From Prosthecobacter algae (GTDB lineage: Bacteria > Verrucomicrobiota > Verrucomicrobiia > Verrucomicrobiales > Verrucomicrobiaceae), in the NCBI RefSeq assembly GCF_039542385.1, contig NZ_BAABIA010000002.1:620001-684000 (forward strand): a stretch of 64,000 nt of DNA. The letters run 5' to 3'. Within the stretch, counting starts at the first letter, position 1; each line of letters opens with the position of its first letter. This document shows positions 1-64,000 of this stretch, one piece after another. A program made the translations under genes and the position numbers. Below the pieces are notes generated by a model. It saw only the letters and a program-made list of their open reading frames with translations, was not told the origin of the DNA and searched no databases.

Positions 1-81
1 CACTTCATGATGCTGGCGCGCCCAGTAAAGGGCGACGGTCGAATCAAGACCGCCGCTGAGAAGGATGATGGCTTTTGACAT
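1..81 (-). CDS. queC: 7-cyano-7-deazaguanine synthase, N-terminal part (cut by window edge)
   Basis: Only the first 27 codons are present; the gene runs off the left end of the window. The start codon is ATG at 81, and the peptide begins MSKAIILLSGGLDSTVALYW. The SGGLDST segment is the PP-loop that binds ATP in the adenine nucleotide alpha-hydrolase fold. In QueC it activates 7-carboxy-7-deazaguanine for conversion to the nitrile preQ0 in queuosine synthesis. Other PP-loop enzymes share this motif, but queF lies only 12 nt upstream on the same strand, which makes QueC the clear choice. No strong ribosome binding site is visible, so translation may be coupled to queF. Confidence 0.85.
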   Translation of the reverse strand, partial: MSKAIILLSGGLDSTVALYWARQHHEV

Positions 82-93
82 ACGGGGATAAGA

Positions 94-552
94 TCAGTGA
101 GCCGTGCTCAGAGAGGCGGCAGGCCATTCAAGAGGCACATCACGGGTGGGGTGCCGGGCCTCGCAAGTGAGCTGGATGCCACCACGCGGAACAAATCGGC
201 CACGGACGATGGCCTGCTTCGGCGCACAGGCCGCGACAAGATCATCCAGAATACGATTGACGATGGCTTCGTTGAACGAGGCATGATTGCGGTAACTGGC
301 CAGGTAGAATTTCAGCGACTTGGTCTCCACACAGCGCTCATCTGGGATGTAGAGAATCTCCACATGGGCGGCATCCGGCTGGCCAGTGACGGGGCACAGG
401 GAGCCGAAGTCAGGAGCGCTAAGATGGATGGTGTAGTTACGGCCCGGCGTGCGATTGGGGAAAGTCTCCAGCGACGCCTCATCTGGGGAGGCAGGCAGGC
501 GGTGCTCGGAGCGGCCCAGCAGGGTGATATCGGCAGTGAGGGAATCGGACAT
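94..552 (-). CDS. queF: NADPH-dependent 7-cyano-7-deazaguanine reductase, unimodular QueF
   Basis: QueF reduces the nitrile of preQ0 to the aminomethyl group of preQ1 with two NADPH, the last step before insertion into tRNA. The 152-residue length fits the short, single-module cytoplasmic class. Recognisable are the catalytic cysteine in SLCPVTGQPD, which forms the thioimide with the nitrile, and the family signature ETKSLKFYLASYRNH. I chose the ATG at 552; a TTG three codons upstream would also extend the frame but is less likely. The gene lies 26 nt after the helicase gene and 12 nt before queC on the same strand, so the three may be cotranscribed. No other queuosine genes are in the window. 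Confidence 0.92.
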   Translation of the reverse strand: MSDSLTADITLLGRSEHRLPASPDEASLETFPNRTPGRNYTIHLSAPDFGSLCPVTGQPDAAHVEILYIPDERCVETKSLKFYLASYRNHASFNEAIVNRILDDLVAACAPKQAIVRGRFVPRGGIQLTCEARHPTRDVPLEWPAASLSTAH

Positions 553-578
553 GATGAGCAATGTGCCGGAGCCGGGGC

Positions 579-3185
579 TTATGGCAAGTGGGCATCGCCA
601 GCCCCGCCGACCTTCTTTTCATACTCCCGCCACAGGCGCTCGATGGCCTCCTCAGGGTTTTCCAGCATGAGGCCCTCCTTGATCTTGCTGGCGAAAATAC
701 CGAAGGAAAAAGGACTAACCACAGGCACCTCCACGAGCTGCCACTCCAGGGTAGGAGCATGCTGGAGGAACTCCATGGCCCGAGGCAGGTCCAGGAAAGT
801 GTGCGTGGCCTCCCGGTAGGACTGGACGAGCAATGGGTGGTCGGGCTCGTGCTCCGACAACACGCGAAAGAGGATCTCCGAACTCCAGCGCAACTGCTTG
901 ATCTTGCGGTCCTGACCTGGGCGGTTGCGTGGCACCATGAGGCCCGTCTGAGCCACCCCGCGAAAGTTCCATTTCACCAGTTCGCTGTGTTGCAGAGAGG
1001 CCTTCATATCCGCCTCCGCATCCCCGTTTTCAAAAATGACTTTCCACTCTTCCAGTCCCAGGCTTTGAAAGGAACGCAGGGTGAGCAAAAAGCCGTAATC
1101 ATCAATGGTCACCATGGCATTGCCGCCCACGGCTTCTTTGACCCGATAGGCGATGATGCGGCTGAGGGCATCATTGGCACTGCGGCCGATGAGCGTGTGA
1201 AAAAAGAACTGCACCAGGTCGGTCTCACTGCCTTCCCGATCATCCACAAAACGCTCAATGAGCAGCGTGTGCTCCGTGGGGATGCGGGAAACGCGGAGCT
1301 GGTTTTGGCAATGAAGCACGATGGCCAGGGCGTTGCTGTTCGAGATTTCAAACCGCTCGACCAGCCATTCGCAGACTTCTTCGTGGCTGTCCGTTCCCAC
1401 CCGTGCAGCTAGCTCGGTTCTTAACCGCGCCACTTCATGGGCGAGGCCCGAGGTCAGCGGCATCTTGTTTGCATTCCAGGAGGGGACGGTGGGCAGGCGG
1501 CCCATGGCATCCTCCACCTTGGCTTCGCCCACACCGCTTTCCAGCAGACGCACCATGCGACCCGCGAGGACAAAGATGTCGCCATTTTTGAGCCTCTTGA
1601 GAAAACTTTCCTCGATCTGGCCCAGCCGCCTTTTCCCCAGATACACAGTGACCATGCCCTCCGTGTGGATGACACCGATGTTGGCCAGATACTCGCGCTC
1701 CACCTTTTTGTTAGGCACCGCCAGGCAATCATCCACCCAGATGATCTTGCCAAAGTTTTCGCGATACTGCTTTTCCAAGGAACGGCCGCCGCCTTCCAGG
1801 TAGTTCAAGACACTGTCCAGCTCTTCCTCGGTGAGGTCACGGTAGGGAAACGCAGCGCGCAAAGTAGCAAGGGCCGCCTCACGGGTATAGCCCCCCTCCA
1901 TGGCCATGCCCACCAGGTGCTGGGCCAGGACATCCAGCGGCTTTTCCAGCACGCGCACGGCATCCAGTTGCACGGCGCGCGTCATCTCTGCACAGACGAT
2001 GCACTCCATGAGATCGTTCACATTCGTGGCGACGAGGATGCCGTGGCTGGCCATGTGGATGTTATGCCCGCTGCGACCGATGCGCTGGAGCGCACGGCTG
2101 ATGCCTTTGGGCGTGGAGATCATGATGACGCAGTCCACACTACCGATATCAATGCCCATCTCCAAACTGGTGCTGCAAACGACCGCCCGCAGATCGCCGT
2201 TTTTCAATCGGTCCTCCACCTCCAGGCGCACATCCCGGTCCAGTGAGGCATGGTGGGCCTCAATCTTCGGAGCCAGATCCGGCAAAGCATTTTTCAGGCG
2301 GATGGAGATGCTTTCCGTGATGCTACGGGCGTTGCAGAAAACGATGACGCTTCGGTTTCTTTCCACGATCTGCGCGATGTCCTGCATGACCCTCTGCGCG
2401 GTGTAGCCCGAGGGCGGATAGGGATTCCGCCGAACGGGTGACAGCACCTCCACTCTTCGGCGACGTTCCATGCGCGCCTCGACGATCTGGCATTCACGCC
2501 CCGTGCCGACGAGCAACTCCGCCAGCAGGGGCAAAGGCGCTGCAGTCGCCGAGAGACCGATGCGGATGAGCGGGCACGAAAGACGATGCTGGAGACGCTC
2601 CAAACTGAGCATGAGGTGGGCACCACGTTTGTTTTCTGCCAGTGAATGCAGCTCATCCACGATGACAAAGCGCACACTTTGCAGGGCCTCGGCCCAGCCT
2701 GCCTGGGGCAAAAGAATGGCGAGGCTTTCCGGGGTGGTCAGCAGGATGTGCGGCGGCTTGCGTTTCAGCTTCGCACGTTCTGTGGCGGTGGTATCACCCG
2801 TGCGCTGGCCGATGCGGATATCCTCCGCCATTCCCATCCCCTCCAGCGGGGCCATGAGGTTCTTTTGAATGTCATAAGTCAGCGCCCGTAGAGGGGACAC
2901 ATAGATGGCATGAATGCCACTACCCAAGGTTCCCGCCTCATGAGCACGGACCAAATGATCCAGGATACCCAAAAAACCCGCCAATGTTTTACCACTTCCC
3001 GTCGGTGACGAAAGCAAAACAGAGTGTCCCGCCTGTATGTGCGGCAGCGTCAGCTCCTGGGCCTGGGTGAGCTGGCCAAAGGAACCCGCCACCCATTTTT
3101 GCACACGAGGATGCAACGCGGAGAGGACGGAGACGGTCTCTGTCAGCGTTGGCTGCTTTTTTGATTTGTTTATCTTACCCGGCAC
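579..3185 (-). CDS. Lhr-type superfamily 2 DEAD/DEAH helicase (Lhr core)
   Basis: An 868-residue superfamily 2 helicase. The N-terminal RecA-like domain has the Walker A motif SSPTGSGKTLAGF near residue 60 and the Walker B/DExH motif VIVDELHSL near 175. The second RecA domain contains CSTSLEMGIDIGSVD and the motif VI region QRIGRSGHN. About 450 residues follow, as in the Lhr core (winged helix and beta-barrel regions). Enterobacterial Lhr is far longer (about 1500 residues), so this is the short Lhr-Core form, a 3'-5' helicase tied to nucleic-acid repair. The start is GTG at 3185; later starts would cut into the protein. The upstream lipoprotein gene is divergent and only 17 nt away, so both promoters must lie partly in coding sequence. 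Confidence 0.88.
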   Translation of the reverse strand: MPGKINKSKKQPTLTETVSVLSALHPRVQKWVAGSFGQLTQAQELTLPHIQAGHSVLLSSPTGSGKTLAGFLGILDHLVRAHEAGTLGSGIHAIYVSPLRALTYDIQKNLMAPLEGMGMAEDIRIGQRTGDTTATERAKLKRKPPHILLTTPESLAILLPQAGWAEALQSVRFVIVDELHSLAENKRGAHLMLSLERLQHRLSCPLIRIGLSATAAPLPLLAELLVGTGRECQIVEARMERRRRVEVLSPVRRNPYPPSGYTAQRVMQDIAQIVERNRSVIVFCNARSITESISIRLKNALPDLAPKIEAHHASLDRDVRLEVEDRLKNGDLRAVVCSTSLEMGIDIGSVDCVIMISTPKGISRALQRIGRSGHNIHMASHGILVATNVNDLMECIVCAEMTRAVQLDAVRVLEKPLDVLAQHLVGMAMEGGYTREAALATLRAAFPYRDLTEEELDSVLNYLEGGGRSLEKQYRENFGKIIWVDDCLAVPNKKVEREYLANIGVIHTEGMVTVYLGKRRLGQIEESFLKRLKNGDIFVLAGRMVRLLESGVGEAKVEDAMGRLPTVPSWNANKMPLTSGLAHEVARLRTELAARVGTDSHEEVCEWLVERFEISNSNALAIVLHCQNQLRVSRIPTEHTLLIERFVDDREGSETDLVQFFFHTLIGRSANDALSRIIAYRVKEAVGGNAMVTIDDYGFLLTLRSFQSLGLEEWKVIFENGDAEADMKASLQHSELVKWNFRGVAQTGLMVPRNRPGQDRKIKQLRWSSEILFRVLSEHEPDHPLLVQSYREATHTFLDLPRAMEFLQHAPTLEWQLVEVPVVSPFSFGIFASKIKEGLMLENPEEAIERLWREYEKKVGGAGDAHLP

Positions 3186-3202
3186 CTGCCTATCATACGC
3201 CT

Positions 3203-4030
3203 GTGAGACTTGTTACCCGACTTCTTCGTTTGATCTTCCTGCTTTTACTGACGCCCGTTTTGTTGCTGCTCGGCTGCCAATCGAAGATGATCTACTATCC
3301 GCGGGGTTACGATGAAGGGTATCGGCAGTTGCTGACCAGCCATCGCGGAGTCGCTTTGCCGTATGAAACGGGCCAGGGCCGCCAGGTGGCGAATTACATC
3401 CCTGCCCGGAACGGGGATCCATCTCCCAAAAAAATCTGGGTTTGCTTTGGCGGCAATGGCACGGTCGCTTTTGATTGGCTCTACTACCACGATGCCTGGG
3501 ATCCGGAGTTTGCCTACCTGCTGGTGGACTATCCTGGCTATGGTGACTGCAAAGGCACGCCCAGTCCCCAACGCATCCGCGAAAGCTCCAAGGCCGCTGT
3601 TCAGGCCCTCACCTCACATCTCCGGCTGAGCCCTGAAGAAATGCAGCCCCGCCTGCACGTCCTGGCCCATTCCATCGGCTGCGCGGCAGGTCTGATGGCG
3701 GCAGACGACCTCCACATTCAAAAATTGCTCCTCATCTCCCCCTTCACCACGCTGACCGAGATGGGCAAACGCGTCATCGGCTGGCCCCTCTGCTACGTGA
3801 ACATGCACCGCTTTGACAATCGAAGGCACCTCGCCCACGTGGTGAACCGAGGGGCCAAAGTCGTCATCTTCCATGGCACAGCGGACAACGTGATCCCTGT
3901 CGAGATGAGCCGTGAACTCGCGGGAGCGCATCCCGGCAAAGTCACCCTGCATGAAAAGGAAGGCTGGGATCACAATGAGATCATCCAGGGGCTGTCCAGG
4001 GAGATCGGCAGCACCATGAAGAACTTGTAA
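3203..4030 (+). CDS. Lipoprotein with alpha/beta-hydrolase fold
   Basis: A 275-residue predicted lipoprotein. The signal peptide has a long leucine-rich core and ends in the lipobox LLLLGCQ, with the acylated cysteine near residue 25. The mature part has an alpha/beta-hydrolase pattern: WVCFGGNGTVAFDWLYYH (oxyanion strand region), LLVDYPGYGDCKG, a nucleophile elbow LAHSIGCA (Ser in AHSIG), FHGTADNVIP near the expected acid, and a late histidine in GWDHNEII. Substrate cannot be told; the family includes esterases and peptidases. I chose GTG at 3203 because it puts the signal peptide at the N-terminus; a TTG at 3149 is in frame but would add 18 residues and overlap the divergent helicase gene. 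Confidence 0.8.
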   Translation: MRLVTRLLRLIFLLLLTPVLLLLGCQSKMIYYPRGYDEGYRQLLTSHRGVALPYETGQGRQVANYIPARNGDPSPKKIWVCFGGNGTVAFDWLYYHDAWDPEFAYLLVDYPGYGDCKGTPSPQRIRESSKAAVQALTSHLRLSPEEMQPRLHVLAHSIGCAAGLMAADDLHIQKLLLISPFTTLTEMGKRVIGWPLCYVNMHRFDNRRHLAHVVNRGAKVVIFHGTADNVIPVEMSRELAGAHPGKVTLHEKEGWDHNEIIQGLSREIGSTMKNL

Positions 4031-4134
4031 GGTTCCCAGGCTTCGGCCTTCAGGCAGGCCAAGCAGAAAATACTGGCACCCCAATCAGGCGAATGGCTTT
4101 CCCCGGCCATGCGTCCATGCTTGATTCCTAACCG

Positions 4135-6630
4135 ATGCCCGACACCCCGCCAGATTCATTCTCCTTTCCCCGCCTCACGGTGGGTGGGAAATGGCTGCGC
4201 GAAGGTGCAGAAAAATGGCGGATGCGTGGTGTGAGTTACGGCCCCTTCCGGCCCAACTCACGCGGAGAACCTTTCCCCGAAGACACACCCTTGAGAGCGG
4301 ATCTAACGCACATCGCTCAACTGGGATTCAATACCGTGCGGCTGTATGAACTGCCGTCCCCAGCGGTGATCCAGGCCGCGACAGCCTTGGGCCTGCGGTT
4401 GTTGGTGGGCATCCCCTGGACAGACCATGTGGATTTCCTCCGCAGCAAGGCGCAGCAAGAAGAAATCCGGCAGACTGTGGTCGGGGCAGTCTCACGCCTG
4501 AAGGACGAACCCTGCGTAGCAGGTTTCGTGATCGGCAATGAAATCGAGAAAACGCTGGTGCGCTGGATGGGGCCGAGCCGGGTGCGTGATTTCCTGGATG
4601 ACTTGATTGAAACGGCGCGTGCTGTGGCTCCGCATCAGCTCTTCAGCTATGCCAACTATCCCAGCACGGAATACCTAATCCCCGCCCAGGCTGATTTCTT
4701 GGCGGTGAATCTCTACCTGGAGAAGCCCGAGGCCCTGGCCGCCTATCTGCAACGCCTACAAAATCTGGCGGGGGACAAACCTCTGGTCATCACCGAATTC
4801 GGCCTGGATGTGGCGGCCCATGGCGAGGAAGCACAGGCGCAGACTTGGGCCTGGTTTCAGGCCATCTGCCAGCAGGCTGCTGTAGCAGGCACGGTCTGGT
4901 TCAGCTACACCGACGAATGGTTCCGTGGCGGCGAAGCCATCACGCAGTGGCGCTTTGGTTTGGTGGATTCTGTTAGGCAGGAAAGACCCGTCTGCGACCG
5001 TTTAAAGGTGGAGGCTCCAGCACACTCGCTGCATCCCCAGCCACGCATTTCGGTGATCGTCTGCACTTACAATGGCATCGCCACGCTGAGAGGTTGCCTG
5101 GAGTCCCTGGCAAGGCTGCGATATCCAGATTTTGAAGTGCTTGTGATTGATGACGGCTCCACGAAGGACATCGCCGGCATTGCCCAAGATTTCCCTGAGA
5201 TCCGTTATGTGCGGCAGGAGCATGCAGGTCTCAGCGTGGCGCGCAATCTGGGGGCCTCTTTAGCCACGGGAGAGATCCTGGCCTACACGGATGATGACTG
5301 CTTTGTGGATGAGGACTGGTTAACACACCTTTCGTTAGGCTTTGAAAATCCGCAATGGACGGCTGCGGGAGGACCGAACATCCCTCCCCCGCCGCGAAAC
5401 CGCACCGAGGCCGTTGTCGCCGCTGCCCCTGGAGCACCCGCGCATGTGCTGCTGACCGACATCGAGGCAGAGCACCTGCCTGGCTGCAATCTCGCCATTC
5501 GCAAAAGCGCCCTGGAGGCCATCGGCGGATTTCGGCCACAATACCGCGTGGCGGGAGATGATGTGGATGTGTGCTGGCGGCTGCGCGAGGCTGGGGGCAA
5601 ATTGCACTTCATCCCGGGAGCGATGGTGTGGCATCACCGCCGCTACACCGTGAGCGCCTATCTCCGCCAGCAGCGCGGTTATGGGCGGGCGGAGGCCCTG
5701 CTGATGAAGGACCACCCGGAGCGGTTCGGGCCGCTGGGCGGAGCCCGCTGGTTCGGTGGCATCTATGGAGATCGCGCCACCGCCCTTCATCTGGGTGAAG
5801 GCAGCATCTTTCACGGCCCCATGGGGGAAGGGCTCTTTCAGGGCATCTATCGGCAAGGGCCACGTGGCTGGTTAGACTTGATGGGCGGGATGCTCTGGGT
5901 GGCTCTGGTCTTGCTCGCCCTTTTACTGCGAGCCCCCCTCTCCGCAGCCGTCATCTTCAGCCTATCCCTGGTACTGGCAGCCTACCGGCTGAGGAATCAG
6001 ACCCGCGCACCGTTTTCCCTAAATCTGGTTGAGTCATGCCTTTTGTTAGGCCTGTGCTGGCTGCAACCGGTGCTGCGGGAATGGGAACGCCTGCGGGGCA
6101 TGGCCCGCCTGAAGGCCTGGCCAGCAGGACGAAAGTCGACGCACCAGCGCCCCACACCGGCGAGGCCACGAAAAACAGGGTTTCGCACCGGAGAATGGAG
6201 CTTCTGGGGTGAAACCGGCCAGGCACGCACGGCCTTTCTGGAGAAGCTGCAGGCTCTTTTGACCGAGCAAAAATACAGCCAGCGCACCGATGATGGCTGG
6301 CGGCTTTTTGATATCGAGCTGGATCCGCAAAGGTGCGTTTCCTGCGCCGTAGTGTCTGTGGTGGAGTATCACTCCAGGCAGCGGGAACTGCTGAAGGTGC
6401 GTTCACTGATTCGCATTCGTTATTCAGTCCTGGCCCTCTACGCGGGCGTCATTTTACTATTGATCGCGGGCCACTGGGCAGCATGGCCCTGGTATGCCTT
6501 AGCACGGAATGGCCTGATGATGGCCTGTCTTTATACGATGTGGCTCGTTTATGACTTTAAAGCGCGGTTTAAAAAACTCGTCTTGCAGGCGGCTGAGCAA
6601 GCAGGCCTCAAAGAACTGCCTGAGGCCTGA
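4135..6630 (+). CDS. Fusion of glycoside hydrolase-like TIM barrel and family 2 glycosyltransferase
   Basis: An 831-residue protein with two carbohydrate-active modules. Residues about 20-290 resemble a retaining glycosidase or transglycosidase barrel: RGVSYGPF, GFNTVRLYELP, a probable acid/base Glu136 in IGNEIE and a probable nucleophile Glu221 in VITEFGLD. Residues about 303-560 are a GT2 domain starting ISVIVCTYNG, with IDDGST and the metal-binding TDDDC at 385-389. Hydrophobic segments at about 580-620 and 755-810 suggest membrane anchoring, with a soluble stretch between them. It probably makes and remodels an exported polysaccharide, but neither sugar nor linkage can be read. The arrangement resembles GH17-GT2 beta-glucan proteins in layout only; the barrel's own family was not established. 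Confidence 0.75.
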   Translation: MPDTPPDSFSFPRLTVGGKWLREGAEKWRMRGVSYGPFRPNSRGEPFPEDTPLRADLTHIAQLGFNTVRLYELPSPAVIQAATALGLRLLVGIPWTDHVDFLRSKAQQEEIRQTVVGAVSRLKDEPCVAGFVIGNEIEKTLVRWMGPSRVRDFLDDLIETARAVAPHQLFSYANYPSTEYLIPAQADFLAVNLYLEKPEALAAYLQRLQNLAGDKPLVITEFGLDVAAHGEEAQAQTWAWFQAICQQAAVAGTVWFSYTDEWFRGGEAITQWRFGLVDSVRQERPVCDRLKVEAPAHSLHPQPRISVIVCTYNGIATLRGCLESLARLRYPDFEVLVIDDGSTKDIAGIAQDFPEIRYVRQEHAGLSVARNLGASLATGEILAYTDDDCFVDEDWLTHLSLGFENPQWTAAGGPNIPPPPRNRTEAVVAAAPGAPAHVLLTDIEAEHLPGCNLAIRKSALEAIGGFRPQYRVAGDDVDVCWRLREAGGKLHFIPGAMVWHHRRYTVSAYLRQQRGYGRAEALLMKDHPERFGPLGGARWFGGIYGDRATALHLGEGSIFHGPMGEGLFQGIYRQGPRGWLDLMGGMLWVALVLLALLLRAPLSAAVIFSLSLVLAAYRLRNQTRAPFSLNLVESCLLLGLCWLQPVLREWERLRGMARLKAWPAGRKSTHQRPTPARPRKTGFRTGEWSFWGETGQARTAFLEKLQALLTEQKYSQRTDDGWRLFDIELDPQRCVSCAVVSVVEYHSRQRELLKVRSLIRIRYSVLALYAGVILLLIAGHWAAWPWYALARNGLMMACLYTMWLVYDFKARFKKLVLQAAEQAGLKELPEA

Positions 6631-6713
6631 GTAAGTGCCTGGCATGAAAGGAATGGATGAGGCGAGGAATTGTGCTCGGCAGAGCTGCCATCATTCGTTA
6701 ACCTGAAAATATC

Positions 6714-8288
6714 ATGAACCGTCTTGCCTCACTCACTGAGCTTTCTTCCCGGTCGGAACCTTTTGATGTCGTCATCGTGGGCGGAGGTGCCTCGGGCCTC
6801 GGAGCGGCCGTGGATGCCGCGGTGCGTGGCCACTCCGTATTGTTGGTGGAGCAGTCCGACTTTGCTAAAGGCACCTCCAGCCGCAGCACCAAACTGGTGC
6901 ACGGCGGGGTGCGCTACCTGAAACAGGGCAATGTCTCCCTGGTACTGGAGGCCCTGCGCGAGCGCGGCCTGATGTGCCGGAATGCGCCACACCTCGTGCA
7001 CAGCCTGCCCTTTGTGATCCCCAACTACCACTGGTGGGAAGGGCCTTTTTACGGCATCGGCATGAAGGTGTATGATGGACTGGCGGGCAAGCTGGGGCTG
7101 GAACCTTCCCGCTACCTGAATCGTGAGGATGTCATCGAGTTGCTGCCTAACATTGAGCAGCAGGACCTCACGGGTGGCATCATTTATCATGACGGCCAGT
7201 TTGATGACTCGCGACTGGCGATCAATCTAGCCCAGACGGCGGCTGAACAGGGTGCCGTGGTGCTGAACTACGTGCGCTGTGCAGGCCTGATCAAAGAAGG
7301 CCCTCATGTGGCAGGTGTGAAGCTGCGTGATGAGGAAACCGGGGAAGAAGCTGAAGTGCGAGCCAAGGTGGTGATCAATGCCACCGGCGTCTTTGCCGAT
7401 GAAGTTCGCCGCATGGATGACCCGCAGGCGAAGACCATGCTGAGCCCCAGCCAGGGCATTCACTTTGTGCTGCCACGCGAGTTTCTGCCGGGCGATACCG
7501 CTATCATGATCCCGAAGACGGATGACGGGCGTGTGCTTTTCGCGGTGCCATGGCATGGTCGTGTGGTGGTGGGCACCACCGACACCCCTGTCGAGAATGC
7601 CTCCCTGGAACCGCGGGCGCTGGAGGCGGAGATCGAGTTCATCTTCACCCAGATCACCCGCTACCTCACCCGTGATCCCACACGGGCAGATGTGCTGAGT
7701 GTGTATGCTGGCCTGCGCCCGCTGATCAAATCGGACGCCAGTTCCACGGCCGCGCTCTCACGGGACCACCTCATCTCCATCTCCGATTCCGGGCTCATCA
7801 CCCTCGCTGGTGGCAAGTGGACCACGTATCGTAAGATGGCCGAGGATGTGATTGATCACGCGGAGATGATCGGTGCGCTGGACCATCGCTACTGCGCCAC
7901 GCATGAATTGAAAATCCATGGGGCCGACGTCACCGAGGCGGAAACCAGCCACCTGCACTACTACGGCAGTGATGCACCCGGCATCCGTGCCTTGATTCTG
8001 AATGATCCCACCCTGGGGGAAGTCATCCATCCAAAACTGGAGTTCCTCAAAGCCGAGGTCATCTGGCATGTGCGGCATGAGATGGCGCGCACGGTGGAAG
8101 ATGTACTGTCACGCCGTACCCGCGCCCTGCTGCTGGATGCCCGGTCCAGCCTGGAGGCCGCCCCGGTTGTCGCGAGCCTGATGGCCAAGGAACTGGGCCG
8201 CGATGCAAGCTGGGAACAGGCCCAGGTCAGCAACTATGAGACGCTGGCGAAAGGCTACCTGCTGCCCATCTCCGGGGGTGGGCGGTGA
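6714..8288 (+). CDS. glpD: FAD-dependent glycerol-3-phosphate dehydrogenase
   Basis: A 524-residue flavoprotein that oxidises sn-glycerol 3-phosphate to dihydroxyacetone phosphate and passes electrons to the quinone pool at the inner membrane. The N-terminal dinucleotide-binding motif VVIVGGGASGLGAAVDAA is followed by the GlpD signatures GTSSRSTKLVHGGVRYL and later SVYAGLRPLIK and LAGGKWTTYRKMAEDV. The C-terminal DAO-C helical domain is present (residues about 390-510), so the protein is full length. No glycerol kinase or facilitator lies nearby, so it may serve phospholipid glycerol recycling. The start ATG at 6714 has no clear Shine-Dalgarno sequence. Confidence 0.93.
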   Translation: MNRLASLTELSSRSEPFDVVIVGGGASGLGAAVDAAVRGHSVLLVEQSDFAKGTSSRSTKLVHGGVRYLKQGNVSLVLEALRERGLMCRNAPHLVHSLPFVIPNYHWWEGPFYGIGMKVYDGLAGKLGLEPSRYLNREDVIELLPNIEQQDLTGGIIYHDGQFDDSRLAINLAQTAAEQGAVVLNYVRCAGLIKEGPHVAGVKLRDEETGEEAEVRAKVVINATGVFADEVRRMDDPQAKTMLSPSQGIHFVLPREFLPGDTAIMIPKTDDGRVLFAVPWHGRVVVGTTDTPVENASLEPRALEAEIEFIFTQITRYLTRDPTRADVLSVYAGLRPLIKSDASSTAALSRDHLISISDSGLITLAGGKWTTYRKMAEDVIDHAEMIGALDHRYCATHELKIHGADVTEAETSHLHYYGSDAPGIRALILNDPTLGEVIHPKLEFLKAEVIWHVRHEMARTVEDVLSRRTRALLLDARSSLEAAPVVASLMAKELGRDASWEQAQVSNYETLAKGYLLPISGGGR

Positions 8289-8379
8289 AACGCCGTGGCC
8301 CGGAAGCGGCAAGGATGCCAAAGGTCCCGCTGCTTTTGGCTAGCGCGTGCGAGGGAACAGGGTTACAGATGAGGTCTCT

Positions 8380-8568
8380 ATGACAGAATCCGAATTCAAA
8401 GCCCGCGTCACCCGTCTGTGTCAGCTGCTGGGCTGTGGCAAGGATTTGGCGACCGACTACGTGGAAGCAATGGGCGATTCCCCCGTGGTCGAACATGGCA
8501 AGGTCATCGTTCGGGACCCGCAGGGCCACATCATCGCCCGCGTTTCTGCCTCCATCCTGGAGGGCTGA
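8380..8568 (+). CDS. Small conserved-looking protein of unknown function
   Basis: A 62-residue soluble protein. The ATG at 8380 has a good Shine-Dalgarno match (GAGG) five bases upstream, which favours it over an upstream in-frame start at 8347. The peptide starts MTESEFKARVTRLCQLLGCG and ends with a short beta-like stretch (GKVIVRDPQGHIIARVSASI). No membrane segment, signal peptide or known motif is visible. It sits between glpD and a glycosyltransferase gene on the same strand. I do not recognise the family. Confidence 0.6.
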   Translation: MTESEFKARVTRLCQLLGCGKDLATDYVEAMGDSPVVEHGKVIVRDPQGHIIARVSASILEG

Positions 8569-8617
8569 CCAGGACAAACGCTTGCGAAACGGCCAGACAC
8601 GGCAAGGCTTGCGCCCG

Positions 8618-9817
8618 ATGTCCCGACTGCGCATCCTGATCCTAGTCGAAAACCTGCCCGTGCCGCTGGACCGGCGTGTCTGGCAAGAAGCCTGCGCCCT
8701 GAGAGACGCGGGCCATGAGGTGACCGTCATCTGCCCGCAGATGCGCGGTTACACAGAACCCGAAGAGGTGCTGGATGGCATCCGGATTTACCGGCATTGG
8801 ATCAGTGACGAGGCACGCGGCATCCGGGGCTTCATTTACGAATACGCCACGGCACTGTGGGGCGAATTTGGCTGCGCGCTGAAAGCCTGGCGGCGTGGCG
8901 GGTTCGATGTAATCCACCTGTGCAACCCACCGGACCTGTTGTTCCTGGTGGCGCTGCCTTTCAAGTTGCTGGCCGGGGTCAAAGTGATCTACGATGTCCA
9001 CGACCTGTGGCCGGAAATGTTTGAAGCCAAGTTTGGCCGGCGTGGCCTTCTCTATCGCGCCGTCCGCCTGGCGGAGCGCTGCACCCTGGCCCTGGCCGAT
9101 GCGGTGATGGCGACGAACGAGAGCGTGCTCTCCACCGTGAAAAAACGCGGGTGTAAAAAAGACGAGGAGGTCTTCATCGTGCGCACGGCCCCGAACAAGC
9201 TGCCCACCGATGTGCCGGCCGACCCAAAGCTGAAGAACGGACGGCGTTTTCTCGTGGGCTACATCGGTGTCATGGGCAATGCGGACGGTGTGCATTACCT
9301 CATCGAGGCCGCCCGCCACATCGTGAATCTGCGCGGGCGCCAGGAGGTGCAGTTCGTTCTCATGGGCAGCGGGCCGGAGCATGCGGAATTGGTGAAACTG
9401 CGCGATGACCTGGAACTGCAGGACTGCGTGGCCATGCCGGGCAGGGTCTCCAATGAATACCTTTTTACCGCGCTGAAAACGATGGACCTGGGCGTGGCCT
9501 GCGACCCGATCAACAACTACAACGATCACTGCACGATGAACAAGACGCTGGAGTACATGGCCTTTGGCAAAGCCCAGGTCATGTTCGGCACCCGGGAGGG
9601 CCGCTACTCCGCAGGCAAAGCTGCTTTGTATGTCATGGAAAACTCAGCCGCTAGGCTGGGCGACGCCATTTTGGAACTGCTGGATCAAGCGCCACGGCGG
9701 GCTGAGATGGGCCAGATCGGCCAAAACCGGCTGGCCCATGAACTGAGCTGGGAACGCAGCGTGGTACAACTTCTGCGCACCTATGAGCACGCCATGGGGG
9801 GGCGCAGCCCGGTTTAA
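8618..9817 (+). CDS. Family 4 glycosyltransferase (GT-B fold)
   Basis: A 399-residue GT-B glycosyltransferase. The N-terminal domain starts ILILVENLPVPLDRRVWQEA, a pattern typical of WbuB-like GT4 enzymes, followed by DVIHLCNPPDLLFLVALPFK and VIYDVHDLWPEMF. The C-terminal domain has GYIGVMGNADGVHYLIEAAR and the donor-binding stretch NNYNDHCTMNKTLEYMAFGK, in which the Glu of the usual EX7E motif can be placed. It probably transfers a sugar from a nucleotide donor to a lipid-linked or cell-surface acceptor at the cytoplasmic face. I start it at the ATG at 8618, directly before the first beta strand; the frame is open further upstream but that part overlaps the small gene and looks non-coding. 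Confidence 0.88.
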   Translation: MSRLRILILVENLPVPLDRRVWQEACALRDAGHEVTVICPQMRGYTEPEEVLDGIRIYRHWISDEARGIRGFIYEYATALWGEFGCALKAWRRGGFDVIHLCNPPDLLFLVALPFKLLAGVKVIYDVHDLWPEMFEAKFGRRGLLYRAVRLAERCTLALADAVMATNESVLSTVKKRGCKKDEEVFIVRTAPNKLPTDVPADPKLKNGRRFLVGYIGVMGNADGVHYLIEAARHIVNLRGRQEVQFVLMGSGPEHAELVKLRDDLELQDCVAMPGRVSNEYLFTALKTMDLGVACDPINNYNDHCTMNKTLEYMAFGKAQVMFGTREGRYSAGKAALYVMENSAARLGDAILELLDQAPRRAEMGQIGQNRLAHELSWERSVVQLLRTYEHAMGGRSPV

Positions 9818-9853
9818 GCTCGCTTCTTTCCTGCCTCTAACGATGATGCAGCG

Positions 9854-10846
9854 ATGAAATCTGCGGAAAAGACCGTGCTGTATCGCGAGCTGGCCAAGCT
9901 GACGCAGGCGGACTTTCACCTCGACCGCTCACTGGCGCTGCTGCTGTCCCAGAAGTGCAGCCCGGAGCGGCGCAGCTATCTGGAAGGCATGCAGCGGGGC
10001 CTGACGGAGGGTCTGAGCCTCGCCGAAGCCATCCGCCAACATAACCAAAAGCTCGTCAGCGGCCTGGAACTGGGCCTTATCGAGGCGGGCGAAAGCAGCG
10101 GCAGGCTGAGTGCCGCCTTTACCCATCTGGCCCGCTATTATGCAGCCGCCGAAGCCGCAGCAAGGCAGATGCGCAGCGCCATGATTTACCCCATGGTGCT
10201 CCTGCACATGGCCATCGTGCTGCCAGAGATCCCCACAGCCTTTGTCGCCACCGAAGGTCCGGGCTTTCTGTCACGGGTGCTGGTGTGGTTCGTGGTGCTG
10301 TGGCCGGGACTGGCTGGCATCTGGCTGCTTTGGCGGTGGCTCGAAAAAAAGGCGGTGGACTCCGCTGCATTGGATCGGTGGCTGGGCCGAGTCCCCTGGA
10401 TCGGCCAGGCCCGAAATCACTGGGCACTGGCGCGTTTTTGCCAGGTCTTTCACGCCGGACTGCTGGCGGCGTTACGCATGTCCGCCATCTGCCGTCTGGC
10501 TGGGGAGGCCTCGCAGTCTGGCCAGCTCAGGCAGGGAGCCTCCAGTGCTGCGGCCCGGATCGAGGCCGAAGGCGAACCGCTGGCCCTATCCTTGGCGGAG
10601 TCGGGCACCTTCGATCCGCAGTTTGTCAATGCCCTCGCCACGGCGGAGGAGGTGGGCAAGCTGGATGAGGAAATGACCCGCTGGGCGGCAGCGGAAACGG
10701 TGGAGGCCGCCCAGGCCATGGAGCGCGCCTCCCAATGGCTGCCCAAGATCGGTTATGGCCTGGTGGTGATGTTTGTGGTCTATCGCATCATTTCGATGGT
10801 GCAGGGCTATTATGGCGGGGTGCTCCGCCAGTTGGACGGACTGTGA
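9854..10846 (+). CDS. Type II secretion/type IV pilus inner-membrane platform protein (GspF/PilC-like)
   Basis: A 330-residue protein with the duplicated layout of T2SSF domains: a first cytoplasmic helical domain (residues about 10-110, with LAEAIRQ and LELGLIEAGESSGRL), membrane segments near 120-160, a second domain (residues about 200-290, with GEPLALSLAESGTFDPQFVNALATAEEVGKLDEEMTRWA-like residues around 250-290) and a last membrane helix near 300. GspF and PilC form the platform that couples the ATPase to pilin extrusion. It is shorter than typical GspF (about 400) and no ATPase or secretin gene is adjacent, so it may be a stand-alone or divergent member. A pseudopilin gene lies 7 kb away on the other strand. 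Confidence 0.8.
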   Translation: MKSAEKTVLYRELAKLTQADFHLDRSLALLLSQKCSPERRSYLEGMQRGLTEGLSLAEAIRQHNQKLVSGLELGLIEAGESSGRLSAAFTHLARYYAAAEAAARQMRSAMIYPMVLLHMAIVLPEIPTAFVATEGPGFLSRVLVWFVVLWPGLAGIWLLWRWLEKKAVDSAALDRWLGRVPWIGQARNHWALARFCQVFHAGLLAALRMSAICRLAGEASQSGQLRQGASSAAARIEAEGEPLALSLAESGTFDPQFVNALATAEEVGKLDEEMTRWAAAETVEAAQAMERASQWLPKIGYGLVVMFVVYRIISMVQGYYGGVLRQLDGL

Positions 10847-10935
10847 TTTCCCCACGTCTTTGCTTGCCGTGAGGGCTGGGTTTCGCAAGACTCATGCGCC
10901 CGTGCCCGTTACACACGGCCCTGCAACTTCATCTT

Positions 10936-12210
10936 ATGAATCGCCCCACCCTCACCTTCGTCAGTGGTTCGCTCCTCGCGGCGTCCAGCCTTTCCGCCCA
11001 GACCCCTGCAGAATGGGGCAAATTCCGCGGCCCGAACAATGACGGCACCGCGCCGGCCGCCAAGGTCGCCAACTGGAAAGATGCCACCATCAAGACGGTG
11101 TGGAAGACGGAGACCCCGACCGGCTTCAGCTCCTTTGCCGTGGCAGGGGCCAAGGCCTTCACCATCGTCACGGGCGAAACGGATGGCAACACGGGCGAGG
11201 TGCTGGTGGCCCTGGATGTGCTCTCCGGCAAAGAAGTCTGGAGAAAACCCCTGACTGTCATCGGCAAGTACGATGGCGGCGGTGATGCTGGTGCCCCAGA
11301 TAACAAAGGTGGCGATGGCCCACGTTCCACCCCGGTGGTGGATGGGGGCAAGGTGTATGCGATTGATGCCAACCTGGGCGTATTTTGCTTTGAAGCGGCG
11401 ACCGGCAAACCAGTGTGGAGCCACGACGTGATGAAGAAGAACGCTGGCGTGCAGATCAAGTGGCAGAATGCCGCCTCTCCCGTCATTGATGGCGACATCC
11501 TCATGATGTGCGGCGGTGGCGAGGGCCAGGCACTGCTGGGTCTGAACAAGGACACGGGCAAAATCGTGTGGAAAGGCGAGAACGACAAAATGACCCACGC
11601 CACTCCGGTGATCGCCGACATCCATGGCGTGCACCAGGCCATCTTCTTTACGCAGGTGGGTCTCGTGGGCGTGAACCCTGCCGATGGCAAGGTGCTGTGG
11701 CGCGGGGACTTCCCTTTCAAGATCTCCACGGCCGCCAGTCCGGTGGTTTATGAAGACATCGTCTATTGCTCCGCCGGTTATGGGGTGGGTGCAGGTGCCT
11801 TCAAGATTAGCAAAAGCGGCAGCGGCCTGAGCGCTGAGCAGATCTGGCGCCGTGAGAACGAGTGCTTCAACCACTGGAGCACTCCAGTGGTGAAGGACGG
11901 CTACCTCTACGGCATGTTCAGCTTCAAGGAATACGGTGCGGGCCCGCTGGCCTGTGTGGATATCAAGACGGGCAAGGACGTGTGGAAGGAAGCCGGATTC
12001 GGCCCTGGTCAGGTGATCCTCTCGGGCGACAAGGTGATCGCCCTCAGCGACAAGGGCGAGATCGTCGTCGTCGAGGCCAACCCCGAAAAATACGTGGAGC
12101 TGAAGCGCAATGATGTGCTGGAAGGCAAGGTGTGGAGCTACCCAGTGCTGGCCTACAACCGCCTGTTTGCCCGCAGCACGCAGGAAGGCGTGTGTCTGGA
12201 GATCCAGTAA
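10936..12210 (+). CDS. Exported PQQ-like beta-propeller repeat protein
   Basis: A 424-residue protein with a Sec-type signal peptide (MNRPTLTFVSGSLLAASSLS, cut near AQ) and then WGKFRGPNNDG, the start typical of the PQQ-like propeller family common in Planctomycetes and Verrucomicrobia. Blade repeats of the type ALDVLSGKEVWRKPL, LNKDTGKIVWKGE and VDIKTGKDVWKE recur through the chain. Most such proteins lack bound PQQ and their role is unknown; a structural or scaffold role in the periplasm is possible. The protein at 35869-37107 is a paralog, sharing SAGYGVGA and STPVxKDGxLYG. ATG at 10936 is chosen because it starts the signal peptide. A strong terminator follows at 12239. Confidence 0.85.
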   Translation: MNRPTLTFVSGSLLAASSLSAQTPAEWGKFRGPNNDGTAPAAKVANWKDATIKTVWKTETPTGFSSFAVAGAKAFTIVTGETDGNTGEVLVALDVLSGKEVWRKPLTVIGKYDGGGDAGAPDNKGGDGPRSTPVVDGGKVYAIDANLGVFCFEAATGKPVWSHDVMKKNAGVQIKWQNAASPVIDGDILMMCGGGEGQALLGLNKDTGKIVWKGENDKMTHATPVIADIHGVHQAIFFTQVGLVGVNPADGKVLWRGDFPFKISTAASPVVYEDIVYCSAGYGVGAGAFKISKSGSGLSAEQIWRRENECFNHWSTPVVKDGYLYGMFSFKEYGAGPLACVDIKTGKDVWKEAGFGPGQVILSGDKVIALSDKGEIVVVEANPEKYVELKRNDVLEGKVWSYPVLAYNRLFARSTQEGVCLEIQ

Positions 12211-12213
12211 GCC

Positions 12214-15200
12214 TCAGTCCGGAAATTCTTCCGGTGTGACCCGCGTCGTTTTCGGCGCGGGTTTTTCTTTTTCAGCAGGAGCAGCCCGGAATTCAGCAGC
12301 GGCTTGAGGCTGACCCAGGACCTCATAGCGCCGGACCAGGAGAGTGGCCAGCGGCTCGCGCAGGGCTGGTTTCAGCTCCCCGGCTAGAAGGTCCCAAGTG
12401 GCCTGGTTTTTCACCCCGCTCCAGAGGCTGAATAGTTGCATGAGGGCCACCTCAGAAAACTCCCGGCGGCAAAAGGCGGAGACGATCTCCTGCGCACATT
12501 TCTGCACGTGCGGATTTTCTACTGGCCACTGACTGCCCTGAGCAAACAAGGCGCTGAGGAAAAGCTCCATGGTCTCATGGGCGAGTTCCCGCGCAGCCCG
12601 GCGGCGCAGGATGTAGTCCTTGGCCAGTTGCTGCCCGCGCCCGCTTTGCAAAACCTGATTCAAGGCCTGCGCCAGGGCATCTCCGGCAAGGGCCTGGACG
12701 ATGGGGCCGATCCAGCGGCCTCGCGTGACCAGGGGGCGGGATTTGCCCAGCAAAGTGGACATCCACTCGATGGCCTTGGCCGCCGTCCAATTTTGAGCCA
12801 GGCAACGGGCGACGAATTCTGAGTGCAGCCTTTGCTGGGTGTTGTCGGCAGTGGCTGATTCCGCATCCTCCACCTGCGCCGCCGCCAGCCAGGCTTGCTT
12901 GCGCAGGGCGGGGTCCGTTTCCACCAGGCCGGTGAGCAGCCAGGCCTCAATGCGATGCCGGGCGTGCAGGGACGGGGTGGCGGTGAGCTGGCGCAATGTG
13001 TCCAGGTGCGCTGCTTTCAGGGGCGGGCGGGTGCGCATCTCATGCCGCAGATCTTCCAGGCAGGGGATCGCACGGCTGGAGCTCTGGCTGCCCTCCAGGG
13101 CATGCAGCCAGGAGGTAACGGTGGCCCGCAGCACCGGGTCCGCCTCGCCCTGGCCCAGGGCAGCCCACTGGTCCAGGCAGGCGAGGGTCCGCTGCATTTC
13201 CATCTCGGGCAGCGCGGCAGAGGGGCGCACCTGGGTGACGGCCTGAGTCAGCAGCTTGCGCGCCTGCTGGTCACGACCAGCAAAATGAAAAGCCATGGCG
13301 GTGCGTACGGCCGTCTGGCGGTCGTCCGCCCCGAGGAAGTGCTGCACCCGTACGGCGCGGTCCAATGCCGCCATGTCCTCAGGCCCCACCTTGAGACAGT
13401 TGAGGCTGCGGGTGATGGGCTGGTAATGCTCGTTGAGTAGCTGCAAATCACTCGCTGGGATGCCCATGCGGACGATTTCAGGCGGGCGAGTGCCCATCAG
13501 CAGGTCAAACCACGCATTGGCACTGTCCATGTCCCCCTGGATGAGATGGCTGCGCCAGATCTGAAACATGGCCAGGCTTTTCCAGGGCTCTGCTTGGTTC
13601 TGGGCCACCTGAGCCCAGGTGGCGATGGCATCCGCTTGTTTTTGCAGGGCCTCCAGGCAGGCGGCATATTTGTAGAGGCACTCGGCTTTGACGTCGGCTC
13701 GGTTCAGGTATTTTTCATAGATGGCCAGGGCCTCCTGCGGTTTGCCGATGCTGAAGAGGTCATCCGCCTTGGCAAGGGGTGAGGCAGCAGCCTTGACGTC
13801 CCGGCCCCGCAGTGCAAAGCGGGCCAGGCTGGATTCCACCGGCAGCAGCACGCTGAACTGCGCTTTGGACAAGGGACGCGTGAGTTCGAAAATGCGCGTG
13901 TGGCGCAATGCTTCACCTCCATTGACCGAGAAGGACAGATCGCCGTTCTCATACCGGCAGCGCAGGATGAGATGCGGGCTGGCGCGGACCTCCTGGGGTA
14001 GAAAGGCATAAGCCAAGGGCATTTTCCCCGACAAAATGGCCATGACGGGCGCATTCCCCGGGTTCTCAAATTTCGGCAGGTGGGTGGCAAAGCGGGCCGG
14101 GTGAAAGACCTGGAAACGGATGTCTCCCAGCACCGGGAGGATCAGGTTTACCCCGCAGGTTTTCGCCTCTTGCCAGGTTTCATGAAACTCCGCCTCAAGT
14201 TCCACCGAGCCTTCGATATCGAACTTGCCCATCAGGGTAGTCCACGTCTGCCCGGGAACTTTGGGCTGGGCGCGGAGTTCCCCCAGCCGGGAATCCCAGG
14301 CCCCTGCCTGGAAAATCACCTCGCCAGCCAACTGCGTGATGGGCGGGCGCAGGCTGGCCAGCGGTTGCCAGGCGGATTCCCGGGCACGCCAGCGCTTCAG
14401 CAAGGCCGAGCTTTCCGGATGGCCCCGGGCAATAAGATCACGGAGCAGCACCGGCACCTGCGCCGTCTCGTCCTCCGTCAGTCGCGGAGCTTCCAGCAAA
14501 TCCACCACCCGCCGATGCGTGCGTTTGAGGACGTTCTCCTTCAGGTACCGTTCCAGCACGGTGTCCACCCGGTGCATCTCATTCAGCAGCCCGTCGGTGA
14601 GGGCCAGCCGATCCGGCGTCCATTCCGCCTCGGTGAGCTGGCGATTGATCTGGGAGAGCAGCCGGGCCTTGTTCTGGCTCCACTGCATGCGGTGGGTGGA
14701 CCAGGCGGAAAGGGCCAAGGCCGCCAGGGCCACGGCACCCGCCGCCGCCACCCAGGGATAACGGCGGAGGTAAAGATAGGCCATGTCCACCAGGTCCGGA
14801 TTCTTGGCACGGATGGGGCGGCCGTCCAAAAACCGCTCCAGATCTTCCGCCAGCGAAATGCCATTGGCATACCGGGCCTCAGGCTTTTTTTGCATGGCGT
14901 GCCAGCAGATGGCGTCCAGCTCCTTGCATACGGGCTTCATCGCGGCACGAAGCCGGGGCGGCTGGTCATCCTCATGCAGACGGGTGATGATCTGGGAGGC
15001 CAGGCCAGCTCTCGGCAGCCGGCCGGCCAGCATCTCATACAGCATCACCCCGCAGGCGTGCACGTCCGTGGCCGGAGACGGCTCTCCCAGCTCAGGGGCC
15101 ACCTGCTCGGGTGCAAGATAAGCGACGGTCCCCGCCAGCTCCCCCTCCTGGGTCAGGCGGATGTCCTCCTGCCAGGTGTGCTTCTGGGCCAGCCCAAAGT

Positions 15201-15771
15201 CCAGCAGCACAGGTTCCTCACCCAGCACCATGATGTTGCCGGGCTTCAGGTCGCGATGCACGATACCCGAGGCATGGGCCACCCCCACGGAGCGAGCCAC
15301 CTTGGCCATCATGCGGGCGATTTCGCTGGGCCTGCGGTTTTTTTCCCGCGCCCAGACCTGCAGGGGCACACCGTCCAGGAAATCCATCACCAGCCAGGCT
15401 AGGTCCCCCTGGCAGCCGAAATCGTGGACGGGAACAATGTTCGGGTGGCGGAGCTGGGCCAGCACCTTGGCCTCGTTTTGAAACCGCGCCACGGCCCGTG
15501 GGTCGCAGCATTGCCTGGGCGTGAGGAACTTGATCGCTGCCCAACGTTGGAGTTCGCGGTGCCAGGCCTTGTACACCACCCCCATGCCCCCCGCACCCAG
15601 AAACACCCAGCGCTCATAGTGTGGCAGCAGATGCACCAGCACCTCGTCCGAAATGAGGTTCGGCCCCTGCCATTTGACCTGCGGGGCCTCAGCCAACCCC
15701 AGATCATTCTCCACAATGGACTGAAATGAGGGGATCTCATCTTCGTAGTGAGGAGACGATTCCGGATTCAT
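12214..15771 (-). CDS. Membrane-anchored Ser/Thr protein kinase with long C-terminal sensor-like region
   Basis: A 1185-residue Hanks-type kinase. The catalytic domain (about 55-315) has the glycine loop FLGAGGMGVVYKA, the lysine in AAIKFL, the catalytic loop GIVHRDLKPGNIM, the magnesium motif DFGLA and APEQV. One transmembrane helix follows near residue 350 (VAAAGAVALAALALSAW). The remaining 800 residues, probably periplasmic, include a beta-rich stretch and TPR-like helical repeats (for example EALAIYEKYLNRADVKAECL). The ATG at 15771 is preferred to a TTG at 15789. An ECF-like sigma factor is divergent 94 nt away, a recurrent pairing in PVC bacteria. The last codons overlap a terminator for the convergent gene. 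Confidence 0.88.
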   Translation of the reverse strand: MNPESSPHYEDEIPSFQSIVENDLGLAEAPQVKWQGPNLISDEVLVHLLPHYERWVFLGAGGMGVVYKAWHRELQRWAAIKFLTPRQCCDPRAVARFQNEAKVLAQLRHPNIVPVHDFGCQGDLAWLVMDFLDGVPLQVWAREKNRRPSEIARMMAKVARSVGVAHASGIVHRDLKPGNIMVLGEEPVLLDFGLAQKHTWQEDIRLTQEGELAGTVAYLAPEQVAPELGEPSPATDVHACGVMLYEMLAGRLPRAGLASQIITRLHEDDQPPRLRAAMKPVCKELDAICWHAMQKKPEARYANGISLAEDLERFLDGRPIRAKNPDLVDMAYLYLRRYPWVAAAGAVALAALALSAWSTHRMQWSQNKARLLSQINRQLTEAEWTPDRLALTDGLLNEMHRVDTVLERYLKENVLKRTHRRVVDLLEAPRLTEDETAQVPVLLRDLIARGHPESSALLKRWRARESAWQPLASLRPPITQLAGEVIFQAGAWDSRLGELRAQPKVPGQTWTTLMGKFDIEGSVELEAEFHETWQEAKTCGVNLILPVLGDIRFQVFHPARFATHLPKFENPGNAPVMAILSGKMPLAYAFLPQEVRASPHLILRCRYENGDLSFSVNGGEALRHTRIFELTRPLSKAQFSVLLPVESSLARFALRGRDVKAAASPLAKADDLFSIGKPQEALAIYEKYLNRADVKAECLYKYAACLEALQKQADAIATWAQVAQNQAEPWKSLAMFQIWRSHLIQGDMDSANAWFDLLMGTRPPEIVRMGIPASDLQLLNEHYQPITRSLNCLKVGPEDMAALDRAVRVQHFLGADDRQTAVRTAMAFHFAGRDQQARKLLTQAVTQVRPSAALPEMEMQRTLACLDQWAALGQGEADPVLRATVTSWLHALEGSQSSSRAIPCLEDLRHEMRTRPPLKAAHLDTLRQLTATPSLHARHRIEAWLLTGLVETDPALRKQAWLAAAQVEDAESATADNTQQRLHSEFVARCLAQNWTAAKAIEWMSTLLGKSRPLVTRGRWIGPIVQALAGDALAQALNQVLQSGRGQQLAKDYILRRRAARELAHETMELFLSALFAQGSQWPVENPHVQKCAQEIVSAFCRREFSEVALMQLFSLWSGVKNQATWDLLAGELKPALREPLATLLVRRYEVLGQPQAAAEFRAAPAEKEKPAPKTTRVTPEEFPD
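12239..12273 (+). terminator. Rho-independent terminator inside the kinase 3' coding end
   Basis: A perfect 7-bp stem, ACCCGCG (12239-12245) with CGCGGGT (12256-12262), closes a 10-base loop and is followed by TTTTTCTTTTT. It lies 29 nt after the stop of the propeller gene and reads in its direction. It is also within the coding sequence of the convergent kinase gene, whose last residues it encodes. Confidence 0.85.
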
Positions 15772-15865
15772 TGGCTTATCAGGACGCAAGTATCACCCAC
15801 CTCTAGCAGAAAAACTGTACCTATCGTGTGCCAAATGGGTATTCCCTCATGATTAAGATCCATTA

Positions 15866-16603
15866 ATGTCCCTCCTTTCGACCAACGAAGGTTTCCCCGA
15901 AACCAGCCTCACCCTAGTGAGGAGACTGCACAGCACGGATGACTCCCTGCGGGCAGAGGCCATCGGTCTGGTCGCCCGGCGCTACTGGCTGCCGCTCTAT
16001 GACTTTTCCCGCCGCACCGGGATGAGCGAACCTGCGGCAGCGGATGCCGTGCAGGACTTTTTCCACCACATCGTCTCCAACGTCGACGGCTTTGCCAACT
16101 ACGACGGCCAGCAGGGCCGCCTGCGCACCTGGATCATCACCATCTTCCGCCGCCGACTCTCCAGCAGCATCGCCCGCCAGCAGACCCAAATCCGTGGAGG
16201 CGGTGTGGAGCATGTGTCGCTGGACTTTGTCCTCGCCGAATCCAGCTACCAGGAGCATGCCGAGCAGGATCAAAACGATCCTGAACGCGCCTTTGATCGC
16301 GCCTTTGCTCGCCAACTCTGGCAGCAGGTGCTGGACAGCCTGCGCTGCGCCTACACCTACCGACAGCGCCTGACCGTCTTTGAGACGCTACAGCCGCTAA
16401 TCCTGTGCGAGATGAAAAACCAGCCGCTATCCTCGGTGGAGCTCGCCGAGAAAGCAGGCCTGCCCAGCATCGTTGACTTCAAAGTCAGCCTGCACCGACT
16501 GCGCAAGGAGGCAGCCCATGAGTTCCAGCGCCTCGTCCAGCAGATGGTAGCAGGCGATGACTGGCAGGAGGAGGTGCGTTACCTCCTGCGCCTCGTCGGC
16601 TGA
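15866..16603 (+). CDS. ECF-like RNA polymerase sigma factor paired with the kinase
   Basis: A 245-residue protein with sigma-70 region 2 features at about 20-110: TLVRRLHSTDD, ARRYWLPLYDFSRR, and DAVQDFFHHIV, the position of the usual D-x-x-Q-[DE]-x-F motif. A region 4-like helical part follows near 185-225 (VELAEKAGLPSIVDFKVSLHRLRKEAAHEF). It resembles the sigma factors that sit next to Ser/Thr kinases in Planctomycetes and Verrucomicrobia. It presumably redirects RNA polymerase in response to the divergent kinase, but the link is inferred only from adjacency. ATG at 15866. Its stop lies 6 nt from the stop of the convergent downstream gene. Confidence 0.78.
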   Translation: MSLLSTNEGFPETSLTLVRRLHSTDDSLRAEAIGLVARRYWLPLYDFSRRTGMSEPAAADAVQDFFHHIVSNVDGFANYDGQQGRLRTWIITIFRRRLSSSIARQQTQIRGGGVEHVSLDFVLAESSYQEHAEQDQNDPERAFDRAFARQLWQQVLDSLRCAYTYRQRLTVFETLQPLILCEMKNQPLSSVELAEKAGLPSIVDFKVSLHRLRKEAAHEFQRLVQQMVAGDDWQEEVRYLLRLVG

Positions 16604-16609
16604 GGATGC

Positions 16610-17713
16610 CTAGCCCAGCACGGGCGGTTTGGAATAACGATAGTCCAGCCACTCCGCCGGGGAACCCGTGTGGCCGTCTTCCGCCGCATGGACCAGATTC
16701 ACCAGTTCCCGGGCGGTGACAAAATGGTAGTGAAAGCCAGGCATCGCCTGCGCCAGCTCCGCCAGCCCCCGATAAAATTGTTGGGCCGCCTGACCGAGGA
16801 GCGCCCGATAGTTTTTCGGGATGCCAGCGTGGGTGTGCAGCTTGATGAAGACCCAGGGGGCCCCGTTTTTCACCCGGGGGCAGAGCTCCAGCCACAGGCG
16901 GGCGCGGGTGGCAGTGGGCGGGTTTGCTCCCGTGAGATCGCCATTTTCCAGGCGCGGCAGCAGGCCCCATTTTCTCCGGCTCCAGTTCAGCCCCAGGGGC
17001 CCCTGGATCAGCAGCAAATGGTCGTCTTTCTCCCGCAGGGCCGCCGTTTTCCCGGCCTCCACCGCCACACCGGTGTTGTGGGATTTCGCACAGCCGTCTT
17101 CACGGGCGTAATAGACGGAATTGATCACCCGCGTCTGGCAGGGGTCCGGCGCGCTGGGCATCGTCAGGTCCGCATAGCAGCCGGTGCGCTTCAGCACGGT
17201 CAGTTCATTGGAAACGCCGCACCAGCGGCCATCCGGGCGCGAATTGTCCAGGGCCCAATTGCCATGTATGAAGGCGTAGCCGGGTCGCCCATCGGCACCT
17301 CGGGTTAGCAGCCCGTGACTAGCGAGGTCGCGCACGCCATCCAGCAGCAGCTTCGTCACACTCTCTTCCGTATCATTATCGTGGTGCAGGTGGATCTCCA
17401 CCTCGCTGCCGGTTTCCCCACACAGCTCGGCCACAGGGGCGAGGAGGTCCGACTGATACTGCTCCACCGGGAAAAAAAAGCTGTGCCGGGGGCCGCGCCC
17501 GCCGCTGTCCGGGTGGGACTTCACCAGGCTGGGCCAGGCCGCCTGCCAGTCGGCGATGGCCCGCAGGGCCCCCGCCTTGTCCGTATGGTGCAGCGGCTCA
17601 AAATGATCGCACACGGCGATGCAGGCATGCACAGGCTGACCCGGCGAGATGCGGCCAGAGTGCCGTTCACGAGTGAGGTAAGACCAGAGCCATTGTTCAG
17701 CGCCACGGAGCAT
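16610..17713 (-). CDS. Uncharacterised protein with possible metal-binding His/Asp clusters
   Basis: A 367-residue soluble protein that I cannot assign to a family with confidence. Two histidine/aspartate clusters stand out: AVCDHFEPLHH near residue 35 and EIHLHHDNDTEE near 105. A third is FIKLHTHAGIP near 300. The order of such clusters recalls polysaccharide deacetylase-like (NodB-fold) enzymes, in which an Asp and two His bind the metal, but this is a guess. The ATG at 17713 is chosen; a TTG at 17749 would add 12 residues without a ribosome binding site. The gene follows the pseudopilin gene by 70 nt on the same strand, so they may be cotranscribed. Confidence 0.6.
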   Translation of the reverse strand: MLRGAEQWLWSYLTRERHSGRISPGQPVHACIAVCDHFEPLHHTDKAGALRAIADWQAAWPSLVKSHPDSGGRGPRHSFFFPVEQYQSDLLAPVAELCGETGSEVEIHLHHDNDTEESVTKLLLDGVRDLASHGLLTRGADGRPGYAFIHGNWALDNSRPDGRWCGVSNELTVLKRTGCYADLTMPSAPDPCQTRVINSVYYAREDGCAKSHNTGVAVEAGKTAALREKDDHLLLIQGPLGLNWSRRKWGLLPRLENGDLTGANPPTATRARLWLELCPRVKNGAPWVFIKLHTHAGIPKNYRALLGQAAQQFYRGLAELAQAMPGFHYHFVTARELVNLVHAAEDGHTGSPAEWLDYRYSKPPVLG

Positions 17714-17783
17714 GGTTGTGCTGATGCCGCCAGATGCAGGACTGTGCAAGTTGCAGGAGGAAAAAGCGTGGATGGAACCGCCC

Positions 17784-18185
17784 TTATTCCTCCACTTGGT
17801 GGTAAACCAATTCGTTTCCCTTCAAATGCAGATAGCGGATGGCTCCTTGGATGTCATGGCGGGTCATCGAGGGAAGCTGGTACACATGCCCTTTAAAGAT
17901 CCCCGTGGAGGGGCTGCAGCCATCGCGCAGATTTTCTACCGAGGCGGTCTTATTCCCAGGCACGGCAAAGTCCGCATCCGCTGCACTGGCCACGGCGGCA
18001 AGGCTGGCGATGTTTTGGGCATTGCGCTTGTCCTTTTCATTCTCAGCCCCCTGACGCACCCCGCCAAAGGCGATGATCACCATGGTGCTCATGATGCCCA
18101 GGATGGTAATGACTATCAACATCTCCACCAAGCTGAATCCAGCCCGGCGCAAGGATGTCGTTGGAAGATGAGACCCGATATTCAC
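17784..18185 (-). CDS. Type II secretion pseudopilin / type IV pilin-like protein
   Basis: A 133-residue protein with a class III signal peptide. The short leader ends LRRAG, the prepilin peptidase site is G/F, and mature residues begin FSLVEMLIVITILGIMST, with Glu at +5 as in nearly all type IV pilins. The rest (about 100 residues) is a small periplasmic domain with NAQNIASLAAVASAAD helical extension, as in GspG/GspH-like subunits. Start is GTG at 18185; a promoter-like element sits so close upstream that the mRNA may be leaderless. A GspF-like gene is 7 kb away. The substrate of such a pseudopilus is unknown. Confidence 0.85.
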   Translation of the reverse strand: MNIGSHLPTTSLRRAGFSLVEMLIVITILGIMSTMVIIAFGGVRQGAENEKDKRNAQNIASLAAVASAADADFAVPGNKTASVENLRDGCSPSTGIFKGHVYQLPSMTRHDIQGAIRYLHLKGNELVYHQVEE

Positions 18186-18192
18186 TCTGATA

Positions 18193-18220
18193 ATTCTAAT
18201 TAAGTACGATAATTTTACAA
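18193..18220 (-). promoter_or_regulatory. Possible sigma-70 promoter giving a leaderless pseudopilin mRNA
   Basis: On the minus strand, TTGTAA (18220-18215) and TAGAAT (18198-18193) are separated by 16 bases within an AT-rich stretch. The -10 element ends only 7 bases before the GTG start at 18185, so the transcript would begin at or next to the start codon. The -35 match is 4 of 6, so this is tentative. Confidence 0.35.
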
Positions 18221-18403
18221 GTTTTTTACGTTCCTAAGATTCAAAACCTGGATTTTTTCCCTCTCATTTTAGGGTTTAAGGACTTTTCAGCGCCCTCTTC
18301 GCCAACCTCCCAGCGTTTGGATCAAGACCGTGCTTCCCACGCAGCCCCCTTCTTTTCCGTGGTCAAGGCTCAATCCTCCGCCATAGTGCGCGCCCTTTCT
18401 GCC

Positions 18404-21400
18404 ATGTCCGCCGTCCCTACCGCCGCCCAGATTCGCCAGACGTTCCTCGACTTTTTCAAGTCCAAGGACCACACCATCGTCCCCAGTGACAACGTGGGCT
18501 ACACCAGCCGCGACGGCGCACGCATCTTCACCAATGCGGGCATGAACCAGTTCGTTCCCATCTTCCTCGGCGAGCGCAGTGCCGATGTGGATACCTGGCC
18601 GGGCGTGCTTTCCAAAGGCCTGCCTACCCGCGCTGCCGACACGCAGAAGTGCATCCGCGCCGGCGGCAAGCACAACGACCTCGAAGACGTGGGCCTGGAC
18701 ACCTACCACCACACCTTCTTTGAAATGCTGGGAAACTGGTCCTTTGGCGACTACTTCAAAAAGGAGGCCATCTCCTGGAGCTGGGAGCTCATCGTCGAGC
18801 GTTTCAAATTCCCGCCGAGCCGTGTCTTCGCCACCATCTACCAGCCTAACAAAGAGAAGGGTGATCCGGCGGATCGCGACCAGGAAAGCTGGGACCTGTG
18901 GGCCGAAAAATTCCGCGCGGTGGGTCTTGATCCCGAGATCCACATCGTCAACGGCAACAAGAAGGACAACTTCTGGATGATGGCCGATACCGGCCCCTGC
19001 GGCCCGTGCACCGAGATCCACATTGACCTCACCCCCGGCCCGATTGAGCTCAGCGAAGAACGTCAGCGCGAAGGTGCCAAACTGGTCAACGGCAGCGACG
19101 CGAGCTGCATCGAAATTTGGAACAACGTCTTCATCCAGTACAACGCCAACCCCGACGGCACCTTCACCCCGCTGCCTGCGCAGCACGTGGATACCGGCAT
19201 GGGCTTTGAGCGCCTGACCTCCATCATCCAGGGCACGAAGAACTTCACGGACTTCGAGACCGCGAAGATCAGCAACTACGACACGGATGTCTTCAAGCCG
19301 ATCTTTGATGAGCTGACCCGCCTGAGCGGCAAGCACTACCAGAGCACCCTGCCCCTGCCCAATGAACAGGGCCACGTCATCCCCGTGACGGAACAGGAGA
19401 AAGTGGACGTGGCCTTCCGCGTCATCGCCGACCACCTGCGCACGCTCAGCTTCTCCATTGCCGACGGCATCCAGCCCGGCAACAGCGACCGCAACTACAC
19501 CCTCCGCCGCATTCTGCGCCGCGCCGTGAAGTATGGACGCACGCTGGAATTCAAGGAGCCCTTCTTCTACAAACTCGTGGACGTCCTGGCCCTGCACATG
19601 GGCGAAGTGTTCCCAGAACTGCGCGCCCGCAAAGACCAGATCAAGGCGGTGCTGAAGGTGGAAGAAGAGAGTTTCAACCGGACCTTAGATAAGGGCGTGA
19701 TCGAATTCGATTTTTACGCCTATGAAGTAGAGCAAAGAAATCCTCGAATTGGAATTATTGAGGAAAGTTTCCGTAAACTTAAACCTCAAGTCCTCAGGAC
19801 TGCTGTCTTTGAAGATGCCGAAGTTGATGCGATGAGGTCTATTGCAGACCAGCTTCATAAGGCAGCTCTCGACTTGAAGCTTAATTGCGAGCGAGTCGGA
19901 ATTCGCGAGGATGATTCTTTAGCTGAATGTGCGATGAGGTTTGCCAATGGCATTCAGCCAGGAAATTTTCAGCATCGTGACAGTGCATCCCCTGAAGAAA
20001 TGAGCAGGAAACAAGACAAAGTCACTGAATTGGAGCGCCTGATCATGGCTTCCAAATCCTTGCCTGCTCAGGTTAGTGGTGCATTCGCTTTTTTCCTTTA
20101 CGATACCTGCGGCTTCCCTCTCGATCTCACCGAACTCCTCGCTCGCGAGCGTGGCCTAACTGTTGATACTGAAGGCTTTGAAAAACTCATGACCGAACAG
20201 CGCGAGCGCGCCCGTTCCGCCATGAAAAAGAACGTCGTTTCTGTCAGCGAAATCGAAACCAAGGAACCCACCAAGTTCATCGGTTACGACGAACTGGAGA
20301 CCGAAGCGAAGGTGCTGGAAGTCGTGGCGATGAAGGACAAGACGGCCATCATTCTGGATAGCAGTGTTTGTTATGCCGAGATGGGTGGCCAGATCGGTGA
20401 CAGTGGCCAGATCATCCTGGGGGCCAATACTTACCCGATCAGCAGCACGACGAAGGTGGGCAATACCTGGCTACATTTCATTGAAGGTGAAGAAGCTCCT
20501 GCTGAAGGTGCTCTCGTCCGCCTGGCTGTAGATGGCCCGCGCCGTCACGCCATCGAGCGTCATCACACCGCAACGCATCTTCTTCACTGGGCGCTGCATG
20601 AAGTCGTGAACCAGGAGGCAACTCAAAAAGGCTCCAACGTCACGGCTGAGAAGCTGACCTTTGACTTTAACAACGCCGCCCTCACCGCCGGTCAGCTTGC
20701 TGACATCGAGAAGCTGGTGAATGAGCGCATCGTGGCGAATGACTCTGTTTCCTGGAACGAGATTCCGTATGCGGAAGCCAAGAACAACACGGGCATCATG
20801 CAGCTCTTTGGTGAGAAGTATCCGGAGAATGTCCGCGTGGTGCAGATCGGCGGCAAGCCGCTGGCCCTGGATGGTTACAGCATGGAACTCTGCGGCGGCA
20901 CCCACACCCGTCACACGGGCGAGATCGGCCTCTTCCGCCTCATCGGCGAAGGTGCCGTGGCTGCTGGCGTGCGCCGCATCGAAGCCATCGCCGGACTGGA
21001 AGCCTACCACGCCGCCCGTGCCGATGCCGACCTGCTGAAACTACTGGCTGGCAAAGTCAGCGCCCAGGGCGTGAGCGATCTGGAGAAGAAGATTGACAAC
21101 CTTTTGGCCCAACAAAAAGAGCTGGAAAAAGCCCTCAAGGCAGCCCAGCAGCGCGAAGCCTCCGGCAAGGCCAAGGAACTCCTCGCCACCGCTGAAAACA
21201 ACGTCCTCATCGCCAACCTCGGCGATGTGGATGGCGACTACGCGATGGCCGTGAACGATGCCCTCAAAGGCGTCTTCAATGGCGTCATTGTTCTGGCCTC
21301 CATTGGCGGCGGCAACGTGACTCTCATGGCCACCGTTTCCAAGGAGCATCAGGCCAAGGTGCAGGCCGGCAAGATCATCCAGACCATTGCCCCGATTGTC

Positions 21401-21502
21401 GGCGGCAAAGGTGGTGGCAAACCTGACTTCGCCCGTGGCGGCGGCAAGGACGTCTCCAAAGTGGACGCCGCCCTCGCCGAAGCCCGCAAGCTGGTGGGGT
21501 AA
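18404..21502 (+). CDS. alaS: Alanine-tRNA ligase with an internal insertion
   Basis: Charges tRNA-Ala. The class II catalytic core (residues about 5-250) is recognisable by FFKSKDHTIVPSDNV, TNAGMNQFVPIFLG, FEMLGNWSFGDYFKKEAI and DTGPCGPCTEIH. The editing domain has RHHTATHLLHWAL and CGGTHTRHTGEIG with the zinc ligands, and a C-Ala-like domain ends the protein. At 1032 residues it is about 150 longer than usual AlaRS. Most of the extra length is an insertion of roughly 110 residues at about 19697-20026, between FNRTLDKG and FFLYDTCGFPLDL. That stretch is visibly poorer in GC (about 45 % by hand count over 19741-19980, against 67 % in 19381-19440). The reading frame stays open. ATG at 18404 is chosen because upstream codons look non-coding. 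Confidence 0.95.
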   Translation: MSAVPTAAQIRQTFLDFFKSKDHTIVPSDNVGYTSRDGARIFTNAGMNQFVPIFLGERSADVDTWPGVLSKGLPTRAADTQKCIRAGGKHNDLEDVGLDTYHHTFFEMLGNWSFGDYFKKEAISWSWELIVERFKFPPSRVFATIYQPNKEKGDPADRDQESWDLWAEKFRAVGLDPEIHIVNGNKKDNFWMMADTGPCGPCTEIHIDLTPGPIELSEERQREGAKLVNGSDASCIEIWNNVFIQYNANPDGTFTPLPAQHVDTGMGFERLTSIIQGTKNFTDFETAKISNYDTDVFKPIFDELTRLSGKHYQSTLPLPNEQGHVIPVTEQEKVDVAFRVIADHLRTLSFSIADGIQPGNSDRNYTLRRILRRAVKYGRTLEFKEPFFYKLVDVLALHMGEVFPELRARKDQIKAVLKVEEESFNRTLDKGVIEFDFYAYEVEQRNPRIGIIEESFRKLKPQVLRTAVFEDAEVDAMRSIADQLHKAALDLKLNCERVGIREDDSLAECAMRFANGIQPGNFQHRDSASPEEMSRKQDKVTELERLIMASKSLPAQVSGAFAFFLYDTCGFPLDLTELLARERGLTVDTEGFEKLMTEQRERARSAMKKNVVSVSEIETKEPTKFIGYDELETEAKVLEVVAMKDKTAIILDSSVCYAEMGGQIGDSGQIILGANTYPISSTTKVGNTWLHFIEGEEAPAEGALVRLAVDGPRRHAIERHHTATHLLHWALHEVVNQEATQKGSNVTAEKLTFDFNNAALTAGQLADIEKLVNERIVANDSVSWNEIPYAEAKNNTGIMQLFGEKYPENVRVVQIGGKPLALDGYSMELCGGTHTRHTGEIGLFRLIGEGAVAAGVRRIEAIAGLEAYHAARADADLLKLLAGKVSAQGVSDLEKKIDNLLAQQKELEKALKAAQQREASGKAKELLATAENNVLIANLGDVDGDYAMAVNDALKGVFNGVIVLASIGGGNVTLMATVSKEHQAKVQAGKIIQTIAPIVGGKGGGKPDFARGGGKDVSKVDAALAEARKLVG

Positions 21503-21536
21503 GCCTCAACCTCCGAGAACCTAAGGTCTTCCTGGA

Positions 21537-21586
21537 CCCTGCGACCCGCGAGCTTTGATCGCAGGCCGCAGGGTTCTTTTCTTTAA
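21537..21586 (+). terminator. Rho-independent terminator of alaS
   Basis: CCCTGCGACC (21537-21546) pairs with GGCCGCAGGG (21564-21573) with one mismatch, and TTCTTTTCTTT follows. It starts 34 nt after the alaS stop. Confidence 0.75.
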
Positions 21587-21608
21587 AAGTTATGTGAGCA
21601 ATGCGACT

Positions 21609-21850
21609 CCAGAAGTCGCAAAGCGTCCCGGAGTGCGGTGGCAAAGAAGCCGGAGCCGTGAGGCTTCGGCGACACCGCTCTCGGGCGGGGTGCGCGCATC
21701 CTAACCACCCACCGAACACGAGCGCAGCCACCTTCGAGATCTTCTGGAGTGACTTCACCTCTTCACTGCGCACGAAAGCGGCGTCGCCGAGGCATGGAGT
21801 GCCCTCGCCTCTCTGCCGCCGCACTCCGGGACGCTTCGCGAGACTTCGGA
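21609..21850. repeat. Large imperfect inverted repeat (about 75-bp arms), repeat-element-like
   Basis: The 355-base gap between alaS and the Hsp70 gene holds the alaS terminator and this element. The left arm (about 21609-21685) contains AAGCGTCCCGGAGTGCGG, and the right arm (about 21774-21850) contains its exact inverse complement, CCGCACTCCGGGACGCTT. The inner parts also pair: GGCTTCGGCGACACCGCT against AGCGGCGTCGCCGAGGC. Overall match is roughly three quarters by eye. The layout suits a REPIN- or MITE-like element with no coding capacity. Open frames across it look like noise. Confidence 0.7.
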
Positions 21851-21857
21851 TACTTCT

Positions 21858-23639
21858 TTAAATCAAGCCGCGCCGTACCAACGACTCTTCCATCGCCTGT
21901 TCAACCAGGCGCACGGCGAGTTCCTGGGTGGCATCATCGAGGGCTTGGTTCGCAGCTTTAAGGGCTTTAGCATCGTGCCCGGGAGCCTCCAGAGCAGTAC
22001 GGACTTTGGCAGCGGCGGTTTCGATGACGGCGCGTTCCTCAGCCGTGACGGCATCGCCGAACTGTTCCAGAGCGGCGGCCACGGCGGGGAGGAGTTCTTC
22101 GGCCTTCAGTCGGGCCTCCGTCCACACACGCTCGTTCATGTCCTCAAAGGCGTATTCCACGCTCTCGGCGATCATCTGCTCGACGCGCTCATCGTCCACA
22201 TTGACGGCGGTGTTTTGGATCTCCAGTACAGTGTCCGTATTCGTGGCGGTATCGCGGGCCAGCACCTGCAGGATGCCGTTGGCATCAATGGAGAACTGCA
22301 CCCCCACACGCGCGCTGCCTTTCGGCCCTGGGGGAAAAGGCACCTCCACGCGGCCCAGTTCCCAGTTGTCCTTGGCCAGTTCGCGCTCGCCCTGCAGCAC
22401 GCGAATCAGCATGTCGGCCTGATTCGCCACGGCATTGGTAAACATCTCCCCGGCCTTGCAGGGAATGGTGCTATTGCGCGGGATGATGATGTTCATCAGG
22501 CCGCCGAAGGTCTCGATACCTAACGACAAGGGTGTCACATCCAGCAGCAGCACATTTTTCAAAGAACCGCTCAAAATCCCCGCCTGAATGACCGCGCCTA
22601 GGGCCACGGCTTCATCGGGGTTTTGTGAAGTGTTCGGCGCGCGGCCAAAGATTTCCTCCACGTAACGATGCACCAGCGGGATGCGCGTGCTGCCGCCCAC
22701 CAGGATGACTTCATCCAGCTCTTCCGGTTTCACCCCGGCATCGCTCAAGGCCCGCAGGCAGTGAGCACGAGTGCGCTCGATCAAGGGACGGATGAGCTTT
22801 TCAAAAGCCACGCGGGTCAACTCCAGACTGAGGCTGTTCGCTCCATCGAAAAAGGGCAGTTCAATGAGGGTGCTGTCCTCTGCGGACAGTCGTTTTTTGG
22901 CCACTTCCGCCGCGACCAAAAGGGATGATAGCCGGGCTCCATCAGGCGGGCTGGAAAGCTTGGCACCTTGCAGCACATGCTCCACCAGCAGGCGGTCGAT
23001 GTCATCTCCGCCGAGCTGGGTGTCCCCGGCGGTGCTGAGCACCTGGAACACACCCTCGCGCATCTCCAAAACGCTGATGTCAAAGGTGCCGCCACCCAGG
23101 TCATACACGGCGATCTTTTTTCGCTCGTCCAATTTGTCCAGGCCATAGGCCAAGGCCGCAGCCGTGGGCTCGCTGACGATGCGCTCCACCGTCAGTCCAG
23201 CCAGCTCCCCGGCCTGCTTGGTGGCATTGCGCTGAGCATCGTTAAAATAGGCAGGCACGGTGATCACGGCGCGTGACACAGGCTGCTCCAGCGCCCTTTC
23301 GGCGATGGCCTTCAGCCGCCGCAGGATCTCGGCGGAGACTTCCACAGGCGTCACGCCCAATTGACGCAAGTCATAGGGCGGCTGCCAGCCCCCCTCCCCC
23401 GCCCGGCGGCCGATGAGGCGCTTCACACTGGTGACGGTGCGCTGCGGGTCCAGGGCACGCTGGCGCAGGGCCGGGGCCCCGACGATGCGTGCGCCCTCGC
23501 TGCTGAAATGCACGGCGGAAGGGGTCAGCCGCTGGCCTTCCTCATCCGCTAGCAGAATGGGGAAACCGCTGTCCACCACACCGACGAGGGAATTCGTGGT
23601 GCCGAGGTCAATGCCGAGGATGGGGGAGAGGTCAGGCAT
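21858..23639 (-). CDS. Hsp70-family chaperone (DnaK/HscA-like)
   Basis: A 593-residue Hsp70. The nucleotide-binding domain starts LGIDLGTTNSLVGVVDSG and carries VPAYFNDAQRNATKQAGELA, IVSEPTAAALAYGLDK, YDLGGGTFDISVLEMR and VGGSTRIPLVH. The substrate-binding domain contains LLDVTPLSLGIETFGG and STIPCKAGEMFT. The chain ends soon after the helical lid and lacks the acidic tail of housekeeping DnaK, so it is closer in length to HscA-like members; no iron-sulphur cluster assembly genes or DnaJ are adjacent. ATG at 23639 is chosen because AGGAGGAAAGAC precedes it, one of the best ribosome binding sites in the window. It is divergent from trpD with 99 nt between them. Confidence 0.9.
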   Translation of the reverse strand: MPDLSPILGIDLGTTNSLVGVVDSGFPILLADEEGQRLTPSAVHFSSEGARIVGAPALRQRALDPQRTVTSVKRLIGRRAGEGGWQPPYDLRQLGVTPVEVSAEILRRLKAIAERALEQPVSRAVITVPAYFNDAQRNATKQAGELAGLTVERIVSEPTAAALAYGLDKLDERKKIAVYDLGGGTFDISVLEMREGVFQVLSTAGDTQLGGDDIDRLLVEHVLQGAKLSSPPDGARLSSLLVAAEVAKKRLSAEDSTLIELPFFDGANSLSLELTRVAFEKLIRPLIERTRAHCLRALSDAGVKPEELDEVILVGGSTRIPLVHRYVEEIFGRAPNTSQNPDEAVALGAVIQAGILSGSLKNVLLLDVTPLSLGIETFGGLMNIIIPRNSTIPCKAGEMFTNAVANQADMLIRVLQGERELAKDNWELGRVEVPFPPGPKGSARVGVQFSIDANGILQVLARDTATNTDTVLEIQNTAVNVDDERVEQMIAESVEYAFEDMNERVWTEARLKAEELLPAVAAALEQFGDAVTAEERAVIETAAAKVRTALEAPGHDAKALKAANQALDDATQELAVRLVEQAMEESLVRRGLI

Positions 23640-23738
23640 GTCTTTCCTCCTCATAGCCATGCCTTTAGCCGAAAGACAAGGAATCGTTGCGCGCTGGCGA
23701 TTGCCAAAAGGGGTCTCCTCTGTCAGCATCCGCGTCCC

Positions 23739-24776
23739 ATGCAGACCTTACTCACTCCCCTCGCCGAAGGCAAAAGCCTGACCGAAGCCCAAGTGCGCGA
23801 AGCCGCCGCCTTTCTGGTGGATGCGGAAGAGTCTGCGGAAACCAAGGCCAATTTCCTCCGCACCCTGGCCAAAAAGGGTGAAACCCCGGCTGAAATCGCC
23901 GCCTTCGTCCAGGAATTTCTCCGCCTGGCCGTGGACCCGGGCCTGGACCGCGCCAAACTGCCCGGCCCCATGCTGGATGTGGTGGGCACCGGTGGGGACA
24001 AGCTGCACCTCTTCAATGTTTCCACCACCGCCATGTTCATCCTGGCCGCGGGCGGCGTGTGCGTGACCAAACATGGCAACCGCGGCGTGACCAGCAAGGC
24101 GGGCGGGGCCGATGTGCTGGAGGCCCTGGGCATCCGCATTGACCTGCCGGTGGACCGCGTGGCGCGCGGCATGGAGACCAATGGCCTGGGCTTTTTCTTT
24201 GCCCCCCTATACCACCCCGCCTTCAAGGCCGTGGGCGAGGCCCGCAAGATCCTGGCCAGCGAAGGCCAGCGCTCCATCTTCAATCTCCTGGGCCCTTTGC
24301 TGAACCCCGCCCGGCCCGATTATCAGCTCCTGGGCGTGTTTGACCCCACCCTCACCCGCTCCTTTGGCGAGATTTTGAGCACCCTGGGGCGCAAAAAAGC
24401 GTGGGTCGTCCACGGCACCACTCAGACTGGCGGCGGCATGGACGAACTTTCCACCCTGGGCCATAACCACATCTGCGAGGTGCATGAGGGAAAGGTGACC
24501 GACATCACCCTCGATCCCAGCACCCTCGGATTTAGCCCCGGGGCGCTGGAAGAACTGGTGGGCGGTGATGCCGCAGAAAACGCCGCCATCATCGAAGGCA
24601 TCCTCAGCGCCACCCTCAAAGGCCCCAAACGCGACATCGCCGTGCTGAACGCCGCCGCTGGCTTCGCCATCACCGGCATCACCCCCGACCTCGCCGAAGG
24701 CAAAACCCTCGCCGAATCCCTCCTCGACCGCGGCGCCGCCCACGCCAAAATGGTGACCATGCGGGATTGGTGCTGA
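23739..24776 (+). CDS. trpD: Anthranilate phosphoribosyltransferase
   Basis: Transfers the phosphoribosyl group of PRPP to anthranilate, the second committed step of tryptophan synthesis. The 345-residue length is normal. Hallmarks are the PRPP/Mg site DVVGTGGDKLHLFNVSTT, KHGNRGVTSKAGGADVLEALG in the anthranilate tunnel, and FFFAPLYHPAFK and FNLLGPLLNPARP further on. It stands alone; no other trp genes flank it, so the pathway genes are dispersed, as in many non-proteobacterial genomes. ATG at 23739 has no obvious Shine-Dalgarno sequence. No attenuator-like leader was seen. Confidence 0.95.
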   Translation: MQTLLTPLAEGKSLTEAQVREAAAFLVDAEESAETKANFLRTLAKKGETPAEIAAFVQEFLRLAVDPGLDRAKLPGPMLDVVGTGGDKLHLFNVSTTAMFILAAGGVCVTKHGNRGVTSKAGGADVLEALGIRIDLPVDRVARGMETNGLGFFFAPLYHPAFKAVGEARKILASEGQRSIFNLLGPLLNPARPDYQLLGVFDPTLTRSFGEILSTLGRKKAWVVHGTTQTGGGMDELSTLGHNHICEVHEGKVTDITLDPSTLGFSPGALEELVGGDAAENAAIIEGILSATLKGPKRDIAVLNAAAGFAITGITPDLAEGKTLAESLLDRGAAHAKMVTMRDWC

Positions 24777-24827
24777 GATAAGCCTGAGGATTGAACGCAA
24801 CCAGTCTTCCAGGATACTCATGCAGGC

Positions 24828-26663
24828 ATGATACGCCTATTCTTTCTCGTTTTGGGACTGCTTTCCCCACAGCTCTGGGGGCAGTCGCGAAATGAAGAGC
24901 CGAATGCCTCAGCCTCTTTCCATGGTGGAGTAGGTAACCCAATTCCCAATGTGGAACTGCCTAAGCAGGTGGTCGCGGCTGAAGGCGAACTGACGCTCTA
25001 CGCCGACTTTTCTCAGACGAGTGAAAAAGCCAACCTCCTGTTTCTGGTCAATCGTTCCGAAGCGAGCGTGACTTTCGAGTCCCAGGATGGAGACATTTAC
25101 ATCAAGCTGGAACATGAGCTGCCGGACGGAAGATGGCAACGCGCCCAGGCGCATCAAAGCAGCTGGTGTGGAAACAGTTATGGCGTGCGTGTACTGCCTC
25201 CAGGCCAGCATTTTAAACTGTCTGGCTATCGAGCTCAAAAAGGCCATTCAGCCCGCGTCCGCTATGCCTGTTACGGGAGTGTGGAGGTTATTTCGAACAC
25301 CGGCAAAGGGCTCTATGCACCTGCTGATGTAGAGGCGGCGAACAAGGATGGCATCACGTGGCGCGGAACACCTCAGGAACTCTACCGCCATCTAGACCTG
25401 GATACCCTCAATTCAGATCATCCAGATGAAGTGTTCCGCCAGGAACTGGGAATTGCTTCCCTGGAACTGTTAAGGGTTCTGGGAGGACCGGGAACCCAAA
25501 GCCCAAAAAGAAAGGCCGAGGAATGGGTAGCACGGCAGTCTGCCAAACAAAGCCTCACCGATGATGAATCCAAAGCCCTGGCCTCAATCAAGGCGGTGCT
25601 GGCACGTCCCTGGATGGAGGAAATGGATTGGGAAAGATTGTTGAACCATTGTTTTCAGGCTCTGATCAAACCTCCTTCCGAGCCTTCCATTTTTGGTTCG
25701 CCTGAATCCATCCCGCATTTACTTTGGCAGGCCATGGCTGCACTCGCGGAACCCGCCCGGACAGGCTACGCGCTTCCCAAACCCGTTTCTAACGCATCGT
25801 TGAAGCCCGTTCTGGAAATGGCCGCCAATCGTCTGATGACAGCTCCTGAGGCAGAGCAGGAGGCGATGCTTCGTATCCTGACCGCACAAGCTCCGCTCGC
25901 AGATGAATGTCTGGGGGATGCCATTTTTGAATCCTATCTGGCCAGTTCCAATAAAGCTGTTGTGAGAGCGGGTGCCCAAGCACTCTCCCGACGCTCCCGC
26001 TGGCAGAAATTAGTGGAGCAGGCTTGGAAGCTCTCCTCTGACAGTCAAATCATTGTGCTGAATGCTTTGCTCAGAGCTGAAGAGGCCGAAAATCGCCGTG
26101 GAATGGATGGCCATGGGGGTCTACGCGATCCGGATCGTGAAACCGATGAAGGTCTTTTTTGGAAGCATTGCCTGCGCACATGTCCCGTGCAGTGTGCTGT
26201 AATATGGCAACAACTATCCACACGATCTGCTTACCTTCCTTACCTGCCGTATTTGAAACAGCAGCTACTGCCAGTCATCAAGGCAAAGGCAGATGAGAGA
26301 GATCAAAAAACCGATGAGTTTGAGATGAAATCAGATGACTCAATTGGTATCATCCTCAGCCTCCTTGCACCTCCAGCGGATAACTTTAAACTGCTGGAAG
26401 AAGGGATAAGCCAAGCGGACTTGATCACTCAGCTAAACCGCCTTTTAAAGCATCCTGGCTATGTCAAACAACGAGGTTTCAACCATTCAGGCGGATCCTC
26501 CGTGGAATATGAAAGGCGGCACTTTCTCATTCGTGACGAAGCCAGCCAGGCCTTAAAGCGATTGCAACAATCTGTGCCTGAAAACTTGGTTACGGAACGA
26601 ATCGTCACACCTACCCAGACTTCTCCCAATGCAGGGCAGCGCGGCAACGATCCTTTTCGTTAA
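24828..26663 (+). CDS. Exported protein of unknown function
   Basis: A 611-residue protein with a Sec signal peptide (MIRLFFLVLGLLSPQLWG, cut near QS). The first third is beta-rich (LTLYADFSQTSEKANLLFLV, VRVLPPGQHFKLSGYR) and suggests an immunoglobulin-like or sandwich domain. Residues from about 200 are mostly helical, with repeats such as LLWQAMAALAEPARTGYALP and VRAGAQALSRRSRWQKLVEQ that could be HEAT-like. Base composition falls along the gene (about 42 % GC at 26281-26340), lower than its neighbours, so it may be recently acquired. I do not recognise the family. It follows trpD by 51 nt on the same strand but shares no obvious function. Confidence 0.65.
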   Translation: MIRLFFLVLGLLSPQLWGQSRNEEPNASASFHGGVGNPIPNVELPKQVVAAEGELTLYADFSQTSEKANLLFLVNRSEASVTFESQDGDIYIKLEHELPDGRWQRAQAHQSSWCGNSYGVRVLPPGQHFKLSGYRAQKGHSARVRYACYGSVEVISNTGKGLYAPADVEAANKDGITWRGTPQELYRHLDLDTLNSDHPDEVFRQELGIASLELLRVLGGPGTQSPKRKAEEWVARQSAKQSLTDDESKALASIKAVLARPWMEEMDWERLLNHCFQALIKPPSEPSIFGSPESIPHLLWQAMAALAEPARTGYALPKPVSNASLKPVLEMAANRLMTAPEAEQEAMLRILTAQAPLADECLGDAIFESYLASSNKAVVRAGAQALSRRSRWQKLVEQAWKLSSDSQIIVLNALLRAEEAENRRGMDGHGGLRDPDRETDEGLFWKHCLRTCPVQCAVIWQQLSTRSAYLPYLPYLKQQLLPVIKAKADERDQKTDEFEMKSDDSIGIILSLLAPPADNFKLLEEGISQADLITQLNRLLKHPGYVKQRGFNHSGGSSVEYERRHFLIRDEASQALKRLQQSVPENLVTERIVTPTQTSPNAGQRGNDPFR

Positions 26664-26880
26664 AAAACGCTTCCCGTCGCAGCGTTCACTTCTCTAAGCG
26701 CAGCCGCGAAGCCTCCCAAGATCAGGCATGGGTCCACGCCACAATGGTAGCCATGAGTGAGAGTCTCAAATATTCTCAAACTGAGGCCAGAATGTCCTCA
26801 CTCTTTGGGGCCAACCCACTCAACACCCAGGATTGCAGTTGAGCGCCGCGCCGGGCGGGGTAAAGCTGACATCCCCCGCC

Positions 26881-28371
26881 ATGTCTGACCTTTTGCGCCA
26901 TCCTCTCTGGGAAGCTGATTCCCTGGGATCTCCCCTGCCCGACAACGACTTCGGTGTCAGCGTCTCGCTGCCGCTGTGGAAGCATGTGGTGGGGTATGAA
27001 GAGGGCGACCCGGACATTGTGTCGAAATTCCGCTCCGGCTACCCACGCTTTTGCTGCCCGCCGGCCATCGGCGCGCTGTTTGTGCAGGCGGAAAAGGAGA
27101 TCGGGCAGGACGGGGAGCGTGCCATCGTTTTTCCGCGTTTGGTTCATGCTCAGAGGTGTCTAGAATTCATCGCTCGTGACGGTTTTTCCGGGCGTGCGGC
27201 GGAGTGGCGCGATCAAAAGCTGGGAGTGGCCCTGTTTCCTGCCGAGGCCTATGTGAAAGCGCGCAAGTTCTGGCGCTTTTGTGGCGAGGTGGTGAGCACC
27301 CGCCAGGCCGCGCATGTGCTGGGCCAGACGACCAGCAGCACCTCCGCCCAGGCCGGGGCTGCAGCCAGTGCGGCGATCCGCCAACGGTTGGCTGATCTGG
27401 CCGGGCAGCAGCCGGAAGACGTCTTTCTTTTCCCCTCGGGTATGGCGGCGAACTATGCGGTGCATCGCATGCTTACCACGCTGCGCCCAGGCTGCCGCAC
27501 GGTGCAGCTCGACTTTCCCTATGTGGATGTGCTGAAGCTGCAGCAGACCTTTGGCAGCGGGGCTCATTTCCTGCCGCTGATTGAAGAGAGCGAGTATGAG
27601 CAACTGCGCATCCTCCTGGCGGGTGAATCTTTGGCCGGACTTTTCTGCGAAGCACCGAGCAACCCCCTGCTGCGCTGCGTGGACCTGCCGCGCCTGCTGG
27701 CCATCCGTGCCGAGACGCAGCCGGATGTGCCCATCATTGTGGATGACACCATTTCCACCGTCGTCCATGCCGATGCCTGCCGCGTGGCCGATGTGGTGAC
27801 TAGCAGCCTAACCAAAAGCTTTTCCGGCGCGGGCGATGTCCTGGCTGGCAGTGTCATCCTGAACCGTGCCTCCCCGCATCATGCCGCCTTTTCCGCCTTC
27901 CTGAAGGCACATGCGGACCATGAACTGTGGTTCGAAGACGCCGTGGCGCTGGAGCAAAACTCACGCGATTTTGTCCAGCGTGCCGAAGCCATGAGCCGCA
28001 ATGCCCTGGCCCTGGCCGAGTATCTGGCCCAGCACCCCAAGGTGGAGCGCGTGTGGCATGCGAAGCAGCAAGGTGGCCCCGGTTATGAATTTGTGCGCCG
28101 CGAAGGCGCTGGCTACGGCTGCCTGTTCTCCTTTGTGCTGAAAGATGCCGCCAACACCAGCGCCCGGTTTTACGATGCCCTGCGAGTCTGCAAAGGCCCC
28201 AGCCTGGGCACGGACTTCACCCTCGTCTGCCCCTACACCCTGCTGGCTCACTACGAGGAGCTGGACTGGGCCGAAAGCTGCGGCGTGCCCCGCCACCTCA
28301 TCCGTGTCTCCGCCGGGCTGGAAGACATCGCCGATCTCATCACCCGTTTCGATGAAGCGCTGAACGCCTAA
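26881..28371 (+). CDS. PLP-dependent Cys/Met metabolism enzyme, cystathionine gamma-synthase-like
   Basis: A 496-residue member of the Cys/Met PLP family. The catalytic core runs from about residue 110: LFPSGMAANYAVHRML (cofactor phosphate region), EAPSNPLLRCVDLP, IIVDDTISTV with the cofactor-binding Asp, and the Schiff-base lysine, Lys312, in SSLTKSFSGAGD. The C-terminus has LIRVSAGLEDIADLI. Typical MetB is about 390 residues; this protein carries an N-terminal extension of about 110 residues, a layout I associate with fungal cystathionine gamma-synthases. It probably makes cystathionine from an activated homoserine and cysteine, but gamma-lyase or O-acylhomoserine sulfhydrylase activity is possible. 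ATG at 26881 is chosen. The 217-base gap upstream shows no clear riboswitch. Confidence 0.78.
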   Translation: MSDLLRHPLWEADSLGSPLPDNDFGVSVSLPLWKHVVGYEEGDPDIVSKFRSGYPRFCCPPAIGALFVQAEKEIGQDGERAIVFPRLVHAQRCLEFIARDGFSGRAAEWRDQKLGVALFPAEAYVKARKFWRFCGEVVSTRQAAHVLGQTTSSTSAQAGAAASAAIRQRLADLAGQQPEDVFLFPSGMAANYAVHRMLTTLRPGCRTVQLDFPYVDVLKLQQTFGSGAHFLPLIEESEYEQLRILLAGESLAGLFCEAPSNPLLRCVDLPRLLAIRAETQPDVPIIVDDTISTVVHADACRVADVVTSSLTKSFSGAGDVLAGSVILNRASPHHAAFSAFLKAHADHELWFEDAVALEQNSRDFVQRAEAMSRNALALAEYLAQHPKVERVWHAKQQGGPGYEFVRREGAGYGCLFSFVLKDAANTSARFYDALRVCKGPSLGTDFTLVCPYTLLAHYEELDWAESCGVPRHLIRVSAGLEDIADLITRFDEALNA

Positions 28372-28401
28372 CCGAAAGCGCGCCACATGATGCAACACAA
28401 A

Positions 28402-28429
28402 AGCGCAGCACCGAAACCGATGCTGCGCT
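28402..28429. terminator. Shared bidirectional terminator between PLP-enzyme gene and hsp20 gene
   Basis: Perfect 9-bp stem, AGCGCAGCA (28402-28410) with TGCTGCGCT (28421-28429). On the minus strand it is followed by TTTG, on the plus strand after 14 bases by TTTT. The flanking genes converge here. Confidence 0.65.
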
Positions 28430-28457
28430 GTGGGGTTGGGGTTTTAAATGCTCGAGG

Positions 28458-28850
28458 TTATTGGACTTCGATCCGGCGGGGTTTGGCGGCTTCCTTGAGG
28501 GGGAGCTTCAGGGTGAGCACGCCGTTTTCGAGGTTGGCGGTCAGTTTGTCTTCATCCACGGGCGTGTTGAGGCGCAGGCGGAGTTGGTAACCGAGGCCGG
28601 AGAGCTCGCGGTGGAGCGTTTTCCAGCCTTCGGGGGTGGCCGACCCGCGCTCGCCACGGATGGAGAGCACATTGTCCTCCAAGTCAATCTTGACGCCGCT
28701 CTTGGCGACCCCCGGCAGCTCGACACGGACTTCGTAGGCGTCGGTGTTTCCGATGACGTTGTAGAGGGGTTTTTGTAGGCTTTCGGTCACGCCCACGCTA
28801 GGAGTGGTTTGAGTGGCGGTGGAGGCAGGGTTGCAGCAGGTAGCATTCAT
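28458..28850 (-). CDS. Small heat shock protein, Hsp20/alpha-crystallin family
   Basis: A 130-residue holdase chaperone. The alpha-crystallin domain spans about residues 30-125: YEVRVELPGVAKSGVKIDLE, VLSIRGERG and the C-terminal strand ENGVLTLKLPLKEAAKPRRI; the last residues are IEVQ. The N-terminal arm has two adjacent cysteines (ATCCNP), which is uncommon. It follows a second hsp20 gene on the same strand with an 81-nt gap that contains a strong hairpin, so the pair is probably one transcription unit with processing or attenuation between the genes. The two proteins differ clearly outside the crystallin core, so they may form separate oligomers. Confidence 0.92.
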   Translation of the reverse strand: MNATCCNPASTATQTTPSVGVTESLQKPLYNVIGNTDAYEVRVELPGVAKSGVKIDLEDNVLSIRGERGSATPEGWKTLHRELSGLGYQLRLRLNTPVDEDKLTANLENGVLTLKLPLKEAAKPRRIEVQ

Positions 28851-28892
28851 AAAAAGGTCAGGTCGTTTGTTGAATCGAGGTTGGGTGAAGAA

Positions 28893-28920
28893 GGGAGGCG
28901 GGCGGTGTGCCCGCGCTCCC
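28893..28920 (-). promoter_or_regulatory. Strong GC-rich hairpin between the two hsp20 genes
   Basis: GGGAGGCGGGC and GCCCGCGCTCCC form an 11-bp stem with a single bulge and the loop GGTGT. On the transcribed minus strand it lies 11 nt past the stop of the first hsp20 gene and has only a weak T-tract (TTCTTC), so it suits partial termination or mRNA stabilisation rather than full termination. Confidence 0.55.
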
Positions 28921-28931
28921 TGGGGTGAGGG

Positions 28932-29360
28932 TTAGTTGACTTGGATGAGCTTGGGTTTCCGCTCTTCCTGCTTCGGCAGGGTCACGGTGAGGATGCCATC
29001 TTCCATCTTCGCGGCGATAGCATCGGGTCGGACGCTTTCCGGAACGGAGATGGAGCGGCTGAGGCTGTAGGCTTCCTCCTGCCCTTCGGCCTTCGTCTGG
29101 CGTTGGGTGGAAACGGTGAGGAGGCGGTCGTGGACCTCGACCTTCACGTCTTCCTTCTTCACGCCGGGAAGTTCAAAACGGGCGTAGTAGTTGTCCTGGT
29201 CCTCATAGACATCGGCAGCGAGGCGACCGGCAGCGCCAGGGAGAAATTCACCGAGGAGCTGGCCCACGGCGGGGAAACCAGCAAACGGATGACGCAGCCA
29301 TTGGTCAAAGTCGGCGACTCGACCGAGATCAAAGGAAGGAGTGTAACGTGCGAGTTTCAT
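28932..29360 (-). CDS. Small heat shock protein, Hsp20/alpha-crystallin family (first of pair)
   Basis: A 142-residue Hsp20. After an N-terminal arm containing FDLGRVADFDQWLRHPFAGF, the alpha-crystallin domain starts near residue 48 (DVYEDQDNYYARFELPGVKK) and continues through KVEVHDRLLTVSTQRQTK to MEDGILTVTLPKQEERKPKL. The C-terminal IQVN replaces the usual I-x-I anchor. It binds unfolding proteins and holds them for refolding by chaperones such as Hsp70. The ATG at 29360 is chosen; the frame is open 28 codons further upstream but those overlap the promoter region. A sigma-54-like promoter lies 59 nt upstream. Confidence 0.92.
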   Translation of the reverse strand: MKLARYTPSFDLGRVADFDQWLRHPFAGFPAVGQLLGEFLPGAAGRLAADVYEDQDNYYARFELPGVKKEDVKVEVHDRLLTVSTQRQTKAEGQEEAYSLSRSISVPESVRPDAIAAKMEDGILTVTLPKQEERKPKLIQVN

Positions 29361-29418
29361 AGGTTTGAATGAGTTTGGGTTTGTTGATTGTGTCTGGTTA
29401 AGACGGTTAGAGAGTAGT

Positions 29419-29434
29419 GCATCGTCTGTGCCAA
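29419..29434 (-). promoter_or_regulatory. Sigma-54-like promoter of the hsp20 pair
   Basis: On the minus strand, TGGCACAGACGATGCA matches the sigma-54 consensus TGGCACR-N4-TTGCW at all but one position. The -24 and -12 elements would place the transcript start about 47 nt before the hsp20 ATG at 29360. No activator gene is nearby. The rest of the 282-base gap (29361-29642) is AT-rich and holds the terC terminator. Confidence 0.5.
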
Positions 29435-29580
29435 AGTGGAGCATCAGGATTTAATCTGTTGGCAATCAATGGATTGAATGAAATCTATTTTGTAGAGTGG
29501 CCATTATTAAAGCCAATTTGGCACTAATATAGAAACCTCCTGTCTCACTCAATGGTCAGAATGACGCAGTGAATAAGCAT

Positions 29581-29614
29581 AAAAAACCCCAGGCCAAATC
29601 GGCCCGGGGTTTTT
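29581..29614 (-). terminator. Rho-independent terminator downstream of terC
   Basis: AACCCCAGGCC pairs with GGCCCGGGGTT with one mismatch around the loop AAATC. The minus strand, in the direction of terC, ends the stem with TTTTTT, and the plus strand also has a T-tract, so it may act both ways. Confidence 0.8.
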
Positions 29615-29642
29615 CAAAGAAACGCGGCGGTGAGTGGGGAAA

Positions 29643-30425
29643 TTATTTCCCTGCGGCCAGAGCTGCGGCTTTTTTCTCGGCCTTGCTCTTCATGCGAATG
29701 TTCAGGAACTCGACCATGATGGAGAAGGCCATGGCAAAATAGACGTAGCCTTTCTGGAAGTGAACGTGGAAGCCTTCCGCGATCAGCGTGGTGCCGATGA
29801 GCAAGAGGAAGGAAAGGGCCAGCACCTTCACGGTCGGGTGTCTGCTGATGAAGTCACTCACCGTGCCGGCGAAGACCATCATGAAGCCGACGGCGATCAT
29901 CACGGCGATGACCATGACCATGATGTCATCCACCATGCCGACGGCGGTGATGACGGAATCCAGCGAGAAAACGATGTCTAGAATGGCGATCTGGATAAGG
30001 ATCGAGCTGAGGGCAGCGCGGCCCTTGCTGGCTGTGTGAGCCTCTTCGTGGGCCCCTTCGATCTTGTGGTGAATCTCCTTCGTGCTTTTCCACAGCAGGA
30101 ACAAGCCGCCTAGGATGAGGATGAGGTCTTTGCCCGAAATCTGATGGCTGAAAACGGCAAAGAGCGGGTTTTTGAGCTGCATGACCCAGGTGATGGAGAG
30201 CAGCAGCAAAATGCGGGTGATCATCGCAAAGGCGAGGCCCAGGAAGCGTGCGCGGGCGCGCTCGGCCATGGGCAGCTTATCTACCAAGATGGAAATGAAG
30301 ACGATGTTATCAATCCCCAGGACGATCTCCATCACCGTGAGGGTGGCGAGCGCGATCCATGCCTCCGGGCTGGAGACCCAAGACATGTCAAAGACATTGG
30401 CGGCGAGGAGAGGGAGGAGATCCAT
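29643..30425 (-). CDS. TerC-family integral membrane protein
   Basis: A 260-residue protein with about seven transmembrane helices. TerC signatures are seen: LATLTVMEIVLGIDNIVFIS in the first helices, with the paired acidic residues of ExxLGxDN, and the repeat-related IAILDIVFSLDSVITAVGM further on, with FxxDS. These acidic residues probably bind metal; the family is implicated in manganese or calcium export and in metal loading of exported enzymes, and was named for tellurite resistance. A long cytoplasmic loop (HHKIEGAHEEAHTASKG) with several histidines separates the two halves. ATG at 30425 is chosen. It is divergent from the PP2C-like gene. Confidence 0.9.
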   Translation of the reverse strand: MDLLPLLAANVFDMSWVSSPEAWIALATLTVMEIVLGIDNIVFISILVDKLPMAERARARFLGLAFAMITRILLLLSITWVMQLKNPLFAVFSHQISGKDLILILGGLFLLWKSTKEIHHKIEGAHEEAHTASKGRAALSSILIQIAILDIVFSLDSVITAVGMVDDIMVMVIAVMIAVGFMMVFAGTVSDFISRHPTVKVLALSFLLLIGTTLIAEGFHVHFQKGYVYFAMAFSIMVEFLNIRMKSKAEKKAAALAAGK

Positions 30426-30570
30426 AGGTAGTGAGAGGTGGGCCGATGCTAGCGCATCTTGTGCCAACGGCAACGCGGGACACACAGATTCCAGACAAAG
30501 GCCGAATGTGTAATGACCAGCGAGTTCGCAACCGGGATGTTTTTTGGATTTACCGAAGGTCGTGAATGGG

Positions 30571-31221
30571 ATGAATATCTGGCCAATGCGACATCACACC
30601 CACACTGAAGCAGGCGGCGACGAGGAGAATGAGGATTTCCTTCTCATGCGCCCGCACCCCCAGGATAACTCAGTATGGATCGCCTGCATCGCCGACGGGC
30701 AGGGAGGTCGCTTCAATGGGGCCGTCGCAGCTCAGACGGCCTGCACCTCTTATTATGAGCAAGCGGCGCGTCTTTCCAGCCGCGACTTGTTCCATGAAAA
30801 GACCCAACAAGACCTCTTCCATCAAGTGGATCAAGCGGTCGCTTTGACGGAAGGTTTCACCACTTTCATTGCGGTGGTCTTCGATCACAGTTCCCTCATC
30901 GGGGGTTCGTCGGGAGATTCAAAAGTGTATGCGACGACTCGCCTAGGCAGCATGGAGGAGCTGACCATCCAACAGCGGAAAAATCCACCCGTAGGCAGTG
31001 CTGAGGCAGTTTTTGAAATCTTCACGCGGCCTTTGTTTCCGAAGCTTCGACTTTTAATGGTCACGGACGGCGTGTGGAAATATGCAGGTCACGAGAACGT
31101 CAAAAACGCTCTCGAAGCAGACGCCTTTTCTGAGGTGGCTTCTGTTTTAAGGGCGGCCACCTTGACCCGATGCGGAACGACTTTGCCGGATGACTTTTCG
31201 CTGATCGGAATCGAGCTATAG
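30571..31221 (+). CDS. PP2C-like protein phosphatase
   Basis: A 216-residue protein with a degenerate PPM/PP2C pattern. The first metal-binding aspartate is in CIADGQGGRFNGAVAAQTA; the second core strand pair appears as SSGDSKVYATTRLG (the usual GDSR motif is altered to GDSK); and the third motif is MVTDGVWKYAGHE. The late DD of the metal site may be LPDDFSLIGIEL at the C-terminus. It would remove phosphate from Ser/Thr residues and could oppose kinases such as that at 12214-15771, though nothing links them. The start is uncertain: ATG at 30571 or 30586 are both possible. The next gene starts 8 nt downstream. Confidence 0.7.
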   Translation: MNIWPMRHHTHTEAGGDEENEDFLLMRPHPQDNSVWIACIADGQGGRFNGAVAAQTACTSYYEQAARLSSRDLFHEKTQQDLFHQVDQAVALTEGFTTFIAVVFDHSSLIGGSSGDSKVYATTRLGSMEELTIQQRKNPPVGSAEAVFEIFTRPLFPKLRLLMVTDGVWKYAGHENVKNALEADAFSEVASVLRAATLTRCGTTLPDDFSLIGIEL

Positions 31222-31229
31222 AGAGACCT

Positions 31230-31586
31230 ATGACCGCTGCTGTTTGTCTGGAATGTGGACGCATGAAAACGGGTGCCTGGAAGGCCTGTCCGGGGTGTCG
31301 GCATGTGCCTGAAGGTTTGGAGGATCGGGCGCGGCATCTCATCACGACGGATCATTACTTGAAGCCAGACACGCTGGAGGCGATTTCGCGGGAGATCCAG
31401 GCAGGGCAAAAGCCGCAGTTTGTGGACGAGCAAGTGCGCGCGGTGATGGAGCAGTTGGAGCAGATTGACAATGATCCGCGTGAAAAGCGGCGCCTACAAC
31501 GGGTGAAGCTTCAGGTTCGTCTGGTTTTGATCGCTCTCGGTGCGCTCATCCTGGCCGGGATTTGGCTGTGGGTAAACCGAGGCTGA
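31230..31586 (+). CDS. Small zinc-ribbon protein with C-terminal membrane anchor
   Basis: A 118-residue protein. Its N-terminus has two CxxC pairs, CLECG and CPGC, spaced as in a zinc ribbon. The middle is charged and helical (EQVRAVMEQLEQIDNDPREK), and one transmembrane helix ends the protein (VRLVLIALGALILAGIWLWV). It is probably tail-anchored with the ribbon in the cytoplasm. It starts 8 nt after the PP2C-like gene, so the two are likely translated from one mRNA and may act together. No specific function is assigned. Confidence 0.7.
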   Translation: MTAAVCLECGRMKTGAWKACPGCRHVPEGLEDRARHLITTDHYLKPDTLEAISREIQAGQKPQFVDEQVRAVMEQLEQIDNDPREKRRLQRVKLQVRLVLIALGALILAGIWLWVNRG

Positions 31587-31637
31587 GGGGCATTTGAAGA
31601 TTTGCGATTCTGCGACTGTTCACGTTAATCTGCGGAC

Positions 31638-33812
31638 ATGAACCGCGATGCCAACCCTGCCCCCACTGAGACCCTGCGTGGGCTGGTGGAGCGGGTGGTG
31701 TATCACACGGAAGACACGGGCTACTGCATCCTGAAGGTGATCCCCCAGGGGCGGCGGGAGGCCGTGAGCCTCATCGGCAAATCTCCGCGCGTGGTGGCGG
31801 GCGAGCAGTTTGAAGCCGAGGGCCGCTGGGAGGCCACGCGGGACTATGGGCAGCAGTTTAAAGCGGACACGCTGAAGCTGACACGGCCGGACTCGAGCGA
31901 GGGCATCGAGAAGTACCTGGGCAGCGGTTTGATCGAAGGCATCGGGCCCGCGTATGCGAAGCGGCTGGTGAAGAAATTTGGCAAAGGCATCTTCGAGATC
32001 ATCGAGAACGAATCCTCGAAACTGGAAGGCGTGGAGGGCATCGGCAAAAAGCGCCGGCAGGAGATCCGCGAATCGTGGATGAAGCAGAAGTCCGTGCATA
32101 ACATCATGCTGTTTCTGCATCAGAATGGCATCAGTTCCTCGCGGGCGCTGCGCATCCACAAGACCTATGGAGAAGAGGCGCTGTCCGTGCTGACGACGAA
32201 TCCTTATCGCCTCGCCCAGGACATCCACGGCATCGGTTTTAAAACGGCGGACAGCATTGCGCATCAGATGGGTGTGGCCAAAGAAGCCCCGGAGCGATTG
32301 CGTGCAGGGATCCTGCATGTGCTGGAGACGGCGGCCAGCAGCGGCCACTGCTGCCTGCCGGAAGGGCGCGTCATGGAGCAGACGGCGCAGCTCCTCGGCG
32401 CGGCTGATTCGTTGTTGCAGCCAGAGGTGGAAACGCTCATCACCACTTCGCAACTGGAGCGCCATGCGCTAAATGGGCAGAGCTTTCTTTACCTGCCCTA
32501 CCTGCGTGCGGCGGAGCAAAGCATTGCCCGTTCCATCGCCACCCTGGTTTCTTTCCCGCCCGCTTACCCTCGAATGGATGTGGATGCCGCGATGGCGAAG
32601 GCTGCCCAGGATACGGGCAAGGTGCTGGCTGAAAGCCAACAGCGCGCCGTCAAAGAAGCGCTGAAAAATCGCTGCCTCATCATCACTGGCGGTCCGGGTG
32701 TGGGTAAGACGACCATTCTGCGTACCATCCTCACGCTGCTGCGGGATCAAAAGGTCAGAATGGTGCTCGCTGCCCCGACGGGCCGCGCGGCGAAACGGCT
32801 GAATGAAAGCACCGGCCTGGAGGCGAAGACATTGCATCGTTTGTTAGAATATCAGGGCCTGGGCAACTGGGGGCGGCACAATGGCCATCCGCTGACGGGC
32901 GACCTTTTTGTGGTGGATGAGTGCTCCATGCTGGATGCGCCGCTGATGGCGCAGTTTCTCTCAGCCCTGCCAGCGGGGGCGCACCTGCTGCTGGTGGGCG
33001 ATGCGGACCAACTCCCCTCCGTGGGCCCCGGCATGGTGCTGAATGACCTCATCGGCAGTGGCAAGGTACCCTGCGTGCAACTGACGGAAATCTTCCGTCA
33101 AGCCGCCACCAGCCGCATCATCACCAGTGCGCATGAGATCAATCGCGGTCGTGTGCCGGACCTAAAACCGCAGCGGGAGAGCGACTTCTTTTTCCTGGAG
33201 ACTCAGTCCGCCGAAGAAACCCGCGACCTCATCGTGCAACTGGCGCACCAGCGCCTGCCCGCGAAGTACAAATTTGACCCCATTCAGGACATCCAGGTGC
33301 TGACGCCGATGAATCGTCATTTGTTAGGCACGCGCAGCCTCAACGAGGCTCTGCAAGCCGCCCTCAATCCGGCACATGAGATGAAGTATGAACTGGAACG
33401 CTTCCAAACGATCTACCGGGTGGGAGATAAGGTGATCCAGACGCACAACAACTACGACAAGGAAGTCTTCAATGGAGACATCGGCCACATCGTCACCATC
33501 GAGACAGATCCCCTGAAACTCAGTGTGCGCTTTGAGGGAGATCGCCTGGTGGACTATGAACCTGGGGAACTGGATGAGCTGCAACTGGCTTACGCCCTCA
33601 CCATTCACAAAAGCCAGGGCAGCGAATTTCCCTGCGTCATCATTCCCGTGAGCACCCAGCACTACGTGCTGCTGGAGCGCAGCCTCATTTACACCGCCGT
33701 CACACGGGCGAAAAAGCTGGTGGTGCTGGTGGGGGATGCGCGCGCCCTCGGCATGGCCGTGGGCAGGCAGGAAAGCCGGAAACGCTGGACTGGCTTGAAG
33801 GAACTGCTGTGA
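31638..33812 (+). CDS. recD2: RecD2-type ATP-dependent 5'-3' DNA helicase
   Basis: A 724-residue superfamily 1B helicase. The N-terminal part (about 1-330) has the RecD2 layout with helix-hairpin-helix segments LIEGIGPAYAKRLVKKFGKG and LEGVEGIGKKRRQEI. The motor has Walker A in ITGGPGVGKTTILRT, motif Ia region APTGRAAKRLNE, Walker B in VVDECSMLD, and the C-terminal UvrD-like part with LAYALTIHKSQGSEFPCVII and YTAVTRAKKLVVLVGD. Unlike RecD of RecBCD, RecD2 acts without RecB/RecC and is linked to DNA repair. ATG at 31638. Its stop codon abuts the stop codon of the convergent folC gene with no base between them. Confidence 0.92.
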   Translation: MNRDANPAPTETLRGLVERVVYHTEDTGYCILKVIPQGRREAVSLIGKSPRVVAGEQFEAEGRWEATRDYGQQFKADTLKLTRPDSSEGIEKYLGSGLIEGIGPAYAKRLVKKFGKGIFEIIENESSKLEGVEGIGKKRRQEIRESWMKQKSVHNIMLFLHQNGISSSRALRIHKTYGEEALSVLTTNPYRLAQDIHGIGFKTADSIAHQMGVAKEAPERLRAGILHVLETAASSGHCCLPEGRVMEQTAQLLGAADSLLQPEVETLITTSQLERHALNGQSFLYLPYLRAAEQSIARSIATLVSFPPAYPRMDVDAAMAKAAQDTGKVLAESQQRAVKEALKNRCLIITGGPGVGKTTILRTILTLLRDQKVRMVLAAPTGRAAKRLNESTGLEAKTLHRLLEYQGLGNWGRHNGHPLTGDLFVVDECSMLDAPLMAQFLSALPAGAHLLLVGDADQLPSVGPGMVLNDLIGSGKVPCVQLTEIFRQAATSRIITSAHEINRGRVPDLKPQRESDFFFLETQSAEETRDLIVQLAHQRLPAKYKFDPIQDIQVLTPMNRHLLGTRSLNEALQAALNPAHEMKYELERFQTIYRVGDKVIQTHNNYDKEVFNGDIGHIVTIETDPLKLSVRFEGDRLVDYEPGELDELQLAYALTIHKSQGSEFPCVIIPVSTQHYVLLERSLIYTAVTRAKKLVVLVGDARALGMAVGRQESRKRWTGLKELL

Positions 33813-35042
33813 CTACTGGCCGCTGGGCTGGTAAGTTCCGGAGGTGGTGACCTTGCTGAGAAACTCACCCACCAGGAATAAAGAACCGGTGACCAGCACC
33901 CGCTCAGGGAATTGACGCGCGACCTCGTAAGCATCGTCCAGGCTGCGGGCCTCCATGGATTCGATGTCGCCTTCGGCATCCGCCATGGCTTCGGCCAGCG
34001 CTTCGGAAAGGGTCTCCACGGGCACGGAGCGCGGGGATTGAAAAGGGGTGAGCACCCAGCGTTCCGCGATCTCGGCCAGGGGCCACATCACGTCCACCAG
34101 ATCCTTGCCCGTCGATCCGCCGAAAATGATGGTGGCTTTTTTGCCGGGGAACTCCGTCTTCCAGGTCCAGGCCAGAGCCAGGGCCGCATCGCCATTGTGG
34201 GCTCCGTCCACGATGACGTGGCCTTCTTCCAACTGATGAAAACGCCCGGCCCAGTGGACCTTTTGCAGCGCTGACTCTAGCACGACGGCGGGCACGCGGA
34301 TGCCTGCCTCCCGCAGTCCCTCCAGGGCCAGCGCAGCATTCCAGGCCTGATGAGGTCCCATGAGACCTAACTTCACATTCGACAAAGGACCATCCACCAG
34401 GGTGAAAGGGGCCTTCAGGGACTTGGCGGTGCGCTCGATCACTTTCAGGGCCGACTCCTCCTGCGGGGCCGAAACCACGGGCACGCCCTGTTTGATGATG
34501 CCTGCCTTTTCACCGGCGATCTTGGCGATCGTATCACCCAGTTGCTCCCGGTGATCCAGGCCGATGCGGGTCAGCACGCTGACCTCGGGTGTGATGGCAT
34601 TCGTGGCATCCAGGCGGCCACCCAGGCCCGTCTCCAGCACCACCCATTCATTGCCGCGCAGGCGAAACCAATCCAGCGCCAGGGCCAGGGCGATTTCAAA
34701 AAACGTCGGGTGCGGATTCCAGTCGGCCACCAGGGTGCGGATCTTGGTCAGGCCTGCTTCCAGTTCCTCATCGGAGATCTCACGCTCAGCATCGCGGATG
34801 CGTTCGTTGAAGCGGATCAAATGCGGGGAAGTAAACAGGCCGGCATTGATGTCGGACTCCTTTAAAATGGCGTGCATGAAGGCACAGGTGCTGCCCTTGC
34901 CATTGGTGCCCGCCACGTGGATGAACTTCATGCCCGCCTGCGGCAATGCCATGGCTTCCAGCAGCTTATGGACATTCTCGAGGCCGAGTTTGATGCCGTA
35001 AAGTTGCGTGCTGTAGAGCCAATCGAGTGCGGGTGTGGACAT
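33813..35042 (-). CDS. folC: Folylpolyglutamate synthase / dihydrofolate synthase
   Basis: A 409-residue Mur-ligase-family enzyme that adds glutamate to dihydropteroate and to folates. The P-loop is FIHVAGTNGKGSTCAFMHAI near residue 45; FTSPHLIRFNERIRD is the omega-loop/substrate region; and VLETGLGGRLDATNAI, LTRIGLDHREQLGDTI and VDGAHNGDAALAL are family hallmarks. Length is normal. It follows rsmE by 54 nt on the same strand and probably ends an operon of propeller gene, rsmE and folC. ATG at 35042. Whether it has one or both ligase activities cannot be told from sequence. Confidence 0.93.
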   Translation of the reverse strand: MSTPALDWLYSTQLYGIKLGLENVHKLLEAMALPQAGMKFIHVAGTNGKGSTCAFMHAILKESDINAGLFTSPHLIRFNERIRDAEREISDEELEAGLTKIRTLVADWNPHPTFFEIALALALDWFRLRGNEWVVLETGLGGRLDATNAITPEVSVLTRIGLDHREQLGDTIAKIAGEKAGIIKQGVPVVSAPQEESALKVIERTAKSLKAPFTLVDGPLSNVKLGLMGPHQAWNAALALEGLREAGIRVPAVVLESALQKVHWAGRFHQLEEGHVIVDGAHNGDAALALAWTWKTEFPGKKATIIFGGSTGKDLVDVMWPLAEIAERWVLTPFQSPRSVPVETLSEALAEAMADAEGDIESMEARSLDDAYEVARQFPERVLVTGSLFLVGEFLSKVTTSGTYQPSGQ

Positions 35043-35096
35043 GAATGAGGTAGGTGCCTCAACAAAGCCTGCTTTTGGCCTTTGGCAGCTAGGTTT

Positions 35097-35828
35097 TTAA
35101 GATTTCCCAAACTCATGCCCCAGCACCGCCAAGGCAGAGACCACGGCAGTTTCGGCGCGTAAAATCAGGGAGCCGAGCGTCACGGGGATGAAACCATGCT
35201 GCTGGGCCAGGGCCTCCTCGGCCGGGGTGAAATCTCCCTCAGGACCGATGGCGATGTAGGCCTCGCGATGACCGCTGGCGATGCCGTGCAGCGTGCGGCT
35301 ATGCTCGCTGAGGGCGGGCAGGACCTTGAGGCTACCTTGGGGCAGGCTGGCGATCACTTGGGCAAAGGGGCGGGGTTTTTCCAATCGGGTGACGAAGGGG
35401 GTGTGGCACTGCTTAGCGGACTCGATCATGTGGCGGCGCCATTTGGCCATCTTTTTGTCCAGATGCTCGCCCGCGAGATGCACCACGGTGCGCTCGGTGA
35501 CGAGGGGTTGAATGCTGGCTGCGCCCAGCTCCACGGCTTTCTCCAGCAGCCACTCAAAGGGCTCGGCCTTGATCATGGCGGGCAGCAGATGGATGCGATA
35601 GGGCAGGGGCTCATGCCGGGTCTCGGAGGTAGGGCGTAACTGGACGCTGCTCTTGCTCACCACCGTGATCACGGCCTGGGCCACGCGACCTTCGCCATCG
35701 AAGACTTCCACCGCATCTCCCACCTGCCTGCGCAGCACCCGGGCGCAGTGCGCGGCCTCGTCCCCAGTCAGGCTGAGGGCATCTGGCTTCCATTCGGAGG
35801 CGGGAAGATAAAAACGGCTGAGAGACAT
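35097..35828 (-). CDS. rsmE: 16S rRNA (uracil(1498)-N(3))-methyltransferase
   Basis: A 244-residue SPOUT methyltransferase that modifies U1498 of 16S rRNA in the assembled small subunit. An N-terminal PUA-like domain (LSRFYLPASE, EAAHCARVLRRQVGD) is followed by the knotted domain with EKAVELGAASIQPLVTERT, AIGPEGDFTPAEEA and the knot LGSLILRAETAVVSAL, which binds S-adenosylmethionine. The ATG at 35828 is chosen because upstream codons do not look like RsmE and overlap the propeller gene. It lies between that gene (40 nt upstream) and folC. Confidence 0.93.
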   Translation of the reverse strand: MSLSRFYLPASEWKPDALSLTGDEAAHCARVLRRQVGDAVEVFDGEGRVAQAVITVVSKSSVQLRPTSETRHEPLPYRIHLLPAMIKAEPFEWLLEKAVELGAASIQPLVTERTVVHLAGEHLDKKMAKWRRHMIESAKQCHTPFVTRLEKPRPFAQVIASLPQGSLKVLPALSEHSRTLHGIASGHREAYIAIGPEGDFTPAEEALAQQHGFIPVTLGSLILRAETAVVSALAVLGHEFGKS

Positions 35829-35868
35829 GGTCGCACTTTGGCCGGAGATGGCGGCAGGGCAAATGCTG

Positions 35869-37107
35869 TCACTCCGCACCCAGCCGGATGGCCACCACCT
35901 TTTCCGTATCCCGCGCATACAGGATGCCGTTGGCAAAGGCGGCATGGCTGCGGTGGCTGGAGCGCAGGATCTGCACGGTGGCCACTTGATCAAACTTATC
36001 TGGGGAGGCTTTGACGATCCACAACTCGCCCTGCTCCGTGACCACGAGAAGCTGATCCGCCACCCGAAGCAGCGTGCCGCCGGGGATGCCCGGAGAGTCC
36101 CAACAGACCTTGCCTGTGGCCACCTCGATGCAGCGCAGCGTCTGCCCCGTTTCCTGGCGACCCTCGAAGCCGTATAGATGCCCGTCTTTAAAAACAGGTG
36201 TGCTGTAGTGGCAGTCCAGCGTCTTTTGTTTTTGCCACACCGCCTCAAAAGCAGGCTGTTGAAACGGTGTGATCTTGAAGAGATTCGCCCCTACGCCATA
36301 CCCGGCGGAGACAAACCACTGGCCCTCCCCGCAGGGCACGGGAGTCGCAGCATTCACAGAGGCTTCCATGCTGGCGCGCAGGGGCAGGGAATCGAGCACA
36401 AAACCGGTCTCTGGATTGATTAACCAAAGTTTGTTACGCATCCAGGCCAGCACGGTTTCGCCCAGCATCACCGGGGAGGCATAACCAGCTTCATCTTCCA
36501 CACTGTTCCAGACGAGTTTGCCCGTTTGGGTATCCAGCGCGATGAGGCCCGCAGGTTTGTCGTCCAGGCTGCCACCCGCGGCGATGATGACTTTTCCCGC
36601 CACCACCAGAGGGGAGGGTGCACGGCCAAAGAAACCCGGCTGCGAGTTCACGGCAGAGGCGGTGTCATAGGCCCACAGTTCCTTGCCCGTCTCCAGATCC
36701 AGCGCTGTGACGCGCCCCTCGGGACCATGGGTGAAGACCTTCCCCTCCACCACCGCGGGCACGGCGCGTGGGCCGTTGTCAAAACCGAAGCTGTCCACGT
36801 AGTCGGTCACATAGGTGGTGCGCCACAGGGGTTTGCCCGTCTTGGCCTCCACCGCTTCCGTGGTCATGTCACTGCCTTCGCGGTGAAAGAGGATCACCTT
36901 GCCGCCGCTGACGACGGGGCCGGCAAATCCCGCCCCGACCGATTTTTCCCAAAGCTGATCCGGCGCACTCTTGAAGGGACCTTTTAAAGCAGGCTCTTCC
37001 GCTGCTGCGATGCCATTGCGCTGAGGACCGAGAAACTGAGGCCAATCCGCCGCCAGCAAAGGCGACAGGCTGAGCCCGCAAAGAGGAAGAAGGAAAACAA
37101 ACCGCAT
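35869..37107 (-). CDS. Exported PQQ-like beta-propeller repeat protein (second paralog)
   Basis: A 412-residue secreted protein. The signal peptide is MRFVFLLPLCGLSLSPLLAA. The mature start WPQFLGPQRNG and repeats ALDLETGKELWAYDT, ALDTQTGKLVWNSV and CIEVATGKVCWDSPG are PQQ-like propeller blades. It shares SAGYGVGA and HYSTPVFKDGHLYG with the paralog at 10936-12210, so the two descend from one gene, although they are far apart and on opposite strands. It is divergent from the PVC-type heme protein gene 126 nt away. An electron-transfer link between them is possible but unproven. ATG at 37107 starts the signal peptide. Confidence 0.85.
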   Translation of the reverse strand: MRFVFLLPLCGLSLSPLLAADWPQFLGPQRNGIAAAEEPALKGPFKSAPDQLWEKSVGAGFAGPVVSGGKVILFHREGSDMTTEAVEAKTGKPLWRTTYVTDYVDSFGFDNGPRAVPAVVEGKVFTHGPEGRVTALDLETGKELWAYDTASAVNSQPGFFGRAPSPLVVAGKVIIAAGGSLDDKPAGLIALDTQTGKLVWNSVEDEAGYASPVMLGETVLAWMRNKLWLINPETGFVLDSLPLRASMEASVNAATPVPCGEGQWFVSAGYGVGANLFKITPFQQPAFEAVWQKQKTLDCHYSTPVFKDGHLYGFEGRQETGQTLRCIEVATGKVCWDSPGIPGGTLLRVADQLLVVTEQGELWIVKASPDKFDQVATVQILRSSHRSHAAFANGILYARDTEKVVAIRLGAE

Positions 37108-37233
37108 GGGATACCATACGCCGCGCGCCCACTGCGCCAGCACAAAGCGTGTTGGGATGAATGCGAATGGCCGATTTGTCCCAAAATTTGTCTGTTAGCT
37201 CTCAGGCGAAAGTCGGTACTCTTCCATTCAACC

Positions 37234-40200
37234 ATGAAGACGTCCCTTTTACTGCTGCTGACCTCCGGGCTGACCCTGGGCAGCGCCCATGCCAAGGAAT
37301 TGGTGGGGGCTTACACCCCGGCCTCCGAGATCTGCCCCACACCGGAAGAGGCACGGGCAAAGATGACCGTTCCCGAGGGCTTTGAGGTGCGCTGTTTTGC
37401 CCATGAGCCGATGGTGCAAAATCCCGTGGCCATGACCTGGGATCATCGCGGCCGCCTGTGGGTGGTAGAAGCCTACGAATACCCGAATGGGTCCGAACAT
37501 CCCGCGCCGTTTGGCGGTGAGGTGAAAGATGACAAATACCATCCTCTGCCTCAGACCAAGGGGGCGATCCCGAGGGATCGTGTCATCATTCTGGAAGACA
37601 CCGACAACGATGGCGTGGCGGACAAGCGCACGGTTTTTGTCGAGGGTTTAAACCTCGCCAGCGCCATCCTGTGCGGGGACGATGGTATTTATGTGGGCCA
37701 GCAACCGCACCTCATTCATTTTCGTGATGCGGATGGCGATGACAAACCCGAGGCCTGGCGCGTGTGCCTCACGGGCTTTGGCCGCGAAGACACTCATGAG
37801 CTGGTGAACAGCTTCACCTGGGGCCCGGACGGCTGGCTTTACATGACCCACGGGGTCTTCACCAACAGCAAGGTGCGCCGCCCCGGGCAACCGGAAAAAG
37901 AGGGCTTTAAATTTGATGCGGGCATTGGGCGCGCGCGGATGCTGCGAGGGCAGACATCATCATCCACCAAACATGAAAACGGGCAGGCAGGAGTGCCCGC
38001 CTCACCTTGGGAGTTCGAGGTCTTTGCCGATGGCACCAGCAATCCCTGGGGTTGCGACTACGATGCGGCGGGGAATTTTTTCATCAGCGCCTGTGTCATT
38101 GACCACTTCTTCCACATGGCTCCCGGTGGCATCTATGTGCGCCAAGGTGGTGCACCAGAGAACCCCTACTCCTATGAGCTGATTCCCAGCATCGTGAAGC
38201 ACAAACACTTCCGCGCCGCCTATGCCGGCGTGCAGATTTATCAGGGCGGTGTCTATCCGGCTGACACACATGGCCATGCCTTCATTGGCAACATCCATGA
38301 CAACGCCATCCATGAGGAGGTGCTGACACCTGTGGGTGCCACCTTCAAGTGCGAACCCCGCCGCGACTTCCTGCGTGCTAACGACGGCTGGTTCCGTCCC
38401 GTTTCCACCCAGACTGGGCCTGATGGAAACCTGTGGGTCATGGACTGGTGCGACAAGTATCCCTGCTACCAAAATGCCAAGGCGAACCCTGAAGGCGTGG
38501 ACCGGGACCGGGGCCGGATCTGGCGGGTCGAATACGTGGGCGGGGCCCAAGCCGGCTCCGATCACTCATCCCGACCTCAGACGGATCTCGACCTGAAAAA
38601 ACTCTTCACGGCGGATCTGGTGAAGACCCTGGAACATCCGAACAACTGGATGCGGCGGATGGCGAGGAGGATGCTGGTGGAAGCCGATTCTTTGGGCGAT
38701 CAAAGGAAACTCCTGGAAGATCGCATTGCCAAGGGTGGTAGCGATCCCTTTACTCGCGAAGCCTTCTGGACCCTGATGATTCGCCAGGACTTTTCATGGG
38801 CCAAGCGAACGGTCCCGGATGGCAGCACTCCCGCTTCGTTTGTCAGGCACCCAGATCCCGTCATCCGCAATTGGGTAGCCCGCTGGCTGGCGGACGCCTA
38901 TCGCCCATGGGAAAGCAACAATCTGGCCGAGATAGCACGGCAGAGTGATGCGGCGGGATTGCACAATGTCGCCTACGCCGCCCGATACATGTTCAGTCAA
39001 TCCACTGCCAATCAAATAAGGCGCGGATGGACCATGCCTTATGGGGTTATTGAACCAGCTTTGTCTGTGATCGTCAAATCAGAGGCGGCAAAGAAAGATC
39101 CCCTCGTAGCTTTTGCCGTCTGGATGGCCATGGAACGGGACTTTGATAGCATGGCCGGTCCCTGGCTCGACTGGCTGGCGAAAGAACCTATGAAGTTGAC
39201 CATCCTTTATCAAAAGGCCATGCGCCGCCTGTGCGACACGCGGAAGGCGGAGAACCTCGATCTCGCCCTTGAGTTCTGTCAAAAGATCGCGGCTCATGAC
39301 ACACTGCTGGCACAGGCACTCGAAGGCCTGGTGAAAGGCCAGGAAGGCGGCATCATCAAACCGACGTTGGATGCCTCCGCCAGTCTCTCTGAATGGCGTA
39401 ACCATAAGGATGACAAGGTGAAGGCCCAGGCGCAGCAGCTTTCCGTTCTGTGGGGTGACCCCGAAGCGATTGGTCAGGTGGTGCAGACCTTGCTCGACGG
39501 CAAGCAGTCTGTCAGCGCGCGTCGGGCAGCTTTGCAGTCTTTGCGTCAGGTCAAAACGGAGGCCGCCAAGGCAGGCTATGCGACGCTGATGAAAAACAAA
39601 CCTGCGCCTGCCCTCATGATTGAGGCCATGCGCGCGGCGGTGGATCTGGGGGGCGACGCCTTTGCCCAGGATGCCCTGGGTTTGTGGAAGGCGCTGAATC
39701 CGCAGGAGCGCATCGCCACGGCGGAGTCGCTGGCTTCGCGGCCCGTGTGGTCGCGCGCTTTGCTGGAGGCCATGGCCGCAGGCACGGTGGCGCGCGGGGA
39801 TCTGCCCATGACGGTGGCGCGGTCTTTGACGAACCATTCAGACCCGCAGATCAAAACCCGCGCGGGGGAAGTCATCGGCGTGTGGAAAGACTCCTCGGAG
39901 GATGTGAAGGCCCTCATTGCCGCGAAGAAAAAAGCCGCTCTGACGGGCGAGCCGAACCTAGCCAATGGCAAGCTGATGTTCCAGGCCACCTGCATGGTCT
40001 GCCATGAGTTCCACGGGGGTGGCCAAAAGGTGGGGCCAGACCTCATCGGCAGCGGACGCAGCAATCTGGATGCCCTTTTGGCCAATGTCATTGATCCCAA
40101 CCAGATCATCGGCAACGGCTATGAAAACATCATCGTGGCGACGAAGGATGGCCGCACCCTCGCCGGACGAATGGTGGAGGATACGCCCAGCCATGTGAAG

Positions 40201-40869
40201 CTGCTGGGCGCAGGCGGGGCCGCGCAAACGGTGTCGCGTGATCAGGTGGCCACTCTGACGAATACGAAGCAGAGCCTCATGCCCATGGGTTTTGGGGCGC
40301 TGCCGGATGAGATGTTCCGGGACATGATCTGGTACATCCTAGCGCCACCCGAAGAGGGTCCGCTGACGAAAGAGAAAAAAGACCTGCTCACTCGTGGGGT
40401 CGAAGCCGCTCCGGCTACCCCAGGCAAGCCCAAGACTAACTGGCGCGCGATTGACTGGGAAAGCGTGAGTTTGTGGAATCCGGACTGGAAGGTGGACGCG
40501 CCCGATTTCGAGCGCACTCCGGTGAAACTGGCGGACTACTACGGTCGCAGCAATGTCCTGATGTTTCACCCCTTTGAGGACCGCAAGAAACCCGCCAGCT
40601 TTGAGCGTATACTCAACGTCGCACCGGGAAAAACGCGCCTGCGTTTCGCTGTGGCGGCGGATGACCGGGGAGACTGGAAACTCGTCGCCCGGGTGAACGG
40701 CCAGGTGGTCAAAGAAATGACCGTGGACCATGAGAAGCCGCGCTGGAAGGAGGTGGCGGTGGATCTCAGCCCCTTCACGGGACAAAAAATCACCGTGAAG
40801 TTGGAGGCCCAGGCCACCGACTGGCACTTTGAGTTCGCCTACTGGCACGAAATAAAGATTGGAGACTGA
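37234..40869 (+). CDS. PVC-type heme-binding CxxCH protein with dehydrogenase-like propeller
   Basis: A 1211-residue exported protein of a family typical of Planctomycetes and Verrucomicrobia. Signal peptide (MKTSLLLLLTSGLTLGSAHA) is followed by the N-terminal glucose dehydrogenase-like propeller (about 45-430: FEVRCFAHEPMVQNPVAMTW, ADGTSNPWGCDYDAAGNFF, GPDGNLWVMDWCDKYP). Residues 430-880 are helical repeats. A mono-heme cytochrome c domain has C920-x-x-C-H in ATCMVCHEFHGG, with a probable axial Met in QSLMPMGFG. Residues about 1030-1211 form a beta-rich carbohydrate-binding-like domain. It is thought to oxidise sugars or polysaccharides. A small insertion near residue 240 (STKHENGQAGVPASP) carries a hairpin and may be a repeat remnant. 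Confidence 0.88.
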   Translation: MKTSLLLLLTSGLTLGSAHAKELVGAYTPASEICPTPEEARAKMTVPEGFEVRCFAHEPMVQNPVAMTWDHRGRLWVVEAYEYPNGSEHPAPFGGEVKDDKYHPLPQTKGAIPRDRVIILEDTDNDGVADKRTVFVEGLNLASAILCGDDGIYVGQQPHLIHFRDADGDDKPEAWRVCLTGFGREDTHELVNSFTWGPDGWLYMTHGVFTNSKVRRPGQPEKEGFKFDAGIGRARMLRGQTSSSTKHENGQAGVPASPWEFEVFADGTSNPWGCDYDAAGNFFISACVIDHFFHMAPGGIYVRQGGAPENPYSYELIPSIVKHKHFRAAYAGVQIYQGGVYPADTHGHAFIGNIHDNAIHEEVLTPVGATFKCEPRRDFLRANDGWFRPVSTQTGPDGNLWVMDWCDKYPCYQNAKANPEGVDRDRGRIWRVEYVGGAQAGSDHSSRPQTDLDLKKLFTADLVKTLEHPNNWMRRMARRMLVEADSLGDQRKLLEDRIAKGGSDPFTREAFWTLMIRQDFSWAKRTVPDGSTPASFVRHPDPVIRNWVARWLADAYRPWESNNLAEIARQSDAAGLHNVAYAARYMFSQSTANQIRRGWTMPYGVIEPALSVIVKSEAAKKDPLVAFAVWMAMERDFDSMAGPWLDWLAKEPMKLTILYQKAMRRLCDTRKAENLDLALEFCQKIAAHDTLLAQALEGLVKGQEGGIIKPTLDASASLSEWRNHKDDKVKAQAQQLSVLWGDPEAIGQVVQTLLDGKQSVSARRAALQSLRQVKTEAAKAGYATLMKNKPAPALMIEAMRAAVDLGGDAFAQDALGLWKALNPQERIATAESLASRPVWSRALLEAMAAGTVARGDLPMTVARSLTNHSDPQIKTRAGEVIGVWKDSSEDVKALIAAKKKAALTGEPNLANGKLMFQATCMVCHEFHGGGQKVGPDLIGSGRSNLDALLANVIDPNQIIGNGYENIIVATKDGRTLAGRMVEDTPSHVKLLGAGGAAQTVSRDQVATLTNTKQSLMPMGFGALPDEMFRDMIWYILAPPEEGPLTKEKKDLLTRGVEAAPATPGKPKTNWRAIDWESVSLWNPDWKVDAPDFERTPVKLADYYGRSNVLMFHPFEDRKKPASFERILNVAPGKTRLRFAVAADDRGDWKLVARVNGQVVKEMTVDHEKPRWKEVAVDLSPFTGQKITVKLEAQATDWHFEFAYWHEIKIGD

Positions 40870-40893
40870 TTTTTCGAACAACTTTGAGCAGAA

Positions 40894-40934
40894 ATGCGTC
40901 CATTGACGGCTCAAGTGCCGGGGAATGGACGTAT
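40894..40934 (+). promoter_or_regulatory. Two-tier hairpin upstream of the FHA-cyclase gene
   Basis: ATGCGTCCATT (40894-40904) pairs with AATGGACGTAT (40924-40934), ten of eleven positions, and inside it CGGC (40907-40910) pairs with GCCG (40917-40920) around TCAAGT. It lies 25 nt after the heme protein stop and 74 nt before the next start. No T-tract follows directly, so a structured leader or processing site is as likely as a terminator. A TTGACT -35-like hexamer is at 40959. Confidence 0.5.
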
Positions 40935-41007
40935 TTCGGAAAACTTCCGCCTGCGGGCTTGACTTCCCGCCTGCCAGTTGCTTCAACAGTTGTCCGACTA
41001 AATCATC

Positions 41008-41928
41008 ATGCCTGCCTTTCTCCGAGCTCACGATAAAGGAGTGGAGTACTCACTCGAGGACTTCACTCTCCTGGGCCGCAGCCCGGATGCGACGATTCGG
41101 CTCACGGATGCAGGCGTTTCCCGGCAACACGCCACCATCCGCCGGGATGGCAATCTTTACTGGGTTTCGGACCTCGGCAGCGCCAATGGCAGCTTCGTCA
41201 ACGACGTGGCGGTGACCACGGCACGCGCCCTCCGCCATGGCGACCGCATCCAGCTGGGCACCTGCATCTTCATTTTCGAAACAGACGAGGGCGACCACGT
41301 TCAAAACACCGGCAGCGGCACCCAGATGCTGCACACCATCGCCCTGCCCATGCGCACGGTGAAGGCGACCCTTTTGGTGGGAGACTTGCGCAACTTCACC
41401 AGCATCTCCGCCCAGCTCAGTGCGGAGCAGGTGGCCACCATGCTGCGGGAATGGTATGCGGACTGCGAGCGCATCCTGAAACCCCGTGGGGCGATCATTG
41501 ATAAATTCATCGGCGATGGCGTCTTCGCCTACTGGGTGGGAGACAGCGAAGAAATGCGCAGCCAAGCCACCGAGGCCGCGCGCCTGCTGAGCAGCCCGGA
41601 AGCTAGCGAATCTCCCGTGCGTAAAATGATGCGCGACGAGATGAACATGGAAGTCTATTGCCACGTCGGCCTGAACATCGGCGATGTGGCCCTGGGTGCC
41701 ATGGGCCGTGGGGTCAACACCGCCGTCGGTGAAGCCGTGAACGTGACCTTCCGCATCGAGAGCCTCACCCGCAAGCTCCAGGTCCCAGTCCTGGCCGGTT
41801 CTTCCTTCGTTGAAGGCTGGTCCGAAGGTGCCAAAGAGTACAAAAACGTCGGCATCCACGCCGTTAAAGGCCAGCCTGAGCCCGTGGAAGTGTACGCCCT
41901 GGTGGAAAGCAATCCGGTGCTGTCCTAG
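41008..41928 (+). CDS. FHA domain fused to class III adenylate/guanylate cyclase
   Basis: A 306-residue soluble protein. The N-terminal FHA domain (residues about 18-95) has LLGRSPDATIRL, GVSRQHATI and NGSFVND, the phosphothreonine-binding pattern. The catalytic domain (about 118-290) has metal-binding aspartates D126 in LLVGDLRNFTS and D170 in IIDKFIGDGVFAYW, with the substrate-selecting Lys166, and later GEAVNVTFRIES, which supplies the transition-state Asn and Arg. It should make cAMP (or cGMP) and be recruited or controlled by a phosphorylated partner, perhaps a kinase substrate. The lysine in KFIGDG favours ATP. No cAMP-binding regulator is nearby. ATG at 41008. Confidence 0.9.
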   Translation: MPAFLRAHDKGVEYSLEDFTLLGRSPDATIRLTDAGVSRQHATIRRDGNLYWVSDLGSANGSFVNDVAVTTARALRHGDRIQLGTCIFIFETDEGDHVQNTGSGTQMLHTIALPMRTVKATLLVGDLRNFTSISAQLSAEQVATMLREWYADCERILKPRGAIIDKFIGDGVFAYWVGDSEEMRSQATEAARLLSSPEASESPVRKMMRDEMNMEVYCHVGLNIGDVALGAMGRGVNTAVGEAVNVTFRIESLTRKLQVPVLAGSSFVEGWSEGAKEYKNVGIHAVKGQPEPVEVYALVESNPVLS

Positions 41929-41959
41929 CTCCTGCTGAAAACGGGCCGAGTCGCGAGCT

Positions 41960-42700
41960 ATGACCCCCACCCCGGAACTCCGCAACGGCCAGCGCCTGGC
42001 ACCAGCACTACCCAGGATCATGTTCCAGCGGTGGGAGCAGCTCCTTTTTCTGCATTGGAAAATGGACCCGGCGCTGATCCAGAAGACCCTGCCGGAGGGG
42101 CTGACGGTGGATACCTTCGATGGCCACGCCTGGGTGGCGGTGGTGCCTTTTTTCATGCGCGGCATTCGTCCGCGTTTTCTCCCCACGGTACCTGGCCTCA
42201 GCGATTTTTTAGAGCTGAATCTCCGCACCTATGTGCACGATGCCCAGGGACGGCCTGGGGTGTGGTTCTATTCGCTAGATTGCCATCAGGCCATTGCCGT
42301 GTGGATCGCCCGCACCTTTTTCCACCTACCTTACCAGAGGGCGCGAATGAGCCAGCACGTGAGCCCGGATGGCGGCGTGACCTACACGTCCCAGCGGCTG
42401 GGGCAGGACCACACCGCGACCTTTCGCTATCGTCTGTCACAGGAGACCCGCGAGGCTGAACCTGGGAGCCTGGATTTCTTCCTGACGGAGCGTTACCTGC
42501 TGTTTTCCCAAACACCCAGTGGGCTGCGCCTGGGGCGGGTACATCACCGCCCGTATCCTCTCTCGGAGGTGACCTTGGACGAGTGGGATGCGCAACTCTT
42601 CGCCCTCAATGGCCTGCCGGTGCCTGCCACGCCGCCAGACCACATCATCGGCTCTGCGGGGGTGGATGTGTGCATTTACCCGCTGCAAAGCTTTGCATGA
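41960..42700 (+). CDS. DUF2071 (YqjF-like) protein
   Basis: A 246-residue soluble protein of the DUF2071 family. The pattern QRWEQLLFLHWKMDPALIQKTLPEGLTVDTF-like start (residues about 23-52) and the sequences GHAWVAVVPFFMRGIRPRF and ELNLRTYV are characteristic. The family fold is a beta-barrel of acetoacetate decarboxylase type, but its activity is unknown. It starts 31 nt after the cyclase gene on the same strand and may be cotranscribed, although no functional link is apparent. Confidence 0.85.
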   Translation: MTPTPELRNGQRLAPALPRIMFQRWEQLLFLHWKMDPALIQKTLPEGLTVDTFDGHAWVAVVPFFMRGIRPRFLPTVPGLSDFLELNLRTYVHDAQGRPGVWFYSLDCHQAIAVWIARTFFHLPYQRARMSQHVSPDGGVTYTSQRLGQDHTATFRYRLSQETREAEPGSLDFFLTERYLLFSQTPSGLRLGRVHHRPYPLSEVTLDEWDAQLFALNGLPVPATPPDHIIGSAGVDVCIYPLQSFA

Positions 42701-42743
42701 AGGGTTGCAAGATTTAGGCTGGGCCTGGGTTTCCTCTACCACC

Positions 42744-43652
42744 ATGCAAGACCGCCGCTCCTTTCTGAAAAATGCCGCCCTCATCGGCGGTTCTCTCGCC
42801 CTCAGCAGCACCCCGGCCCTGGCGGCCAAGGCTCGCCCGAACAAGCTGTGCTTTTTCACCAAGCACCTCCAGGGCCTGTCCTATGATGACATCGCCAGTC
42901 TGGCTGCGGAAATGGGCATGGACGGCATCGAGGCCCCCATCCGCCCGAAAGGCCACGTGGAGCCCGAAGCCATCGAGACAGAGCTGCCGAAGTTTGTCGA
43001 GGCCTTGAAAAAGCAGGGGCTAGAACTCACCATCATGACCTCCGGGATCAATGAAGTGAGTGCCGAACAGCACACGGAAAAAGTCCTGCGCACCGCCGCC
43101 GCCCTGGGCGTGAAGCGCTACCGCATGAACTACTTCAAGTACGATCTCACCCAGCCTATCTGGCCGCAGCTCCAGGAGATCAAACCGAAGATCAAGGACC
43201 TCGTCCAGCTCAGTTCCGAACTGGGCATCCAGCCCCTGTTTCAAAACCACTCCGGCAAGGACTACGTGGCCGCGCCCATCTGGGACATGTACTCCATCAT
43301 GCGCGAGTACACGCCGGCGCAGTTCGCCTTCGTGTTTGATATTTTTCACGCCACTCTCGAGGGCGGTTACTCCTGGCCAATGAATGCCAAGCTCACCGAA
43401 GGGCACTGGGGCAGCGTTTATTTCAAGGACTTCCAATGGAAGGGCCGCAAGGCCGAAGGCTGCCCGCTGGGCCAGGGGCAGGTGAGTCCAGACTTTGCTA
43501 AAATGGTCGTCAAAAACGGCTACTCCGGCCCCATCTCCCTGCACGTGGAGTACCTGAAAGGCGATGCCAAAAGCCCCGCCGTGCTCAAGGAATTCCGCGA
43601 GGCCCACCTGCGCGACCTGAAGGTGCTGAAAGAGTGGATGGGGTGGAGCTGA
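42744..43652 (+). CDS. Tat-exported sugar phosphate isomerase/epimerase-like TIM-barrel protein
   Basis: A 302-residue protein of the xylose isomerase-like TIM-barrel superfamily. A twin-arginine signal peptide opens the protein (DRRSFLKNAALIGGSLALSS, cut after ALA), as in many Verrucomicrobia and Planctomycetes members. The barrel has EMGMDGIEAPIRP, IKDLVQLSSELGIQPLFQNH with a metal-binding histidine, FVFDIFHATLEG, and VYFKDFQWKG; the late LHVEYL supplies a possible Glu/His pair. Substrate is unknown; related proteins act on keto sugars or glycan degradation products in the periplasm. ATG at 42744 is the start of the Tat signal; upstream codons overlap the previous gene. Confidence 0.88.
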   Translation: MQDRRSFLKNAALIGGSLALSSTPALAAKARPNKLCFFTKHLQGLSYDDIASLAAEMGMDGIEAPIRPKGHVEPEAIETELPKFVEALKKQGLELTIMTSGINEVSAEQHTEKVLRTAAALGVKRYRMNYFKYDLTQPIWPQLQEIKPKIKDLVQLSSELGIQPLFQNHSGKDYVAAPIWDMYSIMREYTPAQFAFVFDIFHATLEGGYSWPMNAKLTEGHWGSVYFKDFQWKGRKAEGCPLGQGQVSPDFAKMVVKNGYSGPISLHVEYLKGDAKSPAVLKEFREAHLRDLKVLKEWMGWS

Positions 43653-43691
43653 TCCCCTGCCCGGCTGTGCGCGGAGGTTGCGCAACGGAAT

Positions 43692-43717
43692 GCGTTGAGC
43701 CATAGGAGGCTCGACGC
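43692..43717 (+). promoter_or_regulatory. Hairpin enclosing the ribosome binding site of the LpxL-WaaF gene
   Basis: GCGTTGAGCC (43692-43701) pairs with GGCTCGACGC (43708-43717) at nine of ten positions plus a possible G-U, around the loop ATAGGA. The Shine-Dalgarno AGGAGG (43704-43709) straddles loop and stem, and the ATG at 43718 follows the stem directly. The fold could limit ribosome access. Confidence 0.55.
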
Positions 43718-45694
43718 ATGGGCAAATCCAGGAAACCGAAGAACCAAACGCTCCAATTGATCAGCCACTGGCTGGTGTATGCGCTGTTTCGCTGCATCGA
43801 ATGCCTGCTGTGGCTGCTGCCGGTGGAGATGGTCTGGTACCTGGGACGCATCCTGGGCACCATTGGCTTTTACGCCTCGCCGAAGTATCGCAACTTGGCC
43901 AAGCACAACCTGCGCATCGCTTTTGGCCGCGAGAAAAAGGAGCACTGGATCCATCACACGGCCAAGGCCCACTTTCAGTCCCTGATCTCCAATGTCCTGT
44001 GTGGCTTTAAGCTGCCGATGATGAGCCAGGCCGAGGTGGAAAAGCGGGTCACAGTGGAGGGCATCCACCACACGCATGAGGCCATGGCGGCGGGCAAGCC
44101 CATCCTCTACCTCGTCTGCCACCTGAGCTGCTGGGAGATCCTCACCCAGGTGCCGTCCCTGTTTGTGTTCGGTCGCCAGCCAGCCACGGTTTACCAGCCG
44201 CTGCGGAACCCGTTTTTGAATGCCCTGCTTATCCGCCGGCGGCGCAAGCTGGGCTACACGCTTTTTGATCGCCAGGATGGTTTCACCGGCCCCATGAAAC
44301 ACATGAAGGAAGGCGGCTGCCTGGGCGTGCTGGTGGATCAGCACGCGGGCGACCACGGCGTGTGGGCTCCGTTTTTTGATCGGCTCGCCTCAACCACACC
44401 CATCGCGGCCATGATGGCCCATCGCGCCCGTGGGGTGCTGATGCCCCTGGCCATCTACGATGACGGCCCTGGCCGCTGGCGCATGGTGTGCAGCGCCCCC
44501 GTGGTGTCCCCTGAGGCCAAGCAGACGGTGGAAGGCCTCACCACGGAGATGAATCGCCGGGTGGAGGAGATGGTGCGTCGCCAGCCAGAAAACTGGTTTT
44601 GGGTGCACAATCGCTGGAAGCTACCGAAACCCCGCTTCCTCCTGCACGACTACAAACGCGGCATCGCCTTCCCCGCCGGGTACGATCCCGCCCGTCTGCA
44701 GCCCTTTGAGCTCCTGGTGCGCTCCCCGAACTGGCTGGGCGATGCCTGCATGGCCTTCCCAGCGGTGCGTGCCATGAAGGCGGGCCGTCCGGACCTGAAG
44801 CTGACCGTCTTTGGCCCGGAAAAACTCCGCGAGCTGTGGGAATCCCAGCCCGAGGTGGATCGCTACATTGGCAAAGACAACAAGGAGGGCCTCTTCAGCG
44901 TGGCCCGTCGCATCAAAAAGACCGGTGTCCGTTTTGATGCCGCCATCCTGCTTACCAATTCCACCCGCAGCACCCTGGAGTTTTGGCTCGCTGGCATCCC
45001 GCGCCTCGTCGGTTACAAAGGTTCCCTGCGCTCCCGCCTGCTGACCCAGATCATCAAGGAGCCAAAGAAAGTCGAAGGCCCGCCCATGCACCACACCTTG
45101 CGTTACCTGCATGTGGCACGCAGTTGCGGAGCGCAGACGGATGGCTGGGATGCCGTCCTGCCTGTGAATACCCTGCCCGCAGGCGGCCCCCTGCGCATCG
45201 GCATCTGTGCCGGGGCGGAGTACGGCCAGGCCAAACGCTGGCCCATGGACCGCTTTGCCGCCGTGATGAAACAGGTGTCCGTCGGCCATCCGCAGATCGA
45301 GTGGGCCTTCTTCGGTGCTCCTGGTGAAGCAGCAATGGGGGAGCAGCTTTCTCAAATGGTCGGCCCTCAGGTCCCGCATGTGAATCTGGTGGGGAAAACC
45401 AAGCTGTCTGGCCTCATCGAGCAACTGCGCACCTGCACGCTCCTGGTCACCAACGACACTGGCACCATGCATCTGGCCGCTGCCCTAGGCGTGCCCACGG
45501 TGAGCATCTTTGGCTCTACCGAGCCCGTGCTTACGGGTCCACTCGGCCCCCAGCACACCGTCATCCGCCACCACGTGCCGTGCAGCCCCTGCTTCAAACG
45601 CGAGTGCCCTTTTGGCCACTACGACTGCATGACCCTCGTCACGCCGGAGCAGGTCGCTGCGGCGGTCGAAAAGAGGCTGGCCCAAACGGCCTGA
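43718..45694 (+). CDS. Fusion of LpxL/HtrB-type lipid A acyltransferase and WaaF-type heptosyltransferase
   Basis: A 658-residue bifunctional-looking envelope protein. Residues about 10-305 are a lipid A lauroyl-type acyltransferase: an N-terminal membrane helix, the catalytic HX4E motif His135-Glu140 in LVCHLSCWEIL, LVDQHAGDHGVWAPFF and RQPENWFWVHNRWK. Residues about 330-655 are a GT9 glycosyltransferase: ELLVRSPNWLGDACMAFPAV, IGICAGAEYGQAKRWP, and LVTNDTGTMHLAAALGVP, which contains the nucleotide-sugar site, then GSTEPVLTGP. Both act at the cytoplasmic face on the lipid A-core precursor, so fusion would couple acylation to core glycosylation. Usually they are separate genes. Strong ribosome binding site AGGAGG. 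The gene for an LptF/G permease follows 110 nt downstream. Confidence 0.9.
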   Translation: MGKSRKPKNQTLQLISHWLVYALFRCIECLLWLLPVEMVWYLGRILGTIGFYASPKYRNLAKHNLRIAFGREKKEHWIHHTAKAHFQSLISNVLCGFKLPMMSQAEVEKRVTVEGIHHTHEAMAAGKPILYLVCHLSCWEILTQVPSLFVFGRQPATVYQPLRNPFLNALLIRRRRKLGYTLFDRQDGFTGPMKHMKEGGCLGVLVDQHAGDHGVWAPFFDRLASTTPIAAMMAHRARGVLMPLAIYDDGPGRWRMVCSAPVVSPEAKQTVEGLTTEMNRRVEEMVRRQPENWFWVHNRWKLPKPRFLLHDYKRGIAFPAGYDPARLQPFELLVRSPNWLGDACMAFPAVRAMKAGRPDLKLTVFGPEKLRELWESQPEVDRYIGKDNKEGLFSVARRIKKTGVRFDAAILLTNSTRSTLEFWLAGIPRLVGYKGSLRSRLLTQIIKEPKKVEGPPMHHTLRYLHVARSCGAQTDGWDAVLPVNTLPAGGPLRIGICAGAEYGQAKRWPMDRFAAVMKQVSVGHPQIEWAFFGAPGEAAMGEQLSQMVGPQVPHVNLVGKTKLSGLIEQLRTCTLLVTNDTGTMHLAAALGVPTVSIFGSTEPVLTGPLGPQHTVIRHHVPCSPCFKRECPFGHYDCMTLVTPEQVAAAVEKRLAQTA

Positions 45695-45804
45695 GAGCGG
45701 GATGCCGACCTTCGTTTTTTCCTAGGCCCCTTCAGATGCGTCCGGGGGTGTGCCTCTGCCCTTGCCTCCGGGCTTATCCTCGCCATCTCTGAGGGTCCGC
45801 ACGC

Positions 45805-47523
45805 ATGACCTGGCTCTACCCATTTCTCAAAAAGCTCCGCGCAGTCGCCCATCGGGTACGCACGTGGCCATTTCTGGGGCGGTCGGCCTTTTCCCTGGCG
45901 CTGCTGGTCATGATCCTCTTGGCCACCCAGGGACATCACCTGGATCATCCCCCCGAAGTCGCCGGTTACGACATTCAGGCGGGCAAGCTTGTCGCCCAGC
46001 AGGGTGTGGGCCCCGCCGGACCGGTGCTGAAAACGGTGAGCTTGCTGCTGCCCTACCTGGATAGCTGGATGCTGGTGGGCGGTGCCGTGTATCTTTTCAT
46101 TCTCCTCCGCCAGTGGGGAAATCCGCCCAAGCTGGTCTTTCCCTCATGGGTGGCCTCCATTTCAGTGGCCGCATGGGCCATCAGTTCAGACATTGCCCAC
46201 CAGCTCGGGGCCATGCAGATGACGGAAATGGGCGAGCCCCTGGCCATGACGGCCTACTGGATGAAGATGGTGATGATCTACGTCGCCTGCATCTGTGTGC
46301 CGCTGCTGATCCACTACTACGTGCGCAGCGGCGCGCTGGAGCGCTACACCCTGCGCACCTTCCTGGCTCCCCTGGTTTTCTGCTTTGTCGCGTTCTGCTC
46401 CCTGTGGATCATTATGGATCTGCTGGACAACCTGAAGGAATTCCAGGATGCCAAATCGGGCCTGGGCCGGGTGGTGAAGTTTTACTTCAGCATCGTGCCC
46501 TTCATTTTTGTCTCGGTGATGCCCGCCTCCCTCCTGCTGGCGGTGCTTTACACGCTGACCAAAATGTCCCGCGCCAATGAGATCGTGGCCATGCTCAGCG
46601 CCGGGCGCAGTGTGGGGCAGATCTTGCAGCCCATCTTTGTGGTGGTGATCACCGTGGCGACGATGAGTCTGGCCGCCAATTACCACTGGGCCCCGCGTGC
46701 CGAAGGCAATCGCGAAGCCGTGATGCGCGCCCTGGGGGCGAAACAAAAGGATTCCATCATGGCCTCCTCCGTCCTGCACCGGGATCCCGTGACGGACCGC
46801 GTGTGGTATGTCGCCTCCCTGCCCTTCTCTCTCCGGGGCGAACGCCTGCGCGGCGTGCAGGTGCGGGAAGTGGGCAAAGATGGCAAAGTGGCCCACGTCA
46901 TCCATGCGGACTCCGCCATGTGGTGGCCCGGCGGGCTGTGGCGCTTTTACGATGGCCAGGAAGTCTTCTATGCCGATGACAAGCCGACCGAGATCAAACC
47001 TTTCCCCCTGGATGCCGAAGGCCGCCATTCACTGGAGGTGAAGAACTTTGAAGAGACGCCCTGGGGCATGGTCAGCTATGCTCTCAAGCCTGACTACATG
47101 GGCGTGCCGGAAATCGTCTCCTACCTGAAGGCCCATCCGAAGGACAGCCCCGAGCGACTGGCCCCCTTCCAGGCGCATTACTACCACCGCTTTGCCATGC
47201 CCTGGCAGAGCTTTGCCCTGGCCCTGGTGGCAGCCCCCTTGGGCATCGCCTACTCCCGCCGTGGCGCAGTGGGCGGCATCGCAGGCTCCATCTTCATTTT
47301 CTTCAGCATCCTGTTCCTAAACAACCTGTGCCTGAACCTGGGCAAAGGAGGGCATCTCCCCCCCTGGTTCAGCCCCTGGATTCCGCATCTTTTGTTCGGC
47401 GTCCTCGGCGTGCTGCTGCTGCACTACCGCTCCCAGAATAAGGACCTGCCCAAGCTTTCCCTGGGCTTCCTCAGCAAGCGCAAGGTGCAGCTCGCCCGGC
47501 CCCGCAACAGGTCTGCCGCCTAA
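45805..47523 (+). CDS. LptF/LptG-type LPS export permease with N-terminal membrane extension
   Basis: A 572-residue membrane protein. The LptG/F core begins near residue 177 (LERYTLRTFLAPLVF), then IIMDLLDNLKEFQ, transmembrane helices at about 235-270 (SRANEIVAMLSAGRSVGQIL as coupling helix), a periplasmic beta-jellyroll domain (about 300-430) and C-terminal helices with APLGIAYSRRGAVGG. LptF/G, with ATPase LptB, extracts LPS from the inner membrane and passes it to LptC and LptA. Extra is a region of about 175 residues before the core, with roughly four membrane helices (ALLVMILLATQ, MLVGGAVYLFILL, VASISVAAWAIS, MVMIYVACICVPLLI). No ABC ATPase or partner permease gene is adjacent. Confidence 0.85.
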   Translation: MTWLYPFLKKLRAVAHRVRTWPFLGRSAFSLALLVMILLATQGHHLDHPPEVAGYDIQAGKLVAQQGVGPAGPVLKTVSLLLPYLDSWMLVGGAVYLFILLRQWGNPPKLVFPSWVASISVAAWAISSDIAHQLGAMQMTEMGEPLAMTAYWMKMVMIYVACICVPLLIHYYVRSGALERYTLRTFLAPLVFCFVAFCSLWIIMDLLDNLKEFQDAKSGLGRVVKFYFSIVPFIFVSVMPASLLLAVLYTLTKMSRANEIVAMLSAGRSVGQILQPIFVVVITVATMSLAANYHWAPRAEGNREAVMRALGAKQKDSIMASSVLHRDPVTDRVWYVASLPFSLRGERLRGVQVREVGKDGKVAHVIHADSAMWWPGGLWRFYDGQEVFYADDKPTEIKPFPLDAEGRHSLEVKNFEETPWGMVSYALKPDYMGVPEIVSYLKAHPKDSPERLAPFQAHYYHRFAMPWQSFALALVAAPLGIAYSRRGAVGGIAGSIFIFFSILFLNNLCLNLGKGGHLPPWFSPWIPHLLFGVLGVLLLHYRSQNKDLPKLSLGFLSKRKVQLARPRNRSAA

Positions 47524-47541
47524 CTCCGTTCTCCGCTCCCG

Positions 47542-48297
47542 ATGATCCAGAACTGGTCCATCCGCTCACGCTCCCACCAATGCGCCCTCTCCGGGCGCCC
47601 TTTCGTGGAAGGCGAGGTGTTCCACACCGCCATCTACTTCGATCCTGAGACTGGCGGCTACCTGCGCCGCGATGTGGGCCTGGACGCCTGGAAGGCGGAG
47701 CTGGCCGAACGCACCCCCATCGCCTACTGGCGCACCACCTACACGCCTCACGTCACCGAGCAGCGGCCCGAAGTCACCAGCAAGGAAAGCGCCATGGCCC
47801 TGCTGCAGCGTTTTGTCGAAGAAGACGAGCCGCAGACCGAAGATGCCCGCTACATCCTAGCCCTGATGCTGGAGCGCAAACGCATCCTCAGCCCCACGGC
47901 CTCCAAGGAGACGGAGCAGGGCAAGATGCTCTTTTACGAGAACAAGAAGACCAGCGAAGTCTTCATGATCCGCGACCCCGAACTGCGGCTGGACGAACTG
48001 GCCCAGATGCAGGACGAGGTGGCCATGCTCCTCGGTTTCGGTGGCCCTGCGGCCGAGGCGGCCAAAGTCGCCGGCATGAAATTCACGGCGGAAGGCAAAC
48101 TGGAAAAAGCCGACGCTCCCGAAGCCAAGACAAAAGCCGCCGCACCCTCCGATACTCCGGCAGAAGACGCTGTGAAGGAAGCCGACGCCGAAGACGAAAA
48201 CTCCGCTCCTGAAGAAATCGCCGAGGTCCCTGACGCCGAATCTGCTGAAAGGGAAGAAGACCGTGAAGAAGAGACTCAGGACGAGGCTAAGGCGTAG
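47542..48297 (+). CDS. Uncharacterised protein with acidic low-complexity tail
   Basis: A 251-residue soluble protein. The N-terminus (SRSHQCALSGRPFVEGEVFH) looks like a small folded domain with one cysteine, followed by a helical region (about 70-175) and a very acidic, Glu/Ala-rich tail from about 195 (for example AEREEDREEETQDEAKA) that is probably disordered. It begins 18 nt after the LptF/G gene, so the two are likely cotranscribed. I do not recognise the family. Confidence 0.7.
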   Translation: MIQNWSIRSRSHQCALSGRPFVEGEVFHTAIYFDPETGGYLRRDVGLDAWKAELAERTPIAYWRTTYTPHVTEQRPEVTSKESAMALLQRFVEEDEPQTEDARYILALMLERKRILSPTASKETEQGKMLFYENKKTSEVFMIRDPELRLDELAQMQDEVAMLLGFGGPAAEAAKVAGMKFTAEGKLEKADAPEAKTKAAAPSDTPAEDAVKEADAEDENSAPEEIAEVPDAESAEREEDREEETQDEAKA

Positions 48298-48345
48298 CTC
48301 CGCCTAACCATCTTTAGCGAAACGCGACCAGGACGATCTCGCCGA

Positions 48346-48512
48346 AAAGTAGCCCGCACAGTCCCTGTGCGGATAGCTGCCTCGAAGCCCTGGGCAATCA
48401 CTCTTTTCCAGCCTCATCGCGCCGATGGCACCCTGTGCATGCGTCTTCGGTCAGGCGCAGGTCTGTGACCCAGCGACACTGCTATCCGCTCAGGGACTGA
48501 GCGGGCTACTTT
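48346..48512. repeat. Paired inverted REP-like repeats (REPIN-like doublet)
   Basis: The 363-base gap between the acidic-tail gene and ridA holds this element and the ridA terminator. The left unit (48346-48377) contains AGTAGCCCGCACAGTCCCTG and then TGCGGATAGC; the right unit (48481-48512) is its inverse complement with compensating changes (CTCAG/CTGAG in place of CACAG/CTGTG). Each unit is itself a hairpin, CCGCACAG/CTGTGCGG or CCGCTCAG/CTGAGCGG. About 100 bases separate them. No transposase is in the window. Confidence 0.75.
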
Positions 48513-48604
48513 AAGGCCGCGACGGACACATCCGACTTACGATCAAGCAGCGACCTTGTTAGCTTGGTGGCCTGACATCGAAATTTGCAGGAACCATCCA
48601 CCCA

Positions 48605-48638
48605 CAAAAAACCCGCGTCCCTGAGAAGGAACGCGGGT
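48605..48638 (-). terminator. Rho-independent terminator of ridA
   Basis: ACCCGCGT (48611-48618) pairs with ACGCGGGT (48631-48638), extended by CC/GG, and on the minus strand is followed by TTTTTTGT. It begins about 23 nt after the ridA stop. Confidence 0.85.
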
Positions 48639-48660
48639 GAAAAACGGCGGGCTTTTAAAC

Positions 48661-49101
48661 TCAGTCGACGATCTCAAAGATGGCCTCGACTTCCACGGCG
48701 GCCCCGGTGGGAAGCTGGGCGAAGCCGAGGGCGCTGCGGGCGTGGTAACCATCGCCATCCTTGCCAAAGATCACGTGCAGCAGATCGGAGGCGCCATTGA
48801 TGACGAGGTGCTGATCCGTGAAGTCCTGGGTGGAGTTCACGCAGCCGAGCACCTTGATCACGCGCAGACCATCCAGCGTACCGTGAGTGTTCCAGACGGA
48901 TTTCAGGATCTTCTCCACGCAGTTGCGGGCGGCCTGGTAACCTGCGTCCACGGTGGTGCCATCGCCCAGCTTGCCCTTGAGGTCACTGACGTGGCCGGAG
49001 GTGATGAGCTGGTTGCCAGACTTGATGCAGAGATTGAGGTAACCGGGAGTCTGCTTTTCAAAGACGATTCCCTGGGCTTCGGCGTTTTTTTGGTAGGACA
49101 T
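48661..49101 (-). CDS. ridA: RidA/YjgF-family enamine/imine deaminase
   Basis: A 146-residue RidA-family protein. RidA hydrolyses reactive 2-aminoacrylate and related enamines from PLP enzymes to keto acids, as a trimer in the cytoplasm. The sequence contains GNQLITSGHVSDLKGKLGDG, NCVEKILKSVWNTHGTLDGL, KVLGCVNSTQDF and ARSALGFAQLPTGAAVEVEA. The arginine that binds the substrate carboxylate sits in ARSALG. At 146 residues it is a little longer than the 128-residue archetype, closest to the YjgH/RutC-type subfamilies. ATG at 49101 is chosen. Confidence 0.88.
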   Translation of the reverse strand: MSYQKNAEAQGIVFEKQTPGYLNLCIKSGNQLITSGHVSDLKGKLGDGTTVDAGYQAARNCVEKILKSVWNTHGTLDGLRVIKVLGCVNSTQDFTDQHLVINGASDLLHVIFGKDGDGYHARSALGFAQLPTGAAVEVEAIFEIVD

Positions 49102-49140
49102 GGTGGGATGGTGAGGGTGCGAAATGAGGCAGGCTTGGAG

Positions 49141-49304
49141 GGAGGTCAAGAGGTCAAGGCACGGCTGTCAAGAAAGGGTCAAGAGAGGTTACTTGGGTAT
49201 GGAGATGGAGGTCAAGGGGTCAAGGGGTCAAGGGAAGGTCAAGAGGGAGAGCGGATGCCCGTCACCTTTTTGACCTCTTGACCATTGACCCTCTTGACTG
49301 CTGA
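49141..49304. repeat. Clustered GGTCAAGAGG-type short repeats with inverted copies
   Basis: The gap between valS and ridA contains at least seven copies of the core GGTCAAG/AGGTCAAG on the plus strand (for example 49143-49160 and 49209-49246) and, at 49269-49299, inverted copies (TTGACC TCTTGACC ATTGACC CTCTTGAC). Spacing is irregular, so this is not a CRISPR array. Long hairpins can form between the direct and inverted sets. Confidence 0.65.
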
Positions 49305-49309
49305 CCACG

Positions 49310-52201
49310 TCAGCCGAGCGCACTCATCATCTCCTCAAGCTTCGCCTTCTTCTCTTTCCAGTCGGCTTTCCGCTGCTGATGCTCATCCAGCACTTTCTGC
49401 GGGACTTTGGCGGTGAAGTTTTCATCCGCGAGCTTGGCGCAGACTTTCTGGAGTTCGGAGTTGGCCTTGTCGAGTTCCTTGGTGATGCGGGCGCGTTCAG
49501 CTTCCACATCAATGAGGCCGTCGAGCGGCAGGTAGATTGTGCCCAGCGGGGTGAGCGCGCTCGGCGTGCCTTTCGGCGCGGCGTAGGCGGCATCCACATC
49601 CAGGGGTTCGGCATTGAGCAGGATGCGCAGGACTTCGATCTCGTGCGCGGGCAGCTCGCTGTTCGGCTTGAGGACGAAGCGCACCTTCTTGGTGATGTTG
49701 AAGCTGCTCTTCAGGCCACGGCCCAGGTTGACGGCTTCATACTTTTCGTTGGCCGTTTTTTCGTCTTCCGGCAGGATGCCAAAGTAGGCGAGTTCATCGG
49801 CGTCCAGAGGCTTCGGCCAGGGGGCGAACATGATGCTCTTGCCACCCTGGTTTTCGGGCAGGTCTTCATTGAAGCCCATGCCGTGCCACAGCTCTTCGGT
49901 GATGAAGGGCAGGAAGGGATGGAACAGGCGCAGGGTGTTGCCCAGCACGAAGTCAATCACGGCCAGGGTGTTGGCCTTGCGCTGATCATGGAGCACTGGC
50001 GTCCCGCCTGTGTTTTCTGAAGCCACAGGCGGGACGCCTGTGCTCCATAAGACAGATTTGGAAGCCTCCACATACCAGTCGCAGTACTCGCTCCAGAAGA
50101 AGCGGTAGAGCGTGCCGGTGGCATCGCTGAAACGGTACTCTTCCAGGGCGGTGGTGACTTCGGCAATGGCGGTGTTCAGGCGCAGGAGGATCCATTTGTC
50201 ATCGCTGCTGAGCAGCTCTGGATTGATCTCCGTCTCCGTGCTGCCGCCCTGCATCTGGCGGAAGCGCGAGGCGTTCCACAACTTGGTGCAGAAGTTGCGG
50301 CCCAGCTCCACGTTCTTCTCGTCGAAGGCGATGTCCTGGCCCAGCGGGGCGCTGCGCATGATGCCAAAGCGCAGGGCATCCGCACTGTAGGTGGCAATGA
50401 GTTCCAGCGGGTCTGGTGAGTTGCCAAGGGACTTCGACATCTTGCGGCCCTGCTTGTCGCGGATGATGCCGGTGAAGTACACGTTCTTGAACGGCATCTC
50501 ACCCATGTACTCGTAACCCGCCATGATCATGCGGGCCACCCAGAAGAAAATGATGTCCGGCCCGGTCACCAGATCGGTGGTCGGGTAAAACGCTTTCAGT
50601 TCATCCGTCTTGTTAGGCCAGCCCATGGTGGCAAACGGCCACAGCCAGGAGGAGAACCAGGTGTCGAGCACGTCGGGGTCTTGGGTGAAGCTTGCGTGCT
50701 CCAGAGCCTGTATGTCGCTCGGCTGAGTAGTGGCAACGCTCAATTCCAACCCACCATCCTCCAACTTCTTCAAGTCAAATACTGTTAGGGGTGTTCCAGA
50801 GGAAGTAAGTGCATCCGCAAATCGGATCTCTTTATCTTCAGAAGAAGAAAGTTTTTGGGAAAGAGTTTTCCCAATATTTTCACCGAGACCAAAGTTAATT
50901 GGGTTTGAGTTCGCGATGCGCTTCGTCCACACCGGCACGCGGTGGCCCCACCACACCTGGCGGCTGATGCACCAGTCCTGGAGGCCGCCCATCCAATGGT
51001 CGTACACCTTGGCCCAGCGGTCGGGGTAAAACTTCATTTCGCCCTGGGCCACCACGTCCTGGGAGGCCTGCACGCTTGGGTACTTGAGGAACCACTGCTC
51101 GCTGAGGCGAGGTTCAATGGGCACGCCGGCACGTTCGGAATAACCGACGTTGTTCTGATGCGGCTCCTCTTTGATAAGGGCCTCCATCTCCTTCAGCATC
51201 TCGACGGCTTTCTTGCGGCCTTCGAAGCGATCCAGCCCTGCGAGGTCCACCCCTGCCAGATCATTCAGCACGGCATTCGGATGCAGCACATCAATGATCT
51301 CCAGATTGTGACGCTGACCGATCTCAAAGTCGGCCTTGTCATGCGCCGGGGTCACCTTCAGCACGCCGGTGCCGAATTCGAAATCCACGTGCTCATCGCC
51401 CACGATCGGGATGGCGGCCTGGTTTTCCAGCGGCAGCGGGCGGCGGATGTGTTTACCGATTAGGTGCTTGTAGCGCTCATCGTTCGGGTTCACTGCCACG
51501 GCGGTGTCGCCCGGGATGGTCTCAGGGCGAGTGGTGGCGATGGTCAGCCAGGTGTCCGGCTCCTCCACCACCTGTACCTTGAAATGGTACATGAAGCCGT
51601 TCTGCTGCTTCATCTCCACTTCCTCATCGCTCAGCGCGGTGAGGGAGGAGGGGCACCAGTTCACCATGCGTTTGCCACGGTAGATGTGGCCTTTTTTGTA
51701 GAGGTCCACAAACACCTGCATCACGCAGCGGTTGTAGTCGTCATCGAAGGTGAAACGCTCGCGGCTCCAGTCGCAGGACGCGCCCAGTTTTTTGAGCTGC
51801 TGGATGATGATGCCGCCATGCTTTTCCTTCCACTCCCAGATTTTTTCCACCAGCTTCTCGCGACCGAGGTCGTCGCGATGCTTGATCACACCCTGCTTCT
51901 TGAGGGTCTTTTCCACCACGTTCTGGGTGGCGATGCCGGCGTGGTCGGTGCCGGGCAGCCACAGCACCTCCTTGCCCAGCATGCGGGCGCGGCGGCAGAG
52001 GATGTCCTGAATGGTGTTATTCAGCACGTGGCCCAGGGTGAGGATGCCCGTGACGTTCGGCGGCGGAATGACGATGGAGTAAGCCGGACGTTTTTCGCTG
52101 ACGCGGGCCGGGTCGGCTTCAAAGCACTTGTCGTCCAGCCAGCGCTGGTACCAGCGTTCTTCGGCTTCGCTCGGCGTGTAGGTCTTGGGCAGTTCAGGCA
52201 T
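49310..52201 (-). CDS. valS: Valine-tRNA ligase with two in-frame insertions
   Basis: Charges tRNA-Val. The class I motifs are seen as PPPNVTGILTLGH and GRKMSKSLGN; the editing domain has TTRPETIPGDTAVAVNPNDE; and LDTWFSSWLWPF and FLPFITEELWHGM lead to the anticodon-binding domain and the C-terminal coiled coil (AERARITKELDKANSEL). Length is 963 residues. Two odd stretches are seen: an AT-rich insertion of roughly 45 extra residues at about 50740-50910 (between VPVWTK and DPDVLDTWF), and a 61-bp palindromic repeat at 49988-50048 read as STGVPPVASENTGGTPVLHD in the anticodon-binding domain. ATG at 52201 is chosen. Both insertions keep the frame open, so the enzyme is presumably active. Confidence 0.95.
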   Translation of the reverse strand: MPELPKTYTPSEAEERWYQRWLDDKCFEADPARVSEKRPAYSIVIPPPNVTGILTLGHVLNNTIQDILCRRARMLGKEVLWLPGTDHAGIATQNVVEKTLKKQGVIKHRDDLGREKLVEKIWEWKEKHGGIIIQQLKKLGASCDWSRERFTFDDDYNRCVMQVFVDLYKKGHIYRGKRMVNWCPSSLTALSDEEVEMKQQNGFMYHFKVQVVEEPDTWLTIATTRPETIPGDTAVAVNPNDERYKHLIGKHIRRPLPLENQAAIPIVGDEHVDFEFGTGVLKVTPAHDKADFEIGQRHNLEIIDVLHPNAVLNDLAGVDLAGLDRFEGRKKAVEMLKEMEALIKEEPHQNNVGYSERAGVPIEPRLSEQWFLKYPSVQASQDVVAQGEMKFYPDRWAKVYDHWMGGLQDWCISRQVWWGHRVPVWTKRIANSNPINFGLGENIGKTLSQKLSSSEDKEIRFADALTSSGTPLTVFDLKKLEDGGLELSVATTQPSDIQALEHASFTQDPDVLDTWFSSWLWPFATMGWPNKTDELKAFYPTTDLVTGPDIIFFWVARMIMAGYEYMGEMPFKNVYFTGIIRDKQGRKMSKSLGNSPDPLELIATYSADALRFGIMRSAPLGQDIAFDEKNVELGRNFCTKLWNASRFRQMQGGSTETEINPELLSSDDKWILLRLNTAIAEVTTALEEYRFSDATGTLYRFFWSEYCDWYVEASKSVLWSTGVPPVASENTGGTPVLHDQRKANTLAVIDFVLGNTLRLFHPFLPFITEELWHGMGFNEDLPENQGGKSIMFAPWPKPLDADELAYFGILPEDEKTANEKYEAVNLGRGLKSSFNITKKVRFVLKPNSELPAHEIEVLRILLNAEPLDVDAAYAAPKGTPSALTPLGTIYLPLDGLIDVEAERARITKELDKANSELQKVCAKLADENFTAKVPQKVLDEHQQRKADWKEKKAKLEEMMSALG
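49988..50048. repeat. 61-bp palindromic repeat within valS
   Basis: The left arm (49988-50012, containing GAGCACTGGCGTCCCGCC) and right arm (50024-50048) are inverse complements at 24 of 25 positions, separated by an 11-base loop. The sequence is translated in the valS frame without a stop. Similar GGCGTCCCGCCTGTG palindromes are, to my knowledge, dispersed in verrucomicrobial genomes; no second copy was seen in this window. Confidence 0.8.
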
Positions 52202-52284
52202 AAAAGGGCTGCCAAGATGGGGGAAACTGCGCTTTTTGCAAATGCAGACGGCGTGAAGCCGTGGGCGTGTCTCTGACGCTTCCG

Positions 52285-52650
52285 TCACTTCACGAGGAGT
52301 TTCTTCCCTGGCAGCAGGAATAGGCGGCCGGCCTCGTTGCAGATGAGCAGGTTAGGCCCCGCACCGCCCAGGCAGGTTCCCACGGCCCCGGTTTCATGGG
52401 CACCGCCGGGCTGGATGAGGGTGCCGTTTTCATCCCGAAAGGGCACGGGGCGGGCAAAGCGGGGTTTCTCCGCCGTGCCGGTGTTCAGCATCAGCAGCGG
52501 GGTGCCGAGCGTCTTAGGCGCGATACCGGGCATGGGCAGGCCGGTCTCACGGTCAGGGATGGAATTCACCCGGGCGGTGCCGATGATCAGGTCCAGCAGG
52601 CCGTCCTGGTTCCAGTCAAAGAGGTCCAGCTTGCAGCGGCCACTCTGCGC
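52285..52650 (-). pseudogene. 3' remnant of an FG-GAP/VCBS-type repeat protein gene
   Basis: An open frame of 121 codons from 52650 to the stop at 52285 begins directly after an in-frame TAA and has no suitable start at its 5' end. The peptide includes LDLFDWNQDGLLDLIIGTAR, an FG-GAP/VCBS calcium-binding blade, then LGTPLLMLNTGTAEKPRFA and a C-terminal blade ending LFLLPGKKLLVK. This is what the C-terminal end of a large exported propeller protein looks like. The upstream part is missing: the sequence changes at about 52650 into the low-GC end of the pectate lyase gene. I infer that an insertion with deletion removed the 5' part. A GTG at about 52569 could allow a 94-residue peptide, but function is unlikely. 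Confidence 0.65.
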
Positions 52651-52669
52651 TTAAACAGCTTAATACTCT

Positions 52670-53749
52670 TCACTTGAAACCGTGTTTAGACCGCCACCTG
52701 GGGTAATCTCGTTCCAATAAAGAGGCTGGCCAGGTGCCGTAATAGGAATAACCGTTGCGACGTTCATACTCAATCTCACTGATGCTGTTATGAAAGACAG
52801 AATCACGTCCCAAGAAGAGAGGACGATGTGTTTTCAATTCATAAAAGCGAGCCCACATTGGGCTGGCTGTGGCGTCGTCCACAACCCGACGGTCTTGTTT
52901 ACCTTCGGCATTTTTAAAAGTTTCTAGCCGAACTCCTTTAATTGCGGCGGCCTCTAGCCAACTGATGGCTGCTTCAATTGATGCGATTATTTCAGGCGTA
53001 GGTTTTTCGATTTCCATGAGGAAACGAACCACCCCCACGCTTTCGCTACCAGAAAGGGAGGGCGGCTCATACTTTCGTGCCCAAGCTGGCTCTAGAGTGA
53101 CTTCATCGTACTGCGCGCACCAGACAGTGAGCTTGCCATTCTCTCGAATCTGAGTTTTCAGAATGCAACTGATCCCCTTTTCATTTGCCTGAGCTGCCTT
53201 TTCACGATGCAAATCGTCGACGAAAGTAAAAGGAGGCCTTCGGCTTGCAACGTCCCGCAACAACTCGAGGGCGCTAATCATGGCGTTGTCGTTGTATGTG
53301 ATATGGGAGTAATATCCAGAAGGGCGCAGGGGATAGAACTGTGGAAAACCACCATTGTCGTACTGTGAGGCTAACAGGTAATCTATTCCTTTAATGACCG
53401 CTGTCTGGTACAGCTCTCCACCCCCTGCTTCTGCGATTAAAGCTAGAAATTTTAAGGGGGCAGTTGTCGAGCCGTTATCAATGGTATTGCCTTTTTCTTT
53501 TTGAATCTTGGCGAGTTCTTCTGCCGAAGAAGGTGGCTTCAATAAATCGTGATTTTTTGGCCACGCACCTTCGGCTGATTGGTAGAGCAACACCGTTTGA
53601 GCCGCAGCACGAGCTTCGGATCCATAATACCAATCGGGTTTTTGTTTGAGCAGCTTGGTGTTCCATGAGCTCGTGGCATCTGCGGCATGGGTGGATTGTA
53701 GCAGAGCTAAAATTGCAACTAAACACCAAGTGAATCTTGAAATTTTCAT
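52670..53749 (-). CDS. Exported pectate lyase (PL10-type)
   Basis: A 359-residue secreted enzyme that cleaves pectate by beta-elimination. The signal peptide is MKISRFTWCLVAILALLQST, cut near HAA. PL10 features include YGSEARAAAQTVLLYQSAEG with AWPKNHDL, GNTIDNGSTTAPLKFLALIA, LLASQYDNGGFPQFYPLR, YSHITYNDNAMISALELL, WCAQYDEVTLEPAWARKYEP and, late, YYGTWPASLLERDYPRW. The length is typical for the catalytic domain alone. Codon use is AT-richer than in neighbouring genes (stretches near 40 % GC, such as 53461-53520), and it replaces the 5' part of an FG-GAP gene, both signs of recent acquisition. Confidence 0.88.
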   Translation of the reverse strand: MKISRFTWCLVAILALLQSTHAADATSSWNTKLLKQKPDWYYGSEARAAAQTVLLYQSAEGAWPKNHDLLKPPSSAEELAKIQKEKGNTIDNGSTTAPLKFLALIAEAGGGELYQTAVIKGIDYLLASQYDNGGFPQFYPLRPSGYYSHITYNDNAMISALELLRDVASRRPPFTFVDDLHREKAAQANEKGISCILKTQIRENGKLTVWCAQYDEVTLEPAWARKYEPPSLSGSESVGVVRFLMEIEKPTPEIIASIEAAISWLEAAAIKGVRLETFKNAEGKQDRRVVDDATASPMWARFYELKTHRPLFLGRDSVFHNSISEIEYERRNGYSYYGTWPASLLERDYPRWRSKHGFK

Positions 53750-53832
53750 TTTGGAAAGTGGTGCGTTGTTTAGATGAAACTGCCTTAATCCTAAAGGTGC
53801 AAATCGCTGTAACTTTCTTTAAATCCAGCCAT

Positions 53833-55176
53833 TCAGTAAACGAGATCGCGAAACTTCCTCACCCGATGGAAGGTGATGAGGTTTCCATTGTGGGCGGAGC
53901 GGGCCTTTTCATTGCCGCTGCGGCTGAGGATGCAGAGGTCCTCCCCATCCAGGCACATGCTGGCGTAATGGCGGGATTCCTTGGGGGTGGCCCCGGCGCA
54001 GACGAGGCCTGCAAAGCACCAGTCCACCATGTTTTTGGAGAAGTGCAGCACTAGGCGATGGCGTTCATTGTCGGGTGTGCCCCAACGTTCCGTGGACATG
54101 CGGTCTGGCCGTACCATGGAGTCGGTGGACTGGGAGCCGAGCATCCAGTAGAGCTTTGTCTTTTCATCCCACAGGATGTGGAAGCGCATCTGCCCGCCGG
54201 GACAGGGCACGTAGAGCATGGTCTGGCCTGCGGGTGATTTCACCAGCGAGGTCGTCATGCTGCCATCGTCATTTTCCTTCACCTGCGCGATGGCGGCATA
54301 ATTGGTTAAGCCAGTGTGGGCACGCATCCAGAGATGGAAGGTCTTGCCCTGCGGATCATGCCAGATGTGATCCGGGTCTGTGAACTGGACGACGTTCGTT
54401 TCCAGCCAGCCCAGGGGGGCGATGCTGCGACCTTTGGGCGGCACGAGGAAGGTGGCCTTTTTACGATCCACCGGATGAAAGGGCAGACCGAAGTAGTTGC
54501 TCTTCTCCGCATCCCAGATGTCTTCAAAAACGAGCTCGCTGGCGAAGGTCCAGTTCTTCGGATCGGTGAGGTCTGAATCGGCTTTGGCGCGCATGAGCAC
54601 GGGGGCGAGATCCCCTACCTGCCAGGACTGGATGCCGCGCTTCGGGGCGTGCTTCTCCATGACAAGATAGACGTTGCCCTTGGCAAAATGGACATTGCAG
54701 GCGGACTGGTGCCAGATGCCGACGTCGTTCAAAAAGACGCGCTGACTCCAGGTGACGCCGTCATCGTCGGAGCGGATGATGCCTACCTTCTTGCGGCGAC
54801 CCAGGATGTAGAGGGATTTGCCTGCGACAAAGGGGCGGGCAAAGCTCATGTCGAAATTGGCGCGGTGCGTCCAGGTCTTGCCACCATCGTCACTGGTGAG
54901 GATGCGGGCCTCGTGCAAGGGCTTGGCCTCGGGACCGACGGGCTTGCCGGTGGAGGAGACCTCATGCGTGGCCACTAGGCGTCCCGAAGGCAGGCGGCAG
55001 AGGCCGGGGGTATAACCATAAACGTTGCGAGGATCCGGAGATTCCCACAGCGTCACCTCATCCTGGGCGAGAGGCCGCACCGGCTGGCCCACCGACTGGG
55101 CCTGAAGGCAAAAAGGGAGGCTGAGCAGGCCCAAGAGGAAAAGACAGCGCCAGCGCATCGTGGAGGAGGCTCTCAT
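53833..55176 (-). CDS. Exported sialidase-superfamily (BNR-repeat) protein
   Basis: A 447-residue secreted protein with a six-bladed-propeller pattern. The signal peptide (RWRCLFLLGLLSLPFCLQAQ) is followed by BNR/Asp-box motifs TSDDGGKTWTH and RSDDDGVTWSQ and by further blades (WHDPQGKTFHLWMRAHTG, ILWDEKTKLYWMLGS, DGEDLCILSRSG). Sialidase relatives hydrolyse terminal sialic acids, but the catalytic Arg triad and Tyr/Glu pair could not be placed, so the substrate may differ. The ATG at 55176 lies 7 nt after the stop of the NTF2-like gene (a later ATG is at 55158), pointing to one operon with the genes upstream on this strand. Confidence 0.8.
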   Translation of the reverse strand: MRASSTMRWRCLFLLGLLSLPFCLQAQSVGQPVRPLAQDEVTLWESPDPRNVYGYTPGLCRLPSGRLVATHEVSSTGKPVGPEAKPLHEARILTSDDGGKTWTHRANFDMSFARPFVAGKSLYILGRRKKVGIIRSDDDGVTWSQRVFLNDVGIWHQSACNVHFAKGNVYLVMEKHAPKRGIQSWQVGDLAPVLMRAKADSDLTDPKNWTFASELVFEDIWDAEKSNYFGLPFHPVDRKKATFLVPPKGRSIAPLGWLETNVVQFTDPDHIWHDPQGKTFHLWMRAHTGLTNYAAIAQVKENDDGSMTTSLVKSPAGQTMLYVPCPGGQMRFHILWDEKTKLYWMLGSQSTDSMVRPDRMSTERWGTPDNERHRLVLHFSKNMVDWCFAGLVCAGATPKESRHYASMCLDGEDLCILSRSGNEKARSAHNGNLITFHRVRKFRDLVY

Positions 55177-55183
55177 CGCAGCT

Positions 55184-55627
55184 TCACTTCGCCGGGGTCG
55201 CGGGAGGCAGCTTGCAGGACTGCCAGGCAAGGAAACGCCATTGGCCTTTCTCCAGCCGCCACACGCCCAGAAAGCTGAGCACGCTGTCCATCTTGCCTTT
55301 GTCCGTGATGGCCTGGATGCGGGCACGTCCCGTCATGAGGGCGATGCCTGGGGCGGGAAAGGTGAACTTCCGCTCCTCATAGTCGTAGCCCGCGTATTTT
55401 GTGCGACCTTCGGTGAGGATGTCCATGAAACCCGCCTTGGTATCCACCACGCCATTGGAATGCGCATAGTTCAGGTCATCGGAAAAGACGGCAGCCAGCT
55501 TGTCACGGTCCGGTGATTTCATGGCGGCCACGCGGGCGTCATCCGCAGCGGTGACTGCGGCGAGGGTGGCCTCATCCGCCGAGCAGAGGGAGACCATGAG
55601 GCAAAAAAAGAGGACGATGGTTTTCAT
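55184..55627 (-). CDS. Exported SnoaL/DUF4440 (NTF2-like) protein
   Basis: A 147-residue secreted protein of the NTF2-like superfamily. The signal peptide is MKTIVLFFCLMVSLCSAD. Next come AVTAADDARVAAMKSPDRDK, LAAVFSDDLNYAHSNGVVDT, the family's FMDILTEGRTKYAGYDYEER region, and GVWRLEKGQWRFLAWQSCKL near the C-terminus, the usual closing strand. Members form a cone-like pocket and may act as enzymes or ligand binders; the role here is unknown. It sits between two sialidase-family genes. Confidence 0.82.
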   Translation of the reverse strand: MKTIVLFFCLMVSLCSADEATLAAVTAADDARVAAMKSPDRDKLAAVFSDDLNYAHSNGVVDTKAGFMDILTEGRTKYAGYDYEERKFTFPAPGIALMTGRARIQAITDKGKMDSVLSFLGVWRLEKGQWRFLAWQSCKLPPATPAK

Positions 55628-55674
55628 GACTTATGCAGTGATGTGCTTGATCGCCTAACAAAAAACGCGTTCTT

Positions 55675-56775
55675 TTACTGCGGCCACTGGCCGTCCACGA
55701 GATCGCGGAGGACCAGCTTCGAAGGATCAATGACGGCGTGCTTCACCTTCTGACGTTTCCAGGTGTAGGTGACGTGGACCAGGCCGTCCTTAGCCTGGAT
55801 GATGGAGGGGTAGCTGTATTCACCGGGGTCGCTTTCCAGCACCAGGCCTGCCTGCCAGGTGCGGCCGTCCTTGGAGCCGGAAATGTTCAGCGGGGTGCGC
55901 TTGCCTCCCCATTTGCCGGGGGTGCCGCCGATGTGGTTGTAAATGATGAGGTGAGTGCCGTCCTTCAGGGTCACGGCATCGGTGCCAGAGTTGTTGTTAG
56001 GCAAGGTGCCCAGGCGCATCTCGCCCCAGGTTTTGCCATTGTCTTCGGAGGTGACCTCAAAGACCTTGTCCTGCCGGGAACGGCCCAGGGCCATCAGCTT
56101 GTCGCCCCCCAGAAAAAGGATGCTGGGCTGGATGGCCTGGATGGCCACACCATCGTTCACCGGACCGATGAGCTCCCAGGTTTTGCCCAGGTCGCGAGTG
56201 CGCTCAAAGTGGACGGTCCACTTGCTCATCTTCTCCTTGGTTTCATTGCTGGTGGGGCAGAGGATGCTGCCATCAGGAAGCTGCACCGGCTTGTTCTTGA
56301 TGGGGCCCAGGATGCCTTCGGGCAGGCGGTGCGGCTGGTCCCAGGTCTGGCCGCCATCGGCAGAGGTGGTGAGCATGCCCCACCAGTTTTCAGGCGTGGG
56401 CCCGGCCTTGTAAAAGAGCATGAGGGGACCTTCTTTGGGCTGAAACAAAACGGGGTTCCAGGTGGGGTGGCGCACCACGGTGCCATCGGCCTTCGTGTAT
56501 TGCACGCCATTGGCCACCTCCACGCTCGTCGTCCACTTGCCCTCCACCAAACGGGACACCCAGATGCCCACATCCGGGTTCTTCTCATGGGTTCCGCCAA
56601 ACCAGGCCGAAACCAGGCCCGTGGGGGTTTCCACAATCGTGGTGGCGTGGATCTGCGGATACGGCCCGGTATCGTAGATGAACTCGGACTTCAGCAGGGC
56701 GGGTTCAGAAGCGGAGAGGGACAACCACGGAAGACACAGAACACACGGAAGGAGGAAGAAGGATTTGCGGAGCAT
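55675..56775 (-). CDS. Exported sialidase-family protein whose signal peptide overlaps an inverted repeat
   Basis: A 366-residue secreted propeller. Asp-box-like segments TTSADGGQTWDQPH, TRDLGKTWELIG, TSEDNGKTWGEMRLG and SKDGRTWQAGLV are spaced as in sialidases, and IHATTIVETPTGLVSAWFGG and EYSYPSIIQAKDGLVHVTYTWKR-like residues (about 325-347) match the exo-alpha-sialidase-like family seen in Bacteroidetes and Verrucomicrobia. The signal peptide reads MLRKSFFLLPCVLCLPWLSL; its core LPCVLCLPWLS is encoded by the left inverted repeat of the GxxExxY cassette (56721-56756). The gene starts 12 nt from the GxxExxY stop. Substrate is probably a sialic acid or a related acidic sugar, but this was not confirmed from active-site residues. 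Confidence 0.82.
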   Translation of the reverse strand: MLRKSFFLLPCVLCLPWLSLSASEPALLKSEFIYDTGPYPQIHATTIVETPTGLVSAWFGGTHEKNPDVGIWVSRLVEGKWTTSVEVANGVQYTKADGTVVRHPTWNPVLFQPKEGPLMLFYKAGPTPENWWGMLTTSADGGQTWDQPHRLPEGILGPIKNKPVQLPDGSILCPTSNETKEKMSKWTVHFERTRDLGKTWELIGPVNDGVAIQAIQPSILFLGGDKLMALGRSRQDKVFEVTSEDNGKTWGEMRLGTLPNNNSGTDAVTLKDGTHLIIYNHIGGTPGKWGGKRTPLNISGSKDGRTWQAGLVLESDPGEYSYPSIIQAKDGLVHVTYTWKRQKVKHAVIDPSKLVLRDLVDGQWPQ

Positions 56776-57278
56776 GATGGCTTGGATTTATTGGACGATT
56801 CGTTCCAGTTCGACTTTGGGGTAATGACCGAAGTTGATCAGCAGCCCGAGTTTGTAACCGGTGGCTTTGAGGTAATTGTGGACTTGGGCTCGATGCTCAT
56901 CCGCGAGCTTTGAGACGGCCTTGAGTTCAACGATGATTTTTCCGTAACAGATAAAATCCGGAATGTATTCGCATCTCAGAGGATGACCTTTGTAGTCTAA
57001 CTGAAGGCGTGGCTGGGGCACGGCAGGCAGATCACGGAGCAGAAACTCGATTTGCAAACACTCCTGGTAAACAGGCTCGACGAAACCGCAGCCCTTGTTC
57101 TTGTACACTTCATACACGGCCCCACGGATGGAGTAACTTTCCTGTTCATAAACGAGTGACATAAGCACTCCTTTACCCGGAATCTCGGGGTGGTGAAAAG
57201 CTACAAACACTCGAAAAGAAAAGTCAGGCATATCCATTCCTCAATCCTTTCCGTGTATTCAGTGTATTCCGTGGTTGT
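56721..57278. mobile_element. Cassette with inverted repeats flanking one GxxExxY gene
   Basis: The left repeat (56721-56750), ACAACCACGGAAGACACAGA and onward, and the right repeat (57249-57278, read on the minus strand), ACAACCACGGAATACACTGA and onward, match at 27 of 30 positions. Each consists of near-tandem CACGGAA units. Between them lies only the GxxExxY-family gene. No target-site duplication or transposase is visible. The boundary with the sialidase gene falls inside its signal peptide. Confidence 0.55.
56788..57162 (-). CDS. GxxExxY-family protein (PD-(D/E)XK nuclease-like)
   Basis: A 124-residue protein of the GxxExxY family. The motif itself reads GCGFVEPVYQECLQIEF, with Gly, Glu and Tyr at the named positions. 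The C-terminal half carries EYIPDFICYGKIIVELKAVSK, where Asp and the E-x-K of IVELKA resemble the core of PD-(D/E)XK nucleases, and then HRAQVHNYLKATGYKLGLLINFG. The family's function is unknown; a nuclease-like or nucleic-acid role is inferred from the fold. The ATG at 57162 is preferred to a start at 57237 because AAAGGAG precedes it by 5-6 nt. It is the only gene between the two inverted repeats. Confidence 0.88.
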   Translation of the reverse strand: MSLVYEQESYSIRGAVYEVYKNKGCGFVEPVYQECLQIEFLLRDLPAVPQPRLQLDYKGHPLRCEYIPDFICYGKIIVELKAVSKLADEHRAQVHNYLKATGYKLGLLINFGHYPKVELERIVQ

Positions 57279-57287
57279 ACATACCGG

Positions 57288-58202
57288 TCAATGAATCAAG
57301 CCAAGAGCGCTGAGTCTTTCACGGATCATCTCGCGTTCGGGTTCGCGGAAGCGCTGGAAGGGCTCGGCCATCTGGTCGTCGCAGATGCCCAGGAGGGACA
57401 GGCCGCATTTGATGCCCTTGATGATGGCGCTCTTGTGGCGGCCCACGGTGTAGATGCTGCCTGCGAGGCGCATGACCTCGGCGTGGAGCTGGCGGGTGAG
57501 CGGCAGATCCTGCGCAGCGGCGGCTTCGTACATTTTGACGTAGAGGCTGGGGTGCAAATTGGCCCCGCCATTGATGCCGCCATGCCCGCCCAGAAGCACG
57601 GCTTCGGCGGTGAGCTCTTCAGGGCCGACGAGGATGCTCCACTCGGGCCGCTGACGGGCCACCTCGATGAGGCGGTGGAAGTAGATCATGTCGCAGGAGC
57701 TGTCCTTCACGCCGCAAATGCCGGGCATGTCCAAGGCACGGCGGACGAGATCAATGTCAAAGCTCACCTTGGTCAGGCCGGGCATGTTGTAGAGGAACAT
57801 GGGCAGCGGCATTTCGGCCACGAGGTCCTCGATGTACTGCTGGAGTTCCGGCGGGGCGGCGGGGAAGTAATAAGGCGGGGCGGTGACCACGGCGCTGACG
57901 CCTTGATCGGCGGAGTAGCGGGCGAGGTTCACGCTTTCGACAAAGGCGGTGTCGGTGATGCCAACGAGCACGGGGATGCGGCCTTTGACGAGCTGGCAGG
58001 TGCGCTCAATCAGCTCGCGGCGCAGGCGATAGCTCAGGCTGGGGGCCTCGCCGGTGGTGCCCAGGATGAAGAGGCCATGCACGCCCCCGGTGATGAGGTG
58101 CTCGACCAAACGTTCGAGACCGGCGACATCGAGAGTGTCGCGACCGGACAAAGGGGTGACCAGGGGCGGGATGATGCCGCGAAGAGGTTGGGGCAAGGAC
58201 AT
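57288..58202 (-). CDS. Dihydrodipicolinate synthase/N-acetylneuraminate lyase-family aldolase
   Basis: A 304-residue class I aldolase of the DapA superfamily. It has the pyruvate carboxylate-binding FILGTTGEAPSL, the catalytic tyrosine in MFLYNMPGLTKV and the Schiff-base lysine in ICGVKDSSCDM; VGPEELTAEAVLLGGHGGIN follows. DapA, N-acetylneuraminate lyase and keto-deoxy-sugar-acid aldolases share these marks. The next genes on this strand encode sialidase-family proteins, so N-acetylneuraminate lyase (sialic acid to N-acetylmannosamine and pyruvate) is the best guess, while housekeeping DapA is less likely here. ATG at 58202 is chosen; the frame is open much further upstream, opposite the AraC gene, but without coding character. 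Confidence 0.8.
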   Translation of the reverse strand: MSLPQPLRGIIPPLVTPLSGRDTLDVAGLERLVEHLITGGVHGLFILGTTGEAPSLSYRLRRELIERTCQLVKGRIPVLVGITDTAFVESVNLARYSADQGVSAVVTAPPYYFPAAPPELQQYIEDLVAEMPLPMFLYNMPGLTKVSFDIDLVRRALDMPGICGVKDSSCDMIYFHRLIEVARQRPEWSILVGPEELTAEAVLLGGHGGINGGANLHPSLYVKMYEAAAAQDLPLTRQLHAEVMRLAGSIYTVGRHKSAIIKGIKCGLSLLGICDDQMAEPFQRFREPEREMIRERLSALGLIH

Positions 58203-58340
58203 GGGGTTGTCTCGCAGCTTGGCGCAGAGGCGGGCAAAGAGGCAAGATTTTGCGTGTGCCCATCTTTGGCAGGCGGATGACGATTCTTGACTCTGGCCGC
58301 AAGAAGCCGTGAACTTCCGCCTTTGGTCTCCACCACCCTC

Positions 58341-59213
58341 ATGCCCGCCACTGAACAAGCCGACTACTTTTCCACCCAGGTGATGCGCACCCGGCGCTTT
58401 TACCTGCCGGACTGGAAGGAAAGGCAGCGAGAGCGCGGCGGCTTGTGCCTGGTGGGGGGAGGCTGCGAGTGGTGTGCGCCGGACTTTGTGGTGGACCGCC
58501 AGAGCTTTCCATTTCTTGCTTTCGAGTTCGTCTCGCGCGGCAAGGGCCACGTGACGCTGGCGAACCGGATGCAGGAGCTGGGCACCGGCCACGCGTACTT
58601 TTTTGATCCCCACACGCCGCACGTCATCCGGTCCGATGCGGAGGACCCGATGGTGAAGTACTTTTTCAACTTCACCGGGCCGCGTGCCACCGCGCTGCTG
58701 GAGGAGCTGGGGCTGAATGCGGGGGCGCTGATCCGCGTGCTGGATGCCAGCCGGGTCATCGGCCTGCTGGAAGAGGTGATCGACCATGCGCTGCGCGGGG
58801 GCCGCCTGGGCCTGCGGGCGGCCAGTGCCGCGCTGGAGCACGCGCTGGTGCTGTGTGCAGACAGCCGCCAGCCTGCGGCGACGAAGCTGGACCCGGCCTA
58901 TGCCACCTACCTGCGCTGTCGCGGCCACCTTTTGAGGAACTACCCGGTGCTGGCGAACATCGAGGAAGCCGCGCGCCATTGCCATGTCTCCGCCGCGTAT
59001 CTGACCCGCCTTTTCAAACGCTACGATGAGGAGACGCCGCTGGCCTGCCTGACCCGGCTGAAGCTGTCCCAGGCGGCCATCAAGCTGCGCCAGCCGGATG
59101 CACAGGTGAAGGCGGTGGCCAGTGAGCTGGGCTACAAAAGCGCGGCGCATTTTTCCCGCGCCTTCAAGGCCTGGAGCGGCCGCTCGCCGACGGACATCCG
59201 CACGGATGGCTGA
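58341..59213 (+). CDS. AraC-family transcriptional regulator
   Basis: A 290-residue regulator. The N-terminal cupin-like ligand domain (about 30-130) has FEFVSRGKGHVTLANRMQEL and HAYFFDPHTPHVIRSD. The C-terminal double helix-turn-helix (about 190-288) has NIEEAARHCHVSAAYLTRLF for the first helix pair and VASELGYKSAAHFSRAFKAW-SG for the second, ending SPTDIRTDG. It is divergent from the aldolase gene with 138 nt between starts, the usual position for a regulator of that operon; the inducer may be a sialic acid or breakdown product. The ATG at 58341 is chosen over a TTG at 58287. No clear operator repeat was found in the gap. Confidence 0.88.
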   Translation: MPATEQADYFSTQVMRTRRFYLPDWKERQRERGGLCLVGGGCEWCAPDFVVDRQSFPFLAFEFVSRGKGHVTLANRMQELGTGHAYFFDPHTPHVIRSDAEDPMVKYFFNFTGPRATALLEELGLNAGALIRVLDASRVIGLLEEVIDHALRGGRLGLRAASAALEHALVLCADSRQPAATKLDPAYATYLRCRGHLLRNYPVLANIEEAARHCHVSAAYLTRLFKRYDEETPLACLTRLKLSQAAIKLRQPDAQVKAVASELGYKSAAHFSRAFKAWSGRSPTDIRTDG

Positions 59214-59312
59214 GGCGGCGCGGCCATCGGCAGATCCGCCTCGGGGTGCAAATTGGCGCTGTCAGGTGCAGCGCAGGGAGGTAAGGGTGCATGAGGCTCC
59301 CCACTGACTTTC

Positions 59313-60848
59313 ATGGACATCGCTTACATCCTCATTCCTTCCCTGCTCATCCTCGTGGTGCTGGCCTCCGTGTGGCTGGACCGCTTCAGCGTGCCCGTCA
59401 TCCTGGTCGCGCTGGGGGCAGGCATTTTGTTTGGCAGCGATGTGCTGAATTTTTGGCACTTTGAGGATGTCTCCCTGACCAATCAGGTGGCCAATGTGGC
59501 GCTGGTCTTCATCCTCTTCCAAGGCGGCTTCGCCACCAAGCACAGTGACCTCAAAGCCGTGGCCCTCATGGCGGGCGGGCTGGCCACCTGGGGCGTCATT
59601 CTCACGGCTGTCGCCTCCTTCCTTTGCCTGTGGGGCGTGCTGGGCTGGTCGTATGAAAAGGCGCTGCTGCTGTCGGTGATCATCTCCTCCACAGATGCAG
59701 CGGCCATCTTCTCCATTTTACGCCGTCAGTCTCTCCCGCCGCGCCTTTCCGGCACCTTGGAGATCGAAAGCGCGGCCAATGACCCTATGGCCATTCTGCT
59801 GACCATGGCTGCGATTGAAAGCCTGACCTCAGGTGAGAGCCGGGGCTTGGCCACCATCGGCATGTTCATCTGGAAATTCACGGCGGGGCCCGTCCTGGGC
59901 TGGGTGCTGGCCCGGGTGGCCCTCAGCATCTTCAACCGGCTGAATCCGCAGGATCGCGGCTACTATTATGTGCTGCTTCTGGGGGTGGTGCTGCTGACCT
60001 ATGGTGTCACCGAAATGTGCCATGCCAGCGGAATGCTAGGGGTCTTCACCGCTGGTTTTGTGATGGGCAACAGCCACTTCATTTACAAACAGGGCGTGCG
60101 CAATTTCTCCGCCGCCCTGGCGACGATTGCCAACATCGGCGTCTTTGTCCTCATGGGCCTGCTGGTCTTCCCCAGCCGCTGGGCCAGCCTGTGGGTGGAT
60201 GGGATCATCCTCTTTGTCGTGCTCACCTTCATCGCCCGCCCGGTGGCCGTCTGGCTGGGAACTCTGGGCATGGGGCTGGATGCCAAAAGCAAGCTCTTCA
60301 CCAGTTGGGCGGGGCTTCGCGGGGCCGTGCCGATCGTCCTCGCCACCTATCCGCTCGCCGCCGGGATGGAGGTGGGGGAGGATGTCTTTAACCTAGTGTT
60401 CTTCGCCGTCATCCTGTCCATCTCCATCCAGGGCTCCACCCTCAGCTCAGTCGCCCGCTGGCTCAGGCTTTCCACGCCTTCCCGCCCCATGCAGCGGTAT
60501 GGGCTGGAACTCGTCACCATGGCGAAAAGCGAGCTGGATCTGGTGGTGGTGGATCTGCCAGATCCCAAGGGCAGGCCCGGCCCTAAAATCCGTGATCTTC
60601 ACCTTCCTCCCGGCGCGGTCATCACCCTCATCACCCGCGACAACGAGGTCCTCACCCCCAAAGGCAACTCCCGCCTCCAAGGCTGGGATCAGGTCACGGT
60701 CCTGGCCCGCATCGTGGATGAGGACCAAGTGCGCGAAGCCCTGCTCAAACCTTTTGAACAGCCGGATGACGAAGCACCTGCGAATCATGAGGCCGGTCCT
60801 GATGACACAAACCCTGGGCATTCCCCGGAGTCATCAACCCGATCTTGA
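59313..60848 (+). CDS. Monovalent cation/proton antiporter (CPA family, NhaP2/CvrA-like) with C-terminal TrkA-C domain
   Basis: A 511-residue membrane protein. About twelve transmembrane helices fill residues 1-395, with the CPA hallmarks VSLTNQVANVALVFILFQGG, LLLSVIISSTDAAAIFSIL, EIESAANDPMAILLTMA (the conserved ND pair) and SWAGLRGAVPIVLATYPLAA. The cytoplasmic tail has a TrkA-C-like domain (about 405-480: LDLVVVDLPDPKGR, HLPPGAVITLITRDNEVLTP, VTVLARIVDE) that senses ligands in K+/H+ antiporters. It would exchange K+ (or Na+) for protons for pH and osmotic balance. ATG at 59313. The next gene, a P-type ATPase, starts 169 nt downstream. Confidence 0.88.
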   Translation: MDIAYILIPSLLILVVLASVWLDRFSVPVILVALGAGILFGSDVLNFWHFEDVSLTNQVANVALVFILFQGGFATKHSDLKAVALMAGGLATWGVILTAVASFLCLWGVLGWSYEKALLLSVIISSTDAAAIFSILRRQSLPPRLSGTLEIESAANDPMAILLTMAAIESLTSGESRGLATIGMFIWKFTAGPVLGWVLARVALSIFNRLNPQDRGYYYVLLLGVVLLTYGVTEMCHASGMLGVFTAGFVMGNSHFIYKQGVRNFSAALATIANIGVFVLMGLLVFPSRWASLWVDGIILFVVLTFIARPVAVWLGTLGMGLDAKSKLFTSWAGLRGAVPIVLATYPLAAGMEVGEDVFNLVFFAVILSISIQGSTLSSVARWLRLSTPSRPMQRYGLELVTMAKSELDLVVVDLPDPKGRPGPKIRDLHLPPGAVITLITRDNEVLTPKGNSRLQGWDQVTVLARIVDEDQVREALLKPFEQPDDEAPANHEAGPDDTNPGHSPESSTRS

Positions 60849-61017
60849 GTTCCAGCAGGCCTTCCTTGTCATAACTTCGCATCCCTTTCGCCCAACAGGC
60901 GATTGTGCATTGCCCCGGACATGGGTCGCGAGCATGTAATCATGTTCCCGTCGGCTTTGGCCACTTGAGCACAAACTTTGTTAGACGATGGGCGCACGAG
61001 CGAATTGAAATCTGGGC

Positions 61018-63756
61018 ATGACCACGATGAAATCTGATTCCACCCTTGAATCACCTGACTGGCACAAGCTGGAAACTTCGGAAGTTACCCGCCTGCTGAG
61101 GTCGGACTGCCAGCACGGCCTCACGGAGGAGGAGGTGAAACGGCGGCAACGCAAGTATGGGCCCAATAGCATCTCCGCCCGCGCCGGCACACCGGGGTGG
61201 CGGCGTTTCCTCCAGCAGTTCCACCAGCCGCTGGTGTACCTGCTGGTGGCGGCCTCCGTGATCACGGCGCTGCTGCAGGAGTGGGTGGATTCGGGCGTCA
61301 TCTTTGGCGTGGTTTTGGCCAATGCCATCATCGGTTACATCCAGGAAGCCAAGGCCGAAAAGGCCATTGATGCGCTGAACAGCCTGGTCATCACCGAGGC
61401 CACCGTACGCCGCGAAGGGCGCAAGCAGCGCGTGCCCTCCTCCCAATTGGTGCCGGGGGATGTGGTGCTGCTGCAAAGCGGGGACCGCACCCCGGCGGAT
61501 CTGCGGCTGTTTGAGGTCCACAGCCTGCAGGTGGATGAGTCTGCCCTGACGGGGGAATCCCTGCCGGTGCAAAAGCATGCGGACGTGCTGGGCCACGATG
61601 TCGTCCTGGCGGACCGGAAGAACCAGGCCTTTGCCGGCACTGCCGTGACCTATGGCACGGCGCAGGGGCTGGTCTCGGCGATTGGGGACAAAACGGAGAC
61701 CGGCCGCATCGCCTGGCTGATCGCGGACACGGTGGAGCTTTCCACGCCGCTGACGCGCAAAATATCCGCCTTCAGCCAGTTGCTGCTCTGGGTCATCCTA
61801 GGCCTCTCCGTGGTGACCTTTGCCGTGGGGGTGGGGCGGGGCGAGCCGCCGGTGGAGATGTTCATGGCCTCAGTCGCCCTGGCCGTGGGGGCCATCCCGG
61901 AGGGGCTGCCTGCGGCGGTCACCATCGTGCTGGCCATCGGTGTCAGCCGCATGGCCAAACGCCGCGCCATCATCCGCAAGCTGCCTGCGGTGGAGACCCT
62001 GGGCAGTACCACGGTGGTGTGCTCAGACAAAACAGGCACGCTCACCGAGAACCAGATGACCGTGCAGCGCGTGCATGCGGGCGGGGTGGAGTACCAGCTT
62101 TCCGGGGTGGGCTATGAGCCGCGCGGGGACGTGCTGGATGCGGGAGGAAACCAACTGGACCCTGCGGCGCACCCGGCCCTTTTGGAATGCCTGCGCGCCG
62201 GAGTGCTGTGCAACGATTCCCAGCTCGTCATGGAGGACGGGCGGCATTTCATGCAGGGGGACCCAACGGAGGCGGCCATGCTGGTGGCGGGGGCCAAGGC
62301 GGGGCTGGACCATGCGGCCTCCGTGAAGGATGCACCGCGCCACAGCATGATCCCCTTTGAATCCCAGCACATGTTCCGCGCGACGCTGCATGAGCATGAA
62401 AGCGGGCGGGTGATCTACAAGGTGGGTGCGGTGGAGCGGCTGATGGAACGCTGCCCGGACATGCTGGGCAGCGAGGGCCAGATCCTCCCTCTAGATCGGG
62501 AAGCCATCCGTGCGGCGGTGGCAGACATGGCCTCCCAGGGCATGCGAGTGCTGGCCTGCGCCCGCAGCCACAGCGTGCCGGAGGAGGGCGACCTGTCGCA
62601 CGAACATGTGAAGGAAGGCCTGACCTTCCTGGGCCTGCAGGGCATGATCGACCCGCCGCGCCCGGAGGCGATCGCTGCGGTGGCGAACTGCCGCCGTGCG
62701 GGCATCCTGGTGAAGATGATCACGGGGGACCACGCCCTCACGGCGAGGGCCATCGCGGAAAAGCTGGGCATCGCCACGGGGGACGGGGTGCAGACCCTGA
62801 CTGGGCAGGAGCTGGAAAAAATCAGCGAAGCAGATCTGCCCGAAGTGGCCCACCGGGTGGAAGTCTTCGCCCGCGTGGCTCCGGAGCAAAAGCTACGCCT
62901 CGTGCGGGCCCTGCAGACCTATGGCCACGTCGTCGCCATGACCGGGGACGGCGTGAATGATGCCCCCGCGCTGAAGCAGGCAGACATCGGCATCGCCATG
63001 GGCATCACCGGCACGGATGTGGCCAAAGGGGCCGCCGACATGGTGCTGGTGGACGACAACTTTGCCACCATCCAGGCCGCCGTGGAGGAGGGGCGCGGCG
63101 TCTTTGACAACTTGCGCAAGTTCATCGTCTGGACGCTGCCCACGAACCTGGGCGAAGGGTCCATCATCCTCGTCTCCATCCTCTTTGGCCTCACCCTCCC
63201 GGTGCTGCCGGTGCAGCTTCTGTGGGTGAACATGACCACGGCGGTGTTCCTGGGCCTCATGCTCGTCTTTGAGCCGAATGAGCCGGATCTCATGCAGCGG
63301 GCACCGCGCGATCCGAAACGCCCCTTGCTGACCTTTCCGCTCTTCATGCGCACGGGCCTGATCTCCCTGATCATGATCCTCGGGGCCTTCTGGCTGTTCA
63401 TGGATGAAATGCAGACGCCGGGCCAGACGGAGGCCGCCGCCCGCACCGCCGTCATCAATGTCATCGTCATGGTGGAGATCGCCTACCTGTTTAGCTGCCG
63501 TTCCCTGAACCATTCCCTCTTCTCCATCGGCCTGTGGACCAACCGCCTGGCCATCCTCGGAGCCCTGGGGATGATCGCTGCCCAGATGCTCTTCACCTAC
63601 ACCCCGGTGATGAACAAGCTCTTCCACACCCAGCCGCTGGGCGCGGGCTCCTGGGGGAAGATCCTCATCGTCACCCTGCTTTCCTTTGCCGCCGTGGAAT
63701 TTGAAAAATGGATCCGCTTTGGCGGTGGCCGTGGCAAAGACACCCTCCCTGAATAA
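61018..63756 (+). CDS. P2-type cation-transporting ATPase (Ca2+-like)
   Basis: A 912-residue P-type ATPase. It has an N-terminal cation ATPase domain (HGLTEEEVKRRQRKYGPNSI), the actuator motif DESALTGESLPVQ, transmembrane helix 4 with AIPEGLPAAVTIVL, the phosphorylation site Asp337 in VCSDKTGTLTEN, the N domain, MITGDHALTARAIAEKLG and the hinge VVAMTGDGVNDAPALKQADI. Ten membrane helices are expected. The PEGLP in helix 4 fits P2-type pumps of the SERCA/PacL and Na+/K+ kinds; ion selectivity cannot be fixed from this alone, with Ca2+ or Na+ most likely. ATG at 61018. Confidence 0.92.
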   Translation: MTTMKSDSTLESPDWHKLETSEVTRLLRSDCQHGLTEEEVKRRQRKYGPNSISARAGTPGWRRFLQQFHQPLVYLLVAASVITALLQEWVDSGVIFGVVLANAIIGYIQEAKAEKAIDALNSLVITEATVRREGRKQRVPSSQLVPGDVVLLQSGDRTPADLRLFEVHSLQVDESALTGESLPVQKHADVLGHDVVLADRKNQAFAGTAVTYGTAQGLVSAIGDKTETGRIAWLIADTVELSTPLTRKISAFSQLLLWVILGLSVVTFAVGVGRGEPPVEMFMASVALAVGAIPEGLPAAVTIVLAIGVSRMAKRRAIIRKLPAVETLGSTTVVCSDKTGTLTENQMTVQRVHAGGVEYQLSGVGYEPRGDVLDAGGNQLDPAAHPALLECLRAGVLCNDSQLVMEDGRHFMQGDPTEAAMLVAGAKAGLDHAASVKDAPRHSMIPFESQHMFRATLHEHESGRVIYKVGAVERLMERCPDMLGSEGQILPLDREAIRAAVADMASQGMRVLACARSHSVPEEGDLSHEHVKEGLTFLGLQGMIDPPRPEAIAAVANCRRAGILVKMITGDHALTARAIAEKLGIATGDGVQTLTGQELEKISEADLPEVAHRVEVFARVAPEQKLRLVRALQTYGHVVAMTGDGVNDAPALKQADIGIAMGITGTDVAKGAADMVLVDDNFATIQAAVEEGRGVFDNLRKFIVWTLPTNLGEGSIILVSILFGLTLPVLPVQLLWVNMTTAVFLGLMLVFEPNEPDLMQRAPRDPKRPLLTFPLFMRTGLISLIMILGAFWLFMDEMQTPGQTEAAARTAVINVIVMVEIAYLFSCRSLNHSLFSIGLWTNRLAILGALGMIAAQMLFTYTPVMNKLFHTQPLGAGSWGKILIVTLLSFAAVEFEKWIRFGGGRGKDTLPE

Positions 63757-63770
63757 CTCCCTTTACAACC

Positions 63771-64000
63771 ATGATCAAAGTCGCCTTTTACGATACCAAA
63801 CCCTATGACCATGAGGCCGCACTGGCGGCTGAAGGGGCTGCTGCCTTGCAGTGGACATTTCATGACTTTCGCCTGACGGCGGAGACGGCCTCCACCGCAG
63901 CGGGGGCGGAGGCTGTGTGCGTGTTTGTGAATGACAAACTGGACCGCCCCTGCCTGGAAAAACTGGCGGCCACGGGGGTAAAGCTGGTGGCGCTGCGGTG
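63771..64000 (+). CDS. D-2-hydroxyacid dehydrogenase (D-lactate dehydrogenase-like), N-terminal part
   Basis: The first 76 codons are present and the gene continues past the window edge. The start ATG at 63771 is 14 nt after the ATPase stop. The peptide opens MIKVAFYDTKPYD, a start typical of D-lactate dehydrogenases of the LdhA kind, and continues with EAVCVFVNDKLDRPCLEKLA and ATGVKLVALRC, the substrate-binding domain. The NAD-binding domain is outside the window. These enzymes reduce pyruvate to D-lactate with NADH. Confidence 0.82.
   Translation, partial: MIKVAFYDTKPYDHEAALAAEGAAALQWTFHDFRLTAETASTAAGAEAVCVFVNDKLDRPCLEKLAATGVKLVALR

Follow-up and report, generated by a model that had tools for sequence, protein, structure and literature searches.

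Secondary acyltransferases of the LpxL/LpxM type (HtrB/MsbB) and the heptosyltransferase WaaF (RfaF) both use lipid A precursors as substrates at the cytoplasmic face of the inner membrane, and the transfer of the first heptose (HepI) by WaaC comes between LpxL-type acylation and the transfer of the second heptose (HepII) by WaaF. Two activities in one gene are also known from HldE of E. coli (kinase/adenylyltransferase, fused according to the MG1655 annotation) and from the LpxC/FabZ fusion of Verrucomicrobia and Bacteroidetes, but the enzymes differ from those considered here; the latter fusion is noted for Verrucomicrobia in the accessible part of PMC3087551. A description of an acyltransferase fused to a heptosyltransferase of family GT9 was not found in the open full-text literature (as distinct from subscription journals and preprints), including the accessible parts of PMC3087551, PMC13135019 and PMC12527988; in the text of the first of these, the words 'heptosyl' and 'fusion' occur 0 times.

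The window analyzed here, a stretch of 64,000 nucleotides from Prosthecobacter algae, contains such a gene at positions 43718..45694 of the plus strand. According to the list of open reading frames and profile searches, it starts with ATG, comprises 658 codons (658 amino acids) plus a stop and has no internal stops; a Shine-Dalgarno-like AGGAGG (43704..43709, plus strand) lies 8 nt 5' of the ATG. An earlier note, made from the sequence alone, had read this frame as a fusion of two LPS enzymes that are normally encoded separately, and the fusion is genuine, as PF03279 and TIGR02195 are matched in one frame. The N-terminal half (Lip_A_acyltrans, PF03279, residues 6-301, 43733..44620, plus strand) is delimited by Pfam, alignment and the structural model, the C-terminal half (WaaF-type GT9, TIGR02195, residues 332-652, 44711..45673, plus strand) by NCBIfam and alignment, and the segment between them (residues 303-328, 44624..44701, plus strand) is predicted to be ordered (block pLDDT 93-96). 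The order of domains is unusual; the component domains are ordinary. The only in-frame alternative starts in residues 290-344 are GTG296 and GTG334, both without a Shine-Dalgarno sequence; a GGAGG lies 5 nt upstream of GTG286, a codon of the acyltransferase half, so that an additional shorter GT9 product may be made. A scan of positions 43300-46000 yielded no promoter-like sites and one terminator-like site, and shuffled sequences give no fewer.

The acyltransferase half matches PF03279 with E-value 1.1e-46 and 159.8 bits, far above the gathering score of 22.3. Residues H132/E137, R169 and D200 of E. coli LpxL, of which R169 and D200 matter in that enzyme, align with H135/E140, R175 and D207 of the fused protein, so that the His-X4-Glu pair and the conserved Arg and Asp of LpxL/LpxM acyltransferases are all found in the alignment. 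The likeness to LpxL/LpxM (5kn7, 5knk) extends to the fold and to a predicted N-terminal helix (residues 10-33). Unlike these enzymes, the window protein bears a C-terminal heptosyltransferase and scores under every tested cut-off: none of the curated LpxL, LpxP and LpxM thresholds of NCBIfam is reached, the best LpxL-type model being PRK08419 (148 bits, cut-off 248), followed by TIGR02207 (105, cut-off 297.8) and TIGR02208 (95.6, cut-off 336). For this reason the half is named LpxL/LpxM-type rather than LpxL. The same genome encodes two further PF03279-type proteins (L002 and L003).

The GT9 half matches PF01075 in residues 403-635 (E-value 4.6e-38) and exceeds the cut-off of the WaaF equivalog TIGR02195 (202.4 bits, cut-off 134.6). 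NWLGD (338-342), K506 in KRWP (506-509) and NDTGTMH (579-585) align with E. coli WaaF and contain what we take to be the catalytic Asp, the donor-binding Lys and the DTGxxH motif, respectively, all three being present. The earlier note had pointed to catalytic marks in both halves, and the alignments bear this out: His135/Glu140 fall on their LpxL counterparts, and the GT9 motif NDTGTMHLAAALG occupies residues 579-591. The protein thus resembles WaaF (E. coli, 1psw) in the TIGR02195 match, the fold and the GD, AKRWP and NDTG/NDSGxMH marks, but, unlike WaaF, has a complete N-terminal acyltransferase. In 63 aligned fused proteins H135, R175, D207, N338-D342, K506, N579, D580, G582 and H585 show no variation, and E140 is conserved in at least 90%. 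Among 113 fused frames outside Akkermansia, counted as distinct in the last 150 residues, 105 carry the complete set of GT9 marks (GD, K, D[ST]GxxH); the eight misses are four frames cut by the end of a contig or stretch and four broken genes from family f15.

These broken genes belong to genus g45 (L133, L194, L195 and L196 from genomes G280, G350, G372 and G471, respectively), where the fused gene is interrupted between the two GT9 lobes in 4/4 genomes and the second piece retains KRWP and NDTGxMH; in another f15 genus (L204, L205) it is unbroken at this place. The g45 genes may encode a GT9 of two polypeptides, or they may be decaying. A programmed frameshift is disfavoured, since the frames overlap by 17, 68 and 31 nt and lie 122 nt apart in the fourth genome (one junction was read, and the overlaps come from coordinates).

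The structure prediction proposed in the earlier note was made with AlphaFold2 from the 63-sequence alignment and gave a confident model (pLDDT 93.4, pTM 0.91) with an ordered inter-domain segment. The best Foldseek matches are E. coli WaaF 1psw (E-value 1.7e-20, 27% identity) and Veillonella GT9 3tov, while the acyltransferase half is matched best by A. baumannii LpxM 5knk/5kn7, then by mycobacterial PatA; the GT-B fold of solved WaaF and WaaC structures is recognized through 1psw, 6dfe and 2h1h. As the two domains are similar in size, pTM of 0.91 points to a defined mutual orientation, and the fused protein is predicted to be a rigid two-domain protein.

The window genome (6.1 Mb, 99.86% complete) encodes homologues of HldA, HldC, HldD, GmhA, GmhB and WaaA, 33-43% identical to those of E. 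coli, so that, judging by similarity, ADP-heptose synthesis is present in the same genome. It also has a separate WaaC-like gene (G000:C5:503687), whose product is 27% identical to E. coli WaaC and matches best TIGR02193 (127.6 bits, below the cut-off of 185.3). The HldA kinase is matched in 10/10 representative genomes with an intact fusion. A WaaC-like gene adjoins the fusion in G060 (f5), G128 (f12) and G131 (f13) and lies one gene away in G172 (f3), where two LPS-kinase-family genes (PF06293) follow the fusion and flank the WaaC-like gene; beside the fusion of G010 (f5) and G175 (f9) it is absent. For the WaaC-like proteins of G172, G060 and G128, TIGR02193 is again the best match (125-136 bits, below the cut-off). 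In the window, the next gene, 110 nt downstream (45805..47523, plus strand), encodes an LptF/LptG-type LPS-export permease (PF03739) with about 180 extra N-terminal residues ahead of the Pfam match. An LptF/G gene stands beside the fusion in the relatives L008 and L037 as well, but a conserved operon was rejected, as this neighbour is found in close relatives only. Upstream, a 306-aa ORF (41008-41928, plus strand) resembles, by eye, an FHA domain followed by an adenylate/guanylate cyclase domain.

Taken together, the ADP-heptose pathway and the WaaC-like gene make lipid A acylation and HepII transfer, at the same membrane face, the likely role of the fused protein, and we assign a probability of about 0.75 to the whole explanation, namely, a bifunctional inner-membrane acyltransferase/HepII transferase. 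Both activities and the acceptor are inferred. The N-terminal helix would anchor the acyltransferase half in the inner membrane, this half would give the Kdo-lipid A precursor a secondary acyl chain, as LpxL/LpxM do, the separate WaaC would act between the two steps, and the C-terminal half would move HepII from ADP-heptose onto the inner core. Given the rigid packing of the halves, WaaF is probably anchored at the membrane face where the lipid A precursor is made, with the two activities at a fixed ratio. The simplest benefits would be that WaaF gains a membrane anchor, that the stoichiometry is fixed and that both activities are concentrated locally on a shared membrane-bound acceptor.

Alternatively, the GT9 half could be active on another sugar, or could add heptose to a position other than that of WaaF. 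GT9 is a broad family, and the Akkermansiaceae group described below, residing in genomes mostly lacking an HldA match (found in 5/103 non-Akkermansia ones), suggests that the donor can change; we nevertheless consider this rather unlikely for the window protein, which exceeds the WaaF equivalog cut-off, keeps the donor-binding marks and shares its genome with homologues of the whole heptose pathway. The altered LPS envisaged in the earlier note is an unneeded assumption for this genome, though it may apply to Akkermansiaceae, where the GT9 half is changed. The ordered hand-over of substrate, also proposed there, is unsupported. A channelling machine that passes the acylated product straight to its own GT9 site would be in keeping with the rigidity of the predicted packing (pTM 0.91) and with a fusion that apparently arose more than once, but HepI addition by WaaC intervenes in the known pathway and a separate WaaC-like gene is present, which makes direct hand-over of the product improbable. 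The scores below the LpxL equivalog cut-offs and the existence of two other PF03279-type paralogues could also be explained if the LpxL half acted on a different acceptor (e.g. a lysolipid) and its link to WaaF were purely regulatory; this is very unlikely, as the catalytic residues are kept and a WaaF-type GT9 half is joined to members of two different LpxL paralogue groups (see below).

Both halves lie in one frame in 80/80 named relatives' loci (the best 80 of 110 found, chosen by similarity, and hence a test of the junction rather than of frequency), and the junction is open in 7/7 genomes of the window's family f1, including G199, where two match pieces within one 688-aa frame were counted as fused. 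The stop or frameshift between the halves, named in the earlier note as the observation that would overturn the fusion, was found in none of these, and a sequencing error joining two genes can be dismissed on account of these independent genomes and of the purifying selection acting on both halves. The latter is seen within the genus, where dN/dS is 0.096-0.154 in the LpxL half and 0.072-0.157 in the GT9 half (6 pairs, Nei-Gojobori method; dS of 0.70-1.73 is partly near saturation).

The survey of domain architectures covered 288 genomes of the phylum, 94 in the window's class and 194 outside it. Among the matches listed, a hand count gives the fusion in one frame in 42/94 class genomes from 11 families (f1, f2, f3, f5, f6, f7, f9, f11, f12, f13 and f14); 12 of the 42, from f2, are of the Akkermansia type, and one (G193) has an internal TGA. 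Two genomes of only 0.9 Mb (G036, G057) are among the carriers. No match spanning both halves is among those listed for the 194 genomes outside the class, and in none of 264 plasmid records with a match does it cover 80% of the query. The fusion is widespread in the window's class, and the fused protein is confirmed as conserved and is probably bifunctional.

In phylogenetic trees (68 GT9 rows and 49 LpxL rows, with shortened Akkermansiaceae rows scored as unfused) the fused rows fall into more than one group, and the starred branches require no fewer than five label changes in the GT9 tree and three in the LpxL tree, gains and losses being lumped in this count. For the f66 and f103 fusions, the LpxL halves group with the window genome's paralogue L002 (100/99) rather than with its fused LpxL half, and the GT9 halves adjoin the window's group (98/88), which suggests a separate fusion event. 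A third group (100/100 in both trees) is made up of the fusions of f3, f5, f9, f12 and f13; the branches between these and the f1-type fusions are weak in both trees (53/2, 79/65), and a single origin of the two types is possible. Overall, the trees suggest that the joining happened more than once.

Adjacent but separate genes show how it could have happened. In G334 (f66) the TAA stop of lpxL is followed after one base by the ATG of waaF; in G342 (f84) the lpxL and GT9 frames are in register with one stop between them; and in G099 (f5), again with a single stop between frames in register, the junction reads TGA-GCC-ATG. These pairs (L197, L198 and L207) look like states before or after fusion. 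The G099 one is a different, E. coli-like pair, since the LpxL clusters with that of E. coli and two further rows, and the long-branch GT9 with E. coli WaaF (96/94). In f66, the likely route of fusion is that an lpxL-waaF pair lost its stop codon, and, by analogy, this would most likely be the route in the window's lineage, too; the LpxL lineage of the window itself showed no such pair in unfused form.

The fusion has a different fate in the AKKERMANSIACEAE branch, where genus g5 was taken as Akkermansia by the A. muciniphila qPCR primer site (9/22 g5 genomes, 0/6 others), the primer pair occurring together with the species name in 121 papers. The Akkermansia fused protein retains the LpxL catalytic residues. 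GD, Lys and DTGxxH each occur in 0 of 14 Akkermansia fused frames, 12 of which reach the later GT9 motifs, and the catalytic Asp is replaced by Glu in 13 of the 14. The changed half is still selected, as follows from its dN/dS of 0.080-0.243 (0.093-0.156 for the LpxL half; 15 pairs). The model of this protein, whose input alignment also contained intact fused proteins, has pLDDT 86.6 and pTM 0.85 and keeps the GT9 fold (1psw: Z 19.5, rmsd 3.3, 291 aligned).

Akkermansiaceae other than Akkermansia have a shorter fused frame, with 21 tails of 117-172 aa following the acyltransferase. Taken as one profile, the tails match the GT9 N-lobe (hhalign probability 98.5, E-value 1.5e-15, with Akkermansia rows included in the N-lobe profile) and not the C-lobe (4.0). 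Many of these genomes also encode a stand-alone GT9-like protein (45 genomes among the matches listed). All 24 examined (20 fetched, L214-L233, and L157-L160) have Glu in place of the catalytic Asp and have lost the Lys; in their DTGxxH motif, Asp is kept in 21 and His in 23. Most proteins of this group have a CSPC-like motif, and they occur mainly in genomes without an HldA match. The four of these proteins that are in the GT9 tree group with the Akkermansia fused GT9 halves (100/99), though the placement of Akkermansiaceae rows is unsure because of their long branches; the shared Asp-to-Glu change (24/24 stand-alone proteins and 13/14 Akkermansia frames) supports the kinship independently of the tree.

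The heptose pathway is distributed differently between these groups. In 117 genomes, taken to be the same ones in the HldA and fusion searches, HldA is matched in 13/14 Akkermansia versus 5/103 other Akkermansiaceae; in the latter five the fusion match ends by residue 370 and thus is not intact, so the co-occurrence of fusion and heptose is imperfect. HldE, GmhA, GmhB and WaaA are matched in 5/5 Akkermansia genomes examined, and a clear HldD (45-46%) in four of them, G231 having only 30-31% epimerase matches. PF01075 finds one stand-alone GT9 each in G021, G111, G231 and G024 and two in G286; in G024 it also matches the separated half of the fused gene, whose halves lie in different frames (L127, 3731-5870), which is either real or a sequence error. 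The stand-alone GT9 proteins near HldD in G021, G024 and G111 (L154-L156) have intact marks; L154 matches best TIGR02193 (65.3 bits, below the cut-off).

According to the accessible part of PMC12527988, the Akkermansia inner core has one heptose, the published core structures being proposed from mass spectrometry, and A. muciniphila has a low-identity lpxL-like gene, with no GT9 half mentioned there. One heptose in the inner core fits a loss of HepII transfer. At slightly less than even odds, we read these data jointly as a re-purposing of the fusion in the sister family Akkermansiaceae, with the GT9 Asp changed to Glu and the donor-binding Lys lost. In Akkermansia, where the His of DTGxxH is lost as well, the GT9 half might, on this tentative reading, be a selected non-heptosyltransferase partner, serving as a scaffold or as a regulator of the acyltransferase; the other genera might, with the same reservation, have a stand-alone Asp-to-Glu clade and a fused copy shrunk to the GT9 N-lobe. 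If true, the re-purposing would account for the inner core of Akkermansia having a single heptose, and the stand-alone clade would consist of GT9-like proteins whose donor or function is new.

The fusion described here physically links two steps of LPS synthesis across much of a class in which LPS chemistry has received little study. Should the two genes have been joined more than once, acylation of lipid A and heptosylation of the inner core would be functionally tied in this class. What is most interesting is found beyond the window, in the changes that the fusion has undergone in Akkermansiaceae: the Akkermansia branch offers a directly testable explanation, at the sequence level, for the inner core with one heptose reported for a medically discussed gut symbiont.
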